Positions 1-64,000 of a stretch of DNA of 64,000 nucleotides are shown here, piece after piece; positions within the stretch are counted from its first letter, which is position 1, and every line of letters starts with the position of its first letter. The stretch comes from Halothermothrix sp. (GTDB lineage Bacteria > Bacillota > Halanaerobiia > DY22613): the NCBI GenBank assembly GCA_016841825.1, contig JAENYK010000002.1, positions 1 to 64,000 of the forward strand. Reading direction: 5' to 3'. The translations under genes and the position numbers were made by a program. The notes below the pieces were generated by a model that saw only the letters and a program-made list of their open reading frames with translations, was not told where the DNA came from and searched no databases.

Positions 1-412
1 GAAAGACGAAGGAAACACAACATTTTCTGTGTCCAGTTTACTTAGAACACTCCAATGTTTAAACTTTAAAATACTTTTTTATAAACACAATACGTAACCT
101 ACATGTATGAAAATAAAGTATCAACTGTGCTATACAAAAAATATTTTGTCTAATACAGTTGACACATCCCTTTCTCAAAGCATCAAAAGGTATAAAAGTT
201 CTACCCTTCTACCGACCGACAGCAAGATTAGCCGTGTGATTCTTAATTATCGCATTAGTGAAATAAAGTGACATCATAGCTGTTAATCTTGAATAATAAA
301 TTTATAAAAACCTAGTTGTATGTACATCAAAACAATAAAATGGTTTTTCTTTATAATAATTAAACAAAGCAAATTACCTTCTTCTGCTTAATCAAATGAT
401 TATTTTTTATTA
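1..412. other. AT-rich intergenic DNA with no supported gene
   Basis: No reading frame with a ribosome binding site and family resemblance is visible on either strand. There is a TTGACA at 159-164 but no -10 element at a suitable distance. The stretch ends in the terminator-like hairpin at 414-444, so the transcript that hairpin serves probably begins upstream of the window or within this leader. Confidence 0.5.
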
Positions 413-413
413 A

Positions 414-444
414 GAAAGCTGATTCAGTCAGTTTTCTTTTTTTT
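414..444 (+). terminator. Rho-independent terminator or leader attenuator
   Basis: A 9-bp stem (414-422 with 428-436, one G-T pair) encloses a 5-nt loop and is followed by a run of seven or more T. It lies about 150 bp before the first gene of the kor operon. It either ends an upstream transcript or attenuates a long leader; the sequence does not decide. Confidence 0.65.
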
Positions 445-558
445 ATTAAAAATGCAATAAACTTTCCTCAAAAAAATTAAATTCGCATAATATTAAAAAA
501 AAAAGAAGGAATTCTGCTACTAGTGGCGAAATTTTTAGATACCAATTAAAGAAATAGC

Positions 559-575
559 ATTTCGATAAACGAAAT
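559..575. promoter_or_regulatory. Candidate operator for the IclR regulator
   Basis: A perfect inverted repeat, ATTTCG-ATAAA-CGAAAT, sits 26 bp before the first start codon of the operon. IclR-family operators are often short palindromes with TTTC/GAAA-type arms. The IclR-type gene at the far end of the same cluster (13670-14431) is the obvious candidate ligand. This is inference from position and symmetry only. Confidence 0.35.
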
Positions 576-600
576 CTAATCACAGAAAGGGAGGATGACA

Positions 601-1740
601 TTGAAAAGGAAGTTGCCAGTAAAAAATGCTGGTTTAAAAGTCTTACAGGGCAATGAAGCTTGTGCAGAAGGCGCCATCGCTGCCGGCTGTAACTTTTTCG
701 CAGGATATCCGATAACTCCAGCGACAGAGATTGCTGAGCATATGGCCAAAGTTTTACCACAAAATTCAGGAACTTTTGTGCAAATGGAAGATGAGCTGGG
801 TTCCATCAGTGCGATTATTGGGGCCCGGTGGGGGGGAAGTAAGTCGATGACTGCAACTTCTGGCCCGGGTCTTAGTTTGATGCTAGAAGGTTTAGGTTAT
901 GGTCTGGTATCTGAGACCCCGACAGTCATTGTTAACGTCCAGCGGGGCGGCCCATCTACTGGCCAGCCGACTGCATCATCCCAGCAAGATATTTATCAAG
1001 CTCGCTATGGTTCCCATGGTGATTATGAGTTGATTGCCTATGCACCATCTTCGGTGCAGGAGATGTTTGATTATACAGTTAAGGCTTTTAACCAATCGGA
1101 AAAATATCGAGTGCCAGTAATCATCCTGGCCGATGAGATTGTGGGGCATATGCGGGAAAAAATTCACATTCCAGACGAAGTTGAAATCGAATATCGGGAA
1201 GCACCTGCTAAATGTGAACAGCCCTATGCTGTTGATGAATCTCTGATTCCACCATCGGTCGAATTTTTTCAAGGACATAGTCTCTTAATTGATGGCCAGC
1301 TACATAATGAGCAAGGTTTACGAGCCGGTCACCTGCAAGATGTCAGTGCCAATCTGGTGGAACGCTTAAATCAAAAGATTCTTAAACATATCGATGAAAT
1401 TACTGATCTGGAAACTTATGAACTCGTCAACGCAAAAATTGTGGTCATCTGTTATGGTAGTGTATCTCGAGCAGCCTTACGGGCAGTAAAAGAAGCACGT
1501 TGCCAGGGAATCGCCGCTGGTTGGATCAAGATTAATACAGTCTGGCCATTCCCAGAAAAACAGCTGCAACAACTTACTAAGAATTCCGAAACAATTCTAG
1601 TTCCGGAAATGAATATAGGCAAGTATTACCGCGAAATTAAAGGTGGTCTCCGGGATAAAGAAGTTATCTCCTTACCATCCTTAGGCGGTAAATTACACAA
1701 GCCAGAAGAAATTTTACAGAAAATTAGGGAGGTGGAATAA
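601..1740 (+). CDS. korA: 2-oxoacid:ferredoxin oxidoreductase, alpha subunit
   Basis: This is the alpha subunit of a four-subunit 2-oxoacid:acceptor oxidoreductase, which oxidises a 2-oxoacid (2-oxoglutarate is likely here) plus CoA to acyl-CoA and CO2 while reducing ferredoxin. The N-terminal YPITPATE motif (about residues 36-43) and the EDELGSISAIIGA stretch are typical of the pyrimidine-binding domain; the C-terminal third carries the transketolase-C-like domain. An ATG lies at 595, directly against the GGGAGG box at 589-594. The TTG at 601 is spaced 6 nt from that box and is preferred (379 aa). Beta, ferredoxin and gamma subunits follow immediately. The adjacent sucCD genes favour 2-oxoglutarate over pyruvate or branched-chain oxoacids, but sequence alone does not prove it. 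Confidence 0.9.
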   Translation: MKRKLPVKNAGLKVLQGNEACAEGAIAAGCNFFAGYPITPATEIAEHMAKVLPQNSGTFVQMEDELGSISAIIGARWGGSKSMTATSGPGLSLMLEGLGYGLVSETPTVIVNVQRGGPSTGQPTASSQQDIYQARYGSHGDYELIAYAPSSVQEMFDYTVKAFNQSEKYRVPVIILADEIVGHMREKIHIPDEVEIEYREAPAKCEQPYAVDESLIPPSVEFFQGHSLLIDGQLHNEQGLRAGHLQDVSANLVERLNQKILKHIDEITDLETYELVNAKIVVICYGSVSRAALRAVKEARCQGIAAGWIKINTVWPFPEKQLQQLTKNSETILVPEMNIGKYYREIKGGLRDKEVISLPSLGGKLHKPEEILQKIREVE

Positions 1741-1742
1741 GC

Positions 1743-2555
1743 ATGCATAACTTATCAGCTAAGTATTTACGTCAAGATGCCTTACCCTATATCTTCTGTC
1801 CAGGATGTGGTGATGGCCAAGTTCTGAATGCCACCATAAGAGCAATTGATGATCTGGGGATTCGGGAAGATATCGCAGCCGTCAGTGGAATCGGTTGCTC
1901 AGGCTGGATTCCAGTCTATCTAGATATTGATGTAATCCATGCGATTCATGGTCGGGCAATTCCCTTTGCTGAAGGCTTAAAGTTGAGCCAGCCGAAGAAA
2001 AAAGTCATCGTCTTTACTGGTGATGGCGATTGTGTGGGGATTGGGGGTAATCATTTTATCCATGCAGCTAGGCGTAACATTGATTTGACGGTGGTTATGG
2101 TCAATAACTATATTTATGGAATGACCGGTGGACAAAAGGCGCCAACCACTCCTTTAAAAGCCACCACCAAAACTTCGCCATATGGCAATGCTGAAAGAAC
2201 ATTTGATGTCAGTCAATTGGCAATTTCTGCTGGAGCAACCTACGTGGCTCGCTGGTCGACAGCTTACCCAGTTCAATTAGAAAAAGCTATTAAAAAAGGG
2301 ATTGAACACAATGGTTTCTCCTTTATCGAAGTTATGACCCAATGTCCAATCCAGACCGGTAGAAATATTTTAAAAGAGAGAGACCCATGGAAGATGATGC
2401 AGTGGTATAAGGAGAATTCTACCATTGCCAAAAAGGGACAGGAGCCGGAAGCCGGCAAGATCCTTTTGGGTGAATTACAGGCTCAAGAAGTACCCGAATT
2501 TACTCAATTACTCGCCGAAGTAAGGAGGGAATTTACCGTTGAAGATAACAATTGA
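1743..2555 (+). CDS. korB: 2-oxoacid:ferredoxin oxidoreductase, beta subunit (TPP-binding)
   Basis: This 270-aa beta subunit binds thiamine pyrophosphate and a [4Fe-4S] cluster. The CPGCG motif is at residues 19-23. The TPP motif starts with GDGD at 93-96 and ends with NN at 121-122, and the IYGMTGGQ stretch follows. The gene begins 2 nt after korA ends. Its 3' end overlaps the ferredoxin-like subunit gene by 17 nt, which indicates translational coupling. Length and motifs match KorB/VorA-type proteins. Confidence 0.92.
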   Translation: MHNLSAKYLRQDALPYIFCPGCGDGQVLNATIRAIDDLGIREDIAAVSGIGCSGWIPVYLDIDVIHAIHGRAIPFAEGLKLSQPKKKVIVFTGDGDCVGIGGNHFIHAARRNIDLTVVMVNNYIYGMTGGQKAPTTPLKATTKTSPYGNAERTFDVSQLAISAGATYVARWSTAYPVQLEKAIKKGIEHNGFSFIEVMTQCPIQTGRNILKERDPWKMMQWYKENSTIAKKGQEPEAGKILLGELQAQEVPEFTQLLAEVRREFTVEDNN

Positions 2556-2748
2556 TAGCCGTTATTGTAAAGGCTGCAATGTTTGTATTGATGTTTGTCC
2601 GAAAAAAGTGTTTGAATCTTCAAATTCTAGAAGTAATGCGGGCTATTTGATGCCTGAGGTGGCCCATGCTGAGAGTTGTATCAACTGTGCCCTCTGTGAA
2701 AGGTTATGCCCAGATACTTGTATCAATGTGGAAAAGGAGGGAGCTTAG
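2539..2748 (+). CDS. korD: 2-oxoacid:ferredoxin oxidoreductase, ferredoxin-like delta subunit
   Basis: This 69-aa protein holds two complete [4Fe-4S] motifs of the CxxCxxCxxxCP type, at about residues 9-20 and 47-58. It is the electron-transfer subunit that passes electrons from the TPP/FeS core to free ferredoxin. The start is TTG at 2539, with GGAGG at 2524-2528 inside the end of korB. No ATG is available at a sensible position. The ferredoxin subunit lies between the beta and gamma subunits, giving order A-B-D-C. Confidence 0.88.
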   Translation: MKITIDSRYCKGCNVCIDVCPKKVFESSNSRSNAGYLMPEVAHAESCINCALCERLCPDTCINVEKEGA

Positions 2749-3282
2749 ATGAAAAATGAGATTAGAATCGTCGGCTCAGGTGGACAAGGTGTTATCTTGT
2801 GTGGAATTATCCTGGCTCATGCCTTCGGAATCTATGAAAAGTTAGAAGTGGTTCAAACTCAAAGCTATGGCCCTGAGTCAAGAGGAGGAGCTTGCCAGAC
2901 TGAATTAATTGTAGCTGACTCGGCGATTGATTATATGAAGGTCGTAGAACCTAATTACTTAATTGCTTTCAATGAATTGGGTTACAAAAAATATGTGGAG
3001 AATAAAGTTACCGATAAAACTACTGTGTTAGTGGATAGCACCTTTATTCAGTCGTCTGATGATAAATTTTTTCAAATACCCGCCACTCAGATCGCCGAAT
3101 CAGAGTTGAAAGGATTTGTTGCTAATATTGTGATGCTGGGGGCTTTTGCAAAGGTTTGTGATTTCATTGATTATGCTTCTTTAGAAAAAGCCGTCCAGGA
3201 TGTAGTTAACCCTGCTTTTTATGAGATCAACTTAAAGGCTCTCAAATTTGGCTATGAAAGGTTAGGTGAAGCAGCCGAATGA
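2749..3282 (+). CDS. korC: 2-oxoacid:ferredoxin oxidoreductase, gamma subunit
   Basis: This 177-aa protein is the gamma domain, the CoA-side subunit. The glycine-rich N-terminus (GSGGQGVILCG) and the SYGPESRGGACQTE stretch are hallmarks of the POR/KOR gamma family. The ATG follows directly on the korD stop, with GGAGGG as its ribosome binding site. Its 3' end overlaps sucC by 4 nt (ATGA), so the oxidoreductase and the CoA ligase are translationally coupled. That coupling supports the acyl-CoA product feeding straight into SucCD. Confidence 0.9.
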   Translation: MKNEIRIVGSGGQGVILCGIILAHAFGIYEKLEVVQTQSYGPESRGGACQTELIVADSAIDYMKVVEPNYLIAFNELGYKKYVENKVTDKTTVLVDSTFIQSSDDKFFQIPATQIAESELKGFVANIVMLGAFAKVCDFIDYASLEKAVQDVVNPAFYEINLKALKFGYERLGEAAE

Positions 3283-4427
3283 AATGTTACGAATACGAAG
3301 GGAAAAAAATCTTTCAAGATTTCCAAATCACCATCCCAGTGGGAGTCGTTGCTAACACATTAGCTGAAGCTATCGAATTCTTTCATGCTCAACAAGCTCC
3401 TATTGCCATCAAAGCACAGGTCTTGAGTGGAAAGCGGGGTAAAGCTGGGGGGATTAAATTTGCCGACAATCTGACTGATCTTAAAAAAAATTTTACTAAG
3501 ATTAAAGAGATGGATATCTATGGGGAAAAAGTCCACACTATTTTGCTAGAAAAGAAACTGCAGATTGCAAAAGAGTTCTATCTTGGGATCACGATTGATC
3601 CGGGAGTTAAGGCTCCAGTTTTAATCTTCTCGCCAGAGGGCGGCATGGATATTGAAGAGATTGCTCAACAATACCCAGATAAAATTTTAAAAAGTAAACT
3701 CAGTGAAACCAGTGATCAGTCAACATATCAAGAGTTATTAGCGCCTTTTGCTCTGGATGCTGAGTTAGTAAAAAAGTTAGCGGAGATGATGGATAAGCTA
3801 GCCAGACTGTTCTACGCTGTCGATGCCACTACAGCAGAAATTAACCCATTGGTGGTCGATGAACAGGATGAAATTATCGCTGCAGATTCTAAATTAGTCA
3901 TTGATGACAGTGCATATTTTCGGCAAAAGGAGCTGGGTTTGGCAGTGAAAGAAGAAGACGATAATCCGCTGACCTTAAGGGCAAAAGCTGCTGGACTAGC
4001 CTATGTGGCCCTGGATGATGATGGCTATATTGGTTCTATCGCTGGCGGGGCGGGTCTGGCCCTGGCGACTATGGACACCATTCGGTTTTGTGGCGGTAAA
4101 CCAGCCAATTTTCTAGATATTGGCGGGGGTGTAACTGAGGAAAAGATGACTAATGCCGTCAAAATTGTTGCTGCCAGAAGCAATGTCCGGGGAATCATCG
4201 TAAATGTTTTTGGTGGGATCAACAACTGTGAGATTATGGCTCGCGGAATTCAACGAGCCATCACCGAAGATGGACTTGAAGCACAGATCGTGGTCAAAAT
4301 GAGAGGTCACTCCCAGGAAGAAGGCTGGGCACTGCTGGAAAGTTTGAACATTCCGGTGATCAAATTTGGCACTACTGAAGATGCTGTGAACGCTTTATTA
4401 ACAAATTTGCAAGGGGGGAGTGAGTGA
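3279..4427 (+). CDS. sucC: Succinyl-CoA synthetase (ADP-forming), beta subunit
   Basis: This 382-aa protein has the N-terminal ATP-grasp fold and the C-terminal CoA-ligase fold. The TAEINPLVV motif and the ANFLDIGGG glycine-rich loop are characteristic. With the alpha subunit it converts succinyl-CoA, ADP and phosphate into succinate, ATP and CoA, the substrate-level phosphorylation step of this operon. It overlaps korC by 4 nt and ends in a TGATG overlap with sucD. Length matches the usual 385-390 aa. Other malate-CoA-ligase-type members of the family have similar sequences, so the substrate is inferred from context. Confidence 0.9.
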   Translation: MKCYEYEGKKIFQDFQITIPVGVVANTLAEAIEFFHAQQAPIAIKAQVLSGKRGKAGGIKFADNLTDLKKNFTKIKEMDIYGEKVHTILLEKKLQIAKEFYLGITIDPGVKAPVLIFSPEGGMDIEEIAQQYPDKILKSKLSETSDQSTYQELLAPFALDAELVKKLAEMMDKLARLFYAVDATTAEINPLVVDEQDEIIAADSKLVIDDSAYFRQKELGLAVKEEDDNPLTLRAKAAGLAYVALDDDGYIGSIAGGAGLALATMDTIRFCGGKPANFLDIGGGVTEEKMTNAVKIVAARSNVRGIIVNVFGGINNCEIMARGIQRAITEDGLEAQIVVKMRGHSQEEGWALLESLNIPVIKFGTTEDAVNALLTNLQGGSE

Positions 4428-5299
4428 TGGCAGTCTTAGTTAATCAAGATACCCAGGTGATCATTCAAGGAATCACCGGTAAACAAGGGAGAACTCATAC
4501 TAAATTAATGCAGAACTACAATGTCCAGGTGGTTGCTGGCACGTCACCAGGGAAAGGTGGCCAAGAGGTCTATGGAGTCCCAGTTTATGATGCAGTAGCC
4601 ACTGCAACAGCCGAACATTCAATCAATGCTAGCATGGTGATTGTTCCCCCGCCTTTTGTTTTGTCAGCGGCAACAGAAGCTATTGAACAGCGCATTCCAC
4701 TGGTCGTGATCATTACTGAGCATGTTCCAGTTCATGATAGTATTCGGATTAAACAATTGGCAGATCAGTATGGAGTTACCGTGGTGGGTCCAAACACTAT
4801 TGGAGTAATCTCACCAGGTAAAGGAAAAGTTGGCATCATGCCTGGTTATATATATAGTGAAGGCCAGATTGGAGTAATCTCCCGGAGTGGAACTTTGACC
4901 CATGAAGTTTCCTCAAACCTGACGTATCGGGGCTATGGTCAATCAACTTGTATCGGAATTGGGGGAGATCCAGTAGTTGGTACTGATTTTGTGGAGGCTT
5001 TAAAATTATTCCGCGAAGATGATGAGACCCAATTGATTATTCTGATTGGGGAGATTGGAGGTGTTGGCGAAGAGAAAGCAGCCCAATATATCAAAGAAAC
5101 TAACTATCCCAAGCCTATCGTTGCCTTTATCGCAGGACAGACAGCTCCAAAAGGCAAGAAAATGGGTCATGCTGGAGCAATTATCAGTGGAAATATGGGC
5201 TCTGCTGAGTCAAAAATGAAATTGTTGGGGGAGGCTGGCGTTCAGGTCGCTGAAACATTGGATCAAATCTTAGAAATTGTTGAAAAATCAGACCTTTAG
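4427..5299 (+). CDS. sucD: Succinyl-CoA synthetase, alpha subunit
   Basis: This 290-aa alpha subunit has a CoA-binding Rossmann domain (GITGKQGRTHT near the N-terminus) and the catalytic histidine, phosphorylated during turnover, in the GHAGAIISG motif near residue 245. The ATG at 4427 overlaps the sucC stop (TGATG) and has a GGGGGGAG box 7 nt upstream. A GTG one codon earlier is the less likely start. It partners the preceding beta subunit. A 91-bp gap separates it from the isocitrate dehydrogenase-like gene. Confidence 0.92.
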   Translation: MAVLVNQDTQVIIQGITGKQGRTHTKLMQNYNVQVVAGTSPGKGGQEVYGVPVYDAVATATAEHSINASMVIVPPPFVLSAATEAIEQRIPLVVIITEHVPVHDSIRIKQLADQYGVTVVGPNTIGVISPGKGKVGIMPGYIYSEGQIGVISRSGTLTHEVSSNLTYRGYGQSTCIGIGGDPVVGTDFVEALKLFREDDETQLIILIGEIGGVGEEKAAQYIKETNYPKPIVAFIAGQTAPKGKKMGHAGAIISGNMGSAESKMKLLGEAGVQVAETLDQILEIVEKSDL

Positions 5300-5390
5300 T
5301 TAGAAGAGTTAAAATGTTTTAAAAAAGCAAGAAGATTTATTAAATAAACCGAATTAACACCAAAATCAATCGAAATAGGAGGTTTTTGAA

Positions 5391-6446
5391 ATGCACAAGA
5401 TTACTTTAATTAAGGGTGATGGTATTGGCCCAGAGATTACAGATGCAACTATTCAAGTCATTGAAGCGACTGGTGTTCAGATTGACTGGGAAGAGGTTCC
5501 GGTTGGAGAAAATGCTGTGGAGAAATATCACACTCCATTACCCGAAGTAGCTCTAGAATCAATTTTACGGAATAAAGTTGCTTTAAAGGGCCCTACGACC
5601 ACTCCATTCGGTGGCGATTATTCTGTAGAGATTACCTGGGGAGGTAATGGGAAAAAGGGTGTACGGAAGTATCCCAGTATCAGTGTAGCTTTGCGGAACG
5701 AGTTAGATCTCTATTGCAATGTGCGAGAGATTAAAAATTATCCTGGAGTTGAATCAAAATATCAGAATATTGACATCGTTTTCTTCCGGGAAAATACTGA
5801 AGATCTCTATGCTGGTAAAGAACACATGGTGGTAGATGGTGTAGCTGAGAGCTTAAAGATTATCACTGAAAAAGCTACCCGCCGTGTTGCCAAGTTTGCT
5901 GCTGAGTATGCTGTGAAGAATAATCGCAAAACCCTGACCGTTGTGCATAAAGCTAATATTATGAAGAAAACAGATGGCTTATTCCTGGAAGTTGCCCAAG
6001 ATGAGATTGGTAAGTATCCTTCTTTAGAAGTAAATGACCGGGTTGTAGACAATATGTGTATGCAATTGGTGCAAAAGCCAGAACAATATGATTGCTTAGT
6101 TCTCCCAAATCTCTATGGTGATGTCTTATCTGATTTGGGTGCTGGTTTGATTGGTGGATTGGGTGTAGCGCCAGGTGCGAACATCGGTGATAATGCTGCT
6201 GAGTTTGAAGCCATTCATGGTAGTGCTCCTAAATATACTGGTTTAAACCGGGCCAACCCAATGGCACTCTTACTCTCAGGAGTAATGATGTTAAAACATA
6301 TTGGTGAAGTAGAAGCAGCTCAGAAGATCGAAAAAGCATTAACTATAGTTCTTCAGGATAAATCCAAGATTACGGTTGATTTAGGTGGTACTGCTGGCAC
6401 CAAAGAGATGGGCCAGGCGATCGCCGAAGTTGTAGCCACTTTATAA
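5391..6446 (+). CDS. icd: Isocitrate dehydrogenase-like beta-decarboxylating dehydrogenase
   Basis: This 351-aa member of the isocitrate/isopropylmalate dehydrogenase family oxidises and decarboxylates a 2-hydroxyacid to a 2-oxoacid. The SxxVALR motif (96-102) has serine where isocitrate dehydrogenases bind substrate, and RENTEDLYAG follows at 133-142. HGSAPKYTG (276-284) carries the Lys-Tyr pair typical of NADP enzymes, yet the C-terminal DLGGTAGT region looks like NAD-type enzymes, so the cofactor is uncertain. An unusual insert of about 19 residues (76-94) sits between TPFGG and the substrate helix. The GGAGG at 5380-5384 supports the ATG. Placed between sucCD and the aconitase-like genes, it most probably supplies 2-oxoglutarate; homoisocitrate or tartrate-type substrates remain possible. 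Confidence 0.82.
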   Translation: MHKITLIKGDGIGPEITDATIQVIEATGVQIDWEEVPVGENAVEKYHTPLPEVALESILRNKVALKGPTTTPFGGDYSVEITWGGNGKKGVRKYPSISVALRNELDLYCNVREIKNYPGVESKYQNIDIVFFRENTEDLYAGKEHMVVDGVAESLKIITEKATRRVAKFAAEYAVKNNRKTLTVVHKANIMKKTDGLFLEVAQDEIGKYPSLEVNDRVVDNMCMQLVQKPEQYDCLVLPNLYGDVLSDLGAGLIGGLGVAPGANIGDNAAEFEAIHGSAPKYTGLNRANPMALLLSGVMMLKHIGEVEAAQKIEKALTIVLQDKSKITVDLGGTAGTKEMGQAIAEVVATL

Positions 6447-6464
6447 AATAAGGGGTGACAAAAG

Positions 6465-7715
6465 ATGGGACAAACAATTGTTGAAAAAATATTTTCGGCC
6501 CACTGTGGTCAAGAGGTTCAGGCGAATGATTTGGTAATGGCAAATGTAGATTTGGTCTTAGGACATGATTACAATGGAGCACTGACCATCGACATTTTTA
6601 ACGAATTGAATAAGCCCCTCTGTGATAAAGATAAAGTGATTTTTGTCATGGACCATGTGGTTCCGAGTCCTTCTGAAGATTATTCTCGGTTACAGGGTAA
6701 GGTCAGGCGCTTTACTGCTGAGCATGAGATTAAACTCTATGAGATGGGGGACGGTATCTGTCATCAGCTGCTCCCACAAAATGGACATATTTTGCCAGGT
6801 GATCTGATAGTAGGTACAGATTCCCATACATGTACTTATGGGGCTTTAAATGCTTTTTCCACCGGAGTTGGCTCCACCGATATGGTTGCTGTTTTGGCTA
6901 CAGGAAAGTTGTGGTTTCGAGTTCCCGAAACTGTCAAAATATTCTTGAATGGTAAGCTGCCTGAGGGTGTTTATGCTAAAGATATCATCTTATATCTTTT
7001 AGGACAGCTGTCGGCCAAAGGAGCTATTTATGAAGCAATCGAGTTTTCCGGGCCAGTCATCGATAATCTTGAGATTGATGACCGGCTAACCGTCTCCAAT
7101 ATGGTAGTAGAGATGGGAGCTAAAGCTGGGATTATGCCCGGGGATGAGAAGCTGATAACCTGGCTAAAATCTCGCACTGATCGAGAGGTCAATCTAGTTA
7201 AGCCAGATGAGGATGCGGTTTACAAAAAAGTTATGCATTTTGATCTATCCAACTTAGTGCCCCAGGTGGCCAAACCCCACAATGTGGACAATGTTACTGA
7301 CTTAGCTGAGGTAATTGGGGCGAAGGTGAATCAGGGAGTTTTGGGAACTTGTACCAATGGACGGATTCAGGATTTACGAATTGCGGCTGAGATTTTACGA
7401 GGCAAGACTATTGCGCGCGGTTTCAGACTTTTGGTGATTCCAGCATCTCGGGAAATTTTGATTCAGGCTATACATGAAGGGATCATTGAAGATCTGCTCA
7501 ATGCGGGTGCTACTGTGTTGCCACCCGGGTGTGGGCCATGTGCCGGAGCCCATGGGGGTGTACCAGATGATGGGGAAGTCGTCCTTTCAACCGCCAACCG
7601 TAATTTTAAAGGAAGGATGGGAAACAACCAGGCCTTCATTTACTTAGCTTCACCCGCGGTAGTGGCCGCGTCTGCGTTGACGGGTACAGTCGTTGATCCC
7701 AGGGAGGTGTTCTAA
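6465..7715 (+). CDS. Aconitase/isopropylmalate isomerase family, large subunit
   Basis: This 416-aa catalytic subunit of a LeuC-type [4Fe-4S] hydro-lyase has cluster ligands at Cys296 (GTCTNGR) and Cys356/Cys359 (GCGPC). The TDSHTCTYGALNAF motif around 118-131 is canonical. The N-terminal region (GHDYNGALTIDIFNEL) differs from classical LeuC, as in the clostridial and archaeal LeuC2/HacA subgroup used for aconitase, homoaconitase or 2,3-dimethylmalate dehydratase reactions. The small subunit follows with no gap. Next to an isocitrate dehydrogenase and a tricarboxylate transporter, isomerisation of citrate to isocitrate (or a methylated analogue) is the best guess. No leucine genes are nearby. 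Confidence 0.82.
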   Translation: MGQTIVEKIFSAHCGQEVQANDLVMANVDLVLGHDYNGALTIDIFNELNKPLCDKDKVIFVMDHVVPSPSEDYSRLQGKVRRFTAEHEIKLYEMGDGICHQLLPQNGHILPGDLIVGTDSHTCTYGALNAFSTGVGSTDMVAVLATGKLWFRVPETVKIFLNGKLPEGVYAKDIILYLLGQLSAKGAIYEAIEFSGPVIDNLEIDDRLTVSNMVVEMGAKAGIMPGDEKLITWLKSRTDREVNLVKPDEDAVYKKVMHFDLSNLVPQVAKPHNVDNVTDLAEVIGAKVNQGVLGTCTNGRIQDLRIAAEILRGKTIARGFRLLVIPASREILIQAIHEGIIEDLLNAGATVLPPGCGPCAGAHGGVPDDGEVVLSTANRNFKGRMGNNQAFIYLASPAVVAASALTGTVVDPREVF

Positions 7716-8207
7716 ATGAGTATGTTCGGTCAGGTGCACAAATTTGGTGATGATATCAATACTGATTACATTATTGCTGGTAAATATCGTTCTTTAAGTG
7801 GTGATATGGCCAAAATGGCGACGAAAATTTTCGCCGATTTAGATCCCGACTTTTATCAGAAGATTCAGCCTGGGGATTTCATTGTCGGCGGTGAAAATTT
7901 CGGTTGTGGTTCGTCGAGAGAGTATGCACCTCGCGTAATTTTAGAATCTGGATTAAAAGCGGTGCTGGCCAAATCATTTGCGCGGATTTTTTACCGTAAT
8001 TCTATTAATATCGGCTTACCAGTGATCATTTGCAATACTGATGGAATTGAGGCAGGTGATCAGTTAGAGATTGATTTAGAGTTAGGGGTTATTCGTAATT
8101 TGGATAAGGGTACAGAAGAAAAGATTACTCCCTATCCAGCGATAATAAATACAATTTTATCGAAAGGAGGGCTGTTGGAGTACCTCAAAAGTGATAATTT
8201 TTCTTAA
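7716..8207 (+). CDS. Aconitase/isopropylmalate isomerase family, small subunit
   Basis: This 163-aa swivelling-domain subunit has INTDYIIAGKYRS near the N-terminus and the conserved GENFGCGSSREYAP motif near residue 50. In this family the short loop after the INTD motif contacts the substrate side chain. Here the loop reads GKYRSL, with an arginine, which differs from typical leucine-pathway loops and could suit a carboxylate-bearing substrate. The start abuts the large-subunit stop; the ribosome binding site GGGAGG lies in the upstream coding end. Assignment to the family is firm; the substrate is inferred. Confidence 0.82.
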   Translation: MSMFGQVHKFGDDINTDYIIAGKYRSLSGDMAKMATKIFADLDPDFYQKIQPGDFIVGGENFGCGSSREYAPRVILESGLKAVLAKSFARIFYRNSINIGLPVIICNTDGIEAGDQLEIDLELGVIRNLDKGTEEKITPYPAIINTILSKGGLLEYLKSDNFS

Positions 8208-8231
8208 AAAACTAAATTTGGAGGTAATAAC

Positions 8232-9236
8232 ATGCTTAAAAAGTTATCTACATTAGTCATCTTGGTGGTAATCGGTTTGATGATGTTCTCGATGATGTCT
8301 TTTGCTGCTGATGATTGGCCAACTCGTCCGATCAAAATTTTTGTTCCCTTTAAGGCTGGTGGTAGTGCTGATAGATTGGCGCGCGGCTTAGCGCCTTACT
8401 TAAAAGAAGAGCTGGGAGTTCCAGTTTTAGTTGAAAACTATCCAGGTGCTTCTACTCAAATTGGTACAACTATGATGATTAATAACAAAGATGCCGAGAA
8501 GGGTTATGTATTATTGCTTTCAACTCAATTATATTTTAGTAACTCCATCGTTACTCAACAAGCACCTTACAAATTAGAAGATTTTGCAATGGTGAATATC
8601 GAACAATTTGATCCAGTAGATTTCGCAGTTTTAAAAGATTCGCCATATAACAACTTGACTGATCTGATTAAAGCGATTGAAGCCAATCCTGGTAAACTGA
8701 AGATGGGCGGTATCTTTGGTGGTTCTAACTATCTGACTGCTATGATCATGAAAGAAGAGTTAGGTTTAGACTTTAAAGTAATCACCTACTCTAGTGGTTC
8801 TGAATATCGAAATGCTTTATTAGGTAAGCAGGTTGATTTTGTAGCTAGTTCCGCATCTGGAGATACTTCCATTCAGGATCAAGCTAAAGTTCTCACAGTT
8901 GCTCTGCCAGAAGAGGACTTACCTTTTAAAGAATGGCCAGAAGCAACCTCGATGAACGCTGAATTAGCTAAGTATAATCTGAATATTACTAATTTAGGAG
9001 CAGTTCGGTTTATGGTAGCTAGTGCTGAGTTCAAAGAAAAATATCCTGAAAGATATCAAAAGTTGATCACAGCTTATGAAAAGGCTGTTAACTCACCAGA
9101 ATATCAAGCTTATTTAGCAAAATCTGGACAGCAGAGTGTATTCCATTATTATGGTCCAGAAAAATCCCTGGAAATTATGGAAGATATCCATGCAACTGCT
9201 GTGAAATATAAGAAGTTATTATTGGGTAGTAGATAA
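8232..9236 (+). CDS. tctC: TctC-family tricarboxylate-binding protein, secreted
   Basis: This 334-aa solute-binding protein belongs to the Bug/TctC family of tripartite tricarboxylate transporters. A signal peptide (MLKK, hydrophobic core, cleavage after SFA near residue 25) is followed by WPTRPIKIFVPFKAGGSADRLAR, the characteristic opening of the family. The mature protein would sit outside the membrane, attached or loosely bound, and deliver ligand to TctA/TctB. GGAGG at 8220-8224 precedes the ATG. There is no lipobox cysteine, which is a little unusual for a Gram-positive-type cell envelope and would suit an organism with an outer membrane such as Halanaerobiales. Confidence 0.9.
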   Translation: MLKKLSTLVILVVIGLMMFSMMSFAADDWPTRPIKIFVPFKAGGSADRLARGLAPYLKEELGVPVLVENYPGASTQIGTTMMINNKDAEKGYVLLLSTQLYFSNSIVTQQAPYKLEDFAMVNIEQFDPVDFAVLKDSPYNNLTDLIKAIEANPGKLKMGGIFGGSNYLTAMIMKEELGLDFKVITYSSGSEYRNALLGKQVDFVASSASGDTSIQDQAKVLTVALPEEDLPFKEWPEATSMNAELAKYNLNITNLGAVRFMVASAEFKEKYPERYQKLITAYEKAVNSPEYQAYLAKSGQQSVFHYYGPEKSLEIMEDIHATAVKYKKLLLGSR

Positions 9237-9255
9237 TTTCCATAAGTAAATTTAA

Positions 9256-9287
9256 AGGCTTCACATCTGGTGACAGATGTGAAGCCT
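9256..9287 (+). ncRNA. Perfect 14-bp intercistronic stem-loop between tctC and tctB
   Basis: The arms 9256-9269 and 9274-9287 are fully complementary with a 4-nt GTGA loop and no following T run. It is therefore unlikely to be a full terminator. Such stems after a binding-protein gene often stabilise the upstream mRNA segment, giving far more binding protein than permease. The role here is inferred from position. Confidence 0.6.
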
Positions 9288-9318
9288 GATTACCGGCTTT
9301 TATAAAGGGGGGAGTATA

Positions 9319-9810
9319 ATGAAACTAGGTTCGTATCGCATTATCAAGCTCCATCGGTTAATTTTTCCCATCGGTTTATTAATTTTTATGTTCGCATATT
9401 ATTGGCAGATTAAAGATATCCCTAATCCTGCAGAAAACTTAGCCATGGTGTATCCAGTTTTAGGGCTGCTTTTGGTGTTGACTGTGATTAACTCTATCCG
9501 CGAGATCCAAATTGAAAAAATAGCAGATGTGACCTCAGTTCAAGACCAAGAGAAAGAGAAAGAGAAAGATAATAAATTTAGTTTTAAGAAAATAATTCAA
9601 TCGAAAATTTTTGTTCTTGTAGTGATCACTAGTATTTTTCTTATCTTAATTCCGTTCTTTGGTTTAGTGGTCATGACAGCTTTCTATTTACCGGTGGTTT
9701 TATGGGGATTGGGCAATAGAAATTGGCTGTTGATCATTTTCCTACCAATTGGTGCTGTAATCTTGATTAAATTGCTATTCGGCTATTGGATGAATATCCC
9801 AATCCCATAA
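9319..9810 (+). CDS. tctB: TctB-family small permease subunit
   Basis: This 163-aa membrane protein has about four hydrophobic segments: 15-30, 45-60, a central pair around 98-130, and 135-155. A charged loop rich in Glu/Lys lies at about 70-90. This layout matches the poorly conserved TctB subunit of tripartite tricarboxylate transporters. It sits between tctC and tctA, where TctB is expected. GGGGGGAG precedes the ATG. Identification rests more on context and topology than on motifs. Confidence 0.78.
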   Translation: MKLGSYRIIKLHRLIFPIGLLIFMFAYYWQIKDIPNPAENLAMVYPVLGLLLVLTVINSIREIQIEKIADVTSVQDQEKEKEKDNKFSFKKIIQSKIFVLVVITSIFLILIPFFGLVVMTAFYLPVVLWGLGNRNWLLIIFLPIGAVILIKLLFGYWMNIPIP

Positions 9811-9828
9811 AAAAGGAGGTATGGAAAG

Positions 9829-11325
9829 ATGATTGATGGAAGCGAGTTTTTACATGGATTAGCATTATTATTAAATTGGCATATTCCAATATTTATGTTT
9901 ATGGGTGTTTTATTTGGAGTAGTTTTAGGAGCAATTCCCGGCTTTAACGCAGCTTTAGGAATTGCAATTATGTTACCTTTTACTTATGTAATGTCACCTC
10001 TTTATTCCTTAGTTTTCTTGATCTCGATTTATACTGGTGGAGTTTGGGGAGGAGCTATTACGGCGATTCTGCTAAATACACCAGGAGCTCCAGCAGCGGT
10101 TTGTACAACCTTAGATGGTTATCCAATGACACTTCAGGGCAAACCGGGAGTTGCCTTAGGAATTAGTGTAACTTCCTCTGCATTGGGTGGTTTTATTGGT
10201 AGTTTGGTGCTCTTGTTTATTATGGCTCCATTGGCCTCTGTCGCGCTGAAATTCGGTGATCCCGAGATGTTTTTCTTAGCGATCTTTGGTTTGACCATCA
10301 TCGCTTCTTTAAAGGGCGAAAATATTATTAAAGGATTTATCGCTGGACTTTTCGGAGTTCTGTTAGGTTCAATCGGAATGACTCATACTGGGGTAATGCG
10401 GGCAACTTTTGGCTCAATCAATCTATTAGATGGAATTCCCATCGTGCCAGCGCTTATCGGATTTTTAGCATTTTCGGAATTGTTTAGCTTGATTGAACAA
10501 AAGCAAATTTTGGATCGGAAAAAGTTAGCTCAGGGTAATTTTAAGCAAGTTATCGCAGGAATTCGCGAGGCGATTCGCCACCCAATTACGATTATCCGGT
10601 CCAGTATCATCGGAGTAGTGATTGGAGCGGTTCCGGCGGCTGGAGCGACCATCGGGAGTATTGTGAGCTATAATATTGCGAAACAGACCTCGAAGGATCC
10701 AGATGTCTATGGTACTGGTCATCCCGATGGAATTGTAGCTGCCGAGACTGCCAACAATGCTTCTCAGGGTGGCGCTTTGGCGACTATGTTGGCTTTGGGA
10801 ATCCCAGGTGGTTCATCGACAGCCATGTTACTGGGGGCATTGATGTTACAAGGTTGGATTCCTGGTCCGCGGTTGTTCATCGAACATACTGATATTATCT
10901 ATGCGACAATTAGCTCAGTTTTACTGCAGCAGATAGTGTTGATCATCGTAGGGGCAGTTTTCTGTTACTTTGCTGCTAGAGTTGTCTTTTTGCCAACTAA
11001 TGTGTTAGTGCCAGTGACTATTGTCCTGGCAACTATCGGTGCATTCTCCACTCGGAATTTGATCTTTGATGCCCAGTTGATGTTCATTTTCGGAATTTTG
11101 GGCTATATCATGAAGAAGTATAAGTTCCCTCCGGTAGCAACTGTATTAGGGATTATTTTAGGGCCCATCGCTGATTCGGCTTTGATCAGAATTGTGCAGG
11201 GTTATAGTGATAACTATTGGGCAATTTTAGCGAGACCACTTACTGTATTGCTGATTGTTGCCAGTATCGTCAGTTTTGCTTTGCCATATATTTTGAATAA
11301 GCGCAGAGAACGTGCAGCTGCGTAG
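9829..11325 (+). CDS. tctA: TctA-family large permease subunit
   Basis: This 498-aa integral membrane subunit, with about 11-12 hydrophobic segments, is the large permease of the tripartite tricarboxylate transporter. The GAIPGFNAALGIAIMLPFTY stretch near residues 30-49 and the GGVWGGAITAILLNTPGAP motif at about 73-91 are hallmarks of the family, as is the second AIPGG-type glycine/proline motif near 316. The AAAGG-type ribosome binding site lies 8 nt before the ATG. It would drive ion-coupled uptake of the ligand delivered by TctC. Confidence 0.93.
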   Translation: MIDGSEFLHGLALLLNWHIPIFMFMGVLFGVVLGAIPGFNAALGIAIMLPFTYVMSPLYSLVFLISIYTGGVWGGAITAILLNTPGAPAAVCTTLDGYPMTLQGKPGVALGISVTSSALGGFIGSLVLLFIMAPLASVALKFGDPEMFFLAIFGLTIIASLKGENIIKGFIAGLFGVLLGSIGMTHTGVMRATFGSINLLDGIPIVPALIGFLAFSELFSLIEQKQILDRKKLAQGNFKQVIAGIREAIRHPITIIRSSIIGVVIGAVPAAGATIGSIVSYNIAKQTSKDPDVYGTGHPDGIVAAETANNASQGGALATMLALGIPGGSSTAMLLGALMLQGWIPGPRLFIEHTDIIYATISSVLLQQIVLIIVGAVFCYFAARVVFLPTNVLVPVTIVLATIGAFSTRNLIFDAQLMFIFGILGYIMKKYKFPPVATVLGIILGPIADSALIRIVQGYSDNYWAILARPLTVLLIVASIVSFALPYILNKRRERAAA

Positions 11326-11346
11326 AGCTAAAAGAGGGGGATTATC

Positions 11347-12228
11347 ATGAAACTAACTGAGATTGATAATAGGTCGAAGGCTAAGCGGTTTCGGGAGATG
11401 TTGGCCCAGGAAGAGATTATTCAGCTACCCGGGGCGCATAATGCCCTGACTGCGAGAATTATTGAGAAGACTGGTTTTAAAGGTGTCTATATAACTGGTT
11501 CAGGAACTGCCTCAGCGATGCTCGGGGCACCTGATGTAGGTTTAGTGACTTTTACAGAAATGTTTACCAATGTCAAGTACATCAACAATGCAGTCAATAT
11601 ACCAGTTATCTGTGATGCTGATACTGGCTATGGAAATTCCATCAATGTCATGCGGACCGTGCGGGAATATGAAGAGATTGGTGTGGCCGGGATTCATATA
11701 GAAGATCAACTATTGCCAAAAAAATGTGGCCATATGGAAGGGAAGCAATTAGTGACTGCCGAGGAGATGGTGGGCAAAATTCAGGCTGCGCTAGCTGCAC
11801 GACAGAACCCAGATTTTGTAATCATTGCTCGAACTGATGCGCGGGCGGTTTTAGGCATCGAGGAAGCGATTCGGAGAGCTAATCTCTATGTTGAGGCCGG
11901 GGCGGATGTGATTTTTCCGGAAGCTCCGCAATCCAAAGAGGAACTTAAGCTCTTTGCGGAAGAGATTCAGGCGCCGATCATTGCGAATATGACTGAATGG
12001 GGTAAAACCCCCTTATGTACTCTGGATGAATTACGGGCTATGGGCTGCAAAATTGTGATTTATCCAGCTTCTGGGATGCGGGCTGCCCATAAAGCGATTG
12101 AAGATTTGATGGTCGAAATTATGACTAAGGGGACCCAAAAAGATTTTCTAGATCATCTGACCCCCCGGCGTGAACTGTATGACCTGGTGGAATTACCGAA
12201 AATCAATGAGATGGAAAGAAAATATTAA
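11347..12228 (+). CDS. Isocitrate lyase/PEP mutase family carbon-carbon lyase
   Basis: This 293-aa TIM-barrel protein carries the KKCGH catalytic motif (125-129), which in lyases of the family supplies the general-acid cysteine, and DADTGYG (90-96) for metal and substrate binding. Length and motif resemble 2-methylisocitrate lyase and 2,3-dimethylmalate lyase rather than PEP mutase, which lacks the cysteine. It would split isocitrate to succinate plus glyoxylate, 2-methylisocitrate to succinate plus pyruvate, or dimethylmalate to propionate plus pyruvate. Sharing an operon with the hydro-lyase and the dehydrogenase, it could act on the same intermediate, creating a branch point. Database annotation as carboxyvinyl-carboxyphosphonate phosphorylmutase would probably be wrong. 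Confidence 0.85.
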   Translation: MKLTEIDNRSKAKRFREMLAQEEIIQLPGAHNALTARIIEKTGFKGVYITGSGTASAMLGAPDVGLVTFTEMFTNVKYINNAVNIPVICDADTGYGNSINVMRTVREYEEIGVAGIHIEDQLLPKKCGHMEGKQLVTAEEMVGKIQAALAARQNPDFVIIARTDARAVLGIEEAIRRANLYVEAGADVIFPEAPQSKEELKLFAEEIQAPIIANMTEWGKTPLCTLDELRAMGCKIVIYPASGMRAAHKAIEDLMVEIMTKGTQKDFLDHLTPRRELYDLVELPKINEMERKY

Positions 12229-12231
12229 AGC

Positions 12232-12273
12232 TTAGAGTCCGGGGGTGCTGCAATTAGTACCCCCGGACTCTAA
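12232..12273 (+). ncRNA. Perfect 15-bp intercistronic stem-loop before the DASS gene
   Basis: Arms 12232-12246 and 12259-12273 are exactly complementary and GC-rich, with a 12-nt loop. No T run follows (AACGAGTCG), so it is more likely a stability or attenuation element than a terminator. It is the second such stem in the operon and separates the lyase gene from the last transporter gene. Confidence 0.6.
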
Positions 12274-12297
12274 ACGAGTCGAAGAAAGGGTGAGAGA

Positions 12298-13560
12298 ATG
12301 TCAGCAGCTGTCATTACCTTATTAATCATTTTATGTTCAATGATCTTTTTTGTTTTTGAAATTGTACCAGTGGCGATTACTGCTCTTTTGGTAATCTTAT
12401 CTTTAATCACATTTAAAATCCTAGGCCCCAACGATGCCTTTAGTGGATTTTCGAATAATACAACTCTGTTGATCCTTTTTATGTCAGCGATTGGGGAGGC
12501 TTTATTTAAAACAGGAATCGGGCAGAAAGTGGCCAAACAGGTCTTAAAGGTTGCTGGCAAGAATGATTCTGTGCTTATTTTTGCGATAACCGGGCTGGCT
12601 ACCGTTCTCTCAAGTGTCAGTAGCAATACTGGTGCAACTCTGGTTTTGCTGCCATTGGTGATCAGTACTGCAAAAATGTATGGGAAAAAACCGAGTCATT
12701 TTTTGATTCCTCTCTCTTTTGGGACCGCTTTTGGGGGTATTTTGACTTTAATCGGACGAGCTCCCAACATGATCATTAGTGGCTTTGCTAAAGATCAGGG
12801 TTTGGCTGGCTTTGGTTTTTTTGAACTTGGTAAGATTGGTTTACCGATTGCTATCATCTGTATTATCTATATGGTATTTATTGGCAAAAAGCAGTTAGAA
12901 GATCGGCCTTTTCAGACTGAAGAGGTGAAAGGTCAATTTGTGGTGCGCGAAGAGAAGCAGTGGATCGCCGTCGCAATTCTTATCGGGGTGATTATTGCTA
13001 TGGTGGGAATTAACCCGATTTCTAAGTTGGTTGGTTTTAATTTGACTACTGTCGCCATGCTTGGAGCGATTTTGACCGTTGTTACTGGGTGTATTGATAT
13101 CAATGAGTTCTTCAAAAGTGTCAGTTGGACGTCGATCTTTCTCTTTGCAGGCTTGATGCCCTTGGGAAAAGCTATGCAGGAGACAGGGGCAGCCCGGATG
13201 ATTGCTGACTTTTTAATCACCATTATGCCTAGTCACAATTCTTTGGGAATAGTGGTAGTTTTGTTCTTAGTTGGCGGGCTTTTGGCCCAGTTTATGTCCC
13301 ATACTGCGGCTTCGACGATTCTGGCCCCAGTATTTTATATGATTGCGGTAACGTTAAACATTGATCCCCATGCTTTGCTGATACTGTTGGCGATTTCGAC
13401 AGGAATGGCCATGGCGACTCCTATTGGAACACCGCCTAATATTATCGTTTATGGGGTGGGGGGTTATAAGTTTGTCGATTTTGTTAAACTCGGGGTTCCG
13501 ATGTTATTGATTGGTTTAGTGGTGTCGGTAATCCTGATTCCGATCTTTTACCCTTTGTAG
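12298..13560 (+). CDS. SLC13/DASS-family anion transporter
   Basis: This 420-aa polytopic protein, about 10-12 hydrophobic segments, has duplicated hairpin signatures of the divalent-anion:sodium symporter superfamily: SSVSSNTGATLVLLPL near residue 105 and SHTAASTILAPVF near 336. Relatives carry citrate, succinate, tartrate or sulfate, sometimes as exchangers. As the last gene of a citrate-like operon it could import a second substrate or export succinate. The substrate cannot be told from the sequence. The ribosome binding site is AAAGGGTGAG before the ATG at 12298. Confidence 0.82.
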   Translation: MSAAVITLLIILCSMIFFVFEIVPVAITALLVILSLITFKILGPNDAFSGFSNNTTLLILFMSAIGEALFKTGIGQKVAKQVLKVAGKNDSVLIFAITGLATVLSSVSSNTGATLVLLPLVISTAKMYGKKPSHFLIPLSFGTAFGGILTLIGRAPNMIISGFAKDQGLAGFGFFELGKIGLPIAIICIIYMVFIGKKQLEDRPFQTEEVKGQFVVREEKQWIAVAILIGVIIAMVGINPISKLVGFNLTTVAMLGAILTVVTGCIDINEFFKSVSWTSIFLFAGLMPLGKAMQETGAARMIADFLITIMPSHNSLGIVVVLFLVGGLLAQFMSHTAASTILAPVFYMIAVTLNIDPHALLILLAISTGMAMATPIGTPPNIIVYGVGGYKFVDFVKLGVPMLLIGLVVSVILIPIFYPL

Positions 13561-13669
13561 AATTTAGCTAACTTGTTATAAAATAAAAAAAAGGGTTTTG
13601 GGGTCATCTGTATAATATATTAGTGGTTAGGTAATATTTTGATTAAATCATAGTAAAGGAAGTGGTTAG

Positions 13670-14431
13670 ATGGCTGAAATCTCAAAAACAGCATTACGAA
13701 CCCTTACGATTATGGAAATTTTAAATGATGCAGAAAAATCACTTTCTTTAGAAGAGCTGACCCAATTGGTGGGTGCGAATAAGACCAGTGTATTTCGCAG
13801 TTTAAAGACATTAGAGGAAAAAGGGTTTGTTGCACAAAATTCTGAAACAAATAAGTATTATATTACCTTAAAATTGGTTACCATGGCCAATAAAATAATC
13901 TCCCGTTTGGACTTTCGGAGTATTGCCAAACCTCATATGCGGGATATCGCTAAGGAGAGTGGTCTTTCAATCCACTTATCGATTCAGGAAGGTACTGATA
14001 GTGTGATTATTGATAAGGTGGATTATAAAGAAAAGATCAAGATTTCTTTTGCTTTGGGGCGGCGGAGTCCTATCTACTGTACAGCTAGTGGGAAATCTTT
14101 GTTGGCCTTTCTACCACCCGAAAAAACTCGGGCTATTTTGGATAAGATCGAATGGAAGCAATATACACCGACAACCATCACCAGTCAGGTGGAGATGTTG
14201 GCCGAGTTGCAGACGATTCGTCAAGCTGAATATTCTGTTGACCGGGAGGAGCATAATCCAGGGATTATGTGTGTAGCAGCACCGATCCGGAATCATCAGG
14301 GTGAGGTGAAAGCTGCTTTGAGTTTGACTGGTTTTGCGGAGAAGCTGAATGCTATTGGAATTGAAGCGCTAAGCAAATTAGTGAAGGAAAAAACTCATCA
14401 AATTTCTTTAGAAATGGGGCACCAAGATTAA
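13670..14431 (+). CDS. IclR-family transcriptional regulator
   Basis: This 253-aa regulator has an N-terminal winged helix-turn-helix (residues about 6-70, with the SLEELTQLVGANKTSVFRSLKTLEEKGF core) and a C-terminal effector-binding domain that includes the family stretches GRRSPIYCTASGKSLLA and REEHNPGIMCVAAPI. IclR proteins usually control adjacent catabolic genes in response to an organic-acid ligand. It is separated from the operon by 109 bp holding a TATAAT at 13612-13617, so it probably has its own promoter. It is the likely regulator of the 0.6-13.6 kb cluster. Confidence 0.9.
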   Translation: MAEISKTALRTLTIMEILNDAEKSLSLEELTQLVGANKTSVFRSLKTLEEKGFVAQNSETNKYYITLKLVTMANKIISRLDFRSIAKPHMRDIAKESGLSIHLSIQEGTDSVIIDKVDYKEKIKISFALGRRSPIYCTASGKSLLAFLPPEKTRAILDKIEWKQYTPTTITSQVEMLAELQTIRQAEYSVDREEHNPGIMCVAAPIRNHQGEVKAALSLTGFAEKLNAIGIEALSKLVKEKTHQISLEMGHQD

Positions 14432-14501
14432 AAGAAGGAGCTGTCTCAAAATTGAACTTCTCCTGTAAAGTAGACAGTGGAAATAATAAAAATGAGCTAA
14501 G

Positions 14502-14542
14502 CGGCTAAAGCCCTAATTCCATAGGGCTTAGGCCGTTTTTTT
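14502..14542 (+). terminator. Rho-independent terminator after the IclR gene
   Basis: A stem pairs 14502-14515 with 14522-14535, with two internal mismatches, a 6-nt loop and a run of eight T. It ends the regulator transcript. The preceding 14440-14490 segment resembles the end of a decayed insertion sequence, but no transposase is attached. Confidence 0.7.
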
Positions 14543-14699
14543 GTAATCGTTTTGTACTATAGAAATTGATATATTTATCTATTGACTTAGAGATGATGCC
14601 TCAAACAAAAAAGAAGAGATCGATGAGAAAAGACTGGTCTTCAACTTAATACCTTTGAAGGTCAGTCTCATTAGTAAAACAAGCGGAGAGGATATTTAT

Positions 14700-15002
14700 T
14701 TACCTCACTCGCTTTAAAATAAATTCTTCGTGTTTGACAACTTCTGCTTCTATACGTTCTAGTCTGGCAGTGTTCTGTAACTGACCATCAAATAATGCTT
14801 CAATTTTAGGTTTGATGTCATTTTCGATAACATTATTAGTCTTTTTTAATTCGACTTTTAAATCTGATACTTCTTTTGTTAGCTCACCGACATCATCTTT
14901 AAGCCCACCAACATCATTTTTAAGACCTTTAAGCTCACCGACATCTTTGGTCAAAACACCCACCTGTTGAGCAATCAATTCCAGTAGTTCTCTGTCTGTC
15001 AT
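14700..15002 (-). CDS. Small coiled-coil protein (paralogue of 17369-17689)
   Basis: The function is not recognised. This 100-aa protein begins TDRELLELIAQQVGVLTKDVGELK and continues as heptad-like repeats in which the DVGELK/DVGGLK unit recurs three to four times (residues about 19-45). A conserved tail follows with TNNVIENDIKPKIEALFD. A GAGGTG box 6 nt before the ATG supports translation. A related protein lies 2.4 kb away on the same strand, and similar proteins are common and unannotated in clostridia, often with variable repeat numbers. It has no membrane segment or signal peptide. Confidence 0.75.
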   Translation of the reverse strand: MTDRELLELIAQQVGVLTKDVGELKGLKNDVGGLKDDVGELTKEVSDLKVELKKTNNVIENDIKPKIEALFDGQLQNTARLERIEAEVVKHEEFILKRVR

Positions 15003-15486
15003 TTTGTCACCTCATTTTTCGGAGTGATAGTTTATCTATTCTCCATGGGATACGATATTCCTTTCTTGTTTTTGAGCTAGAAGATTCTTTCGACAGTCAA
15101 ATTATTTTCTTTGTATTGCTGGTACCAATAGCTTTTATAAGATTCCAAATTAGCATTTTGCGTTTTAATGATATCGAATCCTACTCCGCCAATTATCATT
15201 AATTGAGTTGCTAATGTTTCAATAAAATCCTGGCTTTCTACTCTGATTATAATTTCTTTTGTAATTTCGGATGTCTAGTGATTTCTATTCTCCTAAAGGT
15301 TTATGAGGGTATAATTATTAACCATGAATACCCAAGGATTTCCATCTTAAGCATGCCAATATTTGTTTAGTCGTCACCATTTGTTCTTATTGGAATAGCG
15401 GTGTTTAGCCATAGATGCAGTAGATAATAGATTATGTGGTTGATTTCATTACAAAATCAGCATTCGGTTTTTATCCTTTATTGTTT
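15003..15486. other. Decayed stretch with one open minus-strand fragment
   Basis: Between 15274 and 15077 the minus strand is open for 66 codons ending in TAG. It encodes a plausible helical protein segment (a central LATQLMIIGGVGFD and an ESYKSYWYQQYKE tail) but has no start codon at its upstream end, where a stop interrupts it. It looks like the tail of a broken gene. Nothing else is supported in this stretch. Confidence 0.4.
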
Positions 15487-15738
15487 TTACCTCTGTGAAT
15501 TTATGGGAATGGCTACGGATTTTTTTAGGATTTCAACTGTATCATTAGCATTCTGTAGTTCTTTTTTAAGTTTTCTATTCTCGGTTTCAAATTCTAACAA
15601 TCTTTTATCCACCGTCTTAGAAAGGGCTAAGATACTTCCAGATCTTTGGATACTGAACTTATTGATAGACTTTTCTACTATCATTTTTACAGTACTGGCA
15701 TTGAACTCATCATCATAATATCTATTTTCGTTTCCCAA
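15487..15738 (-). pseudogene. IS3-family OrfA transposase relic
   Basis: This frame begins at a TTG (15738) behind a GGGGTG box and encodes GNENRYYDDEF, the usual opening of IS3-family OrfA. It ends with ENRKLKKELQNANDTVEILKK, the typical leucine-zipper end of OrfA. The central helix-turn-helix portion is altered or partly deleted. No OrfB integrase frame follows, and no terminal inverted repeats are evident. It is best treated as a dead insertion-sequence remnant. Confidence 0.6.
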
Positions 15739-15985
15739 TATTAACACCCCTTAATGATTTGATTATACAATCACAATCCGGTGTCCGTCAAAGTGGGAAT
15801 GATTCATTTTTTAAACTAATATAAGAGGTTCCAAAAAAACATGAGATAATTAAAAGAAAGCAAGTATTAGAATGGCTGCAATTAATGGTATAATCAAGGA
15901 AAATGGATACAATAGGATATTTTGCAGGAATAATTTTCGGTTTGTTGAATAAATATTATGGCAAAAAATTTAGGGGGGATGTTAA

Positions 15986-16255
15986 ATGTCTGAAATGTCT
16001 TTTAAAGAGTCAATTTTTGAAGTGGCATCAAAGTTAAAAGGTTCTGCATTAAATGACTACGAAAAAAGTAAAATTATAGAACATTTTAATGCATCGGGTA
16101 AGGCAACCTCTGCTGAAAAAGCTCGAGAGGCAATGGAAAAAGTCATACAGAGAAGATTACCTGTGCTACAATTCAAAGAATCTGCTTCTCTAGACAACAT
16201 AGATATGTTGCTTAGGCAAATGGAAAAAGAAGCAGAGCAGTGGGATAATCAATAA
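15986..16255 (+). CDS. Hypothetical 89-aa helical protein
   Basis: The family is not recognised. The 89-aa product is charged and predicted mostly helical, with no membrane segment. A strong GGGGGGA box precedes the ATG by 7 nt. Its stop codon overlaps the next start (TAATG), so the two genes are translationally coupled and probably function together. Codon use is more AT-rich than the metabolic operon, in keeping with an accessory patch. Confidence 0.65.
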   Translation: MSEMSFKESIFEVASKLKGSALNDYEKSKIIEHFNASGKATSAEKAREAMEKVIQRRLPVLQFKESASLDNIDMLLRQMEKEAEQWDNQ

Positions 16256-16896
16256 TGAATTCCTTTATTATAAAGGCAGTAGCAGAAACAATAGAGTATA
16301 TAAACCAAAATGATTATTGGGTTGTCTATATTCTGATTCTTGTTATTAATGCAATAGGGTGTCTTATATCTTGGTTTTTGAGTAAAAGAAAATTACATTC
16401 TGAAATAAAAAAACTTGAGGTAGAAATTACCGATAAACAAAGTCAATTACTTGAAAAGATGCATAAGTACAGAGATAAACATGTTGAAAACTCAAAACTT
16501 ATTGAACTAAGTATAAGGGATGTTTTAGAATGTCTTAGAAAAAAGGATTCAGATTTATTACGGCAAGCATGGCTTGAATTAAATTCTTTTTTCTTTAATG
16601 ATTTATTAGCCTCGTTTAATGGCTATTTAGAGATGGTTGAAATACTATTTGAAAAAGATCGCAAAAGAAAAAAATATTTCATCGAAGATCAAATATTTCG
16701 ATTATTTAAAACAATCGAATTATATCTAGCTGTTGTAAATAAAGAGACTATTTTATCTAGAATAAATCATGATAAGATATCTATATCAAAAGAAACTATT
16801 ACCCCAATGATGAGATTTGTAAGAGACAATACAGGGTTATGGCAATTACGAAAAAGAATTACTTTAAAAAAATATTTAAAAAAATTTGGTTGTTAA
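16255..16896 (+). CDS. Hypothetical membrane-anchored coiled-coil protein
   Basis: This 213-aa protein has one transmembrane segment at about residues 22-42 (WVVYILILVINAIGCLISWF). A basic, coiled-coil stretch follows at 44-80, and then a cytoplasmic helical domain rich in Lys and Phe. It overlaps the preceding gene by 1 nt. No catalytic motif is visible. A two-gene unit of a small soluble protein and a membrane-anchored partner could be a toxin/immunity or signalling pair, but nothing proves this. It ends with a possible weak terminator hairpin at 16917-16934. Confidence 0.65.
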   Translation: MNSFIIKAVAETIEYINQNDYWVVYILILVINAIGCLISWFLSKRKLHSEIKKLEVEITDKQSQLLEKMHKYRDKHVENSKLIELSIRDVLECLRKKDSDLLRQAWLELNSFFFNDLLASFNGYLEMVEILFEKDRKRKKYFIEDQIFRLFKTIELYLAVVNKETILSRINHDKISISKETITPMMRFVRDNTGLWQLRKRITLKKYLKKFGC

Positions 16897-16916
16897 ATAG
16901 AAGTTTGTAAAGCTTC

Positions 16917-16944
16917 GTTCCTAGTGATAGGAACAAGTTTTCTT
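16917..16944 (+). terminator. Weak terminator-like hairpin
   Basis: A perfect 7-bp stem (16917-16923 with 16928-16934) with loop GTGA is followed by AAGTTTTCTT. It lies 20 bp after the 213-aa membrane protein gene. Confidence 0.45.
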
Positions 16945-16998
16945 ATTTAGGAACTCTTCGAGATGCTATCAGGTTTAGCATATACCCCCTTCCTACCA

Positions 16999-17053
16999 GA
17001 CTTAAAATCAGGTGAAATCAAAGGTATGGGGGTTCTAATTTCTCTCCCTACCA
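16999..17053 (+). pseudogene. Degenerate tRNA-Leu(TAA)-like 3' half
   Basis: The segment CAGACTTAAAATCAGG has the anticodon loop CTTAAAA (anticodon TAA at 17003-17005). A variable-arm-like stretch, a decayed T-arm (GGGGGTTCTAATTTCTCTC) and a terminal CCTACCA follow at the distance expected for tRNA-Leu. The 5' half (acceptor strand and D-arm) is not recognisable and the T-stem is mispaired. It is therefore a relic, possibly an old attachment-site fragment. Confidence 0.35.
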
Positions 17054-17368
17054 TTGTAAAATAACTGAGTTTATAGCATTTTTGTGTGTGGTCGTTTTTT
17101 GTGTCTACAGGGGGATTTGGGTGGATATTGGTTGGATATGTGCAGCCTTTTGCTGCGTTGTGGAGCATTTTATGAGAGTATTGTATGAGAGAAGTGAATT
17201 TTGTTTTAAATGAGTCCTCAGAGGATAGAAAGTGACGAATGTAGTACTGTATTTTGAGTGGTTCTTTTTGAAGAATGGGGAAACTAAAGTCGCTAGCTAA
17301 TCAATGTTGGTAAGTTGGGGTACAATGCTATTTTATATTATATCTGAAACTATCTAATACACTTCCAA
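17054..17368. other. Intergenic stretch without supported genes
   Basis: No gene with a ribosome binding site is evident on either strand. The minus-strand frame that crosses 16947-17168 is a mirror of the tRNA-like relic, not a protein gene. Confidence 0.5.
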
Positions 17369-17689
17369 TTAGTTTCTGCGTTCTATGCGTTTGATTCTAT
17401 TAGTGTTCTGCTGATAATAGTCAAATAATACTTGAATTTTGGGCTTGATATCACTTTCAATAATGTTGTTGGTCTTTCTTGTTTCTTGTTCTAGTTTTTG
17501 TTGCCCCTTGACTAGACTTAGTTGTCCTCTTTTCAGTTCGTCAACGTCTGTAGTGAGAGTGTCTAGCTTTTTGTTAAAGTTATTCATTTCACTTTTCAGG
17601 CTGCCTATCTCAGTTTTAACGCTACTCATATCAACAGTAAGACATCCAACTTGCTGGGCAATAATTTCCAGTAAATCTCTTTCTGTCAT
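17369..17689 (-). CDS. Small coiled-coil protein (paralogue of 14700-15002)
   Basis: This 106-aa protein opens with TERDLLEIIAQQVGCLTVDMSSVK, continues as a coiled coil with several SLKSE/TDVDELK units, and ends with the shared tail TNNIIESDIKPKIQVLFDYYQQNT. The ATG at 17689 is preferred over the GTG at 17698, since the AGGCAGGTG box lies 6-8 nt before the ATG. It clearly shares ancestry with the protein at 14700-15002, yet the repeat middle has diverged. Function is unknown. Confidence 0.75.
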   Translation of the reverse strand: MTERDLLEIIAQQVGCLTVDMSSVKTEIGSLKSEMNNFNKKLDTLTTDVDELKRGQLSLVKGQQKLEQETRKTNNIIESDIKPKIQVLFDYYQQNTNRIKRIERRN

Positions 17690-18271
17690 GTTTAGCACCT
17701 GCCTTTTTTTGTTTACACGTTTACAGGAGAAGTGTAATGTATTTTTGGAAAAAATTAATCTACCGAGGTCACTGGATATAACCAGAGCAGATATAACTTA
17801 CGTATCAGAAAAAACTTTGTAGAAATCCGGAATTATTATGACTTCAAACCAGGTGAGAATTAATTGAGTTATCATACTTCTGGATAGTTTTAAAATGGGG
17901 TGGAACTGATAAGAGGTTTAACATTAAGTTCTTTATATAGTAATACTAACACATATTTAGGAATATATCAAGAATAAATTTGACAAAAGTAAATTTTTTT
18001 TGGATATAGGCATCATACATAAGAAAAAGTCAGATCCAACCATCTTTAAATCACTATCTATCAGACTCAAATCAAATCCCATGTAGCTAACTCAGTCAGT
18101 GATATGTAAAAATAGTATAAAATATTTACCAATTGGCTGCAGCATGATTTATAAAAAAGGCTTTACAACGGGAAAAAACATGTGTTATGCTAAAAAGTAG
18201 ACATGTTACAATTTGGATATTCAAATGCAGGTCTGGGGAACTAACCTAAATTATTCTAGGAGGTTGATAAA
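17690..18271. other. Long AT-rich intergenic region upstream of deoD
   Basis: No gene is supported in these 580 bases. A possible sigma-A promoter (TTTACA at 18162-18167, 18-bp spacer, TATGCT at 18186-18191) would drive deoD. The rest looks like decayed sequence. Confidence 0.45.
18162..18191 (+). promoter_or_regulatory. Possible sigma-A promoter of deoD
   Basis: TTTACA and TATGCT are separated by 18 bp and lie about 80 bp before the deoD start. The match is moderate only. Confidence 0.35.
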
Positions 18272-18973
18272 ATGAGTATTCATATCGGGGCAAAAGAAGG
18301 CGAGATCGCCAAAACGATTTTATTACCTGGTGATCCTCTAAGAGCGAAGTTTATTGCGGATAATTTTCTGGAAGATTCTGTTTGTTACAATGAAATCCGG
18401 GGAATGTATGGTTTTACGGGTACATATAAAGGAAAGCGGGTATCTGTTCAGGGAACAGGTATGGGATTACCTTCGCTGTCTATCTATGTAAATGAATTGA
18501 TTACCAGCTATGGTGTGGAGAATCTGGTTCGGATTGGCTCCTGTGGGGGTCTAAAAGAAGATGTGGAAGTTCGCGATCTGATTCTGGCTATGAGTGCATC
18601 TACTAACTCTAAGATTAATGAATTAAGATTTAACGGGACTGATTATGCACCATGTGCCAGTTGGAAGTTATTAAAAAAAGCTTACGATATAGCTGAAAGC
18701 AAGGGATTAGACGTTAAAGTAGGTAACATTATGAGTACCGATGTCTTCTACAATGATGACCCTGAGGCCTGGAAACTATGGGCCAAATTTGGCATTTTGG
18801 CGGTAGAGATGGAGTCCGCCGAATTGTATACTCTTGCAGCTAAATTTGGTGTACATGCTTTATCAATCTTGACTGTGAGTGATTCTTTAGTATCTGGTAT
18901 CGAGACGACTGCTAAAGAGCGGGAGAAGACTTTTACTGATATGATGGAAATAGCTCTGGAGTTAGCTGAATGA
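18272..18973 (+). CDS. deoD: Purine nucleoside phosphorylase, DeoD type
   Basis: This 233-aa hexameric-type nucleoside phosphorylase splits purine (deoxy)nucleosides with phosphate to free base and (deoxy)ribose-1-phosphate. The [25 protein letters not shown] opening, the VRIGSCGG stretch (phosphate/base site), the MSTDVFYND motif, the MEMESAELY-like VEMESAELY motif and the late SDS are all diagnostic of DeoD. Length matches the usual 233-240 aa. AGGAGG lies 6 nt before the ATG. It is a single-gene transcript with its own terminator. Confidence 0.95.
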
Positions 18974-18993
18974 GTTTAGAAGCAATACGTAAT

Positions 18994-19042
18994 AACCCCC
19001 AGGTGAGCATATCACAGTTCATCTTTGGGGGTGTTTTTTTTT
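18994..19042. terminator. Terminator between deoD and the convergent membrane gene
   Basis: A hairpin pairs the AACCCCCAGGTGA region (18994-19006) with TCATCTTTGGGGGTGTT and runs into nine T. It lies between convergent genes and may serve both directions. Confidence 0.7.
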
Positions 19043-19084
19043 GCCAAAATAAATTAGTGGATGAAGTTAAATTTTATTGTTAAT

Positions 19085-19561
19085 TTATGAGTCTTTGTCT
19101 CTGAGATCGCTTGTCTTTAAAAAAATCCAGGCTGTAAAACTCCACCAGGTCAAAAATATAATAAATGACGGAATCGGATAGAGCCATGGTTCAAAATCAA
19201 ATAATCCTACATTATGGACAACATATCCATAACTGACACTGGTTAAACCCCATGTAACGATGTATATATAGAGAAAAAACTTTCTTGTGGGTAAAAAAAA
19301 TAAAAAAAGCATGATACTTACTGCCCAACTAGGTGGTGATAGAGCAATTTGTCCCAAAACATTAAATATTCCCTGATTTTTAAAACTCATAACGTTAAAA
19401 ATATTTTGCATTAAGCTTACCAGAACAAAATCACCAAGCCCACCTATTATAAGACCATAAATCAAATAAGTTTTGTAGTCTTTTTTGGGGATAAAGATTA
19501 GCGTGAGAATAAATGTGCTCACTAAAAATACAGGATAAAATAAATTTTGAGCTAATGTCAT
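19085..19561 (-). CDS. Hypothetical polytopic membrane protein (CBO0543-like)
   Basis: This 158-aa protein has about five hydrophobic segments (residues 5-25, 33-50, 65-85, 95-115, 125-148) with few charges. The pattern of SPPSW and the C-terminal PSFIIFLTWWSFTAWIFL resembles unannotated membrane proteins of the CBO0543 group found in spore-forming Firmicutes. GAGGAG precedes the ATG on the minus strand. No function is known. Confidence 0.65.
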   Translation of the reverse strand: MTLAQNLFYPVFLVSTFILTLIFIPKKDYKTYLIYGLIIGGLGDFVLVSLMQNIFNVMSFKNQGIFNVLGQIALSPPSWAVSIMLFLFFLPTRKFFLYIYIVTWGLTSVSYGYVVHNVGLFDFEPWLYPIPSFIIFLTWWSFTAWIFLKTSDLRDKDS

Positions 19562-19932
19562 ATCGTTTTCTCCTCGCCTTCAAATCTATTTGCTGATAAT
19601 ATTATGCGTAGAAAAAACTATAGTATTCGTATTTGTCAAGTTTTTGGTCACTTTGAATTATCTTATTAACAATTTGTTAAATTTTTAAAAATTCACTGGA
19701 AAGCGAAAATATTTATTTGAATAGATAAAAGACTGACATTTGATAATTATCAAAAGACAATGATTTAGAGTTATCTGAAAAAAAGAGGGTAGACTAGTTA
19801 TGAAAGAGAGGTGAATGTAATTAAGTAGTTGTATCTGAAACAACAAAGAATTTTGTTGTAATCTTGCTCTGTTAATCAATTTTCTTGAAGATGCGGTTAT
19901 TCAAGCATTTAGTTGAAAGGAGGTATTACTTT
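19562..19932. other. Divergent intergenic region
   Basis: This stretch lies between divergent genes and must hold both promoters. It is very AT-rich and has no convincing promoter pair or operator that I can point to. Confidence 0.4.
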
Positions 19933-20193
19933 TTGTACACATTTTTTAAATTTATAAATATGTATAAACCAAAAATGGAAAAGATGGATTTTGAAACATT
20001 ACAAAGGATTAAAGAAGGTACTTTATTGGTGAAACTAATCGGTGAAGCTGAGTTAGCTGCAAAAAAGTGCAAATACTTTGCAGAGCATGCATCTAACGAA
20101 AAAGTAAAAAAGTTTTTTTCACATGAGTCAACTCTTATCGAAAGGACTAAAAATATTCTTCAAGATTATTATAACAGTATGTTAAAGGGGTGA
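19933..20193 (+). CDS. Small helical protein, first of a pair
   Basis: This 86-aa helical protein has the core LQRIKEGTLLVKLIGEAELAAKKC and EHASNEKVKKFFSHEST, suggestive of a four-helix or ferritin/CotF-like fold. The frame is open from an ATG at 19885, but GGAGG at 19919-19923 is 9 nt from the TTG at 19933, which is therefore preferred. The partner gene starts 6 nt after its stop. The identity is uncertain; a spore-coat CotF-like role is a weak possibility. Confidence 0.55.
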   Translation: MYTFFKFINMYKPKMEKMDFETLQRIKEGTLLVKLIGEAELAAKKCKYFAEHASNEKVKKFFSHESTLIERTKNILQDYYNSMLKG

Positions 20194-20199
20194 AAATAT

Positions 20200-20394
20200 T
20201 TGAATCTTTCAGATATGGAAATGCTTCAGGATTATGAGAAAGACACACGTTTATCCGCAACTAGTTACCAGGGATTTTTAATGGAGGTATTGGATGATGC
20301 TCTGGGAGATATATTGGCCAAAGGGGCTGAAGAATCAATAAAGTCACATAAGCGAGTAACAAGATTGCTCATTGAACTTGGAGAAAAACCGTAA
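20200..20394 (+). CDS. Small helical protein, second of the pair (CotF-like)
   Basis: This 64-aa protein starts at a TTG behind a GGGGTGA box. It has the pattern DMLQ-like MEMLQDYEKDTRLSATSYQG followed by a second amphipathic helix ending HKRVTRLLIELG. This matches the general helix pattern of CotF-family spore-coat or rubrerythrin-like small proteins, without metal ligands that I can confirm. It shares an operon with the 86-aa gene. Confidence 0.5.
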   Translation: MNLSDMEMLQDYEKDTRLSATSYQGFLMEVLDDALGDILAKGAEESIKSHKRVTRLLIELGEKP

Positions 20395-20425
20395 TTAGTT
20401 AAGTCGAAATGATTTATATAACACT

Positions 20426-20475
20426 GCTCCGAACATAGGTAAACCGTAAAACAACCTTGTTCGGAGCTTATATTT
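20426..20475 (+). terminator. Terminator after the small helical pair
   Basis: A perfect 10-bp stem GCTCCGAACA (20426-20435) with TGTTCGGAGC (20458-20467) and a 22-nt loop is followed by a T-rich tract (TTATATTTT). Confidence 0.65.
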
Positions 20476-20765
20476 TCTGCTGAAGATATAATGATTATTA
20501 TGTATTTTGAAAAGAAATCTTTTCTATTTACATAATAAAGATGGAGAGAGTAAAAATAATTGAAGTAAAATTGTGTTTGTATTGTCTAAAAAAAGCATAT
20601 AATATGAATGAAAATTCTCAAAATAGAGATTTTCGTTGATTTAGGAGGATTTTTATACAAATTTGTTGAATAAAAAAGGAAGTTTAATTTTTATTATTAG
20701 TTAAATCTTGAATTTAATATTTTAGTTTATTCAGAAATATTATCTGAAAAAATTGATAGAATGGG
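20476..20765. other. Leader region of the DUF1576 gene
   Basis: It contains a TATAAT at about 20595 and a stem-loop (GAAAAT..CTC with GAGATTTTC, about 20606-20634). An AGGAGG at 20643-20648 is not followed by a good start; a 12-codon frame from a nearby TTG is possible but unconvincing. Confidence 0.35.
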
Positions 20766-22049
20766 GTGAATAAAATTTATCAGGGTAAACAAAAAATAGA
20801 GTATGAATTTAAACCAGTATCATCATCTAAGAAATACGTAATTCTGGTGAGTTATTGTCTGGCAATGATTGTTTTTGGGTTAATTACTACCCCTTTTCGA
20901 GAGATATTCGCCGGAATGAGTCAAATTGTTTCTGGTACTGATTTATTGGTTACTGATTATCTGGTTGTAGGTGGTTTAGGAGCAGCTTTTGTAAATGCAG
21001 GTTTAGTTGGCTTAATTAGCATTTATCTTCTTTTTCGAAATAAGATTGCTCCTTCAGGGATAACCTTTGCTGCTATCTGGTTAATCACTGGTTTCAGTTT
21101 GTTTGGGAAGAATATTTTTAATATTTGGTTTATTTTTTCAGGTGTAGCCATTTTTGCAAAATATCAAAAAGAGTCATTTACTAAATATATTTATATTGCT
21201 TTGTTTGGTGCGGCTTTATCACCAATTGTTACTCAAGTAATGTTCAAATTGGACAAGCCATTATTTATTCGGATACCTGTGGGAATATTGGTCGGATTAT
21301 CTGTTGGCTTTATTTTGCCACCACTTTCCTCATATTTAGTAAGGGTTCATCAAGGTTTTAGTCTTTATAACATTGGATTTACTGCAGGGATTATTGGAAC
21401 AGTTTATGTAGCTATATTTAGATCTTTTGGATTTGTTATACCCAATACTTTTATCTGGTCAACGGAATATCATCAGGTGCTTGGGTGGTATTTGATAACA
21501 CTTTTCGTATCAATGGTTGTATTGGGTTTTATGCTTAATCCTAAAGCTTTTAAGGGGCTAAAAAATATATATAAAATGCCAGGTCGTCTGGTGTCAGATT
21601 TTATTATTCTGGAAGGTATGGGTTCGACATTGGTTAATATGGGTATTAACGGAATTTTTGCTACTCTCTATATTCTGGTGATCAAAGGGACATTAAACGG
21701 TCCAACTGTGGGAGGAATTTTTGCAATTGTAGGTTTTAGTGCTTTTGGTAAGCATTTTCGCAATATTCTCCCTGTAATTGCCGGGGTTGTTTTGGGGTCA
21801 CTTGCTCAGATCTGGAGTATTAATGATCCATCTATCCAGCTTGCAGCTTTGTTTTCAACAACTTTAGCACCAATAGCCGGAGAATTTGGTTGGGGTTTTG
21901 GAATTTTAGCAGGATTTCTCCACTCCTCTGTCGTATTAAATGTAGGGTACCTACATGCGGGGCTAAATTTATATAATAATGGCTTTGCCGGAGGGATTGT
22001 TGCTGCAACATTGATCCCAATTATTGAAGCATTAGGAAAGGAAGATTGA
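20766..22049 (+). CDS. DUF1576-type polytopic membrane protein
   Basis: This 427-aa protein has about 11-12 hydrophobic segments, with repeated motifs GAAFVNAGLVGL and GSTLVNMGINGI in the two halves, suggesting an internal duplication. The C-terminal HAGLNLYNNGFAGG is characteristic of the DUF1576 family in Firmicutes. The substrate is unknown. The likely start is the GTG at 20766; the GGGGTG around it could instead serve an ATT at 20775. The next gene begins 1 nt after the stop. Confidence 0.75.
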   Translation: MNKIYQGKQKIEYEFKPVSSSKKYVILVSYCLAMIVFGLITTPFREIFAGMSQIVSGTDLLVTDYLVVGGLGAAFVNAGLVGLISIYLLFRNKIAPSGITFAAIWLITGFSLFGKNIFNIWFIFSGVAIFAKYQKESFTKYIYIALFGAALSPIVTQVMFKLDKPLFIRIPVGILVGLSVGFILPPLSSYLVRVHQGFSLYNIGFTAGIIGTVYVAIFRSFGFVIPNTFIWSTEYHQVLGWYLITLFVSMVVLGFMLNPKAFKGLKNIYKMPGRLVSDFIILEGMGSTLVNMGINGIFATLYILVIKGTLNGPTVGGIFAIVGFSAFGKHFRNILPVIAGVVLGSLAQIWSINDPSIQLAALFSTTLAPIAGEFGWGFGILAGFLHSSVVLNVGYLHAGLNLYNNGFAGGIVAATLIPIIEALGKED

Positions 22050-22050
22050 G

Positions 22051-22395
22051 ATGAAACATTGCAAAAAGAGAGTTTCAAAAATCGTTGATGAACTATTAAC
22101 TTGTTTTATGAATTTGCATGCGACCAACATTAAAATTGAGTTGGAAGAATTAGAAGCATGTTACATGATCAGCATTAAGGGCAATTGTAAAGATCTGACA
22201 GAAGAGATGGCAGAACGATTTATCCGTTTATTGAATACTCCCATGCATCAAGAGTTAGAAGAATATTATTGGGAATTAACTGGAGAAGGGGATGTGGATA
22301 ATGAGTTAGCCCTTGTCGGTATGATGACCAGTAGAGCAGCAGTTAATTTTCTTCCAAATGAATATTTGGAAATTCAATTATATCGCGATAAATAG
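22051..22395 (+). CDS. Hypothetical 114-aa protein coupled to the DUF1576 gene
   Basis: This soluble, acidic 114-aa protein begins 1 nt after the membrane-protein stop, with GGAAGATTGAG as its binding site inside the upstream gene. Two cysteines near the N-terminus (KHCKK, LTCF) and the stretch IELEELEACYMISIKGNC suggest a small alpha/beta fold with a weak resemblance to histidine-kinase-like ATPase openings, which I cannot confirm. Strict coupling suggests that it regulates or completes the membrane protein. Confidence 0.65.
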   Translation: MKHCKKRVSKIVDELLTCFMNLHATNIKIELEELEACYMISIKGNCKDLTEEMAERFIRLLNTPMHQELEEYYWELTGEGDVDNELALVGMMTSRAAVNFLPNEYLEIQLYRDK

Positions 22396-22399
22396 ACAA

Positions 22400-22428
22400 A
22401 AAGAACCTCTGGTGGGAGGTTCTTTTTT
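22400..22428 (+). terminator. Rho-independent terminator
   Basis: A 9-bp stem AAGAACCTC (22401-22409) with GAGGTTCTT (22416-22424) and a T tract follows the DUF1576 operon. Confidence 0.85.
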
Positions 22429-22555
22429 GTCTAGTTTGAAAGATGTAGGAATAAAAAAGTTAATTAATAATCATATTTGATATTAAAATGTATAAAGATA
22501 TATAGACAATATTGATTTTACTAAAGGGTAGATGTGCACCTATTTGGAGGAAAGT

Positions 22556-23674
22556 ATGATCATTATCATGAGTTTTAGAAAAAATATTGTGATTTTGATG
22601 CTAATACTGAGTTTATTTTTGATCTCTGCTTTTGGAGTTTTAATCTGGCATTTGGAGGAAGCAAGTTATACATTAGAGGTGGATGATACAATAAATGAGA
22701 TGATTCAACAGATTTTTACTCAGCGAAACGAAGCTTTATTAGAGCGAAAGACAGATGTTTTGGACGGATTATATAACAAAAACGTGACATATGGTCGTTG
22801 GGCTTATGAGCATGCATTAAAAAAGATGAAATACCTGCATAGTTGGTCAGAAAAACAGGGGGTAAGGTTTGTTACAATAAATTCTCATATAAAAGTGAGA
22901 CAACTGAATAAAAAAGGAGACAGACTAACATTAATTCTGTTAGTGTCTACCGAATATCAATATCTGTATGAGAATTTGATCGATATTAAGGATTCTTTTA
23001 GGATTGGTACATATCATTCTCTGGATCTGATACCGGAAGGTGAGGGATGGTTAATTACGCGGGAATGGTATACAGACCCTTTTGCCGATTCTTTGAATCA
23101 GGATGAGATAAAGGATCGGGAGATTAAAGATTTAATTCTTTCTGAAGAATATAAGCAGTCATTTGAGTTACTTGAAAGAAGGATTGATGCAGTAAAATAT
23201 GCAGATAAGTTCTGTGGGGCTGCCAGTTTACCGGAATATGGTTTTACCTATAATTCAAAATATAGAAATTATAATAACCTGGGTGGTGATTGTGCTAATT
23301 TTGCTTCCCAGATCCTGTATGAAGGTGGAAAGTTTAGAAAGAACGGAACCTGGAATTATGAGCGAGGAGCAGGAAGCAAAGCATGGGTCAATGCCGCTGC
23401 TTTTAATAGTTATATGCTTTATAGTAATCGGGCATCTTTGATCAGTCGGGGAACTTATGAACAGGTGCTGAAGAGTTCTTATAAATTGCTTCCCGGGGAT
23501 TATGTTGCCTATGAGAGGAAGGGAAAGGTTGTTCATATATCTGTGGTGACCGACGTTGATTCTAAAGGATATGCTTTAGTAAATTCACATAATTCAGATC
23601 GTTATCGAGTGCCCTGGGATCTGGGATGGAGCGATAGAGGAATACGGTTCTGGCTGGTCAGAGTACATTATTAA
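22556..23674 (+). CDS. Membrane-anchored amidase-domain (Amidase_6-like) protein
   Basis: This 372-aa protein has an N-terminal membrane anchor (about residues 8-30), a nuclear-transport-factor-like middle region, and a C-terminal NlpC/P60-like amidase domain of the Amidase_6 type. Key residues are the catalytic Cys in GGDCANFASQILYEGG, the His in VVHISVV and the Asn/His in VNSHNSDRY. It would act outside the membrane on peptidoglycan or another amide. The ATG at 22556 follows TTGGAGG by 5 nt and is preferred over the ATG at 22532. It is monocistronic. Confidence 0.85.
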   Translation: MIIIMSFRKNIVILMLILSLFLISAFGVLIWHLEEASYTLEVDDTINEMIQQIFTQRNEALLERKTDVLDGLYNKNVTYGRWAYEHALKKMKYLHSWSEKQGVRFVTINSHIKVRQLNKKGDRLTLILLVSTEYQYLYENLIDIKDSFRIGTYHSLDLIPEGEGWLITREWYTDPFADSLNQDEIKDREIKDLILSEEYKQSFELLERRIDAVKYADKFCGAASLPEYGFTYNSKYRNYNNLGGDCANFASQILYEGGKFRKNGTWNYERGAGSKAWVNAAAFNSYMLYSNRASLISRGTYEQVLKSSYKLLPGDYVAYERKGKVVHISVVTDVDSKGYALVNSHNSDRYRVPWDLGWSDRGIRFWLVRVHY

Positions 23675-23704
23675 TTGCGACAGTTTTGGCTTACTATTAT
23701 AGTG

Positions 23705-23753
23705 AAAACACCCTTTAGAATAGATCACTTATATCTATCTAAAGGGTGTTTAT
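23705..23753. terminator. Bidirectional terminator
   Basis: A long stem AAACACCCTTTAGA..ATAGAT with ATCTAT..CTAAAGGGTGTTT (about 23705-23751) sits between convergent genes and can serve both the amidase gene and the minus-strand lyase gene. Confidence 0.75.
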
Positions 23754-23817
23754 TAATAGTTTATTTATGGTGAAATATTTTTGACTTTATCAGTGTAATT
23801 TATCAGTAGTAGAATTA

Positions 23818-25266
23818 TTACATACTGTCTCCAAAATCCTTTTTAAATCTGTCAACCAATTGGGTTTGCCAGTCAGAAACGGTGTCCAGTTTTCCAAAGA
23901 AGAAGCGTAAATTTTTGGGTTCATCTACAAATGTTAAACCACCAACTAATCTCCTATTCTCATGTAACCATCCAATGCGGTCGATAGCATATTTGACTTG
24001 AGATAGGGTAAAGACACGTCTTGGTAGTGCTAAACGCAGAAGTTCCATATTGGCTAATGGTTCAACACCATGTTCATCCCTTTGTTCTGAAAGGGTTCCT
24101 CTTTCCATACCTCTAACGCCACTGACTATAAATAAAGCCGAAGCCAGTGCCCCTGCAGGATATTGATTTTGGGGGATGTGATCCAGAAACTTCATAGCAT
24201 CAATATGACATCCGAGACCACCAGCAGGAGTAACTACAGGAACGCCTTTTTTCTGTAGTTCTTCTACCATAAATTCAATAAATTGAGGGCTTTGATTAAT
24301 CATATCTTCATCCATAGTTTCATCGAGACCGACGGTAATCGCCTCAATTTCGCGAACAGACATTCCGCCATAAGTTAGAAAGCCTTCGTAGAGAGGAATA
24401 AATTCACGGATTTTAAGGAACAGTTCTTGATCATTAATGATAATTCCGCCACCACGGGCACATCCCAGTTTACGGGCAGAAAAGTAGATAATATCTGATA
24501 GATCAGATATTGCCCGGGTAAGCTCCCGGATACTCATATCTTTACACTTTTCTTCTCTGGTTTTCATGAAGTACAGGTTATCTGCCAATAGACTGGCGTC
24601 CAGTACAATCAGTATGCCAAATTCGTCGCAAACCTGGCGAACTTCTTCCATATTCTCCAGAGAAAAGGGTTGACCACCAATCAGGTTAGTTCCTGCTTCT
24701 AAGCGGACAAAAGGAATTTTTGCTGCACCATGTTTGTTGATTATGCCCTTCAGTTTATCAATATCCATATTACCTTTAAAAGGACAATCGCTGGTGATAT
24801 TCAAAGCTTCATCAATAGGAATCTCTTCTATTGAACCACCATTCAAAACAATGTGGGCTTTGGTGGTGGTAAAATGGTAATTCATGGGAAGTACATCTCC
24901 GGGTTTGATTAAAATCTGGGAGAGAATATTCTCACAGGCCCTTCCCTGATGGGTAGGTAAGAAATAATCCATGCCAAAGATTTCTGAAATTTTATTCTCC
25001 AGTCTGGTAAAAGTTTCTGAGCCTGCATAGCTATCATCGGCTATCATCATTGCCGCCAGCTGCCTATCACTCATGGCATTTACACCACTGTCGGTTAGCA
25101 TATCAATAAAAATATCAGCATTCTTCAGTAAAAAAGTGTTATTTCCCGCTTCGGTAATAGCTTGCAAACGACGCTCGATGGGTACAAGATTCAGTTTCTG
25201 GACAATTCGAACCTTATGCATCTCCAGAGGAACATTTTCACCATAATAAAATTTTACATTAGTCAT
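23818..25266 (-). CDS. Tryptophanase/tyrosine phenol-lyase family enzyme
   Basis: This 482-aa PLP-dependent beta-eliminating lyase has family signatures throughout: FLLKNADIFIDMLTDSG, PTHQGRACENIL, the PLP lysine in FSARKLG, and VSGVRGMERG with the C-terminal LALPRRVFT. At the position where tyrosine phenol-lyases read FTTT and tryptophanases FDTT (as I recall the alignment), it reads FTTT. It would release ammonia and pyruvate plus phenol or indole, reversibly. GGAGTG precedes the ATG. The mRNA leader holds a tyrosine-type T-box. The extended N- and C-termini are longer than the usual 456-471 aa. Confidence 0.88.
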   Translation of the reverse strand: MTNVKFYYGENVPLEMHKVRIVQKLNLVPIERRLQAITEAGNNTFLLKNADIFIDMLTDSGVNAMSDRQLAAMMIADDSYAGSETFTRLENKISEIFGMDYFLPTHQGRACENILSQILIKPGDVLPMNYHFTTTKAHIVLNGGSIEEIPIDEALNITSDCPFKGNMDIDKLKGIINKHGAAKIPFVRLEAGTNLIGGQPFSLENMEEVRQVCDEFGILIVLDASLLADNLYFMKTREEKCKDMSIRELTRAISDLSDIIYFSARKLGCARGGGIIINDQELFLKIREFIPLYEGFLTYGGMSVREIEAITVGLDETMDEDMINQSPQFIEFMVEELQKKGVPVVTPAGGLGCHIDAMKFLDHIPQNQYPAGALASALFIVSGVRGMERGTLSEQRDEHGVEPLANMELLRLALPRRVFTLSQVKYAIDRIGWLHENRRLVGGLTFVDEPKNLRFFFGKLDTVSDWQTQLVDRFKKDFGDSM

Positions 25267-25407
25267 TAACTATCACTCCATTCTTCCATTCTACTTGTTT
25301 TTGTTTTCCTGTCTTTCCTACGCTACCATTCTACAGTTCTACTGTCTTACTTCATCAGAATTTAAGCTAACTTAAATAACACCTCCTAATGTTTAACACT
25401 AAGTAAT

Positions 25408-25521
25408 ACATCTGAGTTCTATGACTTCCACTTCTATAAGTGGGAGCTGCCTTGTTCTACTTCAGTGAGGTTGAATTCCCATCTGAAGCCCCAAGGTTCA
25501 GCTTTAGCTGAACGAGTTCAC
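25408..25521 (-). repeat. Dispersed hairpin repeat, copy 1
   Basis: This is the first of three related elements of about 110 nt. Read on the minus strand it has three hairpins in order: a GTTCAGC/GCTGAAC stem, a stem formed by CTTCAGATGGG and its complement, and a CTCCCACTT/AAGTGGGAG stem, ending ..CATAGAACTCAGATGT. Such terminal hairpins are typical of IS200/IS605 right ends and their small non-autonomous derivatives. It lies inside the leader between the T-box terminator and the lyase start codon. Confidence 0.75.
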
Positions 25522-25529
25522 TGAAAAGG

Positions 25530-25808
25530 GCAAATAAAAAAGTCGTCCATAAATATACAGGACGACAATAACCGCGGTACCACCTGAATTAATCTGTCAA
25601 TACAGATTCCCTCTTATTAGGAGCAGTGCTCTCTTTTTCCGGATAACGACGGATGACGGCAAAGCCTACTTAGTTTCAGCCCGCGACTCCAGGGTGTACT
25701 TCAGTCAATAGAGATTATCAGGTTCCAGCTCCCCCTGACTTTCTGTAAATCTCTAATATAGACTTACTCTCCCTTTCATAGTCTTTAATGTATTAACTTT
25801 ATAAAGGT
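25530..25808 (-). promoter_or_regulatory. T-box riboswitch, tyrosine specifier (UAC)
   Basis: On the minus strand the T-box consensus GGTGGTACCGCGG is at 25571-25583. It is followed by a terminator stem GTCGTCC/GGACGAC (25542-25566) and a T run. Stem I begins near AGTAAGTC and ends with GAAG-UAC-ACCCTGGAG; the UAC at 25696-25698 occupies the usual specifier position between GAAN and ACC. Uncharged tRNA-Tyr should therefore allow read-through into the lyase gene. Confidence 0.85.
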
Positions 25809-25837
25809 ATTATAATACGCATGGAAGTATTTGTCAA
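25809..25837 (-). promoter_or_regulatory. Consensus sigma-A promoter for the T-box/lyase transcript
   Basis: Minus-strand TTGACA (25832-25837) and TATAAT (25809-25814) are separated by exactly 17 bp, a perfect consensus promoter. It lies between the stop of the TSUP gene and the T-box leader. Confidence 0.85.
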
Positions 25838-25859
25838 TGGTTTTTTAAAAAAATTTTTC

Positions 25860-26588
25860 TTAACTGATCCCGGAAATTATCGATAAAATCCCCATAATAA
25901 GAATTAATCCAATGGTTATTCGCTTAAAGTGGTCTTCTTTAACTCTATTGCCGAGAGCTATACCCAACATTACTCCTAAAACTAATGCAGGAAGTAGAAA
26001 TCCTATTAATTTTAAAACTTCAACGGTTATTAATCGTTTATATAAAAATGTAAACAGGGTCATAATGTTGAGTATCCAAAAATAGGCGGTCAGTGTAGCC
26101 CGAAAAGCTTGCTTTCCCAGACCTTGATTTGTTAGAAAAAGAATTACTGGCGGGCCACTAAGGCTCACACTTCCATTCAACAATCCACTGATAATTCCTA
26201 TAGGTATTAAAGCGATCTGCTCTTTTTTGAGTTGAACCCGATACCCAAAATGAAAAAAAATTGCCGACACAGTTACGATAACCCCGATTATTATTTGTAA
26301 CTTTTCTTCAGAAACATTTAGCAAGATATTTGCTCCGATTGGAGTAGCTATTACAGCTGAGATAATCAATAAATATATTTTCTTTAGGTTGACATGTTCT
26401 CTGATCTGATAGAGAATTATTGCATTCATAATCAGACTATAGATTATTGAAATCGGTACAATAATCTTAATGGGTAAGATAAAACTTAATAAAGGTACTG
26501 CCAATAGTGAAAATCCAAAACTGGTTAAACCTTGAAGAAATCCTGCTGTAAAAATTATGACTAGTCCAACGGATATTACCATGTTCAT
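25860..26588 (-). CDS. TSUP/TauE-SafE family membrane transporter
   Basis: This 242-aa protein has about eight hydrophobic segments. The first half contains GFLQGLTSFGFSLLAVPLLSF and the second half GIISGLLNGSVSLSGPPVILFL, the duplicated signatures of the TSUP family (sulfite, sulfoacetate or similar organosulfur/anion exporters). GGAGG lies 11 nt before the ATG on the minus strand. Substrate is not predictable. Its stop lies 23 bp from the -35 box of the downstream lyase promoter, so the two genes are separately controlled. Confidence 0.85.
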   Translation of the reverse strand: MNMVISVGLVIIFTAGFLQGLTSFGFSLLAVPLLSFILPIKIIVPISIIYSLIMNAIILYQIREHVNLKKIYLLIISAVIATPIGANILLNVSEEKLQIIIGVIVTVSAIFFHFGYRVQLKKEQIALIPIGIISGLLNGSVSLSGPPVILFLTNQGLGKQAFRATLTAYFWILNIMTLFTFLYKRLITVEVLKLIGFLLPALVLGVMLGIALGNRVKEDHFKRITIGLILIMGILSIISGIS

Positions 26589-26663
26589 TTACTTATAGTC
26601 CTCCTGTTAAAATTCTTATAATAGATTTCAAAAATTATTATACCACGGTTTGTAAGTATTGTA

Positions 26664-26775
26664 TATCTAAGTTTTATGACCTTCACTTCTATAAGTGGGA
26701 GCTGTTTTGTCCTACTTCAGGTGGGGTTGAATCCCCATCTGAAGCCTCGAGGTTCAGCTTTAGCTGAACGAGTTC
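26664..26775 (-). repeat. Dispersed hairpin repeat, copy 2
   Basis: This copy is closely similar to copy 1 in the same orientation, with the three hairpins conserved and compensatory differences in the central stem (CTTCAGATGGGGATTC..). It lies upstream of the TSUP gene on the minus strand and 170 bp before the S9 peptidase gene on the plus strand. Confidence 0.75.
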
Positions 26776-26949
26776 GGATTTTGAGTTGAGAAAAATCGTT
26801 CGCGAACTTTAATTGGGAATCGAAGTAAATATATATTTTGTATAAAAAATAAATATAATAAAGGAATTGACCCCTCAAAAGGCGAAAGTCAGATATGAGA
26901 AAATATTTAGAGTTGCGAAAGAAATTTGTCCAGAAGGAGGGTATTGAAG

Positions 26950-29040
26950 ATGGAAAAGCGCTACATTAAACCGGAAGACCTATATGCTTTTAAAAATCAG
27001 GGAGATGTTCAAATATCAGTTGATGGTAATTGTATAGCTTATGTGGTTCAGCGATTTAATAGAAAAGAAGATGAGTCGTTAACTGATATCTTTGTGTATG
27101 AGGTTGATTCTAAAAAGACACGCCAGATTACTTTTACCGGGAAGAACAGTTCGCCAGTCTTTGCACCAGATGGACAAAGGTTGGCTTTCATCTCAAAACG
27201 GAATGAGAAAAGTCAAATTTGGATATTGGATTTAAATGGCGGTGAAGCCTGGTGCTTAAAAACAAAAGAGACGGTCTCAGGGCCGTTGATCTGGACACCT
27301 GATGGGGGTAGTATTATTTATTCTGCTGAAGTTTTTAGCCATGAAGAATCATGGATTCCTTATCCAGGTGCACCGGAATATGACCGGGAACGGATAGTCA
27401 AATTAAGCGAGAAGCTTCATGAAGAAAAGAAGAAAAGTGATGAGGATAAGAAAGAGAACAAGGTCAAGGTTATAACAAGATTTAACTATAGATTTGACGG
27501 AGTGGGGTATTATGGAGATGTGCGTCAACAGGTTTTTATCACTCCTGTACCAACGACTCCTGATCCGGATTGGGAAGGTCAAAGCAGGCAACTGACTGAA
27601 GGAGATTATAATCATGACAGCGCAGCTATCTCTCCTAATGGTAAGTATTTGGCCGCCAAATCCCGACAGACCGAGACTGCCGACATGGAAAAGAAATCTG
27701 ATATCTGGGTATTTGAGATAGATAATGGTAATAGTCACTTGCTTTATGATGCTCCTGGCCCGGTACACAATTTATCCTGGTCACCTTGCGGAAACTATCT
27801 TGCTTTTGTTGGTCATGATCTGGCAGAAGATCTATCCACAACTTCAGACCTGTGGATATTAGGTATAGGTGGTTACATAGATAATCTGGAGAGAGGGGAA
27901 GCAGCCCGACCTCTGACTGTTGAGAATGCTTCTAATGTGACCAGATCTCTGGATCGACCCATTGGTGGTCAAGGATCTGATATGAGGTATAAATCCAGTG
28001 GAAGTCTGGGATGGCAGGGAGACAAATTATTTTTCCTCTTAAGTGACCGGGGTGTGGGATGTATCTATCGAATTGTTCCTTCTGCCCAGGCAGAACCGAT
28101 TCTGGTAGATCGGAAGATGAGCATCTCAAGTCTGGCAGTAGGAAAAGAGTTTCTGGTCTATAGTGCCTCTAGCCCAGTTAAACCGGAAGAGTTGTATATA
28201 TATAGAAAAGATGAGATAAAACAATTGACCACTCTTAACCAGGATTTGTTGAGAGAGATAGAGATTGGGTCATGGGAGGAATTTACCTATAAAAGTGACG
28301 ATGGACAGTCTATTGATGGATGGATAATCTATCCACCTAAATTTAATCCAGAAGAAATATATCCACTGGTTTTATTGGTACACGGTGGTCCTCATGGTGC
28401 ATATGGCCCGGGATTTATGTTCACTGCTCAAATCTTTGCCGCTGAAAATTATGTAGTGTTATACACTAATCCCAGAGGTAGTCAGACTTATGGTCAAGAG
28501 TTTGCATCCTGCATTGATAAAAACTGGGGTGATCGGGACTATGCTGATGTGATGGCAGGAGTTGATGCAGTAATTGAACGTGGTTTTGTTGATACTGAAC
28601 GCATGTTTGCTCACGGCTGGTCGTATGGAGGTTATCTGACATGTTGGATTGCCACCCAGACAGATTGTTTTAAAGCTATATGTGCGGGTGCCAGTGTAAC
28701 TAATATGATTAGTCAATATGGATGTTCAGATATTACTCTGGCCGATGAGCGGGAATGTGGTGGTCAACCCTGGAGAGATTATGAACACTTCATCCAACAT
28801 TCACCGCTGGGACATGTGGAGAATGTTCAGACTCCGATGATGTTAATGCATGGAGAGAATGACTATCGTGTACCAGTTGGGCAGACAGAGGAGTTCTATA
28901 TTGCGCTAAAACGTCTGGGGAAAGAAGTAATAATGATCAGGTATCCGGGAGAATATCATGGCCCGCGCCGTTTGATTCACAAATTAGATCGATATGAGCG
29001 GCTATTAGCCTGGTTTAATTATTATCGTGATCTGAAGTAA
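26950..29040 (+). CDS. S9-family serine peptidase (acylaminoacyl-peptidase/YuxL-like)
   Basis: This 696-aa protein has an N-terminal WD40-like beta-propeller (TolB-type repeats, about 20-400) and a C-terminal alpha/beta-hydrolase domain. The nucleophile elbow is GWSYGG, the Asp lies in HGENDYRVP, and the His in GEYHGP. It would release N-acylated or short oligopeptide residues in the cytoplasm; no signal peptide is present. The GGAGG at 26936-26940 is 9 nt from the ATG at 26950; earlier in-frame codons are less well placed. A strong terminator follows. Confidence 0.92.
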   Translation: MEKRYIKPEDLYAFKNQGDVQISVDGNCIAYVVQRFNRKEDESLTDIFVYEVDSKKTRQITFTGKNSSPVFAPDGQRLAFISKRNEKSQIWILDLNGGEAWCLKTKETVSGPLIWTPDGGSIIYSAEVFSHEESWIPYPGAPEYDRERIVKLSEKLHEEKKKSDEDKKENKVKVITRFNYRFDGVGYYGDVRQQVFITPVPTTPDPDWEGQSRQLTEGDYNHDSAAISPNGKYLAAKSRQTETADMEKKSDIWVFEIDNGNSHLLYDAPGPVHNLSWSPCGNYLAFVGHDLAEDLSTTSDLWILGIGGYIDNLERGEAARPLTVENASNVTRSLDRPIGGQGSDMRYKSSGSLGWQGDKLFFLLSDRGVGCIYRIVPSAQAEPILVDRKMSISSLAVGKEFLVYSASSPVKPEELYIYRKDEIKQLTTLNQDLLREIEIGSWEEFTYKSDDGQSIDGWIIYPPKFNPEEIYPLVLLVHGGPHGAYGPGFMFTAQIFAAENYVVLYTNPRGSQTYGQEFASCIDKNWGDRDYADVMAGVDAVIERGFVDTERMFAHGWSYGGYLTCWIATQTDCFKAICAGASVTNMISQYGCSDITLADERECGGQPWRDYEHFIQHSPLGHVENVQTPMMLMHGENDYRVPVGQTEEFYIALKRLGKEVIMIRYPGEYHGPRRLIHKLDRYERLLAWFNYYRDLK

Positions 29041-29066
29041 TTATGCGATCCAGAGTAGATGATATT

Positions 29067-29100
29067 AAAAGGTCCTCGAAGATAGTTGAGGGCCTTTTCT
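29067..29100 (+). terminator. Rho-independent terminator after the S9 peptidase
   Basis: An 11-bp stem (29067-29077 with 29088-29098, one G-T pair) with a 10-nt loop; the stem itself ends in TTTT. Confidence 0.7.
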
Positions 29101-29185
29101 AGAATATAGTTCTTTGATAAAGAGGACTTTTTTGTAAAACGAAGAATCTCAAAATTAATACTAGTGCATAGGAGGTAATCGTAAG

Positions 29186-30562
29186 ATGCTCAATTTGTTA
29201 AAGGAAATGATTAACCGATCAGCTGAATGGGTCGAGATTCGTTATCACAAACGAATTCATACAACTATTTCTATTAAAAATGGGGACTTGGAAAAATCTA
29301 ATATTAATACATTAGCTGGCGCTGGTGTACGGGTATTAGCTGATGGCAGTTGGGGTTTTGTTTCAACATCTGATCTGAGTAAAGAGGGATTGAGTTCTGC
29401 AATTGCTGAAGCTACTGCAGCAGCAAAAATCGGAGCAAAATTTCGCAAAAATAAGATTGCGGGAATAGCTTCAGGTAAAATAGCTCAGGGGAGATTTGAT
29501 TATGTTTCTGAGCGGCGGGAACCTGAATTGAAAGAGAAGATTAATACCCTTTTTGAGATGGATCAGAAGGTGAAAGGATATTCCGATCTGGTAATTACCA
29601 GCAGCATAATGTATGATCATTTTGATAATACCAAAGTTATTGTGAATTCTGATGGTTGTGAAGTAGAGATATTGGATCTAAAACAAGATATTGGTGTGAA
29701 TTGTGTGGTAAAAAAAGATGGCAAGATGGAAGTAGGTGGAGCCTCTACTGCTGCTACTGGAACCTGGGATGATATGTTTAAAAAATGTTCTCCCGATGAA
29801 TTAGTGAACAAAGCATGTCAGACAGCTGAGGAGAAATTAGCGGCTGATTATGTGAAAGGTGGTCAATATACTGTAATCCTGGATCCGGAGTTAGTAGGAT
29901 TGTTGGCTCATGAGGCTATAGGTCATACAGTGGAAGCAGATTTTGTTCTATCAGGTTCAGTAGTCAAAGATAAAATTGGTGAGCGGATTGGTAGTGAGTT
30001 GGTCACATTGATTGATGATGGTAATATTACTGGTGCCACTGGAATGGTCCTTGTTGATGATGAAGGTACACTTGCTGAACCTTCGATAGTTATTGATAAG
30101 GGAATTTTGACCGAATATCTACATAACAGAGAGAGTGCCCATCTGTTTAACACTCAGCCAAAAGGTAATGCCAGGGCTTACAATTATCGTGATGAACCGA
30201 TCATTCGCATGACCAATACCTGTATTATGGCTGGTAGCGATGACTTAGATGAGATGATTGCGGGAATCGATGATGGTTATCTTCTGGAAGGCTTTTTTGG
30301 TATGGGTCAGGCGGATTCTACAGGGGAGTTTATGTTTGGTGTTTCAAAGGGTTATCAGATCAAAGATGGTAAGTTAGGTCAAATGGTCAAAGGTATTACT
30401 ATCTCAGGACAGGCCTTTGATGTTTTGAAAAGTGTAGACGCAGTTAGTAAAGATTATAGATTAAACTCGACACGGGGTTTCTGTGGAAAAGGTCAACCTG
30501 CTAAAACAGATGACGGCGGACCATATATTCGCTGTCAGGTTACCATTGGCGGTCAACAGTAA
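29186..30562 (+). CDS. tldD: TldD-type metallopeptidase, pair 1
   Basis: This 458-aa protein carries the TldD zinc motif HEAIGH (HExxxH) followed by TVEADFVLSG. The C-terminal GKGQPAKTDDGGPYIR is characteristic. TldD forms a heterodimer with TldE/PmbA that degrades unfolded linear peptides and in E. coli matures microcin B17. GGAGGT 12 nt before the ATG fits. The partner gene follows after 17 bp. Codon use is normal for the window. Confidence 0.92.
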   Translation: MLNLLKEMINRSAEWVEIRYHKRIHTTISIKNGDLEKSNINTLAGAGVRVLADGSWGFVSTSDLSKEGLSSAIAEATAAAKIGAKFRKNKIAGIASGKIAQGRFDYVSERREPELKEKINTLFEMDQKVKGYSDLVITSSIMYDHFDNTKVIVNSDGCEVEILDLKQDIGVNCVVKKDGKMEVGGASTAATGTWDDMFKKCSPDELVNKACQTAEEKLAADYVKGGQYTVILDPELVGLLAHEAIGHTVEADFVLSGSVVKDKIGERIGSELVTLIDDGNITGATGMVLVDDEGTLAEPSIVIDKGILTEYLHNRESAHLFNTQPKGNARAYNYRDEPIIRMTNTCIMAGSDDLDEMIAGIDDGYLLEGFFGMGQADSTGEFMFGVSKGYQIKDGKLGQMVKGITISGQAFDVLKSVDAVSKDYRLNSTRGFCGKGQPAKTDDGGPYIRCQVTIGGQQ

Positions 30563-30579
30563 TCAAAGGAGGTCATGTG

Positions 30580-31908
30580 ATGAAAGATCTACAATTATGT
30601 CAGGATATTGTACAATTAGGTAAATCCATGGGTGCAGATGAGATTGAAGTCTATTATCATAAAGAACATAATGTTGAGGTAATAGTGGAAAAAAATGACC
30701 TGCAGATACCCAAAGGAGATAGGTATGAAGGAATTGGGGTACGGGTGATTAAAGATAAAAAAATGGGTTTCGCTACCACTAATCTATTAGCTGACGAGTC
30801 TTTAAAAGCTACAGTTCAGGGTGCTTTAGATTTAGCAGAAATGAATAAATCCAGTGAATACAATCAACTTCCAGACCCACAATCAGTAAGTCTTGTTGAA
30901 GGAATCCTGGATCCTAAAGGGTTTCAACTTAATATAGAAGGTGCAGTAGAACATGCGGGCAAGATAATTAGTACTTTCAAAGAATATCCAAAAGTTACTA
31001 TAGATTCTGCCAGTGTAAAGGGAACAATTGTGGCACGAGCTATCGCAAATTCACGGAACATTGCGCTCAGAGAAGATAAAACACTCTATGAGGATGTGGT
31101 TATGTGTTTTGCCAGAGATGGTGAAGAACTCACTTCTTTTGATATGGAGTTTGATGCCAATGCTGATCTCTGTAAATTAAATCCGTGGAAGAGGTTTAGA
31201 GACCTGGCCCAACGGCAGACTGATTCATTAGGAGCTAGCTCAATTCTCAGCTATAAAGGTCAAGTAATTTTGACTCCATCGGCTTTGACGAACATTATCC
31301 TGCACCCATTGTTGGCAATGATTAAAGGGGACGCAGTGGTAAATGGAATGTCTCCTTTAAAGGATAAGTTGGGAGAGATGATTGCCAGTTCTCTTCTGAC
31401 AATTGTTGATGATCCGACATTATCCAGTGGATACAGTTCCCAATCCTTTGATCGTGAGGGTGTTCCATCTGCCAGACTACCATTGATCTCTGAAGGTAAG
31501 CTTAAATCTTTTATTTATGACCATAAAACTGCTTTAAAAGCTAATACTACTTCTACAGGACATTCAGTCGGTGATAATCAGAATATGCGGCTGAATAACA
31601 CTAATGTAGTAATCAATCCTGGTGATACTCCTCTGGTTGAGATGATCAAGAGAATGGATAAAGGTATTATTATCAACCGATTCTCTGGTAATGCGGAACC
31701 GATTAGTGGAGATTTTTCGGGAGTAGTTAAAGGTGGGTTTTATGTAGAGAATGGCCAAATTGTTAAACCGATTAAAGAAGTTATGGTAGCAGGCAATGTT
31801 TATGGAATGTTGAACAATCTTGTGCAGATTTCGAAGGAGTCGGTTAGTTTGTTTAATCTCCATCTACCGCATATGTTATTTGATAATGTATCTGTTACTG
31901 GAAAGTAG
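30580..31908 (+). CDS. pmbA: PmbA/TldE-type partner, pair 1
   Basis: This 442-aa TldE-like subunit lacks HExxxH: the aligned region reads SALTNIILHPLLAMIKGDAV. That fits its non-catalytic role in the TldD/E heterodimer, where it shapes the chamber. The C-terminal NNTNVVINPGDTPLVEMI and SGDFSGVVKGG are family motifs. The ATG at 30580 is spaced about 7 nt from AAAGGAGGT, better than the GTG at 30577. Confidence 0.9.
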   Translation: MKDLQLCQDIVQLGKSMGADEIEVYYHKEHNVEVIVEKNDLQIPKGDRYEGIGVRVIKDKKMGFATTNLLADESLKATVQGALDLAEMNKSSEYNQLPDPQSVSLVEGILDPKGFQLNIEGAVEHAGKIISTFKEYPKVTIDSASVKGTIVARAIANSRNIALREDKTLYEDVVMCFARDGEELTSFDMEFDANADLCKLNPWKRFRDLAQRQTDSLGASSILSYKGQVILTPSALTNIILHPLLAMIKGDAVVNGMSPLKDKLGEMIASSLLTIVDDPTLSSGYSSQSFDREGVPSARLPLISEGKLKSFIYDHKTALKANTTSTGHSVGDNQNMRLNNTNVVINPGDTPLVEMIKRMDKGIIINRFSGNAEPISGDFSGVVKGGFYVENGQIVKPIKEVMVAGNVYGMLNNLVQISKESVSLFNLHLPHMLFDNVSVTGK

Positions 31909-31917
31909 CTCTTATCC

Positions 31918-31946
31918 GGGGTGGTCGCTCGACCACCCCTTTATAA
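31918..31946 (+). terminator. Terminator-like hairpin between pmbA and galK
   Basis: A perfect 10-bp GC-rich stem GGGGTGGTCG/CGACCACCCC (31918-31927, 31930-31939) with a 2-nt loop is followed by TTTATAAT. It probably ends the tldD-pmbA transcript or attenuates read-through into galK. Confidence 0.65.
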
Positions 31947-31974
31947 TCTTAACTAAAGGGGGAGGTAAGAGTTG

Positions 31975-33129
31975 ATGGATATTCGAGATGCGTTTATTAG
32001 TCAGTATGGAGAGACAGGTGTAATTAAGGTAATATCAGCACCTGGTAGAATCAATATGATCGGTGAACATACAGATTATAATGATGGATTCGTTTTGCCC
32101 GCTGCTATAGATAAGTATGTTACTCTGGTTGGAGCATTACGAAATGACAGGTTAGTTAAGATTTATAGTCAGGATTTGGATGATTACACCCAGTTTTCCC
32201 TGGACATGATCAAACCAGATAATGAACACCCCTGGGTAAATTATCTGGCAGGGGTGATCTATCTTTTTTTGACCCGTGGTTATGTTCTCAGAGGAATGAG
32301 TCTGGCTTTTACTGGTAACATTCCGATTGGTACAGGTCTTTCTTCTTCGGCGGCTCTGGAGGTGGCTACAGCATATCTTTTAAAAAGTCTGCACGAGATA
32401 GAGATAAGTCCTATTGAGATAATTAAATTGTGCCAGAGAGCGGAGAATGACTTTGTTGGGGTTAAATGTGGAATAATGGATCAATATATCTCTTGTCTGG
32501 GTCGTGGAGGGCAGGCACTTCTGATTGATTGTCGTACTTTAGAAGCTAAACCAGTACCGCTTCTTAATCACCAGGTAGGGTTGGTAATCGCTAATACTAA
32601 AGTAAAACACAATCTGGTAGAATCCGGATATAACCAGAGAAAGCAGGAATGTGAGGAGGCAGTAAAGCTTTTAAGTGAGTTAATTGGGGAGAGGAAAAGG
32701 GCTTTACGGGATGTAACGATTGAAGAGTTTGCAATGTATGGTCATAGGCTGCCTGAGTTGATCGGTCGGAGGGCTAAACATGTGATTAATGAAAATCAAC
32801 GGGTATTAACCGGTATGACTGCATTGACTCAAGGGAAATTTATTGAATTTGGTAAGCTGATGATTGAATCTCATCAGAGCTTGCGTAACCTGTATCAAGT
32901 TAGCTGCTCTGAGTTGGATTTGATGGTAGATCTTGCTTGTCAGGTTAGAGGGGTGTATGGGTCACGTATGACGGGTGGTGGTTTTGGGGGTTGTACTGTT
33001 AGTCTGGTTCAGACTGAACAGGTGACTGAATTCGTCAAATTTGTTGGAGATGGGTATGTACAAAGAACCGGAATTAAGCCCGAGTTTTATATCTGCAGTG
33101 TAGTAGATGGAGCGGAGTTGGCCAATTAA
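31975..33129 (+). CDS. galK: Galactokinase
   Basis: This 384-aa GHMP kinase phosphorylates galactose at C1 with ATP. Motif 1 (APGRINMIGEHTDYNDGF, near residue 22) is the galactokinase signature. Motif 2 (GTGLSSSAALEVA) is the ATP-binding loop, and motif 3 (RMTGGGFGGCTVSLV) is present near the C-terminus. The ATG at 31975 lies 7-8 nt after GGGGGAGG; a TTG one codon earlier is unlikely. No galT or galE adjoins, so Leloir partners must lie elsewhere. Confidence 0.93.
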   Translation: MDIRDAFISQYGETGVIKVISAPGRINMIGEHTDYNDGFVLPAAIDKYVTLVGALRNDRLVKIYSQDLDDYTQFSLDMIKPDNEHPWVNYLAGVIYLFLTRGYVLRGMSLAFTGNIPIGTGLSSSAALEVATAYLLKSLHEIEISPIEIIKLCQRAENDFVGVKCGIMDQYISCLGRGGQALLIDCRTLEAKPVPLLNHQVGLVIANTKVKHNLVESGYNQRKQECEEAVKLLSELIGERKRALRDVTIEEFAMYGHRLPELIGRRAKHVINENQRVLTGMTALTQGKFIEFGKLMIESHQSLRNLYQVSCSELDLMVDLACQVRGVYGSRMTGGGFGGCTVSLVQTEQVTEFVKFVGDGYVQRTGIKPEFYICSVVDGAELAN

Positions 33130-33387
33130 ATACAAGTTGTCCAAATTTAAACTAACCTGTAGTAAATTAACTTTTATCATAGTTCACTTTTTGTTTATGT
33201 AAAAAAATTTCAACAACTTGCAGGATAATACATTTTCATAAGGAATTTATCAATATCATTAATTTGCTATAATGGTTGTTCTATGATAGATAATTTGTGT
33301 GGTATTTTTTTAGATTCTTTTTAGGGATTTTTGATAATCTATAAATAGTGACAACTAAAATCAATAAAATAGGGAGGAGGGTTCAAA

Positions 33388-33615
33388 ATGGGGGTTTTCA
33401 GGAGGAGGACAAACTATCCAAAATGCTTTAGATACTTTAAAGAAGAGATAACTCAATTGAAGGAATTAGGTTATCATGATGTACAGATCAAAGAAATTTT
33501 TCGTAGTTTAGCAAATGTTAAAGCTAATCAGAAACTAAATGCTGCTGAACAAGAAGAGATTAGGGATAAGCTAAATAATTATATTGAGTTTGCTAAAAAG
33601 GCACTTAGAAATTAA
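33388..33615 (+). CDS. Hypothetical 75-aa basic protein
   Basis: Not recognised. This small basic protein opens GVFRRRTNYPKCFRYFKEEITQLK and is helical throughout, without membrane segments. The GGGAGGAGGG box gives very strong translation initiation, and the gene has its own terminator, so it is probably expressed. A TATAAT at 33268-33273 is a possible -10 element. Confidence 0.6.
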   Translation: MGVFRRRTNYPKCFRYFKEEITQLKELGYHDVQIKEIFRSLANVKANQKLNAAEQEEIRDKLNNYIEFAKKALRN

Positions 33616-33641
33616 CGGTGATTTTTGTTGACTATCTTGTA

Positions 33642-33670
33642 AGACCTCCTTTGGTGGAGGTCTATTTTGT
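33642..33670 (+). terminator. Rho-independent terminator
   Basis: An 8-bp stem AGACCTCC (33642-33649) with GGAGGTCT (33656-33663) is followed by ATTTTG. Confidence 0.75.
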
Positions 33671-33859
33671 AAACGTAGTTATGGATTGTCAGAAAGAAAA
33701 TATAGATCAGTATAGGTAGATATTTTTTCAATATTTATATGTATTAGTAAATTTACTGTAATATTTGGGTTAAAGCATAATGAAACTAGATAACACCTGG
33801 GCGTCACGGGAAAGTTATATATAAATGCATCTTATTTGCAATTTATGCAGTGGGAAAAC

Positions 33860-33889
33860 TTGTTTTTCCTACCTTTTATATGATACAAT
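33860..33889 (+). promoter_or_regulatory. Possible promoter of the BTAD regulator gene
   Basis: TTGTTT (33860-33865) and TACAAT (33884-33889) with an 18-bp spacer, about 70 bp before the start codon. Confidence 0.45.
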
Positions 33890-33950
33890 AAGATTGGCGT
33901 GAGATTGTTTGTTAATAAAAGTTTAGTAAAAATAAAGGAGTGAGTAGGTG

Positions 33951-33965
33951 ATGTTTATACTATGA
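33951..33965 (+). CDS. Four-codon upstream frame coupled to the BTAD regulator
   Basis: A minimal frame (Met-Phe-Ile-Leu-stop) starts at 33951, well placed 10 nt behind the AAAGGAG box. Its stop overlaps the regulator start (ATGA at 33962-33965). The regulator start itself is 21 nt from the box, too far for efficient direct initiation. Translation by reinitiation is therefore likely. Confidence 0.4.
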   Translation: MFIL

Positions 33966-36900
33966 AGATACTAAAAACAGTTTTTAATCCTCCACACCTA
34001 AATCACACTATCCAGAGAGAGGAACTATTACGGAAGATTGAGTTTAATAAGGATAAGAAGTTAATCTTCCTCAAAGCAGGTCCTGGATATGGGAAGACTA
34101 TTCTTGCAGCCAGTTTTTATTCTTCCTGTGATACCAGAATATGGATATCTATTCCCAAAGGTTATCTGAGTTTTTTTGAGATCCTCTGTCATCTTGCGTA
34201 TGCATTAGATCAGAGATTAAATCTTCCAAAGAGTAGGGAACTAACAGCCACCTGTCAAATGCTCTCTCCTGAAGATTTGATAGTGGAAATTATTAATTTA
34301 ATTGCGGAAAATATTGAAGATGATCTGTATATATTTTTTGATGATTTCCATCACTTATTACTCCCGGAAGAGAATATTGATAAAATTATTGAATTGTTTA
34401 TTTCATTTATACCATCTAATGTACATATTGTTATAACTTCTCATAATGATCTTCCATTTCCTGTAGCTAAATTGCGTGTTACCTCAAATATTTATCAGTT
34501 AGATAGCGCAGATTTTAACTTTGATCTCAATGAGATTAAAGATTTATTCATCAAAAATAAGATCAAATATACTTCTCCAGATTTACATACAGTTTTTCGG
34601 ATAACTAATGGCTGGATTGCGGTGATCACGCTTTTAATTAATGAGTTCAAGCATCGAGGTGCAGATTGGGTTAATATTCTTAATGATCCAGGATTTAGTG
34701 TAGCAGACTTTATCAGTCAGGCTATTCATAATCTTTCATCAGATCTCAGAACTTTTCTGACTGATATTAGTATTTTTGATTTAATTGATGTGGCTATATG
34801 TGATAAGTATTTAGCGAGAAACGATAGTCAGGGCTTTTTAAATCGACTTTATGCTTTAAAGTTTGTACATAAACATGATGACCAATCCTTTGTTTTGCAT
34901 CAACTTATTAAGGACAGGTTAATTAAAGAGATTGATCTTGAGCTTTTACCTGAAAAGTTTTCTCGTTTAGCAGACATTTATTTAGCAGATGGGAATAACA
35001 AAGACGCTGTATTTTATCTATGTAAGAGTGGTAAGATTGAACAGGCGCTAAAGATGATTTTAGAGATTACAGAGGATATGGTTAGAGACGTAATTCTTAT
35101 GGAACACTGGTTGGAATTGGTTCCAGAAAGCTATTTTGAAAGTACTCCTGAACTCTATCTTTATCGGGGCCAGATTAAAGAAAGAATTAGTAAATATGAT
35201 CAATCTTTAGAAGACTATCATAAAGCTCGTAATCTATTTGCTCAACGATCAAACCAGGATGGTGTGACTTCTATCAATATTCAAATTGCGGGTATTTATT
35301 GGTTTAAACGGGATTTTTCTACTACTGTAGAGATGTGTAGGAAGATTTTACCTGAAGTGAAACAAGACGATTATCAGTCTCTTTCCCGGGTTCACAATCT
35401 GTTGGGTCTTAGTTTGATTGAATTGGTTAATCGGGAAGAAGGTGTTACACATTTAAAACAGGCTCTTGAGTACTGTGGCTTGACTGGAGACAGGAATCAG
35501 GAAGCATGGATATTGAATAATCTATGTTTTATGTACTATATACCTAATGGTAACTTTGATAAAGCTGTGGAAGACTACACAAAAGCTTTAGACATTTTTA
35601 CTGAAGAGAGTTCTTCTGGTGGTCGATCTAAGGTATTATCCAACATGAGTAGTCTGTACATTATGATGCATCAAATTGACCAGGTAAGAGCTCTTTTGGA
35701 CGAAGCGGAAAAGATTAATATTGAGATGAAAAACGAATTGGGCCTGGCTTCTACTTTAATTCTACGAAGCAGGTATTATGCGTTGACCAATAATACAGGG
35801 AAAGCTATCGAAGATCTGGAAAGGTTACCAGAGAATATGCAGTTGAATGAATTTTATTCGACTCAACTTTATCTCTCATATTGTTATCTATATATTGCTT
35901 TAAATGATCTAGAACAGGCTTTAATCTGGATAGATAAAGCAATAAATGTAACTTCTTTTTCTAATCATCATCTGTATCTGGAATTTTTTATTCAGAAGAT
36001 GAAGATTAAGTTTTTATCTGAAAAGTATGCGGAAGCATTGAGCCTAACAGAAGAAGTAAGTGATCAGGCTGAACGCTGGGGGTACAAATATTATCTGATT
36101 GAAGCTCTTTTTTATCAGATCGTTATCTCTAAAAAGTTAGAGACAAAAGCTACCATCGATTTAAAAGAATTTGTTAGGATGGTCAAAACGAAAAAGCTAT
36201 ATTTTATCTTCAAAAAACATTCATTTCTGACTAAAGAGGTCTTACCTCAATTGAAGAAGCTGTTTAAAGATTCTGTAGAAGTAAAGACTCTCCTTGTCGA
36301 TGTTGATGGAGATGCTAAGAGTAAAACTTCCAAAAATCAAAAGCAGTCATATTCTCCCAGACGAATTCTGGATATACGGATGTTTGGAGAGTTTAGTATT
36401 TATAATGGGAAGGAGTATTTGAATACTGAAGATTGGAAGAATAAAAAAGCTTTAAATCTCTTAAAGTTCCTGGTTTTAAATCGAAACAGGTTGGTGTTAC
36501 AGGATCAGATATTGGAAGTGTTCTGGCCTGAGTTGGATTTTGAAAAAGCCAGACAAAATCTTTATGTAGCACTATATTATATCCGCAAAATGTTGGAACC
36601 AGGTCTGGGCAATGTGAAAAACTCACACTATATTATCTCTCAACATGGTAGTTATAAGTTCAATACCAATCAACCATACCGTTTAGATATTGAGGACTTT
36701 GAGAACTATTATTATGAAGCCAATCAGCTAATGGAGACAGGCTATCTAAAAGAAGCAGAATCTTACTATATTAAGGCCAAGAATTTGTACAAAGAAGATA
36801 TTTTGCCAGAGAATTTATATGATGATTGGTGTATTGATCAAAGACGAGATTATCAGAATGTTTATATCAACTTATTACAGCGTTTGCTGCAACTTAATCT

Positions 36901-37138
36901 GGATAAAGATAAACCGAAATCTCTGGAATTTGGTTTGGAAATTTTAAGAGTGGAACCATTTTTGGAAAATATAAATGCTACAGTGTTAAAATTATATGTA
37001 GAATTGGGAAATTCTAAAGAAGCTATTAACCATTATCAGAGACTAAAGGTAATTTATATGTCGGAATTGGATGCAGAGATTCCGGATAAATTGGTCAAGT
37101 TATTTAAGAGTTTAATAAAAGTTGAGCAAAAAGCGTAG
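33962..37138 (+). CDS. Large ATPase-TPR-BTAD transcriptional regulator
   Basis: This 1058-aa regulator combines a MalT/LuxR-LAL-like STAND ATPase (Walker A AGPGYGKT near residue 40; Walker B YIFFDDFHH near 125) with a long TPR array (about 370-780). A C-terminal winged helix (RMFGEFSIYNGKEY, WKNKKALNLLKFLVL, QNLYVALYYIRKML) and a BTAD domain (about 905-1045) follow. Unlike MalT, DNA binding is OmpR/SARP-type rather than LuxR-type. Such proteins are ATP- and ligand-dependent activators, but the inducer and targets are not visible. The start overlaps a four-codon frame. It stands alone with a terminator at 37175. Confidence 0.85.
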   Translation: MKILKTVFNPPHLNHTIQREELLRKIEFNKDKKLIFLKAGPGYGKTILAASFYSSCDTRIWISIPKGYLSFFEILCHLAYALDQRLNLPKSRELTATCQMLSPEDLIVEIINLIAENIEDDLYIFFDDFHHLLLPEENIDKIIELFISFIPSNVHIVITSHNDLPFPVAKLRVTSNIYQLDSADFNFDLNEIKDLFIKNKIKYTSPDLHTVFRITNGWIAVITLLINEFKHRGADWVNILNDPGFSVADFISQAIHNLSSDLRTFLTDISIFDLIDVAICDKYLARNDSQGFLNRLYALKFVHKHDDQSFVLHQLIKDRLIKEIDLELLPEKFSRLADIYLADGNNKDAVFYLCKSGKIEQALKMILEITEDMVRDVILMEHWLELVPESYFESTPELYLYRGQIKERISKYDQSLEDYHKARNLFAQRSNQDGVTSINIQIAGIYWFKRDFSTTVEMCRKILPEVKQDDYQSLSRVHNLLGLSLIELVNREEGVTHLKQALEYCGLTGDRNQEAWILNNLCFMYYIPNGNFDKAVEDYTKALDIFTEESSSGGRSKVLSNMSSLYIMMHQIDQVRALLDEAEKINIEMKNELGLASTLILRSRYYALTNNTGKAIEDLERLPENMQLNEFYSTQLYLSYCYLYIALNDLEQALIWIDKAINVTSFSNHHLYLEFFIQKMKIKFLSEKYAEALSLTEEVSDQAERWGYKYYLIEALFYQIVISKKLETKATIDLKEFVRMVKTKKLYFIFKKHSFLTKEVLPQLKKLFKDSVEVKTLLVDVDGDAKSKTSKNQKQSYSPRRILDIRMFGEFSIYNGKEYLNTEDWKNKKALNLLKFLVLNRNRLVLQDQILEVFWPELDFEKARQNLYVALYYIRKMLEPGLGNVKNSHYIISQHGSYKFNTNQPYRLDIEDFENYYYEANQLMETGYLKEAESYYIKAKNLYKEDILPENLYDDWCIDQRRDYQNVYINLLQRLLQLNLDKDKPKSLEFGLEILRVEPFLENINATVLKLYVELGNSKEAINHYQRLKVIYMSELDAEIPDKLVKLFKSLIKVEQKA

Positions 37139-37174
37139 TATTTTGCTCCTCATATATTGCGAATTGAGATAAGG

Positions 37175-37208
37175 ATAACCCTACATAACGTTAGTGGGGT
37201 TATTTTTG
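37175..37208 (+). terminator. Terminator after the BTAD regulator
   Basis: Stem ATAACCC (37175-37181) with GGGTTAT (37197-37203), then TTTTTG. Confidence 0.65.
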
Positions 37209-37654
37209 TCGGTAATATTCGTAAATGCTACATCAAGAGTGGATGAGATAAAATTTATTTTGTCACTATATAGTAAATAATGATTGTTTTGTGAAATTAG
37301 TAGTTATTATTCAGGAATACAAATTGTTATTAGCTAAAATGATCATAGATTAGTAAACAGCGGGCGTGATAGAGAAAATTAGCTCTTTAATTTAGTTTTT
37401 TATAATATATAGGATTATAATTGATACGCAAATATTGGTTAATTGCGTAAAGCTTATTTTTATTGTTGGTTTATAGGTAAAAATGTTCGATAGATGTGGT
37501 TAATTGAACAAATTAATCAACTTAATGAAAGGGAAATATAAGAGTTTTGCAGAATTATATAATAGGGGGATTGGAGGATATTGTGTATTCTGAGGAGCGC
37601 AGAATGCAGGTCGATTGATCTAGTAACACTGTATGATAAATGAGGTGGGTATAT
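37209..37654. other. AT-rich intergenic stretch before the GGDEF/HD-GYP gene
   Basis: No gene or riboswitch consensus is seen. The leader of the next gene includes an AGGGGGATTGGAGG-like stretch at 37564-37577, a strong ribosome binding site followed by a TTG-free frame with no convincing product. Confidence 0.4.
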
Positions 37655-39877
37655 TTGAAAAAAAGGATATTTGACATAGATGTCAATAGTTTAGAATTTA
37701 AATTTTTCTTATATTTAGTACTAATTGCAACTATACCATTGGTATTTAATCTTTTTTTAAATAATGTATATTTTTCTAGAAATTTTTGGAATTTAGAGAA
37801 AACAACGGTTTTAAATAGGACTCAGCAGATTAAAGCTATTTTAATGGAAAAATCTGAAAATATAGGAGAACTGGCTGAAGGTTATGGTATCAGATTAGAC
37901 ATGTATTATAATATTCAAGTGAAGAACTATACATGGTTTGAGAAGAATTTTCCCTCCTGGCTTATCAGTAGTAATCAGGATATTGACCTGATTATTGTTG
38001 CCGATAGTCATGGGGAGATTTTTGAACAGCAGGGGCTGGAAACAGATACTGTCAGAGAATTACTTGCTGAAAGTGAACTCTCCAGATTGATGTCTGGGAA
38101 TTTTCCATTGAGTATTCGAAAATATCCCGCAGGGCTAAAGGTGATCAAAGATCAGGTTTACATGATTGGGGTAAGTCCAATATTGACAACAGATTATCAG
38201 GGACCTTCCCGTGGAATTGTTGTTATGGGTAAGAAACTTGATTCGGAGATGCTGAAAGAGATAGGTCGTCAATTTGATTTAGATGTGATGGTTGCTTATG
38301 ATGATATTGTAATCTCTGGAACAGAGGATTTGAAAGATACCGGTTTTTTAAAAAGACTTAAGCAAAAAGAGGTATTGGAGCTGGATGGTAAAAATATAGC
38401 TGGTGCAGTAACCATTGTTGATATTGATGGGAAAAATCTGGTTTATCTGTCTGTGCTGGATTCTCGTGATGCCTTTATGTCTACTATGCTTTTGGTGAAA
38501 AGAAACACGATAATTGTAACAGTTATTACTTTTATCTTAATTTTACTCTTAAGTTTTAAGTTACGTAATATTCTCGTTAATCCTATAAAGAATTTGGAAC
38601 TGCAGATTAGTTTTTTGGGTACTGGTAAATCATTGGGATATGTCAATATTAAGGGAGCTAATGAATTGGAAAAACTGGCCCAGACTTTTAATCAGATGGT
38701 TGATAGGATTAATGTTCATTGCCAGGAGAATAAAAACCTTAAAGAGATGTCAATAACTGATGGATTGACTGGGTTATATAATCATAAATATCTTTATGAA
38801 TATTTGAAGGAGAAGAGTAAGACTGATTTTAAAGAGGTGGTAGTTCTTTTTGGAGACATCGATCATTTCAAGGTAATTAATGATGCGCATGGTCATGTTT
38901 TTGGGGATCAACTTCTCAGAAAAGTCGCCCAGATAATTGTTGATGTAGTTGGAACCGGGGGGGTTACTTTCCGTTATGGTGGTGAAGAATTTGTGGTTTT
39001 ATTGGATGAAATTGGTTTAAAGGAAGCATCAGAGTTAGCAGAAAATATTAGATTAAAGGTAGCTAGTTCCCCGGAGATTCAGGAATATGCTGTTTTTTTG
39101 CCGATTACGATCAGTATTGGATTGGCAGCTTATCCGAAAGATTCTCTGGTACTGGAAGATTTGGTTGAAAAAGCAGATAAAGCTATGTACCATGCTAAGC
39201 AGAGTGGCCGCAATCAGTGTAAGGTGTATTCTGAACAGATTGAATTAAGGTTGGATCATTCTTCTATCAAACAACAGGCAAAGAATGAAATATTAATGGA
39301 TTCTGTATACGCTCTGGCTACTGCTGTTGATACGAAAGATTCATATACGGGTAAACATTCAGAATCCGTTACTTATTATGCACTCTTGTTGGCAGAAAAA
39401 CTTGATCTTGACCACAATGCCAAACATATCTTGACTATTGGTGGATTATTGCATGATTGCGGAAAGATTGGTATATCTGATGAGATTATTCATAAGTCAG
39501 GTTTTTTGACAGATATGGAGATGCAGATTATGCAAAAACATCCTTCACTGGGCAGTAAGATTATCAAATATTTGATTAAAACTCCTGAAATCGATGCCTG
39601 TGTGAAGCATCATCATGAGCGATGGGATGGTGGTGGTTATCCAGAGAAGCTTTCTGGAGAAAATATTCCGTATTATGCCCGAATTATCTGTATAGCGGAT
39701 GCCTATCATGCTATGATCTCTGATAGACCTTATCGCAAAGCTTTGAGTGTCGAAGAAGCATTAAGAGAGTTAGAGAGAAATAAAGGAGTGCAGTTTGACC
39801 CGGAGCTTGTAGATATTTTTGTCCGCGCAGTTCGGGAGTTAAATCAGAATATATCTCAGAAAAAAAAGATGTTATAA
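37655..39877 (+). CDS. Membrane GGDEF plus HD-GYP c-di-GMP enzyme
   Basis: This 740-aa protein has two membrane segments (about 16-38 and 283-305) flanking an extracytoplasmic sensor domain. A HAMP-like linker, a GGDEF domain (RYGGEEF, intact active site) and a C-terminal HD-GYP phosphodiesterase domain (LLHDCGKIG, then HHHERWDGGGYP) follow. It may both make and break c-di-GMP depending on signal. No RxxD inhibitory site precedes GGEEF. The TTG at 37655, 6 nt after GAGGTGG, is preferred over the ATG at 37640. The window also holds a predicted c-di-GMP receptor at 57.5 kb. Confidence 0.9.
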   Translation: MKKRIFDIDVNSLEFKFFLYLVLIATIPLVFNLFLNNVYFSRNFWNLEKTTVLNRTQQIKAILMEKSENIGELAEGYGIRLDMYYNIQVKNYTWFEKNFPSWLISSNQDIDLIIVADSHGEIFEQQGLETDTVRELLAESELSRLMSGNFPLSIRKYPAGLKVIKDQVYMIGVSPILTTDYQGPSRGIVVMGKKLDSEMLKEIGRQFDLDVMVAYDDIVISGTEDLKDTGFLKRLKQKEVLELDGKNIAGAVTIVDIDGKNLVYLSVLDSRDAFMSTMLLVKRNTIIVTVITFILILLLSFKLRNILVNPIKNLELQISFLGTGKSLGYVNIKGANELEKLAQTFNQMVDRINVHCQENKNLKEMSITDGLTGLYNHKYLYEYLKEKSKTDFKEVVVLFGDIDHFKVINDAHGHVFGDQLLRKVAQIIVDVVGTGGVTFRYGGEEFVVLLDEIGLKEASELAENIRLKVASSPEIQEYAVFLPITISIGLAAYPKDSLVLEDLVEKADKAMYHAKQSGRNQCKVYSEQIELRLDHSSIKQQAKNEILMDSVYALATAVDTKDSYTGKHSESVTYYALLLAEKLDLDHNAKHILTIGGLLHDCGKIGISDEIIHKSGFLTDMEMQIMQKHPSLGSKIIKYLIKTPEIDACVKHHHERWDGGGYPEKLSGENIPYYARIICIADAYHAMISDRPYRKALSVEEALRELERNKGVQFDPELVDIFVRAVRELNQNISQKKKML

Positions 39878-39907
39878 ATAAAATAAGGTATCTATATGTA
39901 ATATCTG

Positions 39908-39940
39908 GCCTGGCTCAATAGCTGGGCTTTTTATTTATGT
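39908..39940 (+). terminator. Terminator after the GGDEF/HD-GYP gene
   Basis: A GCCTGGCT/AGCTGGGC-type stem with wobble pairs and a T run (CTTTTTATTT). Confidence 0.55.
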
Positions 39941-40145
39941 CCAGATTTAAGCTCTTTTTAGAAAAGGGTAAATTGGGTGGTTAATCAATGCGGTTCCAGA
40001 TTACAGGTAAGGCTGGTAATCTGCACTCTTAAGATTAAAATTGTAGTTTTCAGGAAATACAGGCAGGAATTAAGATATTATTGTGAAATAATATATATAA
40101 GAAAAACAAGAAATTATTAGCATATTATGAAAGGAGGTGTGGAAA

Positions 40146-40343
40146 ATGTATCTAAAGACTAAACAGAAGAAAGGGATTGCTCTTCCGGCAGCAGATGTTT
40201 GTATGAATGCTAATTGTCAAGGTGGATGTTTTACAACCTGTTCAGGTAGTTGTGCGACTTATTGTGGGTATACCTGTTATGCTGTGTGTTCTGACAACTG
40301 TGACAGTTGGTGCAAATTTGCTAGCAAATATACTCCTGTCTAA
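40146..40343 (+). CDS. Cysteine-periodic small peptide, RiPP-precursor-like
   Basis: This 65-aa peptide has ten cysteines at residues 19, 24, 28, 32, 36, 40, 44, 48, 52 and 56: from 24 to 56 every fourth residue is Cys. The first 18 residues form a basic leader-like part (MYLKTKQKKGIALPAADV) with no Cys. The ATG at 40146 is 8 nt from AAAGGAGG; an earlier GTG at 40137 overlaps that box. Its own hairpin follows. The layout suggests a ribosomally made, post-translationally cross-linked peptide of the SCIFF/ranthipeptide kind, or a metal-binding peptide. No radical-SAM maturase or transporter is adjacent. Function is unproved. Confidence 0.75.
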   Translation: MYLKTKQKKGIALPAADVCMNANCQGGCFTTCSGSCATYCGYTCYAVCSDNCDSWCKFASKYTPV

Positions 40344-40353
40344 GAATCAAGTT

Positions 40354-40384
40354 TGCCCGGTTTTATAGCCGGGCATTAACATTT
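40354..40384 (+). terminator. Hairpin after the cysteine-rich peptide gene
   Basis: Stem TGCCCGG (40354-40360) with CCGGGCA (40369-40375), followed by TTAACATTT. It probably ends a short transcript. Confidence 0.6.
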
Positions 40385-40472
40385 ATGCAGGAAATTTTAC
40401 CTTTCTATAGAATACAAAACTATTGGTATTGATTTTGACACTATGTCGAAAATATTAGTGAGGTGACTGAAG

Positions 40473-41321
40473 ATGGGTAAAGTGAAGGTTCTAACAGATA
40501 GCACCAGTGATCTATCACCTGAATTGATTCAAAAGTATGATATTTCTGTTTTGCCTTTGTATGTATCTTTTGAAGACCAGACATTTAAAGATGGGGTGGA
40601 GATGACTGCCTGTGAGTTATATAAGAAAGTTGAGAAGACGAATAAACTGCCGAAAACTGCTGCTCCTTCTCCCGGTGATTTTAAAGATTTTTTTCAGGTG
40701 TACATTGATGAAGGTTATGATTTGATTTATGTCGGCTTATCTTCCCATTTATCTTCAACTTATCAGAATGCTCTTCTGGCTGCAGGAGATTTTCCTGAAG
40801 ACAGGATTGAGATAATAGATTCACTGAATCTGTCTACGGGAATTGGATTACAGGTAATGAAAGCTGTAGATTATGCCAATCAAGGTATGGGAATCAAAGA
40901 AATTGCGACTAAACTTAAGGAAATAGTTGATAAGGTCGAGACAGAGTTTGTTATTGATACTTTAGATTATTTATATAAAGGTGGTCGGTGTTCTGGTTTG
41001 CAGAATTTTATTGGTACAATGTTAAAGATCAGACCAGTGGTAAAAGTGGTGGATGGTAAGATGATTCTGGCTGATAAGGTTAGAGGAAAGCGACAGCGGG
41101 CATTGGAGACAATGTTAAATAATGCTCTGAAAAATAAAGATGAGATGGATTTGACTAGAGTGTTCGTTACTCATTCATTGGGTGAGCAGGATGCTAGATA
41201 TTTGAAAGAACAGTTAGAGCAGCAGACAGGTATTAAAGAGATTGTTATAACAGATGCTGGATGTGTTATCTCTAGCCATTGTGGTCCTAATACTGTTGGA
41301 ATTCTCTATATAAAGCGGTGA
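40473..41321 (+). CDS. DegV-family fatty-acid-binding protein
   Basis: This 282-aa protein is of the DegV/FakB type, which binds fatty acids and, with FakA, presents them for phosphorylation. The opening VLTDSTSDLSPELIQKYDI, the SSHLSSTYQNA loop, the LDYLYKGGRCSG stretch and the C-terminal HCGPNTVGIL are diagnostic. GAGGTGA lies 7-8 nt before the ATG. No kinase partner adjoins. The stop is followed immediately by repeat copy 3. Confidence 0.92.
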   Translation: MGKVKVLTDSTSDLSPELIQKYDISVLPLYVSFEDQTFKDGVEMTACELYKKVEKTNKLPKTAAPSPGDFKDFFQVYIDEGYDLIYVGLSSHLSSTYQNALLAAGDFPEDRIEIIDSLNLSTGIGLQVMKAVDYANQGMGIKEIATKLKEIVDKVETEFVIDTLDYLYKGGRCSGLQNFIGTMLKIRPVVKVVDGKMILADKVRGKRQRALETMLNNALKNKDEMDLTRVFVTHSLGEQDARYLKEQLEQQTGIKEIVITDAGCVISSHCGPNTVGILYIKR

Positions 41322-41430
41322 GTGAACTCGTTCAGCTAAAGCTGGACTTCGGGGCTTCAGATGGGGATTCAACCCCATCTGAAGTAGAACAGGCTCCCAC
41401 TTAGAAGTAGGAGTCATAGAACTTAGATGT
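41322..41430 (+). repeat. Dispersed hairpin repeat, copy 3
   Basis: This is the third copy, in the opposite orientation to copies 1 and 2. The central stem is perfect over 12 bp (CTTCAGATGGGG with CCCCATCTGAAG, 6-nt loop). It begins right at the degV stop and could act as that gene's transcript end. Confidence 0.75.
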
Positions 41431-41518
41431 AACCGCGGTTGCTATTGGAAATTGTTTTGAACAAATATTCTGCTCGTAATTTTTGTTAAATGGTATGGTA
41501 GTTGTTGTCATTTTGGAT

Positions 41519-41575
41519 GTGTCCGTAGCTCAATTGGATAGAGTAACTGACTACGAATCAGGAGGTTGGAGGTTC
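41519..41575 (+). pseudogene. Truncated tRNA-Arg(ACG) copy
   Basis: Positions 41523-41575 match the intact tRNA-Arg at 48907-48983 base for base over 53 nt, from the acceptor end through the D-arm and anticodon arm into the T-loop. The 5' acceptor strand has two C-to-T changes. The 3' part of the T-arm, the 3' acceptor strand and CCA are missing, so it cannot be a working tRNA. Confidence 0.85.
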
Positions 41576-41604
41576 TAGAGTTATAAATGTGGGAGGAGTA
41601 GAGA

Positions 41605-42456
41605 ATGGGGGATTTAAAGTTGCACAAATTTATTCCTGTAATTATCACAATGCCGTCTATAACGTTAGGGGCGATAGCAATGTTTCATAATAAAATTTCA
41701 GCCCTGATTTGGACACAAAATATTGCTTGTCTGGTAATAGTAGGATTGATTTCGTATTTTATAGTTTCAAACAAATGGAATATTAAAGCAAGTAAATATA
41801 ATGGTATTGCTATTCTAATTGTATTTCTCTTCTTGCTTTTAACACTTCTAGATTCAGGTATGAATGGAGTTCACAGGTGGATATCTATTGGAATAATGAA
41901 GTTTAATGTTTCCATGATATTGTTGCCCCTAAGCATAATAGTATTATGGAGAGCATCACAAACAAAAGAACTATGGTTTACTCTTGCTATTGCATTGGCT
42001 ATATCCATTTTATTGGCTATCCAGCCGGATGCTTCTCAGTTAACCGGTTTTGCTGTTCCAATGATGATCCTACTGTGCAGTAAAACGAATGGGAAGATTT
42101 CTCGTTTATTTATAATAGGAATATTTTCTATATTGGTTATTCTTTCATGGGTGTTTTTGGATAGTTTGCCCGCAGTAACCTATGTGGAGGGAATAATAAG
42201 CTTATTAAATAATATGGGATTTGTATGGCTTACTTTAGGGATTATTTCGCTTGTAATCTTACCTATACCGTTTATATTATTTCCACCGAGAAACCTTACA
42301 TTACCTTCAATTTGTGTAGGGTTGTATTTTATAATCATTTTAATTTCCACAATCTTTGGTAACTTCCCAGTATCGTTAATGGGATATGGAATTTCACCTA
42401 TAATAGGATATTTTATACCAATAACTTGGTATGCAGAATCTAAAATTAATTCGTAG
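41605..42456 (+). CDS. Polytopic membrane protein with SEDS (FtsW/RodA)-like motifs
   Basis: This 283-aa protein has about eight membrane segments. Two stretches, GVHRWISIGIMKFNVS and LLAIQPDASQLTG, mirror the GxRRWIxxG and QPDxGT regions of SEDS glycosyltransferases. However, it is about 100 residues shorter than FtsW or RodA, and the C-terminal half is not recognisable. It may be a divergent relative or a distant permease. The GGGAGGAG box precedes the ATG. A truncated tRNA copy lies just upstream in its leader. Confidence 0.65.
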   Translation: MGDLKLHKFIPVIITMPSITLGAIAMFHNKISALIWTQNIACLVIVGLISYFIVSNKWNIKASKYNGIAILIVFLFLLLTLLDSGMNGVHRWISIGIMKFNVSMILLPLSIIVLWRASQTKELWFTLAIALAISILLAIQPDASQLTGFAVPMMILLCSKTNGKISRLFIIGIFSILVILSWVFLDSLPAVTYVEGIISLLNNMGFVWLTLGIISLVILPIPFILFPPRNLTLPSICVGLYFIIILISTIFGNFPVSLMGYGISPIIGYFIPITWYAESKINS

Positions 42457-42510
42457 TTTTTATAACAACTACGGCATCTTTTTTGACCTAACTTTCCAGA
42501 GAAAGCCAGT

Positions 42511-42540
42511 AAATTACCTGATTAATTCAGGTAATTTTTG
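42511..42540 (+). terminator. Rho-independent terminator
   Basis: Stem AAATTACCTGA (42511-42521) with TCAGGTAATTT, loop of 4-5 nt, then TTTG. It follows the SEDS-like gene. Confidence 0.75.
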
Positions 42541-42653
42541 CTTTAAAATTAGAGGGACTTATCAACTCTATGTATAATAAAAAGAAGTAGTAAAAGAACG
42601 GTGTGTAAATATATACAGATCAGAGGTTTAAAAATGGAAGAGAGGTGAAATTA

Positions 42654-43913
42654 GTGGAATCCTATTGTGAGAGTTTGTTAATCAAGGAATGGGAGGATTT
42701 TAATCAGATAATTGCTGAGAAGAGTACACTTAAGCCTGTTACTTTGCAGAAGTGGAAGAGACATGGAGATCTGCGTTTTTTAAATGGTGCAGAGCTGATA
42801 CATAAACGAGTATTGAATAGAGATTTGCTAAAAGCTGCAAAACCTTATTTGGAACATTTATCTTTAAATTTTTTCAATAAGCCGCATCTGGTCGTTTTAA
42901 CTGATAGTGAAGGATGGGTATTGTTTCAACTGGGGTCTGCAAATCTTTTGGAAAGGATGGACAACCTTAAATCCGGGATTAATTGGTCCATAGATTCTCT
43001 TGGCGATAATGGTGTTGGTTTGGTATTGAATGATAGTTCTCCGGCGTTAGTGTATGGCATTATGCTTGATCAGGAACCGGGAGTTAGTCTGGGTATACCG
43101 ATTAAAGGTGAAGATGGATCTATGGTCGGAGTTTTGGGAGTTATCGTTCAAATGAAGGATGCCCGGTCAGCAAATTTGTCTTTTGCTTTGACTTCTGTAG
43201 GTTTTGTGGAAAAGGCTTTAATTGCAGCTCACAATATGCATTCCAAACTTTCCAGAGTAGAAAAATTTATGTCTCTGGGGAGTGGGATGGCAACAGCGGT
43301 TCATGATTTGAAAAACCCTCTGGCTAACATTAGGGCAATTAGCCAGCTTGGTGCGATGAATGCTAAAGAGATTAAAGCCAGTGAGTATTTTCAGCGGATT
43401 ATCACGAATATTGATAATCTAAGCGAGATGTTGAATACGCTAATGAAAACCTATCGTTCAGAGGAGATGTTGGTCGATTCTCCAGGTACAATAATTGAAG
43501 ATGTTATGCAGGATCTTGAGCCGATCTGCAAAATACAGAATATAAATTTAACCTTGACAATAGAAGATCGCCCGCGGATATTACTTCAGCCTGGAGTTTT
43601 CAAACGCTTAATGCAAAATTTATTGGGGAATGCTGTAGAGGCTATGTCTGATGGTGGAGATCTGGAGGTAAGTGTTGCTCAACGGGAAGAGAAGATATTG
43701 ATTACTATTCGGGATACTGGCCCGGGGATACCGGAAAATGTTCAGGAAGCTATTTTTGAACCTTTTGTTCATGGCCGGAGCGAAGGGATAGGGTTGGGAC
43801 TATATATGGTCTATTCTGCAGTGACAGAGGTGCACAATGGGCGAATCTGGTATGAGACTGGCCCTGAGAGTGGTACGACATTCTTTATTCAGCTTCCAAT
43901 CAATGAGGGTTAG
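42654..43913 (+). CDS. Orphan sensor histidine kinase with GAF-like sensor
   Basis: This 419-aa soluble kinase has no membrane segment. The N-terminal part (WKRHGDLRFLN, VVLTDSEGWVLFQLGS, NGVGLVL) resembles the GAF-like ligand domain of AcoR-type sigma-54 activators. It continues with a HisKA box (HDLKNPLANI), an N box (QNLLGNAVEAM) and G boxes (DTGPGIP, GIGLGLYMV). The GTG at 42654, about 7 nt after GAGAGGTG, is preferred over the GTG at 42645 that overlaps the box. No response regulator is adjacent. Confidence 0.88.
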   Translation: MESYCESLLIKEWEDFNQIIAEKSTLKPVTLQKWKRHGDLRFLNGAELIHKRVLNRDLLKAAKPYLEHLSLNFFNKPHLVVLTDSEGWVLFQLGSANLLERMDNLKSGINWSIDSLGDNGVGLVLNDSSPALVYGIMLDQEPGVSLGIPIKGEDGSMVGVLGVIVQMKDARSANLSFALTSVGFVEKALIAAHNMHSKLSRVEKFMSLGSGMATAVHDLKNPLANIRAISQLGAMNAKEIKASEYFQRIITNIDNLSEMLNTLMKTYRSEEMLVDSPGTIIEDVMQDLEPICKIQNINLTLTIEDRPRILLQPGVFKRLMQNLLGNAVEAMSDGGDLEVSVAQREEKILITIRDTGPGIPENVQEAIFEPFVHGRSEGIGLGLYMVYSAVTEVHNGRIWYETGPESGTTFFIQLPINEG

Positions 43914-43995
43914 AACCTGGATAATTAATTGAATAAAGAAGTATCTTCGTTGACCAGATAAAGTATTCTACAGAGAAAAGATACTTAGTCTATAG

Positions 43996-44032
43996 ACTCC
44001 CACTCCGTCGGTGATTGAAGTGGGAGTTTTTA
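43996..44032. terminator. Bidirectional terminator
   Basis: A 9-bp stem ACTCCCACT (43996-44004) with AGTGGGAGT (44019-44027), then TTTTT. It lies between convergent genes. Confidence 0.75.
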
Positions 44033-44118
44033 TTAAAATTTTTCGATTACAGAATAACTATGCGTTAGATTGCAGCAAACGTTGTTTACCCATACGTGTA
44101 ACTGTACTTTCGATAGGA

Positions 44119-44370
44119 TTACTCATTCTCAAATACAGGAGTAACTTTATTTCGAGATAATTCATTCTCTTCCCAGACAGCATAAGAACTTTCCGCATCC
44201 AACAGAGCATTTCTCCGCCAGACCAGATACTCTTCATTATGTGCCATAACCGATTCTTCCCAGGTTGAGTAATGTTCACTAACAGGTGTAGTGGATTGGT
44301 GCTTACTACAGGATGTTGTCAAAATTAAAATCAATATTGTAATTAAAAACAGTAGTAAGAATTTTCTCAT
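44119..44370 (-). CDS. Small lipoprotein
   Basis: This 83-aa protein has a lipoprotein signal (MRKFLLLFLITILILILTTSC, lipobox LTTSC with Cys at residue 21). A short hydrophilic domain follows with repeated Glu/Trp-containing units: YSTWEESVMAHNEEYLVWRRNALLDAESSYAVWEENELSRN shows three loosely similar repeats when split. It would be anchored to the outer face of the membrane. GAGGAGGGG lies before the ATG. Function is unknown. Confidence 0.75.
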   Translation of the reverse strand: MRKFLLLFLITILILILTTSCSKHQSTTPVSEHYSTWEESVMAHNEEYLVWRRNALLDAESSYAVWEENELSRNKVTPVFENE

Positions 44371-44512
44371 ACTAAACCCCTCCTCAAAAAAATTATACTA
44401 TCCAAAATAAAAGTTTATGCTTTGTTTTCGAATAAATCTATATGTTTAGACAAGGGATTGGTATCATATTCAAGAATTAATAGATAGGTACTAACACAGG
44501 AGGTTGAGTTAG

Positions 44513-45874
44513 ATGTCAAAGGAGATAACTTTTATTCATGCTGCAGATATTCATTTGGGGAGTTATATTCATAGTACAAATTTGTCGGCAGAATTAAATA
44601 AAATATGTGCTGAAGCAACATTTGAAGCTTTTCGCAATGTCTGTGATGCGGCTATCGAATATCAGGTTGACTTTCTGCTTTTGGCTGGAGATCTGTATGA
44701 TCAGGAAGCCAAATCTGTTGAAGCCAATCGATTTTTTAATGAACAATGTGCAAGGCTACAAAAAAAGGGAATAGAGGTCTATTTGATTGCGGGTAATCAC
44801 GATCCCTTACGTGAGTTAGATCTTTTTCAGCTGCCGGAGAACGTTTTTCTTTTTGGAGGCGACTGTTCAGAGATACAGGAGGTTGTAGATCAGCAGGGTA
44901 ACCTCCTTGCCAGAATCATTGGGCAGTCCTATCGCAAAAGGTCGGAGTCCAGAAAGATGTATTCAACATTTACTCCTCCTGACAAAACGGTCTGGAATAT
45001 TGGATTATTACATACCCAATTGGCAGGGCAGAATAATAATTATGTTCCCTGTTCAGTAACTGAGCTATGTGCCCAGGAAGGTATTGATTATTGGGCATTG
45101 GGTCATATTCATCAATGCCGACTAATCCGGTCTCGGGATCCGGTGATTGCCTATCCGGGAATCCCCCAGGGACGGGATTTTGGAGAGGTCGGCGTGGGCG
45201 GATGTTTATTGGTCAGATTGGGTGAGAAGGGTTATGTTTCAAATATTAATATTAGTTTTATTCCGACATCACCCATTATATTGAAAAGAATTGAAGTAAG
45301 TATTGATGGAGAGAAAGATTGGGAACCGGGGAATCTGGCGGATCTGGAGGATTTAATCACTACCAGGACTAAACAACTTCTTCAAGAGGATTTGATAGTG
45401 TCTGGTAGTTTGCCCGCTGCTGAAGTGAGAGAGGATTTGTGTTCAGGGTTTATTGTTCAATGGGTTTTGACCGGAAGGGGAACGATTAATCAATTATTAA
45501 GAGAACAAACGGAAGAGGTAGAAGCAATATTAACAGAGAATTTGCGTCAAAGACTGAGCACATTCCGGCCATTTGTCTGGACAGACTCTGTTATTATTCA
45601 TACCGGTAATCCTCTTCCGGATCTGGAGAGTCTACAGGAGAGGGAGATCTTTCGGGAAATAAAAGGGATTATCGATCGTATTATCAACGACCAGGTTGTT
45701 CAGGAAGAATTTATTAATTCTATTGGTCAGATCTGGGAGTGGCAGACAGACCATGAGAATATTGATGAAGATAAATTACAGTTGAATGAAGAGATTCTCA
45801 GGGAGATATTACAACAGGCTGAGGATATGATTATAGAAGATCTATTAGTAGGGGGGGATAACTATGAGGATTAA
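44513..45874 (+). CDS. yhaO: SbcD-like DNA repair exonuclease (YhaO-type)
   Basis: This 453-aa metallophosphoesterase has the Mre11/SbcD ligands in order: ADIHLGS, GDLYDQ, GNHD, LLHTQL and GHIHQC. It would be the nuclease subunit of a SbcD/SbcC-like complex. Size and the partner gene match the B. subtilis YhaO-YhaN pair. AGGAGGT 8 nt before the ATG is a good site. It overlaps the next gene by 11 nt. Confidence 0.88.
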   Translation: MSKEITFIHAADIHLGSYIHSTNLSAELNKICAEATFEAFRNVCDAAIEYQVDFLLLAGDLYDQEAKSVEANRFFNEQCARLQKKGIEVYLIAGNHDPLRELDLFQLPENVFLFGGDCSEIQEVVDQQGNLLARIIGQSYRKRSESRKMYSTFTPPDKTVWNIGLLHTQLAGQNNNYVPCSVTELCAQEGIDYWALGHIHQCRLIRSRDPVIAYPGIPQGRDFGEVGVGGCLLVRLGEKGYVSNINISFIPTSPIILKRIEVSIDGEKDWEPGNLADLEDLITTRTKQLLQEDLIVSGSLPAAEVREDLCSGFIVQWVLTGRGTINQLLREQTEEVEAILTENLRQRLSTFRPFVWTDSVIIHTGNPLPDLESLQEREIFREIKGIIDRIINDQVVQEEFINSIGQIWEWQTDHENIDEDKLQLNEEILREILQQAEDMIIEDLLVGGDNYED

Positions 45875-48737
45875 AAATCTGTATATCAGGGATTTTGGCA
45901 TCTTTTCCAACCAACGTCTGGAGGAATTGGGGTCGGGAGTTGTGGTGATTGGCGGTTATAATCGAGCCGGGAAGACTACCTTGTTACAGATCTTACGTCA
46001 TCTTGGTTATGGATTCCCCCGGGGAGAGATTTTCCCACCGGCAAGAGGTAAATATGATGTTGAAGGTGAGTTATTTTTGGAGGAAGGAAGCAGTTGTAAT
46101 CTGAGAATCTCTGGTTTGGCAGAACCCGTTGTCAGTTATTCGCAGAAGGGGAACCAGCAGCTTTGGTCGCATCGGGAGATATATAATCAACTTGATTTGC
46201 TGACCTATCATCAGATTTATACAATAAGTTTAGATGAACTTCAACGTCTGCCCAAAAATTTCCCAGGAAGAGAAGGAGAAAAACTTCAATCAATTCTTCT
46301 GGGAGCAGGTCTGGGAGATCTGGTCCTGATTCCTCAATTGGAGAAAAATTATTTAAAAGAGGCAGAGAAGATTGGCGGGAAAAATGGTACACCTGGGGTT
46401 AAGGAGTTTAAACCCTATAATGCAGCGATCCGGGAAGGTTTGATCTTACGAAAAGAGGCTTTACATCAGGTTGAGGAATATCGGGAAAAACAGACAAGAT
46501 TTGATGAGATAAACCTGGAGATTACTACTGGAGAAGAAGAACTGCGATCTTTACAGTGCCAGGTGACCAGATTGGATGTGTTAAAAAATAATTTTGCTGA
46601 TTGTCACGATAAAGGTAGATTAGAGATTTTAATAAATAATTCGGGAATTAGTACCCGGGAGATGGAGATATGGAACGGGTTACCACCTGGCTCTCTGGAG
46701 AGAGCCAGAGATCTTAGTCCACGGATGTTAAATGCGTCGAAAGAGTATAACAGATGTTTTGAACGGTTTAGGGATGCTGTAGTCGGAGATAACATTAATG
46801 AATTGAAAGAGCGTTATCTAACGCATAAAGAAGAGTTTACTACGCTATTCCAGAAACTTTCTGGTCTTCAGGAAAAGTTGCGTAATTATCAGATGAATGA
46901 AGAAGATTGTTACCGTCAGGAAGCAGAAATTGTTGGAACAATGGATCAATTGAATAGCAATTGGCGTGGGGATTTGCGGAAAGTTTTGGAGATAAGTATT
47001 GATAGCTTGCAGCAGGATCAACTGACCCAACAGATTGAGCAGTATAAAGAATTATTCACTAAGCGGAGAGTTCTGGAGGCTAAGGTTCAGGACCTGAAGA
47101 GTGAAGAGATTGGTTTGATAGAAGTTTTGCGGGATAAAGGAGAAGATGGATCGGAGAACAATCTTTTGAGATATTTTGGTGTATCGGTGTTATTTGTATT
47201 TGGGGGTATTGGTTTATCTCTGATAAATGTCTGGGCAGGTTTGCTCCTGGGGATAGCAGGAATTGTTGGAATAGGTCTGGTTCAGTTTTATAAATATTCA
47301 ACAGAGAGCAGTCTACAGGTTGAGAGAAGGGGTTTGAAAAATCAGTTAATTAGTATTCGTTCACAGATTGAAGATCGGGAGAGGGAGTTACAAAAAACAT
47401 GTCATCAGGCTAATTTTGTTGAGAATAGTTTGCAGAAGTATCGTCAGAATTTAGGAATAGATACCCCTATTTCACCAGAATTATTGAAAGATTACTATCG
47501 TCAAATTCAGGATTTAAAGCGGGATATAATGCGGATGCAGAGGTTAGAGGAGAAAATGGAGTTAGATTATCGGGAACTAAGTCAGCAGCTGGAGCGGATA
47601 GCTAAATTGATGGGACTACTATGGGGTGACAATCTGCAGTCACCTGTGCGGGAGTTGTTGAGTAGCAGTGATGAATTATTTGCCTTTTTGGAGAGAGGGA
47701 TTCAGGATCTGAATCTGGCCCTGGATCTGGAACGCAGTGAGATTGTTTTAAATGATATTGTGAACGAGGTCAAAGAGCTTGTGGACCATCGGGAAGATGA
47801 AGACATCGTCGATAACCTTGATAGATTTATCAAGACAGGTGAGAGCTATGCCAAATATCAGGAGCTGTGTGTTAAGGTTGAGGTCTTACAAAGTCAGATT
47901 ATGCAATCTTTGAAGCCAGATCGGGTGAGAGATGCAATGGCGTTGATGGGAGTAGAAGTTAATGATACTCAGCAGTTGTTTGCTGCTTTTGAGGAATACT
48001 ATACTCGATTTACCTCTGTAGAGGATGTAATCAAACATTATGAAGAAGCTGAAAAAAGTATAAACATATTGGAGGAAAAGTTAAAAAATTGGAGAGATGA
48101 ACGCCAATCTTTACGGGATGAGATTGATCGTTTAGCGACTACCGAGAATTTGGAAAAAGCTCAACACCAGATTGATCAGGGTAGAGCAAGGCTTAGACCT
48201 TTAGCAGAGCGATATGCTGTCAATAATGCAGCTGCCTTTTTACTGGCACAGATTAGGAAAGGTTTTATCGAGAAGACGAAAGATACTCTTTTAAGTCAGG
48301 CCAGTGGAATATTTCGAGAAGTCACAGGTGGAGCATATCAACAGATTATGCCGCCAGAGGAATTGATGCAGACAGATTTTCAGACTATCACCGCAAAAGG
48401 ATTAGTACAGGAGACTGCGGAAATTCTCAGTCGGGGAACGAGAGAACAGCTTTTTTTGGCGGTACGTATTAGTCGGATAAAAGAGATACAACCTCCACTG
48501 CCTGTGATCTTAGATGATACATTGGTTAATTTTGATAGTCAACATATCAGCCGAACTATCGATCTGCTGTTGGAATTAGCCAGAAGTCACCAGATTTTTA
48601 TTCTGACCTGTCATTCGCAATTGGTCAAATATATTGTCCAGCGTAGTAGAGATAGTCAGTATTGGCAATTGGAGGATGGTCGGTTTAGCCTGGTACAGGG
48701 GGAGGAATTGGTGGACTATTTATCATATACAATATAA
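45864..48737 (+). CDS. yhaN: SbcC/Rad50-like ATPase with central membrane-like segments (YhaN-type)
   Basis: This 957-aa SMC-like protein has Walker A (GYNRAGKTTLLQ near residue 35) and the ABC signature LSRGTREQLFLAVR, followed by Walker B PVILDDTLVNFD near the C-terminus. The long coiled coils between them are broken around residues 430-475 by two hydrophobic segments instead of a CxxC zinc hook. That matches the YhaN subgroup rather than classical SbcC, and would place the apex of the coiled coil at the membrane. It overlaps the nuclease gene, so the two subunits are co-translated. Confidence 0.87.
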   Translation: MRIKNLYIRDFGIFSNQRLEELGSGVVVIGGYNRAGKTTLLQILRHLGYGFPRGEIFPPARGKYDVEGELFLEEGSSCNLRISGLAEPVVSYSQKGNQQLWSHREIYNQLDLLTYHQIYTISLDELQRLPKNFPGREGEKLQSILLGAGLGDLVLIPQLEKNYLKEAEKIGGKNGTPGVKEFKPYNAAIREGLILRKEALHQVEEYREKQTRFDEINLEITTGEEELRSLQCQVTRLDVLKNNFADCHDKGRLEILINNSGISTREMEIWNGLPPGSLERARDLSPRMLNASKEYNRCFERFRDAVVGDNINELKERYLTHKEEFTTLFQKLSGLQEKLRNYQMNEEDCYRQEAEIVGTMDQLNSNWRGDLRKVLEISIDSLQQDQLTQQIEQYKELFTKRRVLEAKVQDLKSEEIGLIEVLRDKGEDGSENNLLRYFGVSVLFVFGGIGLSLINVWAGLLLGIAGIVGIGLVQFYKYSTESSLQVERRGLKNQLISIRSQIEDRERELQKTCHQANFVENSLQKYRQNLGIDTPISPELLKDYYRQIQDLKRDIMRMQRLEEKMELDYRELSQQLERIAKLMGLLWGDNLQSPVRELLSSSDELFAFLERGIQDLNLALDLERSEIVLNDIVNEVKELVDHREDEDIVDNLDRFIKTGESYAKYQELCVKVEVLQSQIMQSLKPDRVRDAMALMGVEVNDTQQLFAAFEEYYTRFTSVEDVIKHYEEAEKSINILEEKLKNWRDERQSLRDEIDRLATTENLEKAQHQIDQGRARLRPLAERYAVNNAAAFLLAQIRKGFIEKTKDTLLSQASGIFREVTGGAYQQIMPPEELMQTDFQTITAKGLVQETAEILSRGTREQLFLAVRISRIKEIQPPLPVILDDTLVNFDSQHISRTIDLLLELARSHQIFILTCHSQLVKYIVQRSRDSQYWQLEDGRFSLVQGEELVDYLSYTI

Positions 48738-48906
48738 TTAGGATTTAGCCGGGAGGTGAACTGCCGGCTCTTTAAAAATTCCGCATATATGTATAAAGTT
48801 CTTAGCAGATGGTTAAAATTATCTTGACAAAACAGTTGACTAAGAGAGTTTTTTGTAGTAAAATAAGTTTTGTTCCAGATAAAATTTAATAAAACAATCT
48901 TTAAGT

Positions 48907-48983
48907 GCGCCCGTAGCTCAATTGGATAGAGTAACTGACTACGAATCAGGAGGTTGGAGGTTCGAGTCCTCCCGGGCGCGCCA
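48907..48983 (+). tRNA. tRNA-Arg(ACG)
   Basis: The 77-nt gene folds into a complete cloverleaf. The acceptor stem is GCGCCCG/CGGGCGC, the D-arm GCTC..GAG, and the anticodon loop CTACGAA with anticodon ACG. The T-arm is GGAGG-TTCGAGT-CCTCC, the discriminator G, and CCA is encoded (48981-48983). The A34 of ACG must be converted to inosine for decoding; tadA follows 26 bp downstream. Confidence 0.97.
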
Positions 48984-49009
48984 TTTTTATTTGTGGGGTT
49001 GACTGAATT

Positions 49010-49471
49010 ATGCGGCAATTTACCGGAGAAGATTATATATACATGAAGGAAGCTATTATGGAGGCTAAAAAGGCGTGGGCAATTGGAGAGGTTCCTATCG
49101 GGGCAGTAGTGGTTAAAGATGGAGAGGTCGTTGGTAGAGGATTTAACCTGCGTGAACGTGATCATGATCCTACTGCTCATGCAGAGATAATGGCAATTAA
49201 GGACGCCAGTGAGCAGTTGGGTGGGTGGCGACTCAGTGGATGTGCTCTGTATGTGACCATTGAACCCTGTCCCATGTGTGCAGGGGCGATTTTAAATGCC
49301 CGCATTGATCGGCTGTTCTATGGAGCCAGAGATCCGAAGGCCGGTTGTGCGGGAAGCTTGATGAATCTTTTGACAGATGGAAGATTTAATCATCAGACCG
49401 AGGTTTTTTCTGGGTTGATGGAGATTGAATGTGCTGAGTTAATGCGGAGTTTTTTTAGGGAGTTACGTTAA
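49010..49471 (+). CDS. tadA: tRNA-specific adenosine deaminase
   Basis: This 153-aa zinc deaminase converts A34 to inosine in tRNA-Arg(ACG). The catalytic HAE motif is in TAHAEIMAI and the zinc cysteines in EPCPMCAGAI; the C-terminal helix FSGLMEIECAELMRSFF is as expected. Length matches TadA (150-170 aa). The ATG at 49010 has a weak GGGGTTGA box; an ATG at 49043 is possible but would trim the N-terminal helix. The gene lies directly behind the tRNA that is its substrate and may be read from the same transcript. Confidence 0.94.
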   Translation: MRQFTGEDYIYMKEAIMEAKKAWAIGEVPIGAVVVKDGEVVGRGFNLRERDHDPTAHAEIMAIKDASEQLGGWRLSGCALYVTIEPCPMCAGAILNARIDRLFYGARDPKAGCAGSLMNLLTDGRFNHQTEVFSGLMEIECAELMRSFFRELR

Positions 49472-49476
49472 TAATT

Positions 49477-49508
49477 GACCCTGACCAGAGATGGTTTGGG
49501 TCTTTTTG
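49477..49508 (+). terminator. Rho-independent terminator after tadA
   Basis: The stem GACCCTGACCA/TGGTTTGGGTC (one or two mismatches) is followed by TTTTTG. Confidence 0.75.
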
Positions 49509-49680
49509 TATATTAAAATAAACAATGTGCGAGATATTAGAAGGTTAGTTTCAAATGATGGTGAATTATATTATAGGAATTGAAGGTCTCCTCAATGCAG
49601 AAATATTTTTGAGAGGTTTTTACAATTAAGTCGATAAGAAAGGTAGAAAATCAAAAACTATCACGAAATAGGTGGGGGCT

Positions 49681-50250
49681 ATGACTTATAATATTCATCT
49701 TCCAGAAAATGAAGAAATAATGCCTGTAAAACGTTCATATTATTTTCGGGCAGGGTTTAAAGGAGAAACCATTGTTTTTGATGATAATATGCGGCAGATT
49801 GTCAATTCTGTCTATATTCAGGGTTTGGAACTCAGTCATGCAAGAGTATATTATAATATATTACCTATTGAGCAGGTTCCAGAAGAGGTCATTCCCGACA
49901 TTTTTGAGGGTGCTCGCAAGATGGTGATATTTGTATCTACCCTTGGTTCACGGATCGATCTTCAGATTACGGATTATTTATCCGGAAAGATGGTTTTACA
50001 TGCAGCTCTGTTGGATGCCTGGGGTTCGGAGGCAGTGGAGGCACTGAACAAATCTTTTGACAGTAAGTTGCGGATACAGTACGGGGAAGGTACACGACGA
50101 TTTTCTCCCGGATATGGGAATGTGAATATTAGAGAAAATCATTCCATCTTGGAGTTGTTGGAGATAGAAGAAGTAAGAGCTAATTCTGAGACAGGGATTC
50201 TTCAACCGCGTAAGAGTACTGTATGTATGCTAGGCTTTTTTGAGCAATGA
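49681..50250 (+). CDS. Methionine-synthase-activation-domain-like protein
   Basis: This 189-aa protein resembles the stand-alone version of the SAM-binding activation domain of cobalamin-dependent methionine synthase: FVSTLGSRIDLQI, LLDAWGSEAVEAL, a GEGTRRFSPGYGN motif and a late LQPRKSTVCMLGF. Such proteins are thought to support reductive remethylation of oxidised cobalamin in anaerobes whose MetH lacks this domain. No metH is nearby. The ATG at 49681 follows GGTGGGGG by a few bases; a GTG 9 nt upstream is the alternative. Confidence 0.72.
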   Translation: MTYNIHLPENEEIMPVKRSYYFRAGFKGETIVFDDNMRQIVNSVYIQGLELSHARVYYNILPIEQVPEEVIPDIFEGARKMVIFVSTLGSRIDLQITDYLSGKMVLHAALLDAWGSEAVEALNKSFDSKLRIQYGEGTRRFSPGYGNVNIRENHSILELLEIEEVRANSETGILQPRKSTVCMLGFFEQ

Positions 50251-50418
50251 AGTTATTCTATGAGATGACACGTTTATTTTTCAAAATCATGCTTCATTGA
50301 GTAGAAGTTGCAGAAAGATATTCTGGTTGGATTCTGAAAAAAACCTGATTTACTTGCTGTTAAATATCAACAAAGGATTCTTTGAGTTCCTACAGTTTAT
50401 TAAAATGGAGGTCACAAA

Positions 50419-51753
50419 ATGTTCAAATTCCCTGACGGTCTTTACACAGATGTGCGAATCGAGAATGTCTATCAATCAAAGGTTGCTGTTACTTCTGGGG
50501 ATCTTGATGAAACAAAAGTCAGGAGTTACAGGGGAGCTTTTGTCAGAGTTTTTGATGGTGAACGGTGGTATTATAGTTCAATATCGGATGTGGATAATAT
50601 TCAGCAGGAGATTGATCAATTGGCGTCCTTTGCCAGACCGACCACTTCTATCAAAGACCATCCTGTGGTATCAAGATTACAGATTCATCAGAATGAAGCA
50701 CTAAAGTTTAAAAATGATAGTGTTTCGGATATTTCTATTGAAGAAAAACGGCGAATGCTGGAAGGATATTCTGGGATAATGGACTTAGAACCATTGATCT
50801 CAAGCTGGAAATCTGTTTATCTGGATAAGCGGGTTATCAAAGAGATTTATTCCAGTAAAGGAACACAGTTACGGTTTGACAGTCAATATACCTGGCTGCA
50901 AATCTTATTTAATTTTGCAGCAGGCGAGGATAAGTTTATGGAGATTTATGCCAGAGGTAGTGATGTATTCTCGGGTATCACTGATAAAGGGGCAGAAATT
51001 AGCGATCACATTAATCGAAGTGTGGAGTTTATGCATAATGCCCAGCCGCTTAAACCTGGGAGATACACAGTGGTTCTGTCCCCGGCAGTAGCTGGAGTTT
51101 TTGCCCATGAGAGCTTTGGACATAAAAGTGAAGCTGATTTTATGATTGGGGATGAGAGGATGAAACAGGAATGGCAGATCGGAAAAAAAGTTGGTTTTGA
51201 GTCCCTTTCGATTATCGATGATGGAAATATTGCAGGGGTTGGTTATACGCCATATGATGATGAAGGAACCCGGGCAGAGAAGACGTATCTGATTAGAGAT
51301 GGTAAGATAGCGGGAAGACTTCATAGTGGGCGGACTGCGGCATCTCTGGATGAAGAGATCACCGGAAACGCCAGAGCCGTTAATTTCGAGTATGAACCCA
51401 TTGTCAGGATGACTACTACATATATAGCTCCGGGAAATATGACTAAAGAGGAACTTTTTGCGGGAGTTAAAGAGGGAATTTATCTGGATACCTATATGCA
51501 TGGTTCGGGATTGTCAACTTTTACCATAGCTCCTAATATGGCTTATTATATAAAAGACGGTAAGCTTGCAGAACCAGTACATGTGTCAGTGGTTACGGGT
51601 AATGTCCTGGAAACTCTGGGAGATATTGATGGCATTAGTGACACGCTTGAGTTATATAGCGTGGCGGAGGGATGTGGAAAGAAGGAACAGCGGCCTCTGC
51701 CTGTTGGTTTTGGCGGACCTTATATACGGGTCAGAAATATGAATGTGAGGTAA
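50419..51753 (+). CDS. TldD-type metallopeptidase, pair 2
   Basis: This 444-aa second TldD homologue carries HESFGH (HExxxH) followed by KSEADFMIGDERM and the C-terminal GCGKKEQRPLPVGFGGPYIRV. It has diverged widely from the copy at 29186-30562; the sequence around the motif differs, with Ser-Phe replacing Ala-Ile. GGAGGT lies 8 nt before the ATG. It is in one operon with its TldE-like partner and an S41 peptidase, making a proteolysis cassette. Confidence 0.9.
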   Translation: MFKFPDGLYTDVRIENVYQSKVAVTSGDLDETKVRSYRGAFVRVFDGERWYYSSISDVDNIQQEIDQLASFARPTTSIKDHPVVSRLQIHQNEALKFKNDSVSDISIEEKRRMLEGYSGIMDLEPLISSWKSVYLDKRVIKEIYSSKGTQLRFDSQYTWLQILFNFAAGEDKFMEIYARGSDVFSGITDKGAEISDHINRSVEFMHNAQPLKPGRYTVVLSPAVAGVFAHESFGHKSEADFMIGDERMKQEWQIGKKVGFESLSIIDDGNIAGVGYTPYDDEGTRAEKTYLIRDGKIAGRLHSGRTAASLDEEITGNARAVNFEYEPIVRMTTTYIAPGNMTKEELFAGVKEGIYLDTYMHGSGLSTFTIAPNMAYYIKDGKLAEPVHVSVVTGNVLETLGDIDGISDTLELYSVAEGCGKKEQRPLPVGFGGPYIRVRNMNVR

Positions 51754-51764
51754 GGGGGGAACAG

Positions 51765-53000
51765 ATGCTTAAAGAAAAGAGTTATATCAGGAATAAAGAA
51801 TTGTCGATTAATGTTGAACAGACCAAGATCGATTCATTACGGAGAAAAACCATAAGCAAAACCGGATTGAGAATCTATCGGAATGGTTTGATCGGAACTG
51901 CTGGAACTATAGGAAATTATGATGAGCAGGTTCTGGAAGAACAGGCACTGGCAGCACTGCATAATCGAATCCCTTATCCGTATGAACTGACAAAAGATTT
52001 AAGTATTAGCGAAAGATATACGTCCTGTATAATTTCTGAACAGAGTCTACCTGCAGAGGTAGAAGAGTTACTGGAATTAGTTCAACGGGAGCAGCCGGGT
52101 TTTATCTTCTCTAACCGGGTGAATCTCATAGAACAGGAAACAGGGCTCAGTAATAATGCAGGTCTGGATTTATATGAGTATGATAGATATGTGGAGTTGA
52201 ATCTGCTATTTAAGGAGACGACGTCGGTCAATATTTATGATGGTGCTGTCTATTTTAAAGGAAGGCAGTATGATAATGAACTAATCTTGAAAATGATTAA
52301 TCAGATCTGTGATGCCTATAAGAATAAACATGATCTACCCCGGGAGGGTAGATATCCGGTGATCTTTGAGACTGGTCAACTAGCAATACCGTTGAGGAAG
52401 GTCATTACCGGCTTACATGGAGAGACTTTTGGCAGTAATAGTTCACCATTAAGTGACAGACGGGGACAGCAGATTTTTAGTGATAGATTCACTCTATATC
52501 AGGCCAGTACTTCTGCAGATATAGGAACACCTTTCTTTGATGCAGAAGGGGTAGTAAATGAAGGTTATTGTTATACCTTAATTGAAGAAGGTAGGATTAT
52601 TACTCCATATACCAACAAAAAGTTCTCTCAAAAATTTGACTTGCCCTTGACAGGAGCTGCTACAGCAGAGTATGATGGAGTGCCGACTTTGGGCTGGCCA
52701 AATCTGAGAATTAGGGAATCTGAGAAGACAGTTAAAGAATTGTTGGGTGGAAGAGTTGGAATCTATGTTATAATAGCTTCAGGAGGGGATTTCACTCATA
52801 CAGGAGATTTTAGCACTCCTGTACAGCTGGCCCTGTTCTTTGATGGGGAAAGATTTGTGGGTAGATTACCTGAATTGAATATATCTTCAAACATATTTAG
52901 GATGTGTGGTGAAGACTTTATTGGGGTTAGTAAAGATTCTCCGTCAGAGCTATCATTGGAAAAGTGTCTACTTATTGATATGAATGTATCTAAAATTTAG
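51765..53000 (+). CDS. TldE/PmbA-like partner, pair 2
   Basis: This 411-aa protein lacks the HExxxH motif (the aligned region reads GQLAIPLRKVITGLHGETF). It has TldE-like features such as the SDRFTLYQAS stretch and the GGDFTHTGDFSTP motif near the C-terminus. The ATG at 51765 lies 6-7 nt after GGGGGGA; the longer frame runs back into the previous gene and has no binding site. It starts 11 nt after the TldD stop. Confidence 0.85.
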   Translation: MLKEKSYIRNKELSINVEQTKIDSLRRKTISKTGLRIYRNGLIGTAGTIGNYDEQVLEEQALAALHNRIPYPYELTKDLSISERYTSCIISEQSLPAEVEELLELVQREQPGFIFSNRVNLIEQETGLSNNAGLDLYEYDRYVELNLLFKETTSVNIYDGAVYFKGRQYDNELILKMINQICDAYKNKHDLPREGRYPVIFETGQLAIPLRKVITGLHGETFGSNSSPLSDRRGQQIFSDRFTLYQASTSADIGTPFFDAEGVVNEGYCYTLIEEGRIITPYTNKKFSQKFDLPLTGAATAEYDGVPTLGWPNLRIRESEKTVKELLGGRVGIYVIIASGGDFTHTGDFSTPVQLALFFDGERFVGRLPELNISSNIFRMCGEDFIGVSKDSPSELSLEKCLLIDMNVSKI

Positions 53001-53015
53001 AGGAGGATAAACAAT

Positions 53016-54245
53016 ATGCGATTAAGAACCAAAAATGTACTATGTTTTGTGATTGTTTTATCAATTATAATCTGTGGGTTGGGAGTTCAGGCTAATGATG
53101 CTGAACAATGGATTGAGGATATTGATTATCTGGCTAAACAGCTCCCCAGAGAACACAAAAACCTGTTTGCCAATCTGAAAAAAACTGTATTTGAACAAGA
53201 GATTGAAGAGTTAAAACAGGAGATTCCTAATCTGAGTGAAAACGAGATTGTGGCGAACATATCGAGAATTGTAGCTATGGTGGGTGATGCCCATACTACC
53301 TTAGGATTGAATGTTACCCGGGCGTATCCATTGTCATTTTATTGGTTTGAAGAAGGAATTTATTTGGCTTATGCGACTGCTGAATATAAAGAGGCTTTAT
53401 ATTGTAAACTCACTAAAATTAACGGCCATAAATTGGAAGAGGTTATGGACATTCTATGTACAGTTATTTCTCATGAGAATGAAGCACAGTTAAAAAGCAA
53501 GATTCCCCAGTATCTGATTTTTACAGATATGTTATTAGGTTTAGGTTTGATTTCCAACCCGTATATGGTTGAATACACTTTCATGGATAGAATGGGAGAA
53601 GAGTTCTCTTTAATAGTTGAGCCTATTTCAGCGACAGGCGGAAGACCTGAGTTAATTGGGGGAATGGAGGCTACCCCACTATACTGCGAAAGTCCAGAGC
53701 AGTACTATTGGTATAGATATTTGGAGGATGCGAAAACTGTTTATTTCAAATATAATGCGTGTAGTAATATGCAAGATCAGTCAGTAAGTTCTTTTACAAA
53801 AGAATTATTAAGCTTTGTAGACAAAAATCCGGTAGAGAAATTAGTGATTGATCTCCGAAACAATGGGGGAGGGAATTCAGCTTTATTGGACTCTTTCATT
53901 AATAAGTTGAAGAAGAACAAGAAACTTAATCAAGAGGGAAAACTGTTTGTGATAATTGGTCGCGAGACATTTTCTTCAGCGATCTTAAATGCAGCAAGTT
54001 TGAAGAATAAGACAACTGCGATCTTTGTCGGTGAACCAACAGGAGGTCGCCCGAATCATTATGGAGAGGTCAAATACTTTCGTCTACCCAACTCTCAAAT
54101 GTATGTGACTTATTCAACTAAGTACTTTACTTATTTTAAAGAAGATGTACCAACATTTGTACCGGATATAGCGGTGGAACTGTCGATTGATGATTATATT
54201 CATGGAAAAGATCCAGTATTAGAGACAATATTAACGGAATTTTGA
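53016..54245 (+). CDS. Secreted S41-family-like peptidase
   Basis: This 409-aa protein has a signal peptide or membrane anchor (residues about 7-24, ending VQA). The C-terminal-processing-peptidase fold follows, without a clear PDZ domain. The motifs VIDLRNNGGGNS and IGRETFSSAILNA (catalytic Ser) are typical of S41, while the usual lysine four residues on is replaced by Asn, so another residue must serve as base or activity is altered. GEPTGGRPNHYG follows. GAGGAGG lies 8 nt before the ATG. It shares the operon with the TldD/E pair. Confidence 0.82.
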   Translation: MRLRTKNVLCFVIVLSIIICGLGVQANDAEQWIEDIDYLAKQLPREHKNLFANLKKTVFEQEIEELKQEIPNLSENEIVANISRIVAMVGDAHTTLGLNVTRAYPLSFYWFEEGIYLAYATAEYKEALYCKLTKINGHKLEEVMDILCTVISHENEAQLKSKIPQYLIFTDMLLGLGLISNPYMVEYTFMDRMGEEFSLIVEPISATGGRPELIGGMEATPLYCESPEQYYWYRYLEDAKTVYFKYNACSNMQDQSVSSFTKELLSFVDKNPVEKLVIDLRNNGGGNSALLDSFINKLKKNKKLNQEGKLFVIIGRETFSSAILNAASLKNKTTAIFVGEPTGGRPNHYGEVKYFRLPNSQMYVTYSTKYFTYFKEDVPTFVPDIAVELSIDDYIHGKDPVLETILTEF

Positions 54246-54343
54246 GTAAGTGGAGAGTTGAAGAAATAATGCTTGATATGGAAAAGATTGTTAACTAGAT
54301 AGTAGAGATGATATAATCTCATCTTTGACAGTTGAGAGAATTG

Positions 54344-54388
54344 AAAAGCCTGTAAATCCCTGATATTAAAGGATTTACAGGTTTTATA
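54344..54388 (+). terminator. Rho-independent terminator
   Basis: A long stem AAAGCCTGTAAATCC (54345-54359) with GGATTTACAGGTTTT and a T run ends the tldD/E-S41 operon. Confidence 0.8.
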
Positions 54389-54621
54389 CTGTCTCTAAAA
54401 AGTTCATATTTTTAGAGTTGAAATATAAATTTGTGTTTATATTAGACGCTAATTTAGATGTTTTTTAATAGACGAAGCATAATGTAGAAGAGGTTTTTAT
54501 TGTTTTTATAGAGAATAATAATATAGAAAGTAGTAATAAAAATTATTATTCTAAAAATCGCTATGAGATCGAAAGACAATTACTATAAGATTGATATAGC
54601 CGTTAATTGGAGGTTTTTTAC
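54389..54621. other. Promoter-bearing leader of the glycan operon
   Basis: This is AT-rich, with no riboswitch consensus (neither class of c-di-GMP riboswitch is evident) and no clear promoter pair. Confidence 0.4.
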
Positions 54622-55614
54622 ATGAATTCGAAAAAAATATCTGTAATTATACCTTGTTATAACGAAGAGGAAGTAATTAGAGAGACATATAATCGTTTAA
54701 CAGCTGTCATGAAAAGCATCGAAGAAAAATATTGTTATGAGTTAATTTTTATTAACGATGGTTCTAAAGACAAAACAATTGATATTTTAAGGGATTTGTC
54801 AACTCAACATTCATATGTTAAAGTCATCAGCTTTTCGAGGAATTTTGGACATCAGATAGCTGTTACTGCAGGAATCGATCAGGCTAATGGGGATGCAGTT
54901 ATACTGATTGATGCAGATTTACAGGATCCACCAGAGCTAATATTGGACTTTTTGCAAAAGTGGGAAGAAGGTTATCAAGTAGTTTATGCAGTAAGACGAA
55001 GGAGAGAAGGGGAGACATGGTTTAAAAAAATAACAGCTGGTCTGTTTTATCGGACTTTAAAGAGTATTGTAGATGTTGATATACCTTTAGATACTGGGGA
55101 TTTTAGATTAATGAGCTATGAGGTTGTTGAAGTTCTAAAATCAATAAAAGAACGACATAGATTTATTCGAGGATTGGTTTCATGGGTTGGATTTAAACAA
55201 ATAGGTATAGAATATGATCGGGACAAGCGCTTTGCAGGAAAAACTAAATATCCTCTGAAAAAGATGATTAAATTTTCTATAGATGCAATAACATCATTCT
55301 CGTTTGTTCCTCTTAGGGTAGCTAGTTTTCTGGGATTTTTCTCAGCTTTTTTGGGCTTAATTGGAATTCTATTTTCTTTATATTTAAAATTAGCTACAGA
55401 TGCTACAATACAAGGTTGGACTTCATTGATGCTAGTAGTGCTCTTTCTGGGTGGAATGCAGTTACTCATACTGGGGATTATTGGAGAATATTTAGGTCGT
55501 ATATATGATGAAACAAGAAAACGTCCTCTTTATGTTATTGCAGAAAAATTAGGTTTTGGAAATCAAACAAATAAATTAAAACCAAAGCAAAAATTAACAA
55601 AAATTAATATGTAA
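54622..55614 (+). CDS. GtrB/DPM1-like membrane glycosyltransferase
   Basis: This 330-aa GT2 protein has the DxD region LIDADLQDPP and the IFINDGSKDKT nucleotide-binding motif. Two C-terminal membrane segments follow (about 235-257 and 268-290), as in GtrB/polyprenyl-phosphate sugar transferases. It would load a sugar onto undecaprenyl phosphate on the cytoplasmic side. The ATG at 54622 follows TTGGAGG by 8 nt; an upstream TTG overlaps that box. A GtrA-type flippase gene follows after 16 bp, the usual partner. Confidence 0.9.
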   Translation: MNSKKISVIIPCYNEEEVIRETYNRLTAVMKSIEEKYCYELIFINDGSKDKTIDILRDLSTQHSYVKVISFSRNFGHQIAVTAGIDQANGDAVILIDADLQDPPELILDFLQKWEEGYQVVYAVRRRREGETWFKKITAGLFYRTLKSIVDVDIPLDTGDFRLMSYEVVEVLKSIKERHRFIRGLVSWVGFKQIGIEYDRDKRFAGKTKYPLKKMIKFSIDAITSFSFVPLRVASFLGFFSAFLGLIGILFSLYLKLATDATIQGWTSLMLVVLFLGGMQLLILGIIGEYLGRIYDETRKRPLYVIAEKLGFGNQTNKLKPKQKLTKINM

Positions 55615-55630
55615 CTTGGAGAGAATTTTA

Positions 55631-56062
55631 ATGAAGAAAAAAAGCTTAAATAATGATTTTCATCAACTACAAAAATATATTAAATACTTATTCTTTGGTT
55701 TCCTTACTACTATATTAAATGCTGTTATTTTTAGTTTGTGTGTATGGCTGAATATTTATTATCTGCTGAGCAATTCCCTGGCTTTTATAATAGCAGTTAT
55801 ATTTGCATATCTGACAAATAAAAGATGGGTATTTTTTGAGTCAAATTCAAATAAAATTAGTTTTCATGAATTTTTCAGGTTTGCTGCTTCCAGAATTTCT
55901 ACATTTATATTAGAAAGTATTATATTATTTTTATTTATAACTTTGATGGGCTTCAATCAATATGGGGTTAAGCTTGTAGCCACTCTAATCGTTGTGATCA
56001 CCAATTATTTCTTGAGTGAATTTATAGTTTTTAAAAAACAAGAAACTTTTGAAGAGGTATAA
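55631..56062 (+). CDS. gtrA: GtrA-family putative flippase
   Basis: This 143-aa protein has four hydrophobic segments (residues about 16-36, 44-62, 83-103, 112-130). The F-G-x(n)-L-Y opening YLFFGFLTTILNA and the NKRWVFF motif are typical of GtrA, which is thought to flip undecaprenyl-phosphate sugar across the membrane. Its neighbours, GtrB-like before it and a large membrane transferase after it, make the complete three-component glycosylation set. Confidence 0.88.
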   Translation: MKKKSLNNDFHQLQKYIKYLFFGFLTTILNAVIFSLCVWLNIYYLLSNSLAFIIAVIFAYLTNKRWVFFESNSNKISFHEFFRFAASRISTFILESIILFLFITLMGFNQYGVKLVATLIVVITNYFLSEFIVFKKQETFEEV

Positions 56063-56064
56063 CC

Positions 56065-57531
56065 ATGTATAAAATTATTAAACCTTCTATATTTGCTGTC
56101 CTGATTTTGTTATTAATATCTGGTTCTGCTTTGTTTATACCACCCCTGATTGGTTTAGCAGATAACGGAGATTTTGAGAGAGTAATAATTCCAAATGGGT
56201 TAAGGCATGAACAGCAATGGGATCAAAATGATTTCTTTGGGTATTTTAATCATAAATATGACAGGCTTCAGTATTATAATCCAGCGAAAGAAAATATTAA
56301 ATCCAGTCAAAGTTTAATAGTTAGATTTGCTATGGTGCTTGATAATATGTTTACTAAAGATGAAAAATTTGATACAAGATTTTTAGCTGCCATTAGCCTG
56401 ATAGTCCTTGCTTTAAGTATCTACTGGATTGTAGAAGTTATAGAAAAAATGACAGATAATAAAGGCCTTAAGTATCTATTGGCTCTATTAGCTGTTATTA
56501 TATTTGGTGATATAGGTTATACCTCATATTTTAATAGTTTCTTTGGGGAAGCAGTTGCCTATCCATTTTTTATCTTATCCATATCGGTTTTGCTGAAATT
56601 ATCACAGAATAAAGAAATAAAAAAAAGATATTTAGTTATATATTTTATCTCCAGTTGTATGTTTGTGGGTTCAAAGAATCAATTTTCTCCAAACGGAATA
56701 TTATCTTTTGTATTATTGATATCCCTACTATTTTTTAATATTGGCAATAAAAGAAAGATATTGGTGCTTAGTTTAGGGTTTTTGCTACTCGGCTTTTCAC
56801 TTTTAATGTATTTAATAATTGATGATAACATTTATCTGATAAATAAATATCACATGATGACCAGAGGAGTTATGCTGTTTGAACCAGATGTAGAGGGTGT
56901 TACTAAAGAGATAGGTCTTGATGAGCAATATGCTTTGCTGGCAGAGACGATTTATTTTGATAGAACTCCAGTGATAGATCCCAAAGATGAGATATTACTG
57001 AATAACTTTTATTCCAGGTATAATGTTTTTTCTGTTACTCTTTATTATTTAAAAAACCCTGGGGCTTTTTCCAAATTATTAAATTTTGGTTGGAAAAATA
57101 GTTTTTCCATTAGACCTGAAGTTTTGGGAAATTATGAAAGAAATTCAGGAAAAGAATATGGCGAGAAGGCTAAATTTTTTTCTCTGTGGAGTTATTTAAA
57201 GGATAATTATATCCCCCATTCATCAAATTTTGCTCATTTTTTTATTATCCTCTGTCTTATATTTGCTATTAATAGGGTACTAGAATACAAAAATAGAGGT
57301 GTTGTGAAAATAAATTATTATAGTGAAATTGTTATGTTATATGTACTTTTTACAGGATTTTCACAAGTAGTAATATCCTTTATTGGAGCAGGGGATGCAG
57401 ATCTAAAAAAACATCTTTTCATGACTACCGTCTCATTGGATATTCTTTTTTTCTATAATTTTTCTTATGTTGTTTCAATATTTTATAAAAAATGCAAAAT
57501 ATATAAAAATAACAGAAAGGAGATGTCATAA
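56065..57531 (+). CDS. Multi-spanning glycosyltransferase-like protein (WsfD-like)
   Basis: This 488-aa protein has about 9-11 membrane segments. The early extracytoplasmic loop IGLADNGDFERV carries acidic residues, as in GT-C-type transferases and the WsfD-type hexose transferases of Gram-positive S-layer or wall glycosylation. It would use the lipid-linked sugar supplied by the two preceding genes on the outer side of the membrane. The start follows the gtrA stop by 2 nt. The specific acceptor is unknown. Confidence 0.7.
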   Translation: MYKIIKPSIFAVLILLLISGSALFIPPLIGLADNGDFERVIIPNGLRHEQQWDQNDFFGYFNHKYDRLQYYNPAKENIKSSQSLIVRFAMVLDNMFTKDEKFDTRFLAAISLIVLALSIYWIVEVIEKMTDNKGLKYLLALLAVIIFGDIGYTSYFNSFFGEAVAYPFFILSISVLLKLSQNKEIKKRYLVIYFISSCMFVGSKNQFSPNGILSFVLLISLLFFNIGNKRKILVLSLGFLLLGFSLLMYLIIDDNIYLINKYHMMTRGVMLFEPDVEGVTKEIGLDEQYALLAETIYFDRTPVIDPKDEILLNNFYSRYNVFSVTLYYLKNPGAFSKLLNFGWKNSFSIRPEVLGNYERNSGKEYGEKAKFFSLWSYLKDNYIPHSSNFAHFFIILCLIFAINRVLEYKNRGVVKINYYSEIVMLYVLFTGFSQVVISFIGAGDADLKKHLFMTTVSLDILFFYNFSYVVSIFYKKCKIYKNNRKEMS

Positions 57532-58395
57532 ATGGAAAATAAATTGGATAATCGTATTTCGAGCAGAATTGATTTAGTATATATTGCTTTAATCACTATG
57601 TTTTTCATATTGTTAATTGTTTCTTCATTTATGGGATTAAGTCAAAATCCTATGAATGTTTTTCTAATATTTATTTTAATGTTAGGAACGATAATTGGTT
57701 ATTATGCAGGTATTACGGCGGCAATGATTTATTCTATTATATTTATTTTTTTATATGCCAGTTATTCTATCTTTTTAAACATTTCCCGGGGAATACCGGT
57801 CGGTAATATTGTTTATTTCTGGATGTTAATTGTGCCATTACTTGCTGTTATATCTGCCTATAATGGTAGTTTGATTAAAAATATTCAAGATCAAAATAGG
57901 AGTTTGAGAAAAGAAAATGCTGAGTTTGTGATGATTGATAAAGAGACAGGACTAATGAATTCTCATACATTTTTTAATGAACTGCAGGTTTTCATGAAGA
58001 TAAATGAACGGTATAATATAGAAGTTTATCTGATGTTAGTGAAAATGAAATATGAAAATGAAGTAATCAGGATACTTGGAGAGTCAAAATATAAGCGAAT
58101 GGTTAATATGATTTCGAAAGCGATTAATTCCATGCTCCGGGAAGAAGATAAAAAGTATATATTAAGAGATGTTAATATGTTTGGCATTATTATCTTATCC
58201 AATAAAAATGGTGGAAAACAGGTAAAGAATAGGCTAAAAGAAATAATTAAAAATATTGACTCTGAAGATGATTTTCTGATTAACAGTGTTAAATTAGAAG
58301 TACAGGTAGGTCTGGTATGTTATAACGCAGAAAAAATTAGCAGTCCCTATGAGTTTTATAAAATGGCTGAAAGGGATTTGGAGTTTGATGTATAA
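57532..58395 (+). CDS. ydaK: Membrane c-di-GMP receptor with degenerate GGDEF domain (YdaK/PssE-like)
   Basis: This 287-aa protein has about four membrane segments (16-36, 44-60, 60-82, 94-112). A GGDEF-fold domain follows in which the active-site motif is replaced by RDVNMF (212-217). The inhibitory-site RxxD upstream is kept as REED (203-206). A dead active site with an intact I-site is the hallmark of c-di-GMP receptors such as B. subtilis YdaK. The start directly abuts the previous gene and the stop is adjacent to the next. It heads the exopolysaccharide block. Confidence 0.8.
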   Translation: MENKLDNRISSRIDLVYIALITMFFILLIVSSFMGLSQNPMNVFLIFILMLGTIIGYYAGITAAMIYSIIFIFLYASYSIFLNISRGIPVGNIVYFWMLIVPLLAVISAYNGSLIKNIQDQNRSLRKENAEFVMIDKETGLMNSHTFFNELQVFMKINERYNIEVYLMLVKMKYENEVIRILGESKYKRMVNMISKAINSMLREEDKKYILRDVNMFGIIILSNKNGGKQVKNRLKEIIKNIDSEDDFLINSVKLEVQVGLVCYNAEKISSPYEFYKMAERDLEFDV

Positions 58396-59676
58396 ATGGA
58401 TCTGAAAAATTGTTATCTCAACTGTAAAATAAAAGTAATTTTATGGGTTATTTTATTTATCCTTTGTAATATTACAATTGTAACGGCAGAGAAAAACCCT
58501 TTCAATTATGTATTAGTTTATGATCATTTATACAATTATGCTGAAAAATCCAGTAATATTCTTCGCCAATATATGGAGTTAAAATCAGTTGGTCACGACG
58601 TATTGTTAGTTCAAATAGATAATTTTGATCTAAAAGAGATAAAAGAAGATTCCATAATTTTAATTGCTGTCTCCAGCTTTGATTCAGCAGAGGACTATCA
58701 GCAGATTTTAGGATTAAAGAATTACCATGTTATGACTATTACAAACAATCAACTTATTTCTTCGGGAGAAAAGCTAAAGAATACAGGTTTAATGATAGCA
58801 ATTGATAAGGTTTATCCCTTTTCGGATTTAAATAAATTGATGGATATCGCTGAACTTTTACATGATCGGGGTATTGATTTTATTGTTACGATTATGCCAG
58901 TCTATGATAACTATCAGCTTGAGGCTTTTGATACTTATCTGAGTGTATTAAGTTATGTAAGCAAAATGGGTGGGCATTTATTCATCCATTTCCCTCTGGA
59001 AAATAATGACGGTACATATAATTATGACTCGGGTATTGGGTTAAAAAAGACTATTACAGAATACCGAAAACAGGGTCTGGATATTAAGGGGATAACACTA
59101 CCTGAAGATAAATTGTTTACTACGATAAGGGAATTTGAGGAGTTAAATCTCCCTTTTATTCTGACAACTGAAAGAGAAAGCAAAATTAACAATAGTCTGG
59201 ATCTTCAAAGTGTATCTATAAAATTAAATAGATATATTATTATTAATGGAATTAATATTAATTATTTTGACTTCCTTTTTTATAAAAATAACTACACTGC
59301 CAGTCAACAATCCGTATATTTCTCTATTGATGATGATAAAGAGAAACTTTTTAATTTTTTAAAAATCTTTAATGCTGGAAGACTTTCTATAAAGGATTTT
59401 CAGGTGCAAGATTATAATGAAAAGTTAAAGAACTATAATATTATGGAAAATAAAGGATTATCAGAAGGAGTAAAGTCACAACTTGAATTGTTCAAAGATG
59501 AGGAATTTGAAAAAATCAGGGGTGAGAATTTAGAACAACAGCAGGCAATGGAAGGTTATGATATATCCTGGTTTACAAAAGCAGGGATCAGAATTATTTT
59601 GATTATTATTATGTTATTGATAGTCCAGGTATTAATGGGGAGACGTTTTGATACCAAAAAATACTTTAAAGATTAA
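58396..59676 (+). CDS. ydaL: DUF2334-type exopolysaccharide protein (YdaL-like)
   Basis: This 426-aa protein has an N-terminal signal anchor (about 12-30), an extracytoplasmic domain and a C-terminal membrane segment (about 398-416). The DKVYPFSDLNKLMDIAELLHDRGIDFI region matches the DUF2334 family, distant relatives of polysaccharide deacetylases. The canonical metal-ligand triad is not obvious here. In B. subtilis the counterpart lies in the ydaJKLMN operon. The ATG is immediately after the ydaK-like stop. Confidence 0.72.
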   Translation: MDLKNCYLNCKIKVILWVILFILCNITIVTAEKNPFNYVLVYDHLYNYAEKSSNILRQYMELKSVGHDVLLVQIDNFDLKEIKEDSIILIAVSSFDSAEDYQQILGLKNYHVMTITNNQLISSGEKLKNTGLMIAIDKVYPFSDLNKLMDIAELLHDRGIDFIVTIMPVYDNYQLEAFDTYLSVLSYVSKMGGHLFIHFPLENNDGTYNYDSGIGLKKTITEYRKQGLDIKGITLPEDKLFTTIREFEELNLPFILTTERESKINNSLDLQSVSIKLNRYIIINGININYFDFLFYKNNYTASQQSVYFSIDDDKEKLFNFLKIFNAGRLSIKDFQVQDYNEKLKNYNIMENKGLSEGVKSQLELFKDEEFEKIRGENLEQQQAMEGYDISWFTKAGIRIILIIIMLLIVQVLMGRRFDTKKYFKD

Positions 59677-59691
59677 GGTTGTGTTATAAAG

Positions 59692-60951
59692 ATGCTACAG
59701 AGTATATATGATTATTTATTACTATGGTCATTGTTTTCCATCTGGCTTGTTGTTCTAATAAATCAAGTGTTGGTTACAAGTGGCTTTATTTCATATCTAA
59801 AACATAATAATAAAAAGTACAGGGAGATTCCTGCTAATGATCTGCCCTTTGTATCGATATTAATTCCGGCACATAATGAGGCTAAAGTTATTGCCAAAAC
59901 TCTGCAGTCTATTTTAGAATTAAATTATGATGATAACAAATATGAGATTATAGTTATAAATGATAATTCCAGTGATAATTCAGCAGAGATTCTTGAAAAA
60001 ATTAAAGAGGAGAATCCTGACAGATTTATTAAAATAATCAATACTGACAATATTTCTGGAGGAAAAGGTAAATCTAATGCTTTAAATATAGGGTTGGCTC
60101 AGAGTAAAGGTGCATTTATTGTAGTATATGATGCCGATAATACCCCTGAAAAAAACGCATTGAAAGAATTAGTTTATTCTATATTAAAAGATGAAAAAGC
60201 GGGAGCAGTAATTGGTAAATTCCGCTGTAGAAATAAAGATAGAAATCTTTTGACAAGATTTATTAATTTGGAAGGCATTTATTTTCAATGGATGGCTCAG
60301 GCTGGTAGATGGCAGTTGTTTAAATTATGTACAATCCCTGGTACTAATTTTATTATCCGCAGAAGTATTCTGGACAAACTTGGAGGTTGGGACACTGATG
60401 CTATTACAGAGGATACTGAAATTAGTTTTAGAATTTATAAGATGGGTTATCATATCAGATTTTGCCCTTATTCTACCTCCTGGGAACAAGAACCTGAAAC
60501 ATTGTCAGTTTGGTTTAGACAGAGGAAACGTTGGGTAAAGGGTAATTATTATGTTATAACAAAGCATTTTTTTTCTTTATTCTATAAGGATACAGGTTCT
60601 ATAAGATTTGATATTCTCTATTTTATCTTTATTTATGCAATTTTTTTGACTGCAGCTGTTATCTCGGATTTCATTTTTATATTATCTTTTGGAGGATTCA
60701 TAACAACTACAGTAATGGGTTACAGCTTACTACTTTGGTTGATGGCATATCTTCTTTTTGTATTATCAGTTTTAATCTCCATCAGTGCTGAGAAAGGCGA
60801 ACTAAAAAGATCTAATGTCTTTATTGCAATAATAATGTATTTTTCATATTGTAAATTATGGTCAATTATAGCTGTCGTTGGTCTGGTTAGTTTTATTAAG
60901 GATGTCACCTTTAATAGAGAAATAACCTGGTATAAAACAGAGAGATTCTAG
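59692..60951 (+). CDS. ydaM: Processive GT2 glycan synthase (YdaM/PgaC-like)
   Basis: This 419-aa family-2 transferase has one N-terminal (about 8-30) and three to four C-terminal membrane segments. Catalytic features are in order: VINDNSSDN, YDADNTPE (DxD), ITEDTEIS (TED) and QRKRW (the QxxRW processivity motif). It polymerises and extrudes a polysaccharide. No PilZ domain is fused, in line with regulation through the separate YdaK-like receptor. The product sugar is not predictable. Confidence 0.88.
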   Translation: MLQSIYDYLLLWSLFSIWLVVLINQVLVTSGFISYLKHNNKKYREIPANDLPFVSILIPAHNEAKVIAKTLQSILELNYDDNKYEIIVINDNSSDNSAEILEKIKEENPDRFIKIINTDNISGGKGKSNALNIGLAQSKGAFIVVYDADNTPEKNALKELVYSILKDEKAGAVIGKFRCRNKDRNLLTRFINLEGIYFQWMAQAGRWQLFKLCTIPGTNFIIRRSILDKLGGWDTDAITEDTEISFRIYKMGYHIRFCPYSTSWEQEPETLSVWFRQRKRWVKGNYYVITKHFFSLFYKDTGSIRFDILYFIFIYAIFLTAAVISDFIFILSFGGFITTTVMGYSLLLWLMAYLLFVLSVLISISAEKGELKRSNVFIAIIMYFSYCKLWSIIAVVGLVSFIKDVTFNREITWYKTERF

Positions 60952-60965
60952 AGGAGGAGCAGAAA

Positions 60966-63407
60966 ATGAAAAAGAAAATAATACTAATTCTCCTAATTCT
61001 AATAATGGAGTTTATAGTAATTCCGGTTATTGCCCAAACAAATGGTGAACTCTATACCATTCAGCTAGGCGTCTATGGAATTGAAAAAAATGCAGATAAT
61101 TTTATTGTTAATTTAAATAAGTATGGCTTAAATGTTTATAAAATTAGTACCTCAATTCATAGTGTTTTTTATGGAATTTATACTGATAAAGATCAGGCTT
61201 CAGATGACTTAAAAAAAGTTAGAGGGTTTATTAAAGACGCTTATGTTGTAAAATTAAATGAAAAACAACGGATTGTTTATCTAGAAGAAATGAGTCTGGG
61301 GAAAGATGTGATATCCAAAACGGATGAAGAGGTTACAGAGTCAACTGAAGAAATAAATACTAATTTACTAGAGGAGACAAAGCAAATTACTATATCTAAA
61401 ACCCCTACAGGGGATCTGGAATATACTTATCGAGTCTTAGATGATATAGAGTTAAGGGGTATTAATGGAGAGAGCAAATGGTTTTTTAATCTGGAGGAGG
61501 GCATGAAAATAGAAAAATTTAAATTCAAACTATTTGTTCGCGTTAATGAATTGATCAGAGCAGATATTTCTTATTTTACTGTTTATATGAATGACGTGCC
61601 TGTTAAGTCAATGAAGATAAAGAATAAAAATAATGAGTTCTTAAATAACTGGGAGATACTTATACCAGTTAATCTTATTCAAGAAGGTTATAATGAATTA
61701 AAGGTCAGTTCTCATTCCCGATTATCAGATAACCCATGTGAAGATGATAAAAATATTGCTAATTGGGTAATTATTGATCGGAACACTAATTATGTGATAG
61801 ATTATAGTAAAGTTTTTTCATCCACAAATATAGCGGATTTTCCCAAACCCTTTGTTGGCTTATATGCTGATGATGCACAGGGTATAGGGGTTGCTATTCC
61901 TGAAGATTATACTAATAATGAACTTTCCGCTGCCTTAACTTTGATTGCCCATCTAAAAGACTATAGTTTTGCTTATGCAGTTCCTTCTACTTTAATCAGA
62001 AGTAATGATGCGTCAATTTCGGATTTCGATAGTCTTATCTATCTTGGAAATTATAACAGTATACCGGAGGAACTAAAAGGTATTGCTTTCCAAAATCAGG
62101 CCAAGCTATCTGCTGAGAACACTTATCTATATAAATCTACATTTGATGATAAGCAAAAACCTGTATTTATGATTATTTCTGATAATGATGAGAATTTGGT
62201 TGAAGCTGTTAGAGCACTTAATAATATTGATCTAAAAGCTCAGATGGATGGTAATTATATTGTACTTAACTCAGATTTAGACACAAATATAAAGGAAGAA
62301 AGAATAAGTGGTTATATCTATCTTGAAGATTTAGGTATAAACGGTATAGAAGTAAAGGGAACTAACCAGCAGATTGCTAATATAGGGCTCAGAATTCCTT
62401 CCGATCAAATTCTGGCGAATGAATCGAACATTAATTTGAGATTAAGGTATTCTGATAATCTGGATTTTGAAAAATCTATGGTATCAGTATACGTAAATGG
62501 AATTCCTATAGGAAGTCAGAAACTGGAACGGGATAAACGAGACCTGGATATTATGACATTTTATATACCTGAATCTTTAAGACGAAACTACTATTTTGAT
62601 ATTCGGATAGTCTTTGAACTTATACCAGCTGGTATAATCAATTGTGAACGGTACTTAAAGAGTGAACCATGGGCATATATTCTGAAAGATTCTAACTACT
62701 TTTTTCCAACACAGGAGAGGGATCAAAAGTTGTTTACTAATTTACCTTTTCCATTTGTAAAAAACGATGATCTGGATGATACAACAATTGTCATGCCCGA
62801 CAAACCAGCTAAGGAAGATTTTCGGATTGCTGGTAAAATTGCCGAATTAGCAGGTATTGGGGTCAAGAAAAATAAAGGAATTATTAAGGCTATAACCGGA
62901 AGTGTCTTTAATGAAAAAGACCATGAAAATAATTTAATCATCTTTGGTACACCTGAAGAAAACAGTGCTATTAGGATTATTAACAAAGACCTCTGGTTTC
63001 AATATAATACGCGGTTTAGCACAATTCTATCTAATGAAAAAATTGAATTACTCCCTGAAACTGCGACTACTGCCACTTATCTTGAATTAAAGACTTCCCC
63101 TTATAATGAGGATAAAGGGATTATGACTTTGACGTCATTAGATAAGGAATCTATAATTAAAGCTATAGAATATTTCGAAGATAGCAAGCGGGGATTTTTA
63201 ACTGGTGATGCAGCGATGATAAGTAAAGAGGGGGATTTACAGACATTTAGATTTCAAAAAGATGAAGATGAAAGGCCAAAAATCGGAATAATTCAAAATA
63301 TTACTAAAAGTTTGCGTGATTACTTAATTTTTGCCGGAGTGCTAGTCTTATTTTTGATAATTAGTTTAGGTTTATATCTAAATAAGAACAGAAGGAGAAA
63401 GAAATAA
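60966..63407 (+). CDS. ydaN: BcsB-like exopolysaccharide accessory protein with SPOR domain (YdaN-like)
   Basis: This 813-aa secreted protein has a signal peptide (residues 1-24). A SPOR-type domain follows (about 29-100, YTIQLGVYG..). Two BcsB-like carbohydrate-binding/ferredoxin-like repeats follow, each marked by an N-G-x-P-x-S-type loop (MNDVPVKSMK and VNGIPIGSQK). A C-terminal membrane anchor (about 786-806) with a basic tail ends it. It would bind and guide the nascent polymer outside the membrane. The SPOR domain suggests anchoring near denuded peptidoglycan, an unusual addition for a BcsB relative. RBS GAGGAGG precedes the ATG. Confidence 0.82.
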   Translation: MKKKIILILLILIMEFIVIPVIAQTNGELYTIQLGVYGIEKNADNFIVNLNKYGLNVYKISTSIHSVFYGIYTDKDQASDDLKKVRGFIKDAYVVKLNEKQRIVYLEEMSLGKDVISKTDEEVTESTEEINTNLLEETKQITISKTPTGDLEYTYRVLDDIELRGINGESKWFFNLEEGMKIEKFKFKLFVRVNELIRADISYFTVYMNDVPVKSMKIKNKNNEFLNNWEILIPVNLIQEGYNELKVSSHSRLSDNPCEDDKNIANWVIIDRNTNYVIDYSKVFSSTNIADFPKPFVGLYADDAQGIGVAIPEDYTNNELSAALTLIAHLKDYSFAYAVPSTLIRSNDASISDFDSLIYLGNYNSIPEELKGIAFQNQAKLSAENTYLYKSTFDDKQKPVFMIISDNDENLVEAVRALNNIDLKAQMDGNYIVLNSDLDTNIKEERISGYIYLEDLGINGIEVKGTNQQIANIGLRIPSDQILANESNINLRLRYSDNLDFEKSMVSVYVNGIPIGSQKLERDKRDLDIMTFYIPESLRRNYYFDIRIVFELIPAGIINCERYLKSEPWAYILKDSNYFFPTQERDQKLFTNLPFPFVKNDDLDDTTIVMPDKPAKEDFRIAGKIAELAGIGVKKNKGIIKAITGSVFNEKDHENNLIIFGTPEENSAIRIINKDLWFQYNTRFSTILSNEKIELLPETATTATYLELKTSPYNEDKGIMTLTSLDKESIIKAIEYFEDSKRGFLTGDAAMISKEGDLQTFRFQKDEDERPKIGIIQNITKSLRDYLIFAGVLVLFLIISLGLYLNKNRRRKK

Positions 63408-63437
63408 TCACAGAAAATTTGATATGGGGGCTTTGCT

Positions 63438-64000
63438 ATGGGTAGGGGGTATTTTAGCAAAAAAGCTATTTTGGTTGGTTTTTTGATCATTTTGAGTATA
63501 GGAATATATTATTCGTTTTTGGCGAAGGATTCCCATGAGTTTGAAAAGAAAACATATGGAATTTTTCCTGAATATGAAGAAGAAAGGCTGGCTCTAGAAG
63601 GTTTTATAGATAAATACTTTATAGAAGATGGTTTCTTTAGAACTAATTTGCTTGATTCAAAACAGGGGGAAATAGCTTCTGGAAAGGACATTCTGTCTGA
63701 ATCTGTAGGTCTTTTAATGCTTTATTACTTTGAAAGGGACGAACCAGAAAAATTCAATACCCAGGTTAAGATATTAAAAGGTCATTTTATAAATAAAAAC
63801 GGATTGGTTAAATGGCGTATCCGTCGGGAAATTAACCGGGAGACGGTAAATGCCACCATAGACGATTTGAGAATTGTCAAAGCTTTAATTATGGCAGCTG
63901 AAGAATGGGGAAGAGATGACTATCAGGTATTAGCTGAAGGGCTTTCAATCCAATTACTTAGATACTGTGTAATAGAAGATAGTCTTAAGGCTTATGATTC
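63438..64000 (+). CDS. ydaJ: GH8-like glycan hydrolase (YdaJ-like), truncated by window end
   Basis: An uninterrupted frame starts at the ATG at 63438, 9 nt after GGGGG, and runs off the window (187 codons visible). An N-terminal signal/anchor (about 8-28) is followed by a GH8-like domain: SESVGLLMLYYF holds the probable catalytic Glu of the SExxG motif, and NATIDDLRIVKALIMAAEEWG matches the DDL/DAD-type region of cellulase-family-8 enzymes. In ydaJKLMN and bcs operons the GH8 enzyme trims the polymer. This completes the operon set. Confidence 0.75.
   Translation, partial: MGRGYFSKKAILVGFLIILSIGIYYSFLAKDSHEFEKKTYGIFPEYEEERLALEGFIDKYFIEDGFFRTNLLDSKQGEIASGKDILSESVGLLMLYYFERDEPEKFNTQVKILKGHFINKNGLVKWRIRREINRETVNATIDDLRIVKALIMAAEEWGRDDYQVLAEGLSIQLLRYCVIEDSLKAYD

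Follow-up and report, generated by a model that had tools for sequence, protein, structure and literature searches.

A small gene on the forward strand of the window (the whole 64-kb stretch of DNA analyzed here), spanning positions 40146..40343 and encoding a 65-residue peptide (MYLKTKQKKGIALPAADVCMNANCQGGCFTTCSGSCATYCGYTCYAVCSDNCDSWCKFASKYTPV), quite probably specifies an orphan precursor belonging to a RiPP system of the CXXX-repeat radical-SAM type; a maturase encoded elsewhere in the genome, on contig C43, would recognize the peptide by its leader and act on it in trans. The parts of this assignment that are read from sequence are the Cys array, the leader shared with other genes, the paralogs that carry it, a complete modification cassette in the genome and the conserved co-location of such components in other organisms. 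A first-pass annotation had raised a RiPP reading, with enzymes possibly encoded elsewhere, and had regarded the peptide as its strongest candidate for something undescribed. The former stands, the peptide being precursor-like and a maturase, partner protein and exporter lying on C43, but the latter does not, since NCBIfam already has entries for CXXX-repeat target peptides and for the corresponding maturases (TIGR04114-TIGR04119). What is new here is the scattered set of precursors; the kind of system is already known. The analysis connects a peptide that seemed to stand alone with its likely enzymes, and indicates that the precursors of a CXXX-repeat system can be several and scattered over one genome, where RiPP mining based on clusters would overlook them.

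Features of the window peptide and its gene

The peptide contains ten Cys (positions 19, 24, 28, 32, 36, 40, 44, 48, 52 and 56), nine of which form an unbroken i+4 chain over residues 24-56, as originally annotated; a chain of nine i+4 Cys occurred in none of 200,000 permutations of its residues. This array (residues 19-56; 40200..40313, forward strand), in which C19 precedes the nine regularly spaced Cys, follows a leader (residues 1-18; 40146..40199, forward strand) that is, again in agreement with the annotation, basic and Cys-free, with four Lys. The leader begins with a tag, MYLK[ST]K, common to five unlinked genes. In the broad sense of a CXXX-repeat precursor, the peptide thus has the expected layout, a Cys-free leader and then CxxxC repeats one after another.

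Ten Cys among 65 residues, at a helix-like i+4 spacing, might alternatively belong to a peptide that binds a metal or cluster without being modified, its ligands arranged along one helix face. We judge this quite improbable: no Pfam model, metallothioneins included, matched the window peptide up to an E-value of 10, the family includes a member within a maturase operon (C43), and CxxxC chains recur beside the same maturase in several phyla.

Existing models of CXXX targets recognized the peptide only below their cut-offs. TIGR04117 (Syntroph_Cxxx), the best NCBIfam match, scored 20.8 bits (cut-off 50) with a match confined to the model's repeat half, TIGR04114 scored 9.7 bits (curated cut-off 20) and TIGR04118 scored 6.4 bits (curated cut-off 35). 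No copy in the present genome reaches the target-model cut-offs; because even the operon-linked C43 paralog fails them (14.2 bits with TIGR04117), the models evidently do not cover this branch. No SCIFF model was present among the NCBIfam matches of the window peptide up to an E-value of 10, and the leader and Cys spacing are unlike those of SCIFF peptides.

A strong Shine-Dalgarno sequence (AAAGGAGGTG; 40130..40139, forward strand) ends 6 nt before the ATG of the window gene. The same element precedes four of the five leader-tagged genes (the window gene and those on C43, C24 and C22), and no promoter motif common to the five copies was found besides this site. The gene is flanked by a CHASE4-GGDEF-HD gene upstream and DegV downstream, which bears out its annotated position between a c-di-GMP enzyme and degV. 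The terminator of the upstream gene is clear, while the peptide gene is followed by a hairpin (GCCCGGTTTTATAGCCGGGC; 40355..40374, forward strand; -17 kcal/mol, z -3.26) that is strong but has no good T run, was for that reason left uncalled by the terminator search, and is possibly a weak terminator. An Rfam search revealed no riboswitch around the window gene and, upstream of the C16 paralog, only a cspA-like element slightly under the gathering score. No radical SAM gene occurs within the 64-kb window, the closest on the same contig lying ~165 kb away, so the absence of a nearby maturase, also claimed at the outset, is confirmed.

Paralogs sharing the leader

Paralogs were reached in the genome (5.08 Mb, 43 contigs) by three routes: a search for the CxxxC pattern, a peptide search and a search for the leader pattern. 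Three combine the MYLK[ST]K leader and a Cys-free stretch with a CxxxC chain, of five Cys at C43:363256-363405, nine at C16:153993-154163 and eight at C24:57564-57719, and a short fifth gene at C22:645428 (MYLKSKKLVAINPSLPPENCEWGCDNQAAWSSVL) has the leader and a single CxxxC. Together with the window gene, these occupy five unlinked sites. The tag reads MYLKTK in the window peptide and MYLKSKI in the C43 paralog, so that the window peptide and the precursor of the maturase operon have a leader in common. When the other three paralogs were made into a profile, the window peptide scored 27.4 bits, a value reached by only 3 of 1000 shuffles in which Cys were held fixed. Three further matches were set aside: C22:307554, an out-of-frame ORF within a large protein gene; C38:145291, with an in-frame stop (TAA) in the matched DNA; and C11:5885, whose leader reads MYLKRK rather than containing S/T.

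Between pairs of copies, one to three of the six leader codons differ synonymously while the residues MYLK[ST]K are kept, the pattern expected from selection on the protein. This bears on whether the window gene, though of the same family, is disused, a dispersed and decaying copy of the C43 precursor. Such decay would accord with the lack of a nearby maturase and of any orthologue found, with the seemingly reduced C22 copy, which keeps the leader yet contains just two Cys, and with the C-terminal tail of the window peptide, which differs from the Gly-containing one of the other copies. We nevertheless find it unlikely, given that the ORF, Shine-Dalgarno site, leader and nine-Cys chain of the window gene are all intact, that differences among the leaders include synonymous codon changes, and that the C16 and C24 genes are just as intact at their own unlinked sites.

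The modification cassette on C43

The first-pass annotation had proposed a check of the genome for radical-SAM/SPASM proteins, and this led to a CXXX-repeat peptide maturase with a partner protein and an exporter on C43. The operon encodes, in sequence along a single strand, a TIGR04116 protein, the maturase, an ABC exporter and the C43 precursor. The first (99 aa) scores 103 bits (cut-off 50) against TIGR04116, "CXXX repeat peptide modification system protein"; the 712-aa maturase is a fusion of TIGR04115, "radical SAM peptide maturase, CXXX-repeat target family" (559 bits, cut-off 350), with TIGR04119, "CXXX repeat peptide maturase domain" (235 bits, cut-off 150); and the exporter (601 aa) has no recognized peptidase domain. 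The genome therefore encodes a TIGR04115/TIGR04119 maturase and TIGR04116 above curated cut-offs, as befits a CXXX-repeat system in the broad sense.

Among characterized families, the radical SAM half of the maturase is closest to PapB (227 bits, under the cut-off) and is also related to the SCIFF maturase, its best solved relative being CteB (5wgg). In the second half the CxxxCxxC radical-SAM motif is missing, while the spaced SPASM Cys are retained as conserved columns; the predicted structure of a stand-alone TIGR04119 protein (pLDDT 86.8) matches CteB (5why, E 6e-9), followed by anSME and SuiB. Taken with this CteB-like model, the missing motif makes the C43 maturase look like an active radical SAM/SPASM half (TIGR04115) joined to an inactive, degenerate one (TIGR04119). 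The two halves are separate genes in other phyla. For TIGR04116, the predicted structure is confident (pLDDT 94.6; strand-helix-helix-strand-strand) and has no clear match in the PDB, and so yields no identification as a leader-binding (RRE) protein.

With ~93 radical SAM matches in the genome, several of RiPP-maturase type, a different radical SAM/SPASM maturase (for example one of the unassigned enzymes located at C24:66508-67878, C24:89883-91307 and on C40) could be the one that modifies the window peptide. This we hold to be very unlikely: of ten enzymes tested, none matches a CXXX-target family at an E-value of 1e-40, the C24:66508 enzyme has candidate precursors of its own in the two Cys-free peptides that follow it, and the C43 enzyme alone both exceeds the TIGR04119 cut-off and shares its operon with a paralog.

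Several further radical SAM loci of the genome were noted. The C24:66508 maturase, the RiPP-type enzyme nearest to the C24 paralog, and the two small Cys-free ORFs after it (C24:66508-68500; L140 508-1878, 2199-2501), which have a common leader (MLTIK..VLINDEIISPIKPPL.GY), probably constitute another RiPP system, in which the ORFs look like the enzyme's own substrates. On C30 (L144 3480-12280), two HxsB-type (His-Xaa-Ser) maturases, both over the TIGR03978 cut-off, lie within a string of some ten radical SAM genes. At C22:272800-287000 (L038 2827-16986), two mycofactocin-maturase-like genes and one StsB-like radical SAM/SPASM gene, all under cut-off, are surrounded by ABC transporters and a membrane-fusion-like protein, in what is likely a separate peptide cluster.

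Distribution among other genomes

In a sample of 398 genomes of the phylum, TIGR04116 and full-strength members of the peptide family were each confined to the present genome, and no close orthologue of the exact window peptide was found. A lack of homologues in relatives, which the annotation would have counted against its reading, is thus only half borne out: there are paralogs in the same genome and analogous precursors beside the maturase in other bacteria, but no close orthologue appeared in the 398 phylum genomes. Weak matches in these genomes to the profile of the genome's own paralogs (E-values of about 1e-5 to 1e-3) were not counted, as several contain stops; comparable weak matches that were inspected proved SCIFF-like (GGCGECQTSCQSACKTSC) and had a radical SAM gene of their own alongside. 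Searches of plasmid and viral sequences with the window peptide gave no match.

A broader scan of 84,980 species genomes, using a two-sequence maturase alignment as query, located 36 maturase loci. CxxxC-repeat peptides were encoded close to the maturase at about 26 of the 36, in several phyla, and a TIGR04116-like reading frame directly followed the maturase at 26. Clostridial precursors beside the maturase begin MYQSKI, MAYQSKI, MYSSKI, MYDSKI, MNYSSKI, MKLNSKM or MKLDTKI, and these starts bear a clear likeness to the MYLKSKI of the C43 paralog, their leaders being of a similar [YLF]x[ST]K type. In Clostridiales UBA10612, among the nearest maturase relatives, one precursor adjoins the maturase and exporter; a second (L119) is found on another contig, close to a transposase-like gene and with no maturase visible in its surroundings, so unlinked precursors are not peculiar to the present genome.

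A profile of the non-self clostridial precursors scored the window peptide at 25.9 bits, which 69 of 1000 Cys-fixed shuffles equaled, as against 7, 3 and 9 of 1000 for the C43, C16 and C24 paralogs, respectively. The similarity of the window copy to precursors of other species is therefore mostly one of Cys spacing, and it joins the peptide family mainly via its own paralogs.

Two other arrangements were seen. On viral contigs and at related loci in Clostridia, a CXXX-type radical SAM maturase adjoins long CxxxC-repeat proteins (L073 3187-6230, the same in L074, L075 125-3255, L106 and L109), which in L073 and L074 lie inside a gene run that, from translations only, resembles a phage tail/baseplate module. 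In Planctomycetes, Bacteroidota and other Gram-negative MAGs, CXXX-repeat precursors near the maturase (L077, L079, L080, L097, L098, L099 and L103) have twin-arginine motifs (SRRAFMK, DRRKFIK and similar) before a hydrophobic stretch, as if they were exported by Tat already folded.

Proposed pathway and comparison with known systems

We envisage that the MYLKTK leader of the window peptide would be read in trans by the C43 maturase, which, assisted by the small TIGR04116 protein, would modify the Cys array. The most plausible chemistry would join the sulfurs of Cys to carbons of the intervening residues, as thioethers of the type found in ranthipeptides and sactipeptides; such cross-links are likely, given the kinship of the maturase with the characterized enzymes PapB and CteB. 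The product would probably be exported by the C43 ABC transporter, its leader being removed by some protease, and may act outside the cell. A more far-reaching proposal, which we advance tentatively and rate as less than an even prospect, is that a single maturase of active and inactive halves handles all five scattered leader-tagged peptides in trans, with the i+4 Cys ladder giving regular cross-links or a modified-Cys metal scaffold, and with acceptors unlike those of any characterized ranthipeptide. Within the literature library searched, no paper on the chemistry of CXXX-repeat maturases came up; with the five natural candidate substrates that the genome offers for a single enzyme, this chemistry can be tested directly.

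The closest counterpart is the NCBIfam CXXX system (targets TIGR04114/TIGR04117/TIGR04118; machinery TIGR04115, TIGR04116 and TIGR04119), which has the same CxxxC core after a Cys-free leader and whose three machinery families are all present here above cut-off, with a paralog in the operon; it differs in that the window gene lies apart from the machinery and its peptide falls below the target-model cut-offs. A cassette on plasmid pAPRE01 of Anaerococcus prevotii (L072) likewise comprises a CxxxCxxxCxxxC peptide and an ABC transporter, and its maturase is 40.6% identical over its length to that of C43, but its peptide has only four core Cys, is linked to the maturase, and lies beside a class III lanthipeptide cluster. 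The TIGR04116 frame of pAPRE01 (L072 2365-2654) is broken in two; it is whole in Anaerococcus and Peptoniphilus relatives.

The ranthipeptide enzymes PapB (freyrasin) and CteB (SCIFF) are radical SAM/SPASM maturases of the same wider family, although the C43 enzyme does not reach the models for PapB and the SCIFF maturase. In Cys-X3-Asp/Glu motifs, PapB connects the Cys with the Asp/Glu (PMC9413430), a four-residue step that recurs in the Cys ladder of the window peptide. There, however, a further Cys occupies position i+4, which means that the acceptor must be something other than the Asp/Glu used by PapB.

In the prochlorosins, one lanthipeptide synthetase acts on many scattered precursors. 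While enzyme class and chemistry are different, the organization is alike, with one maturase apparently serving several unlinked precursors that have a common leader.
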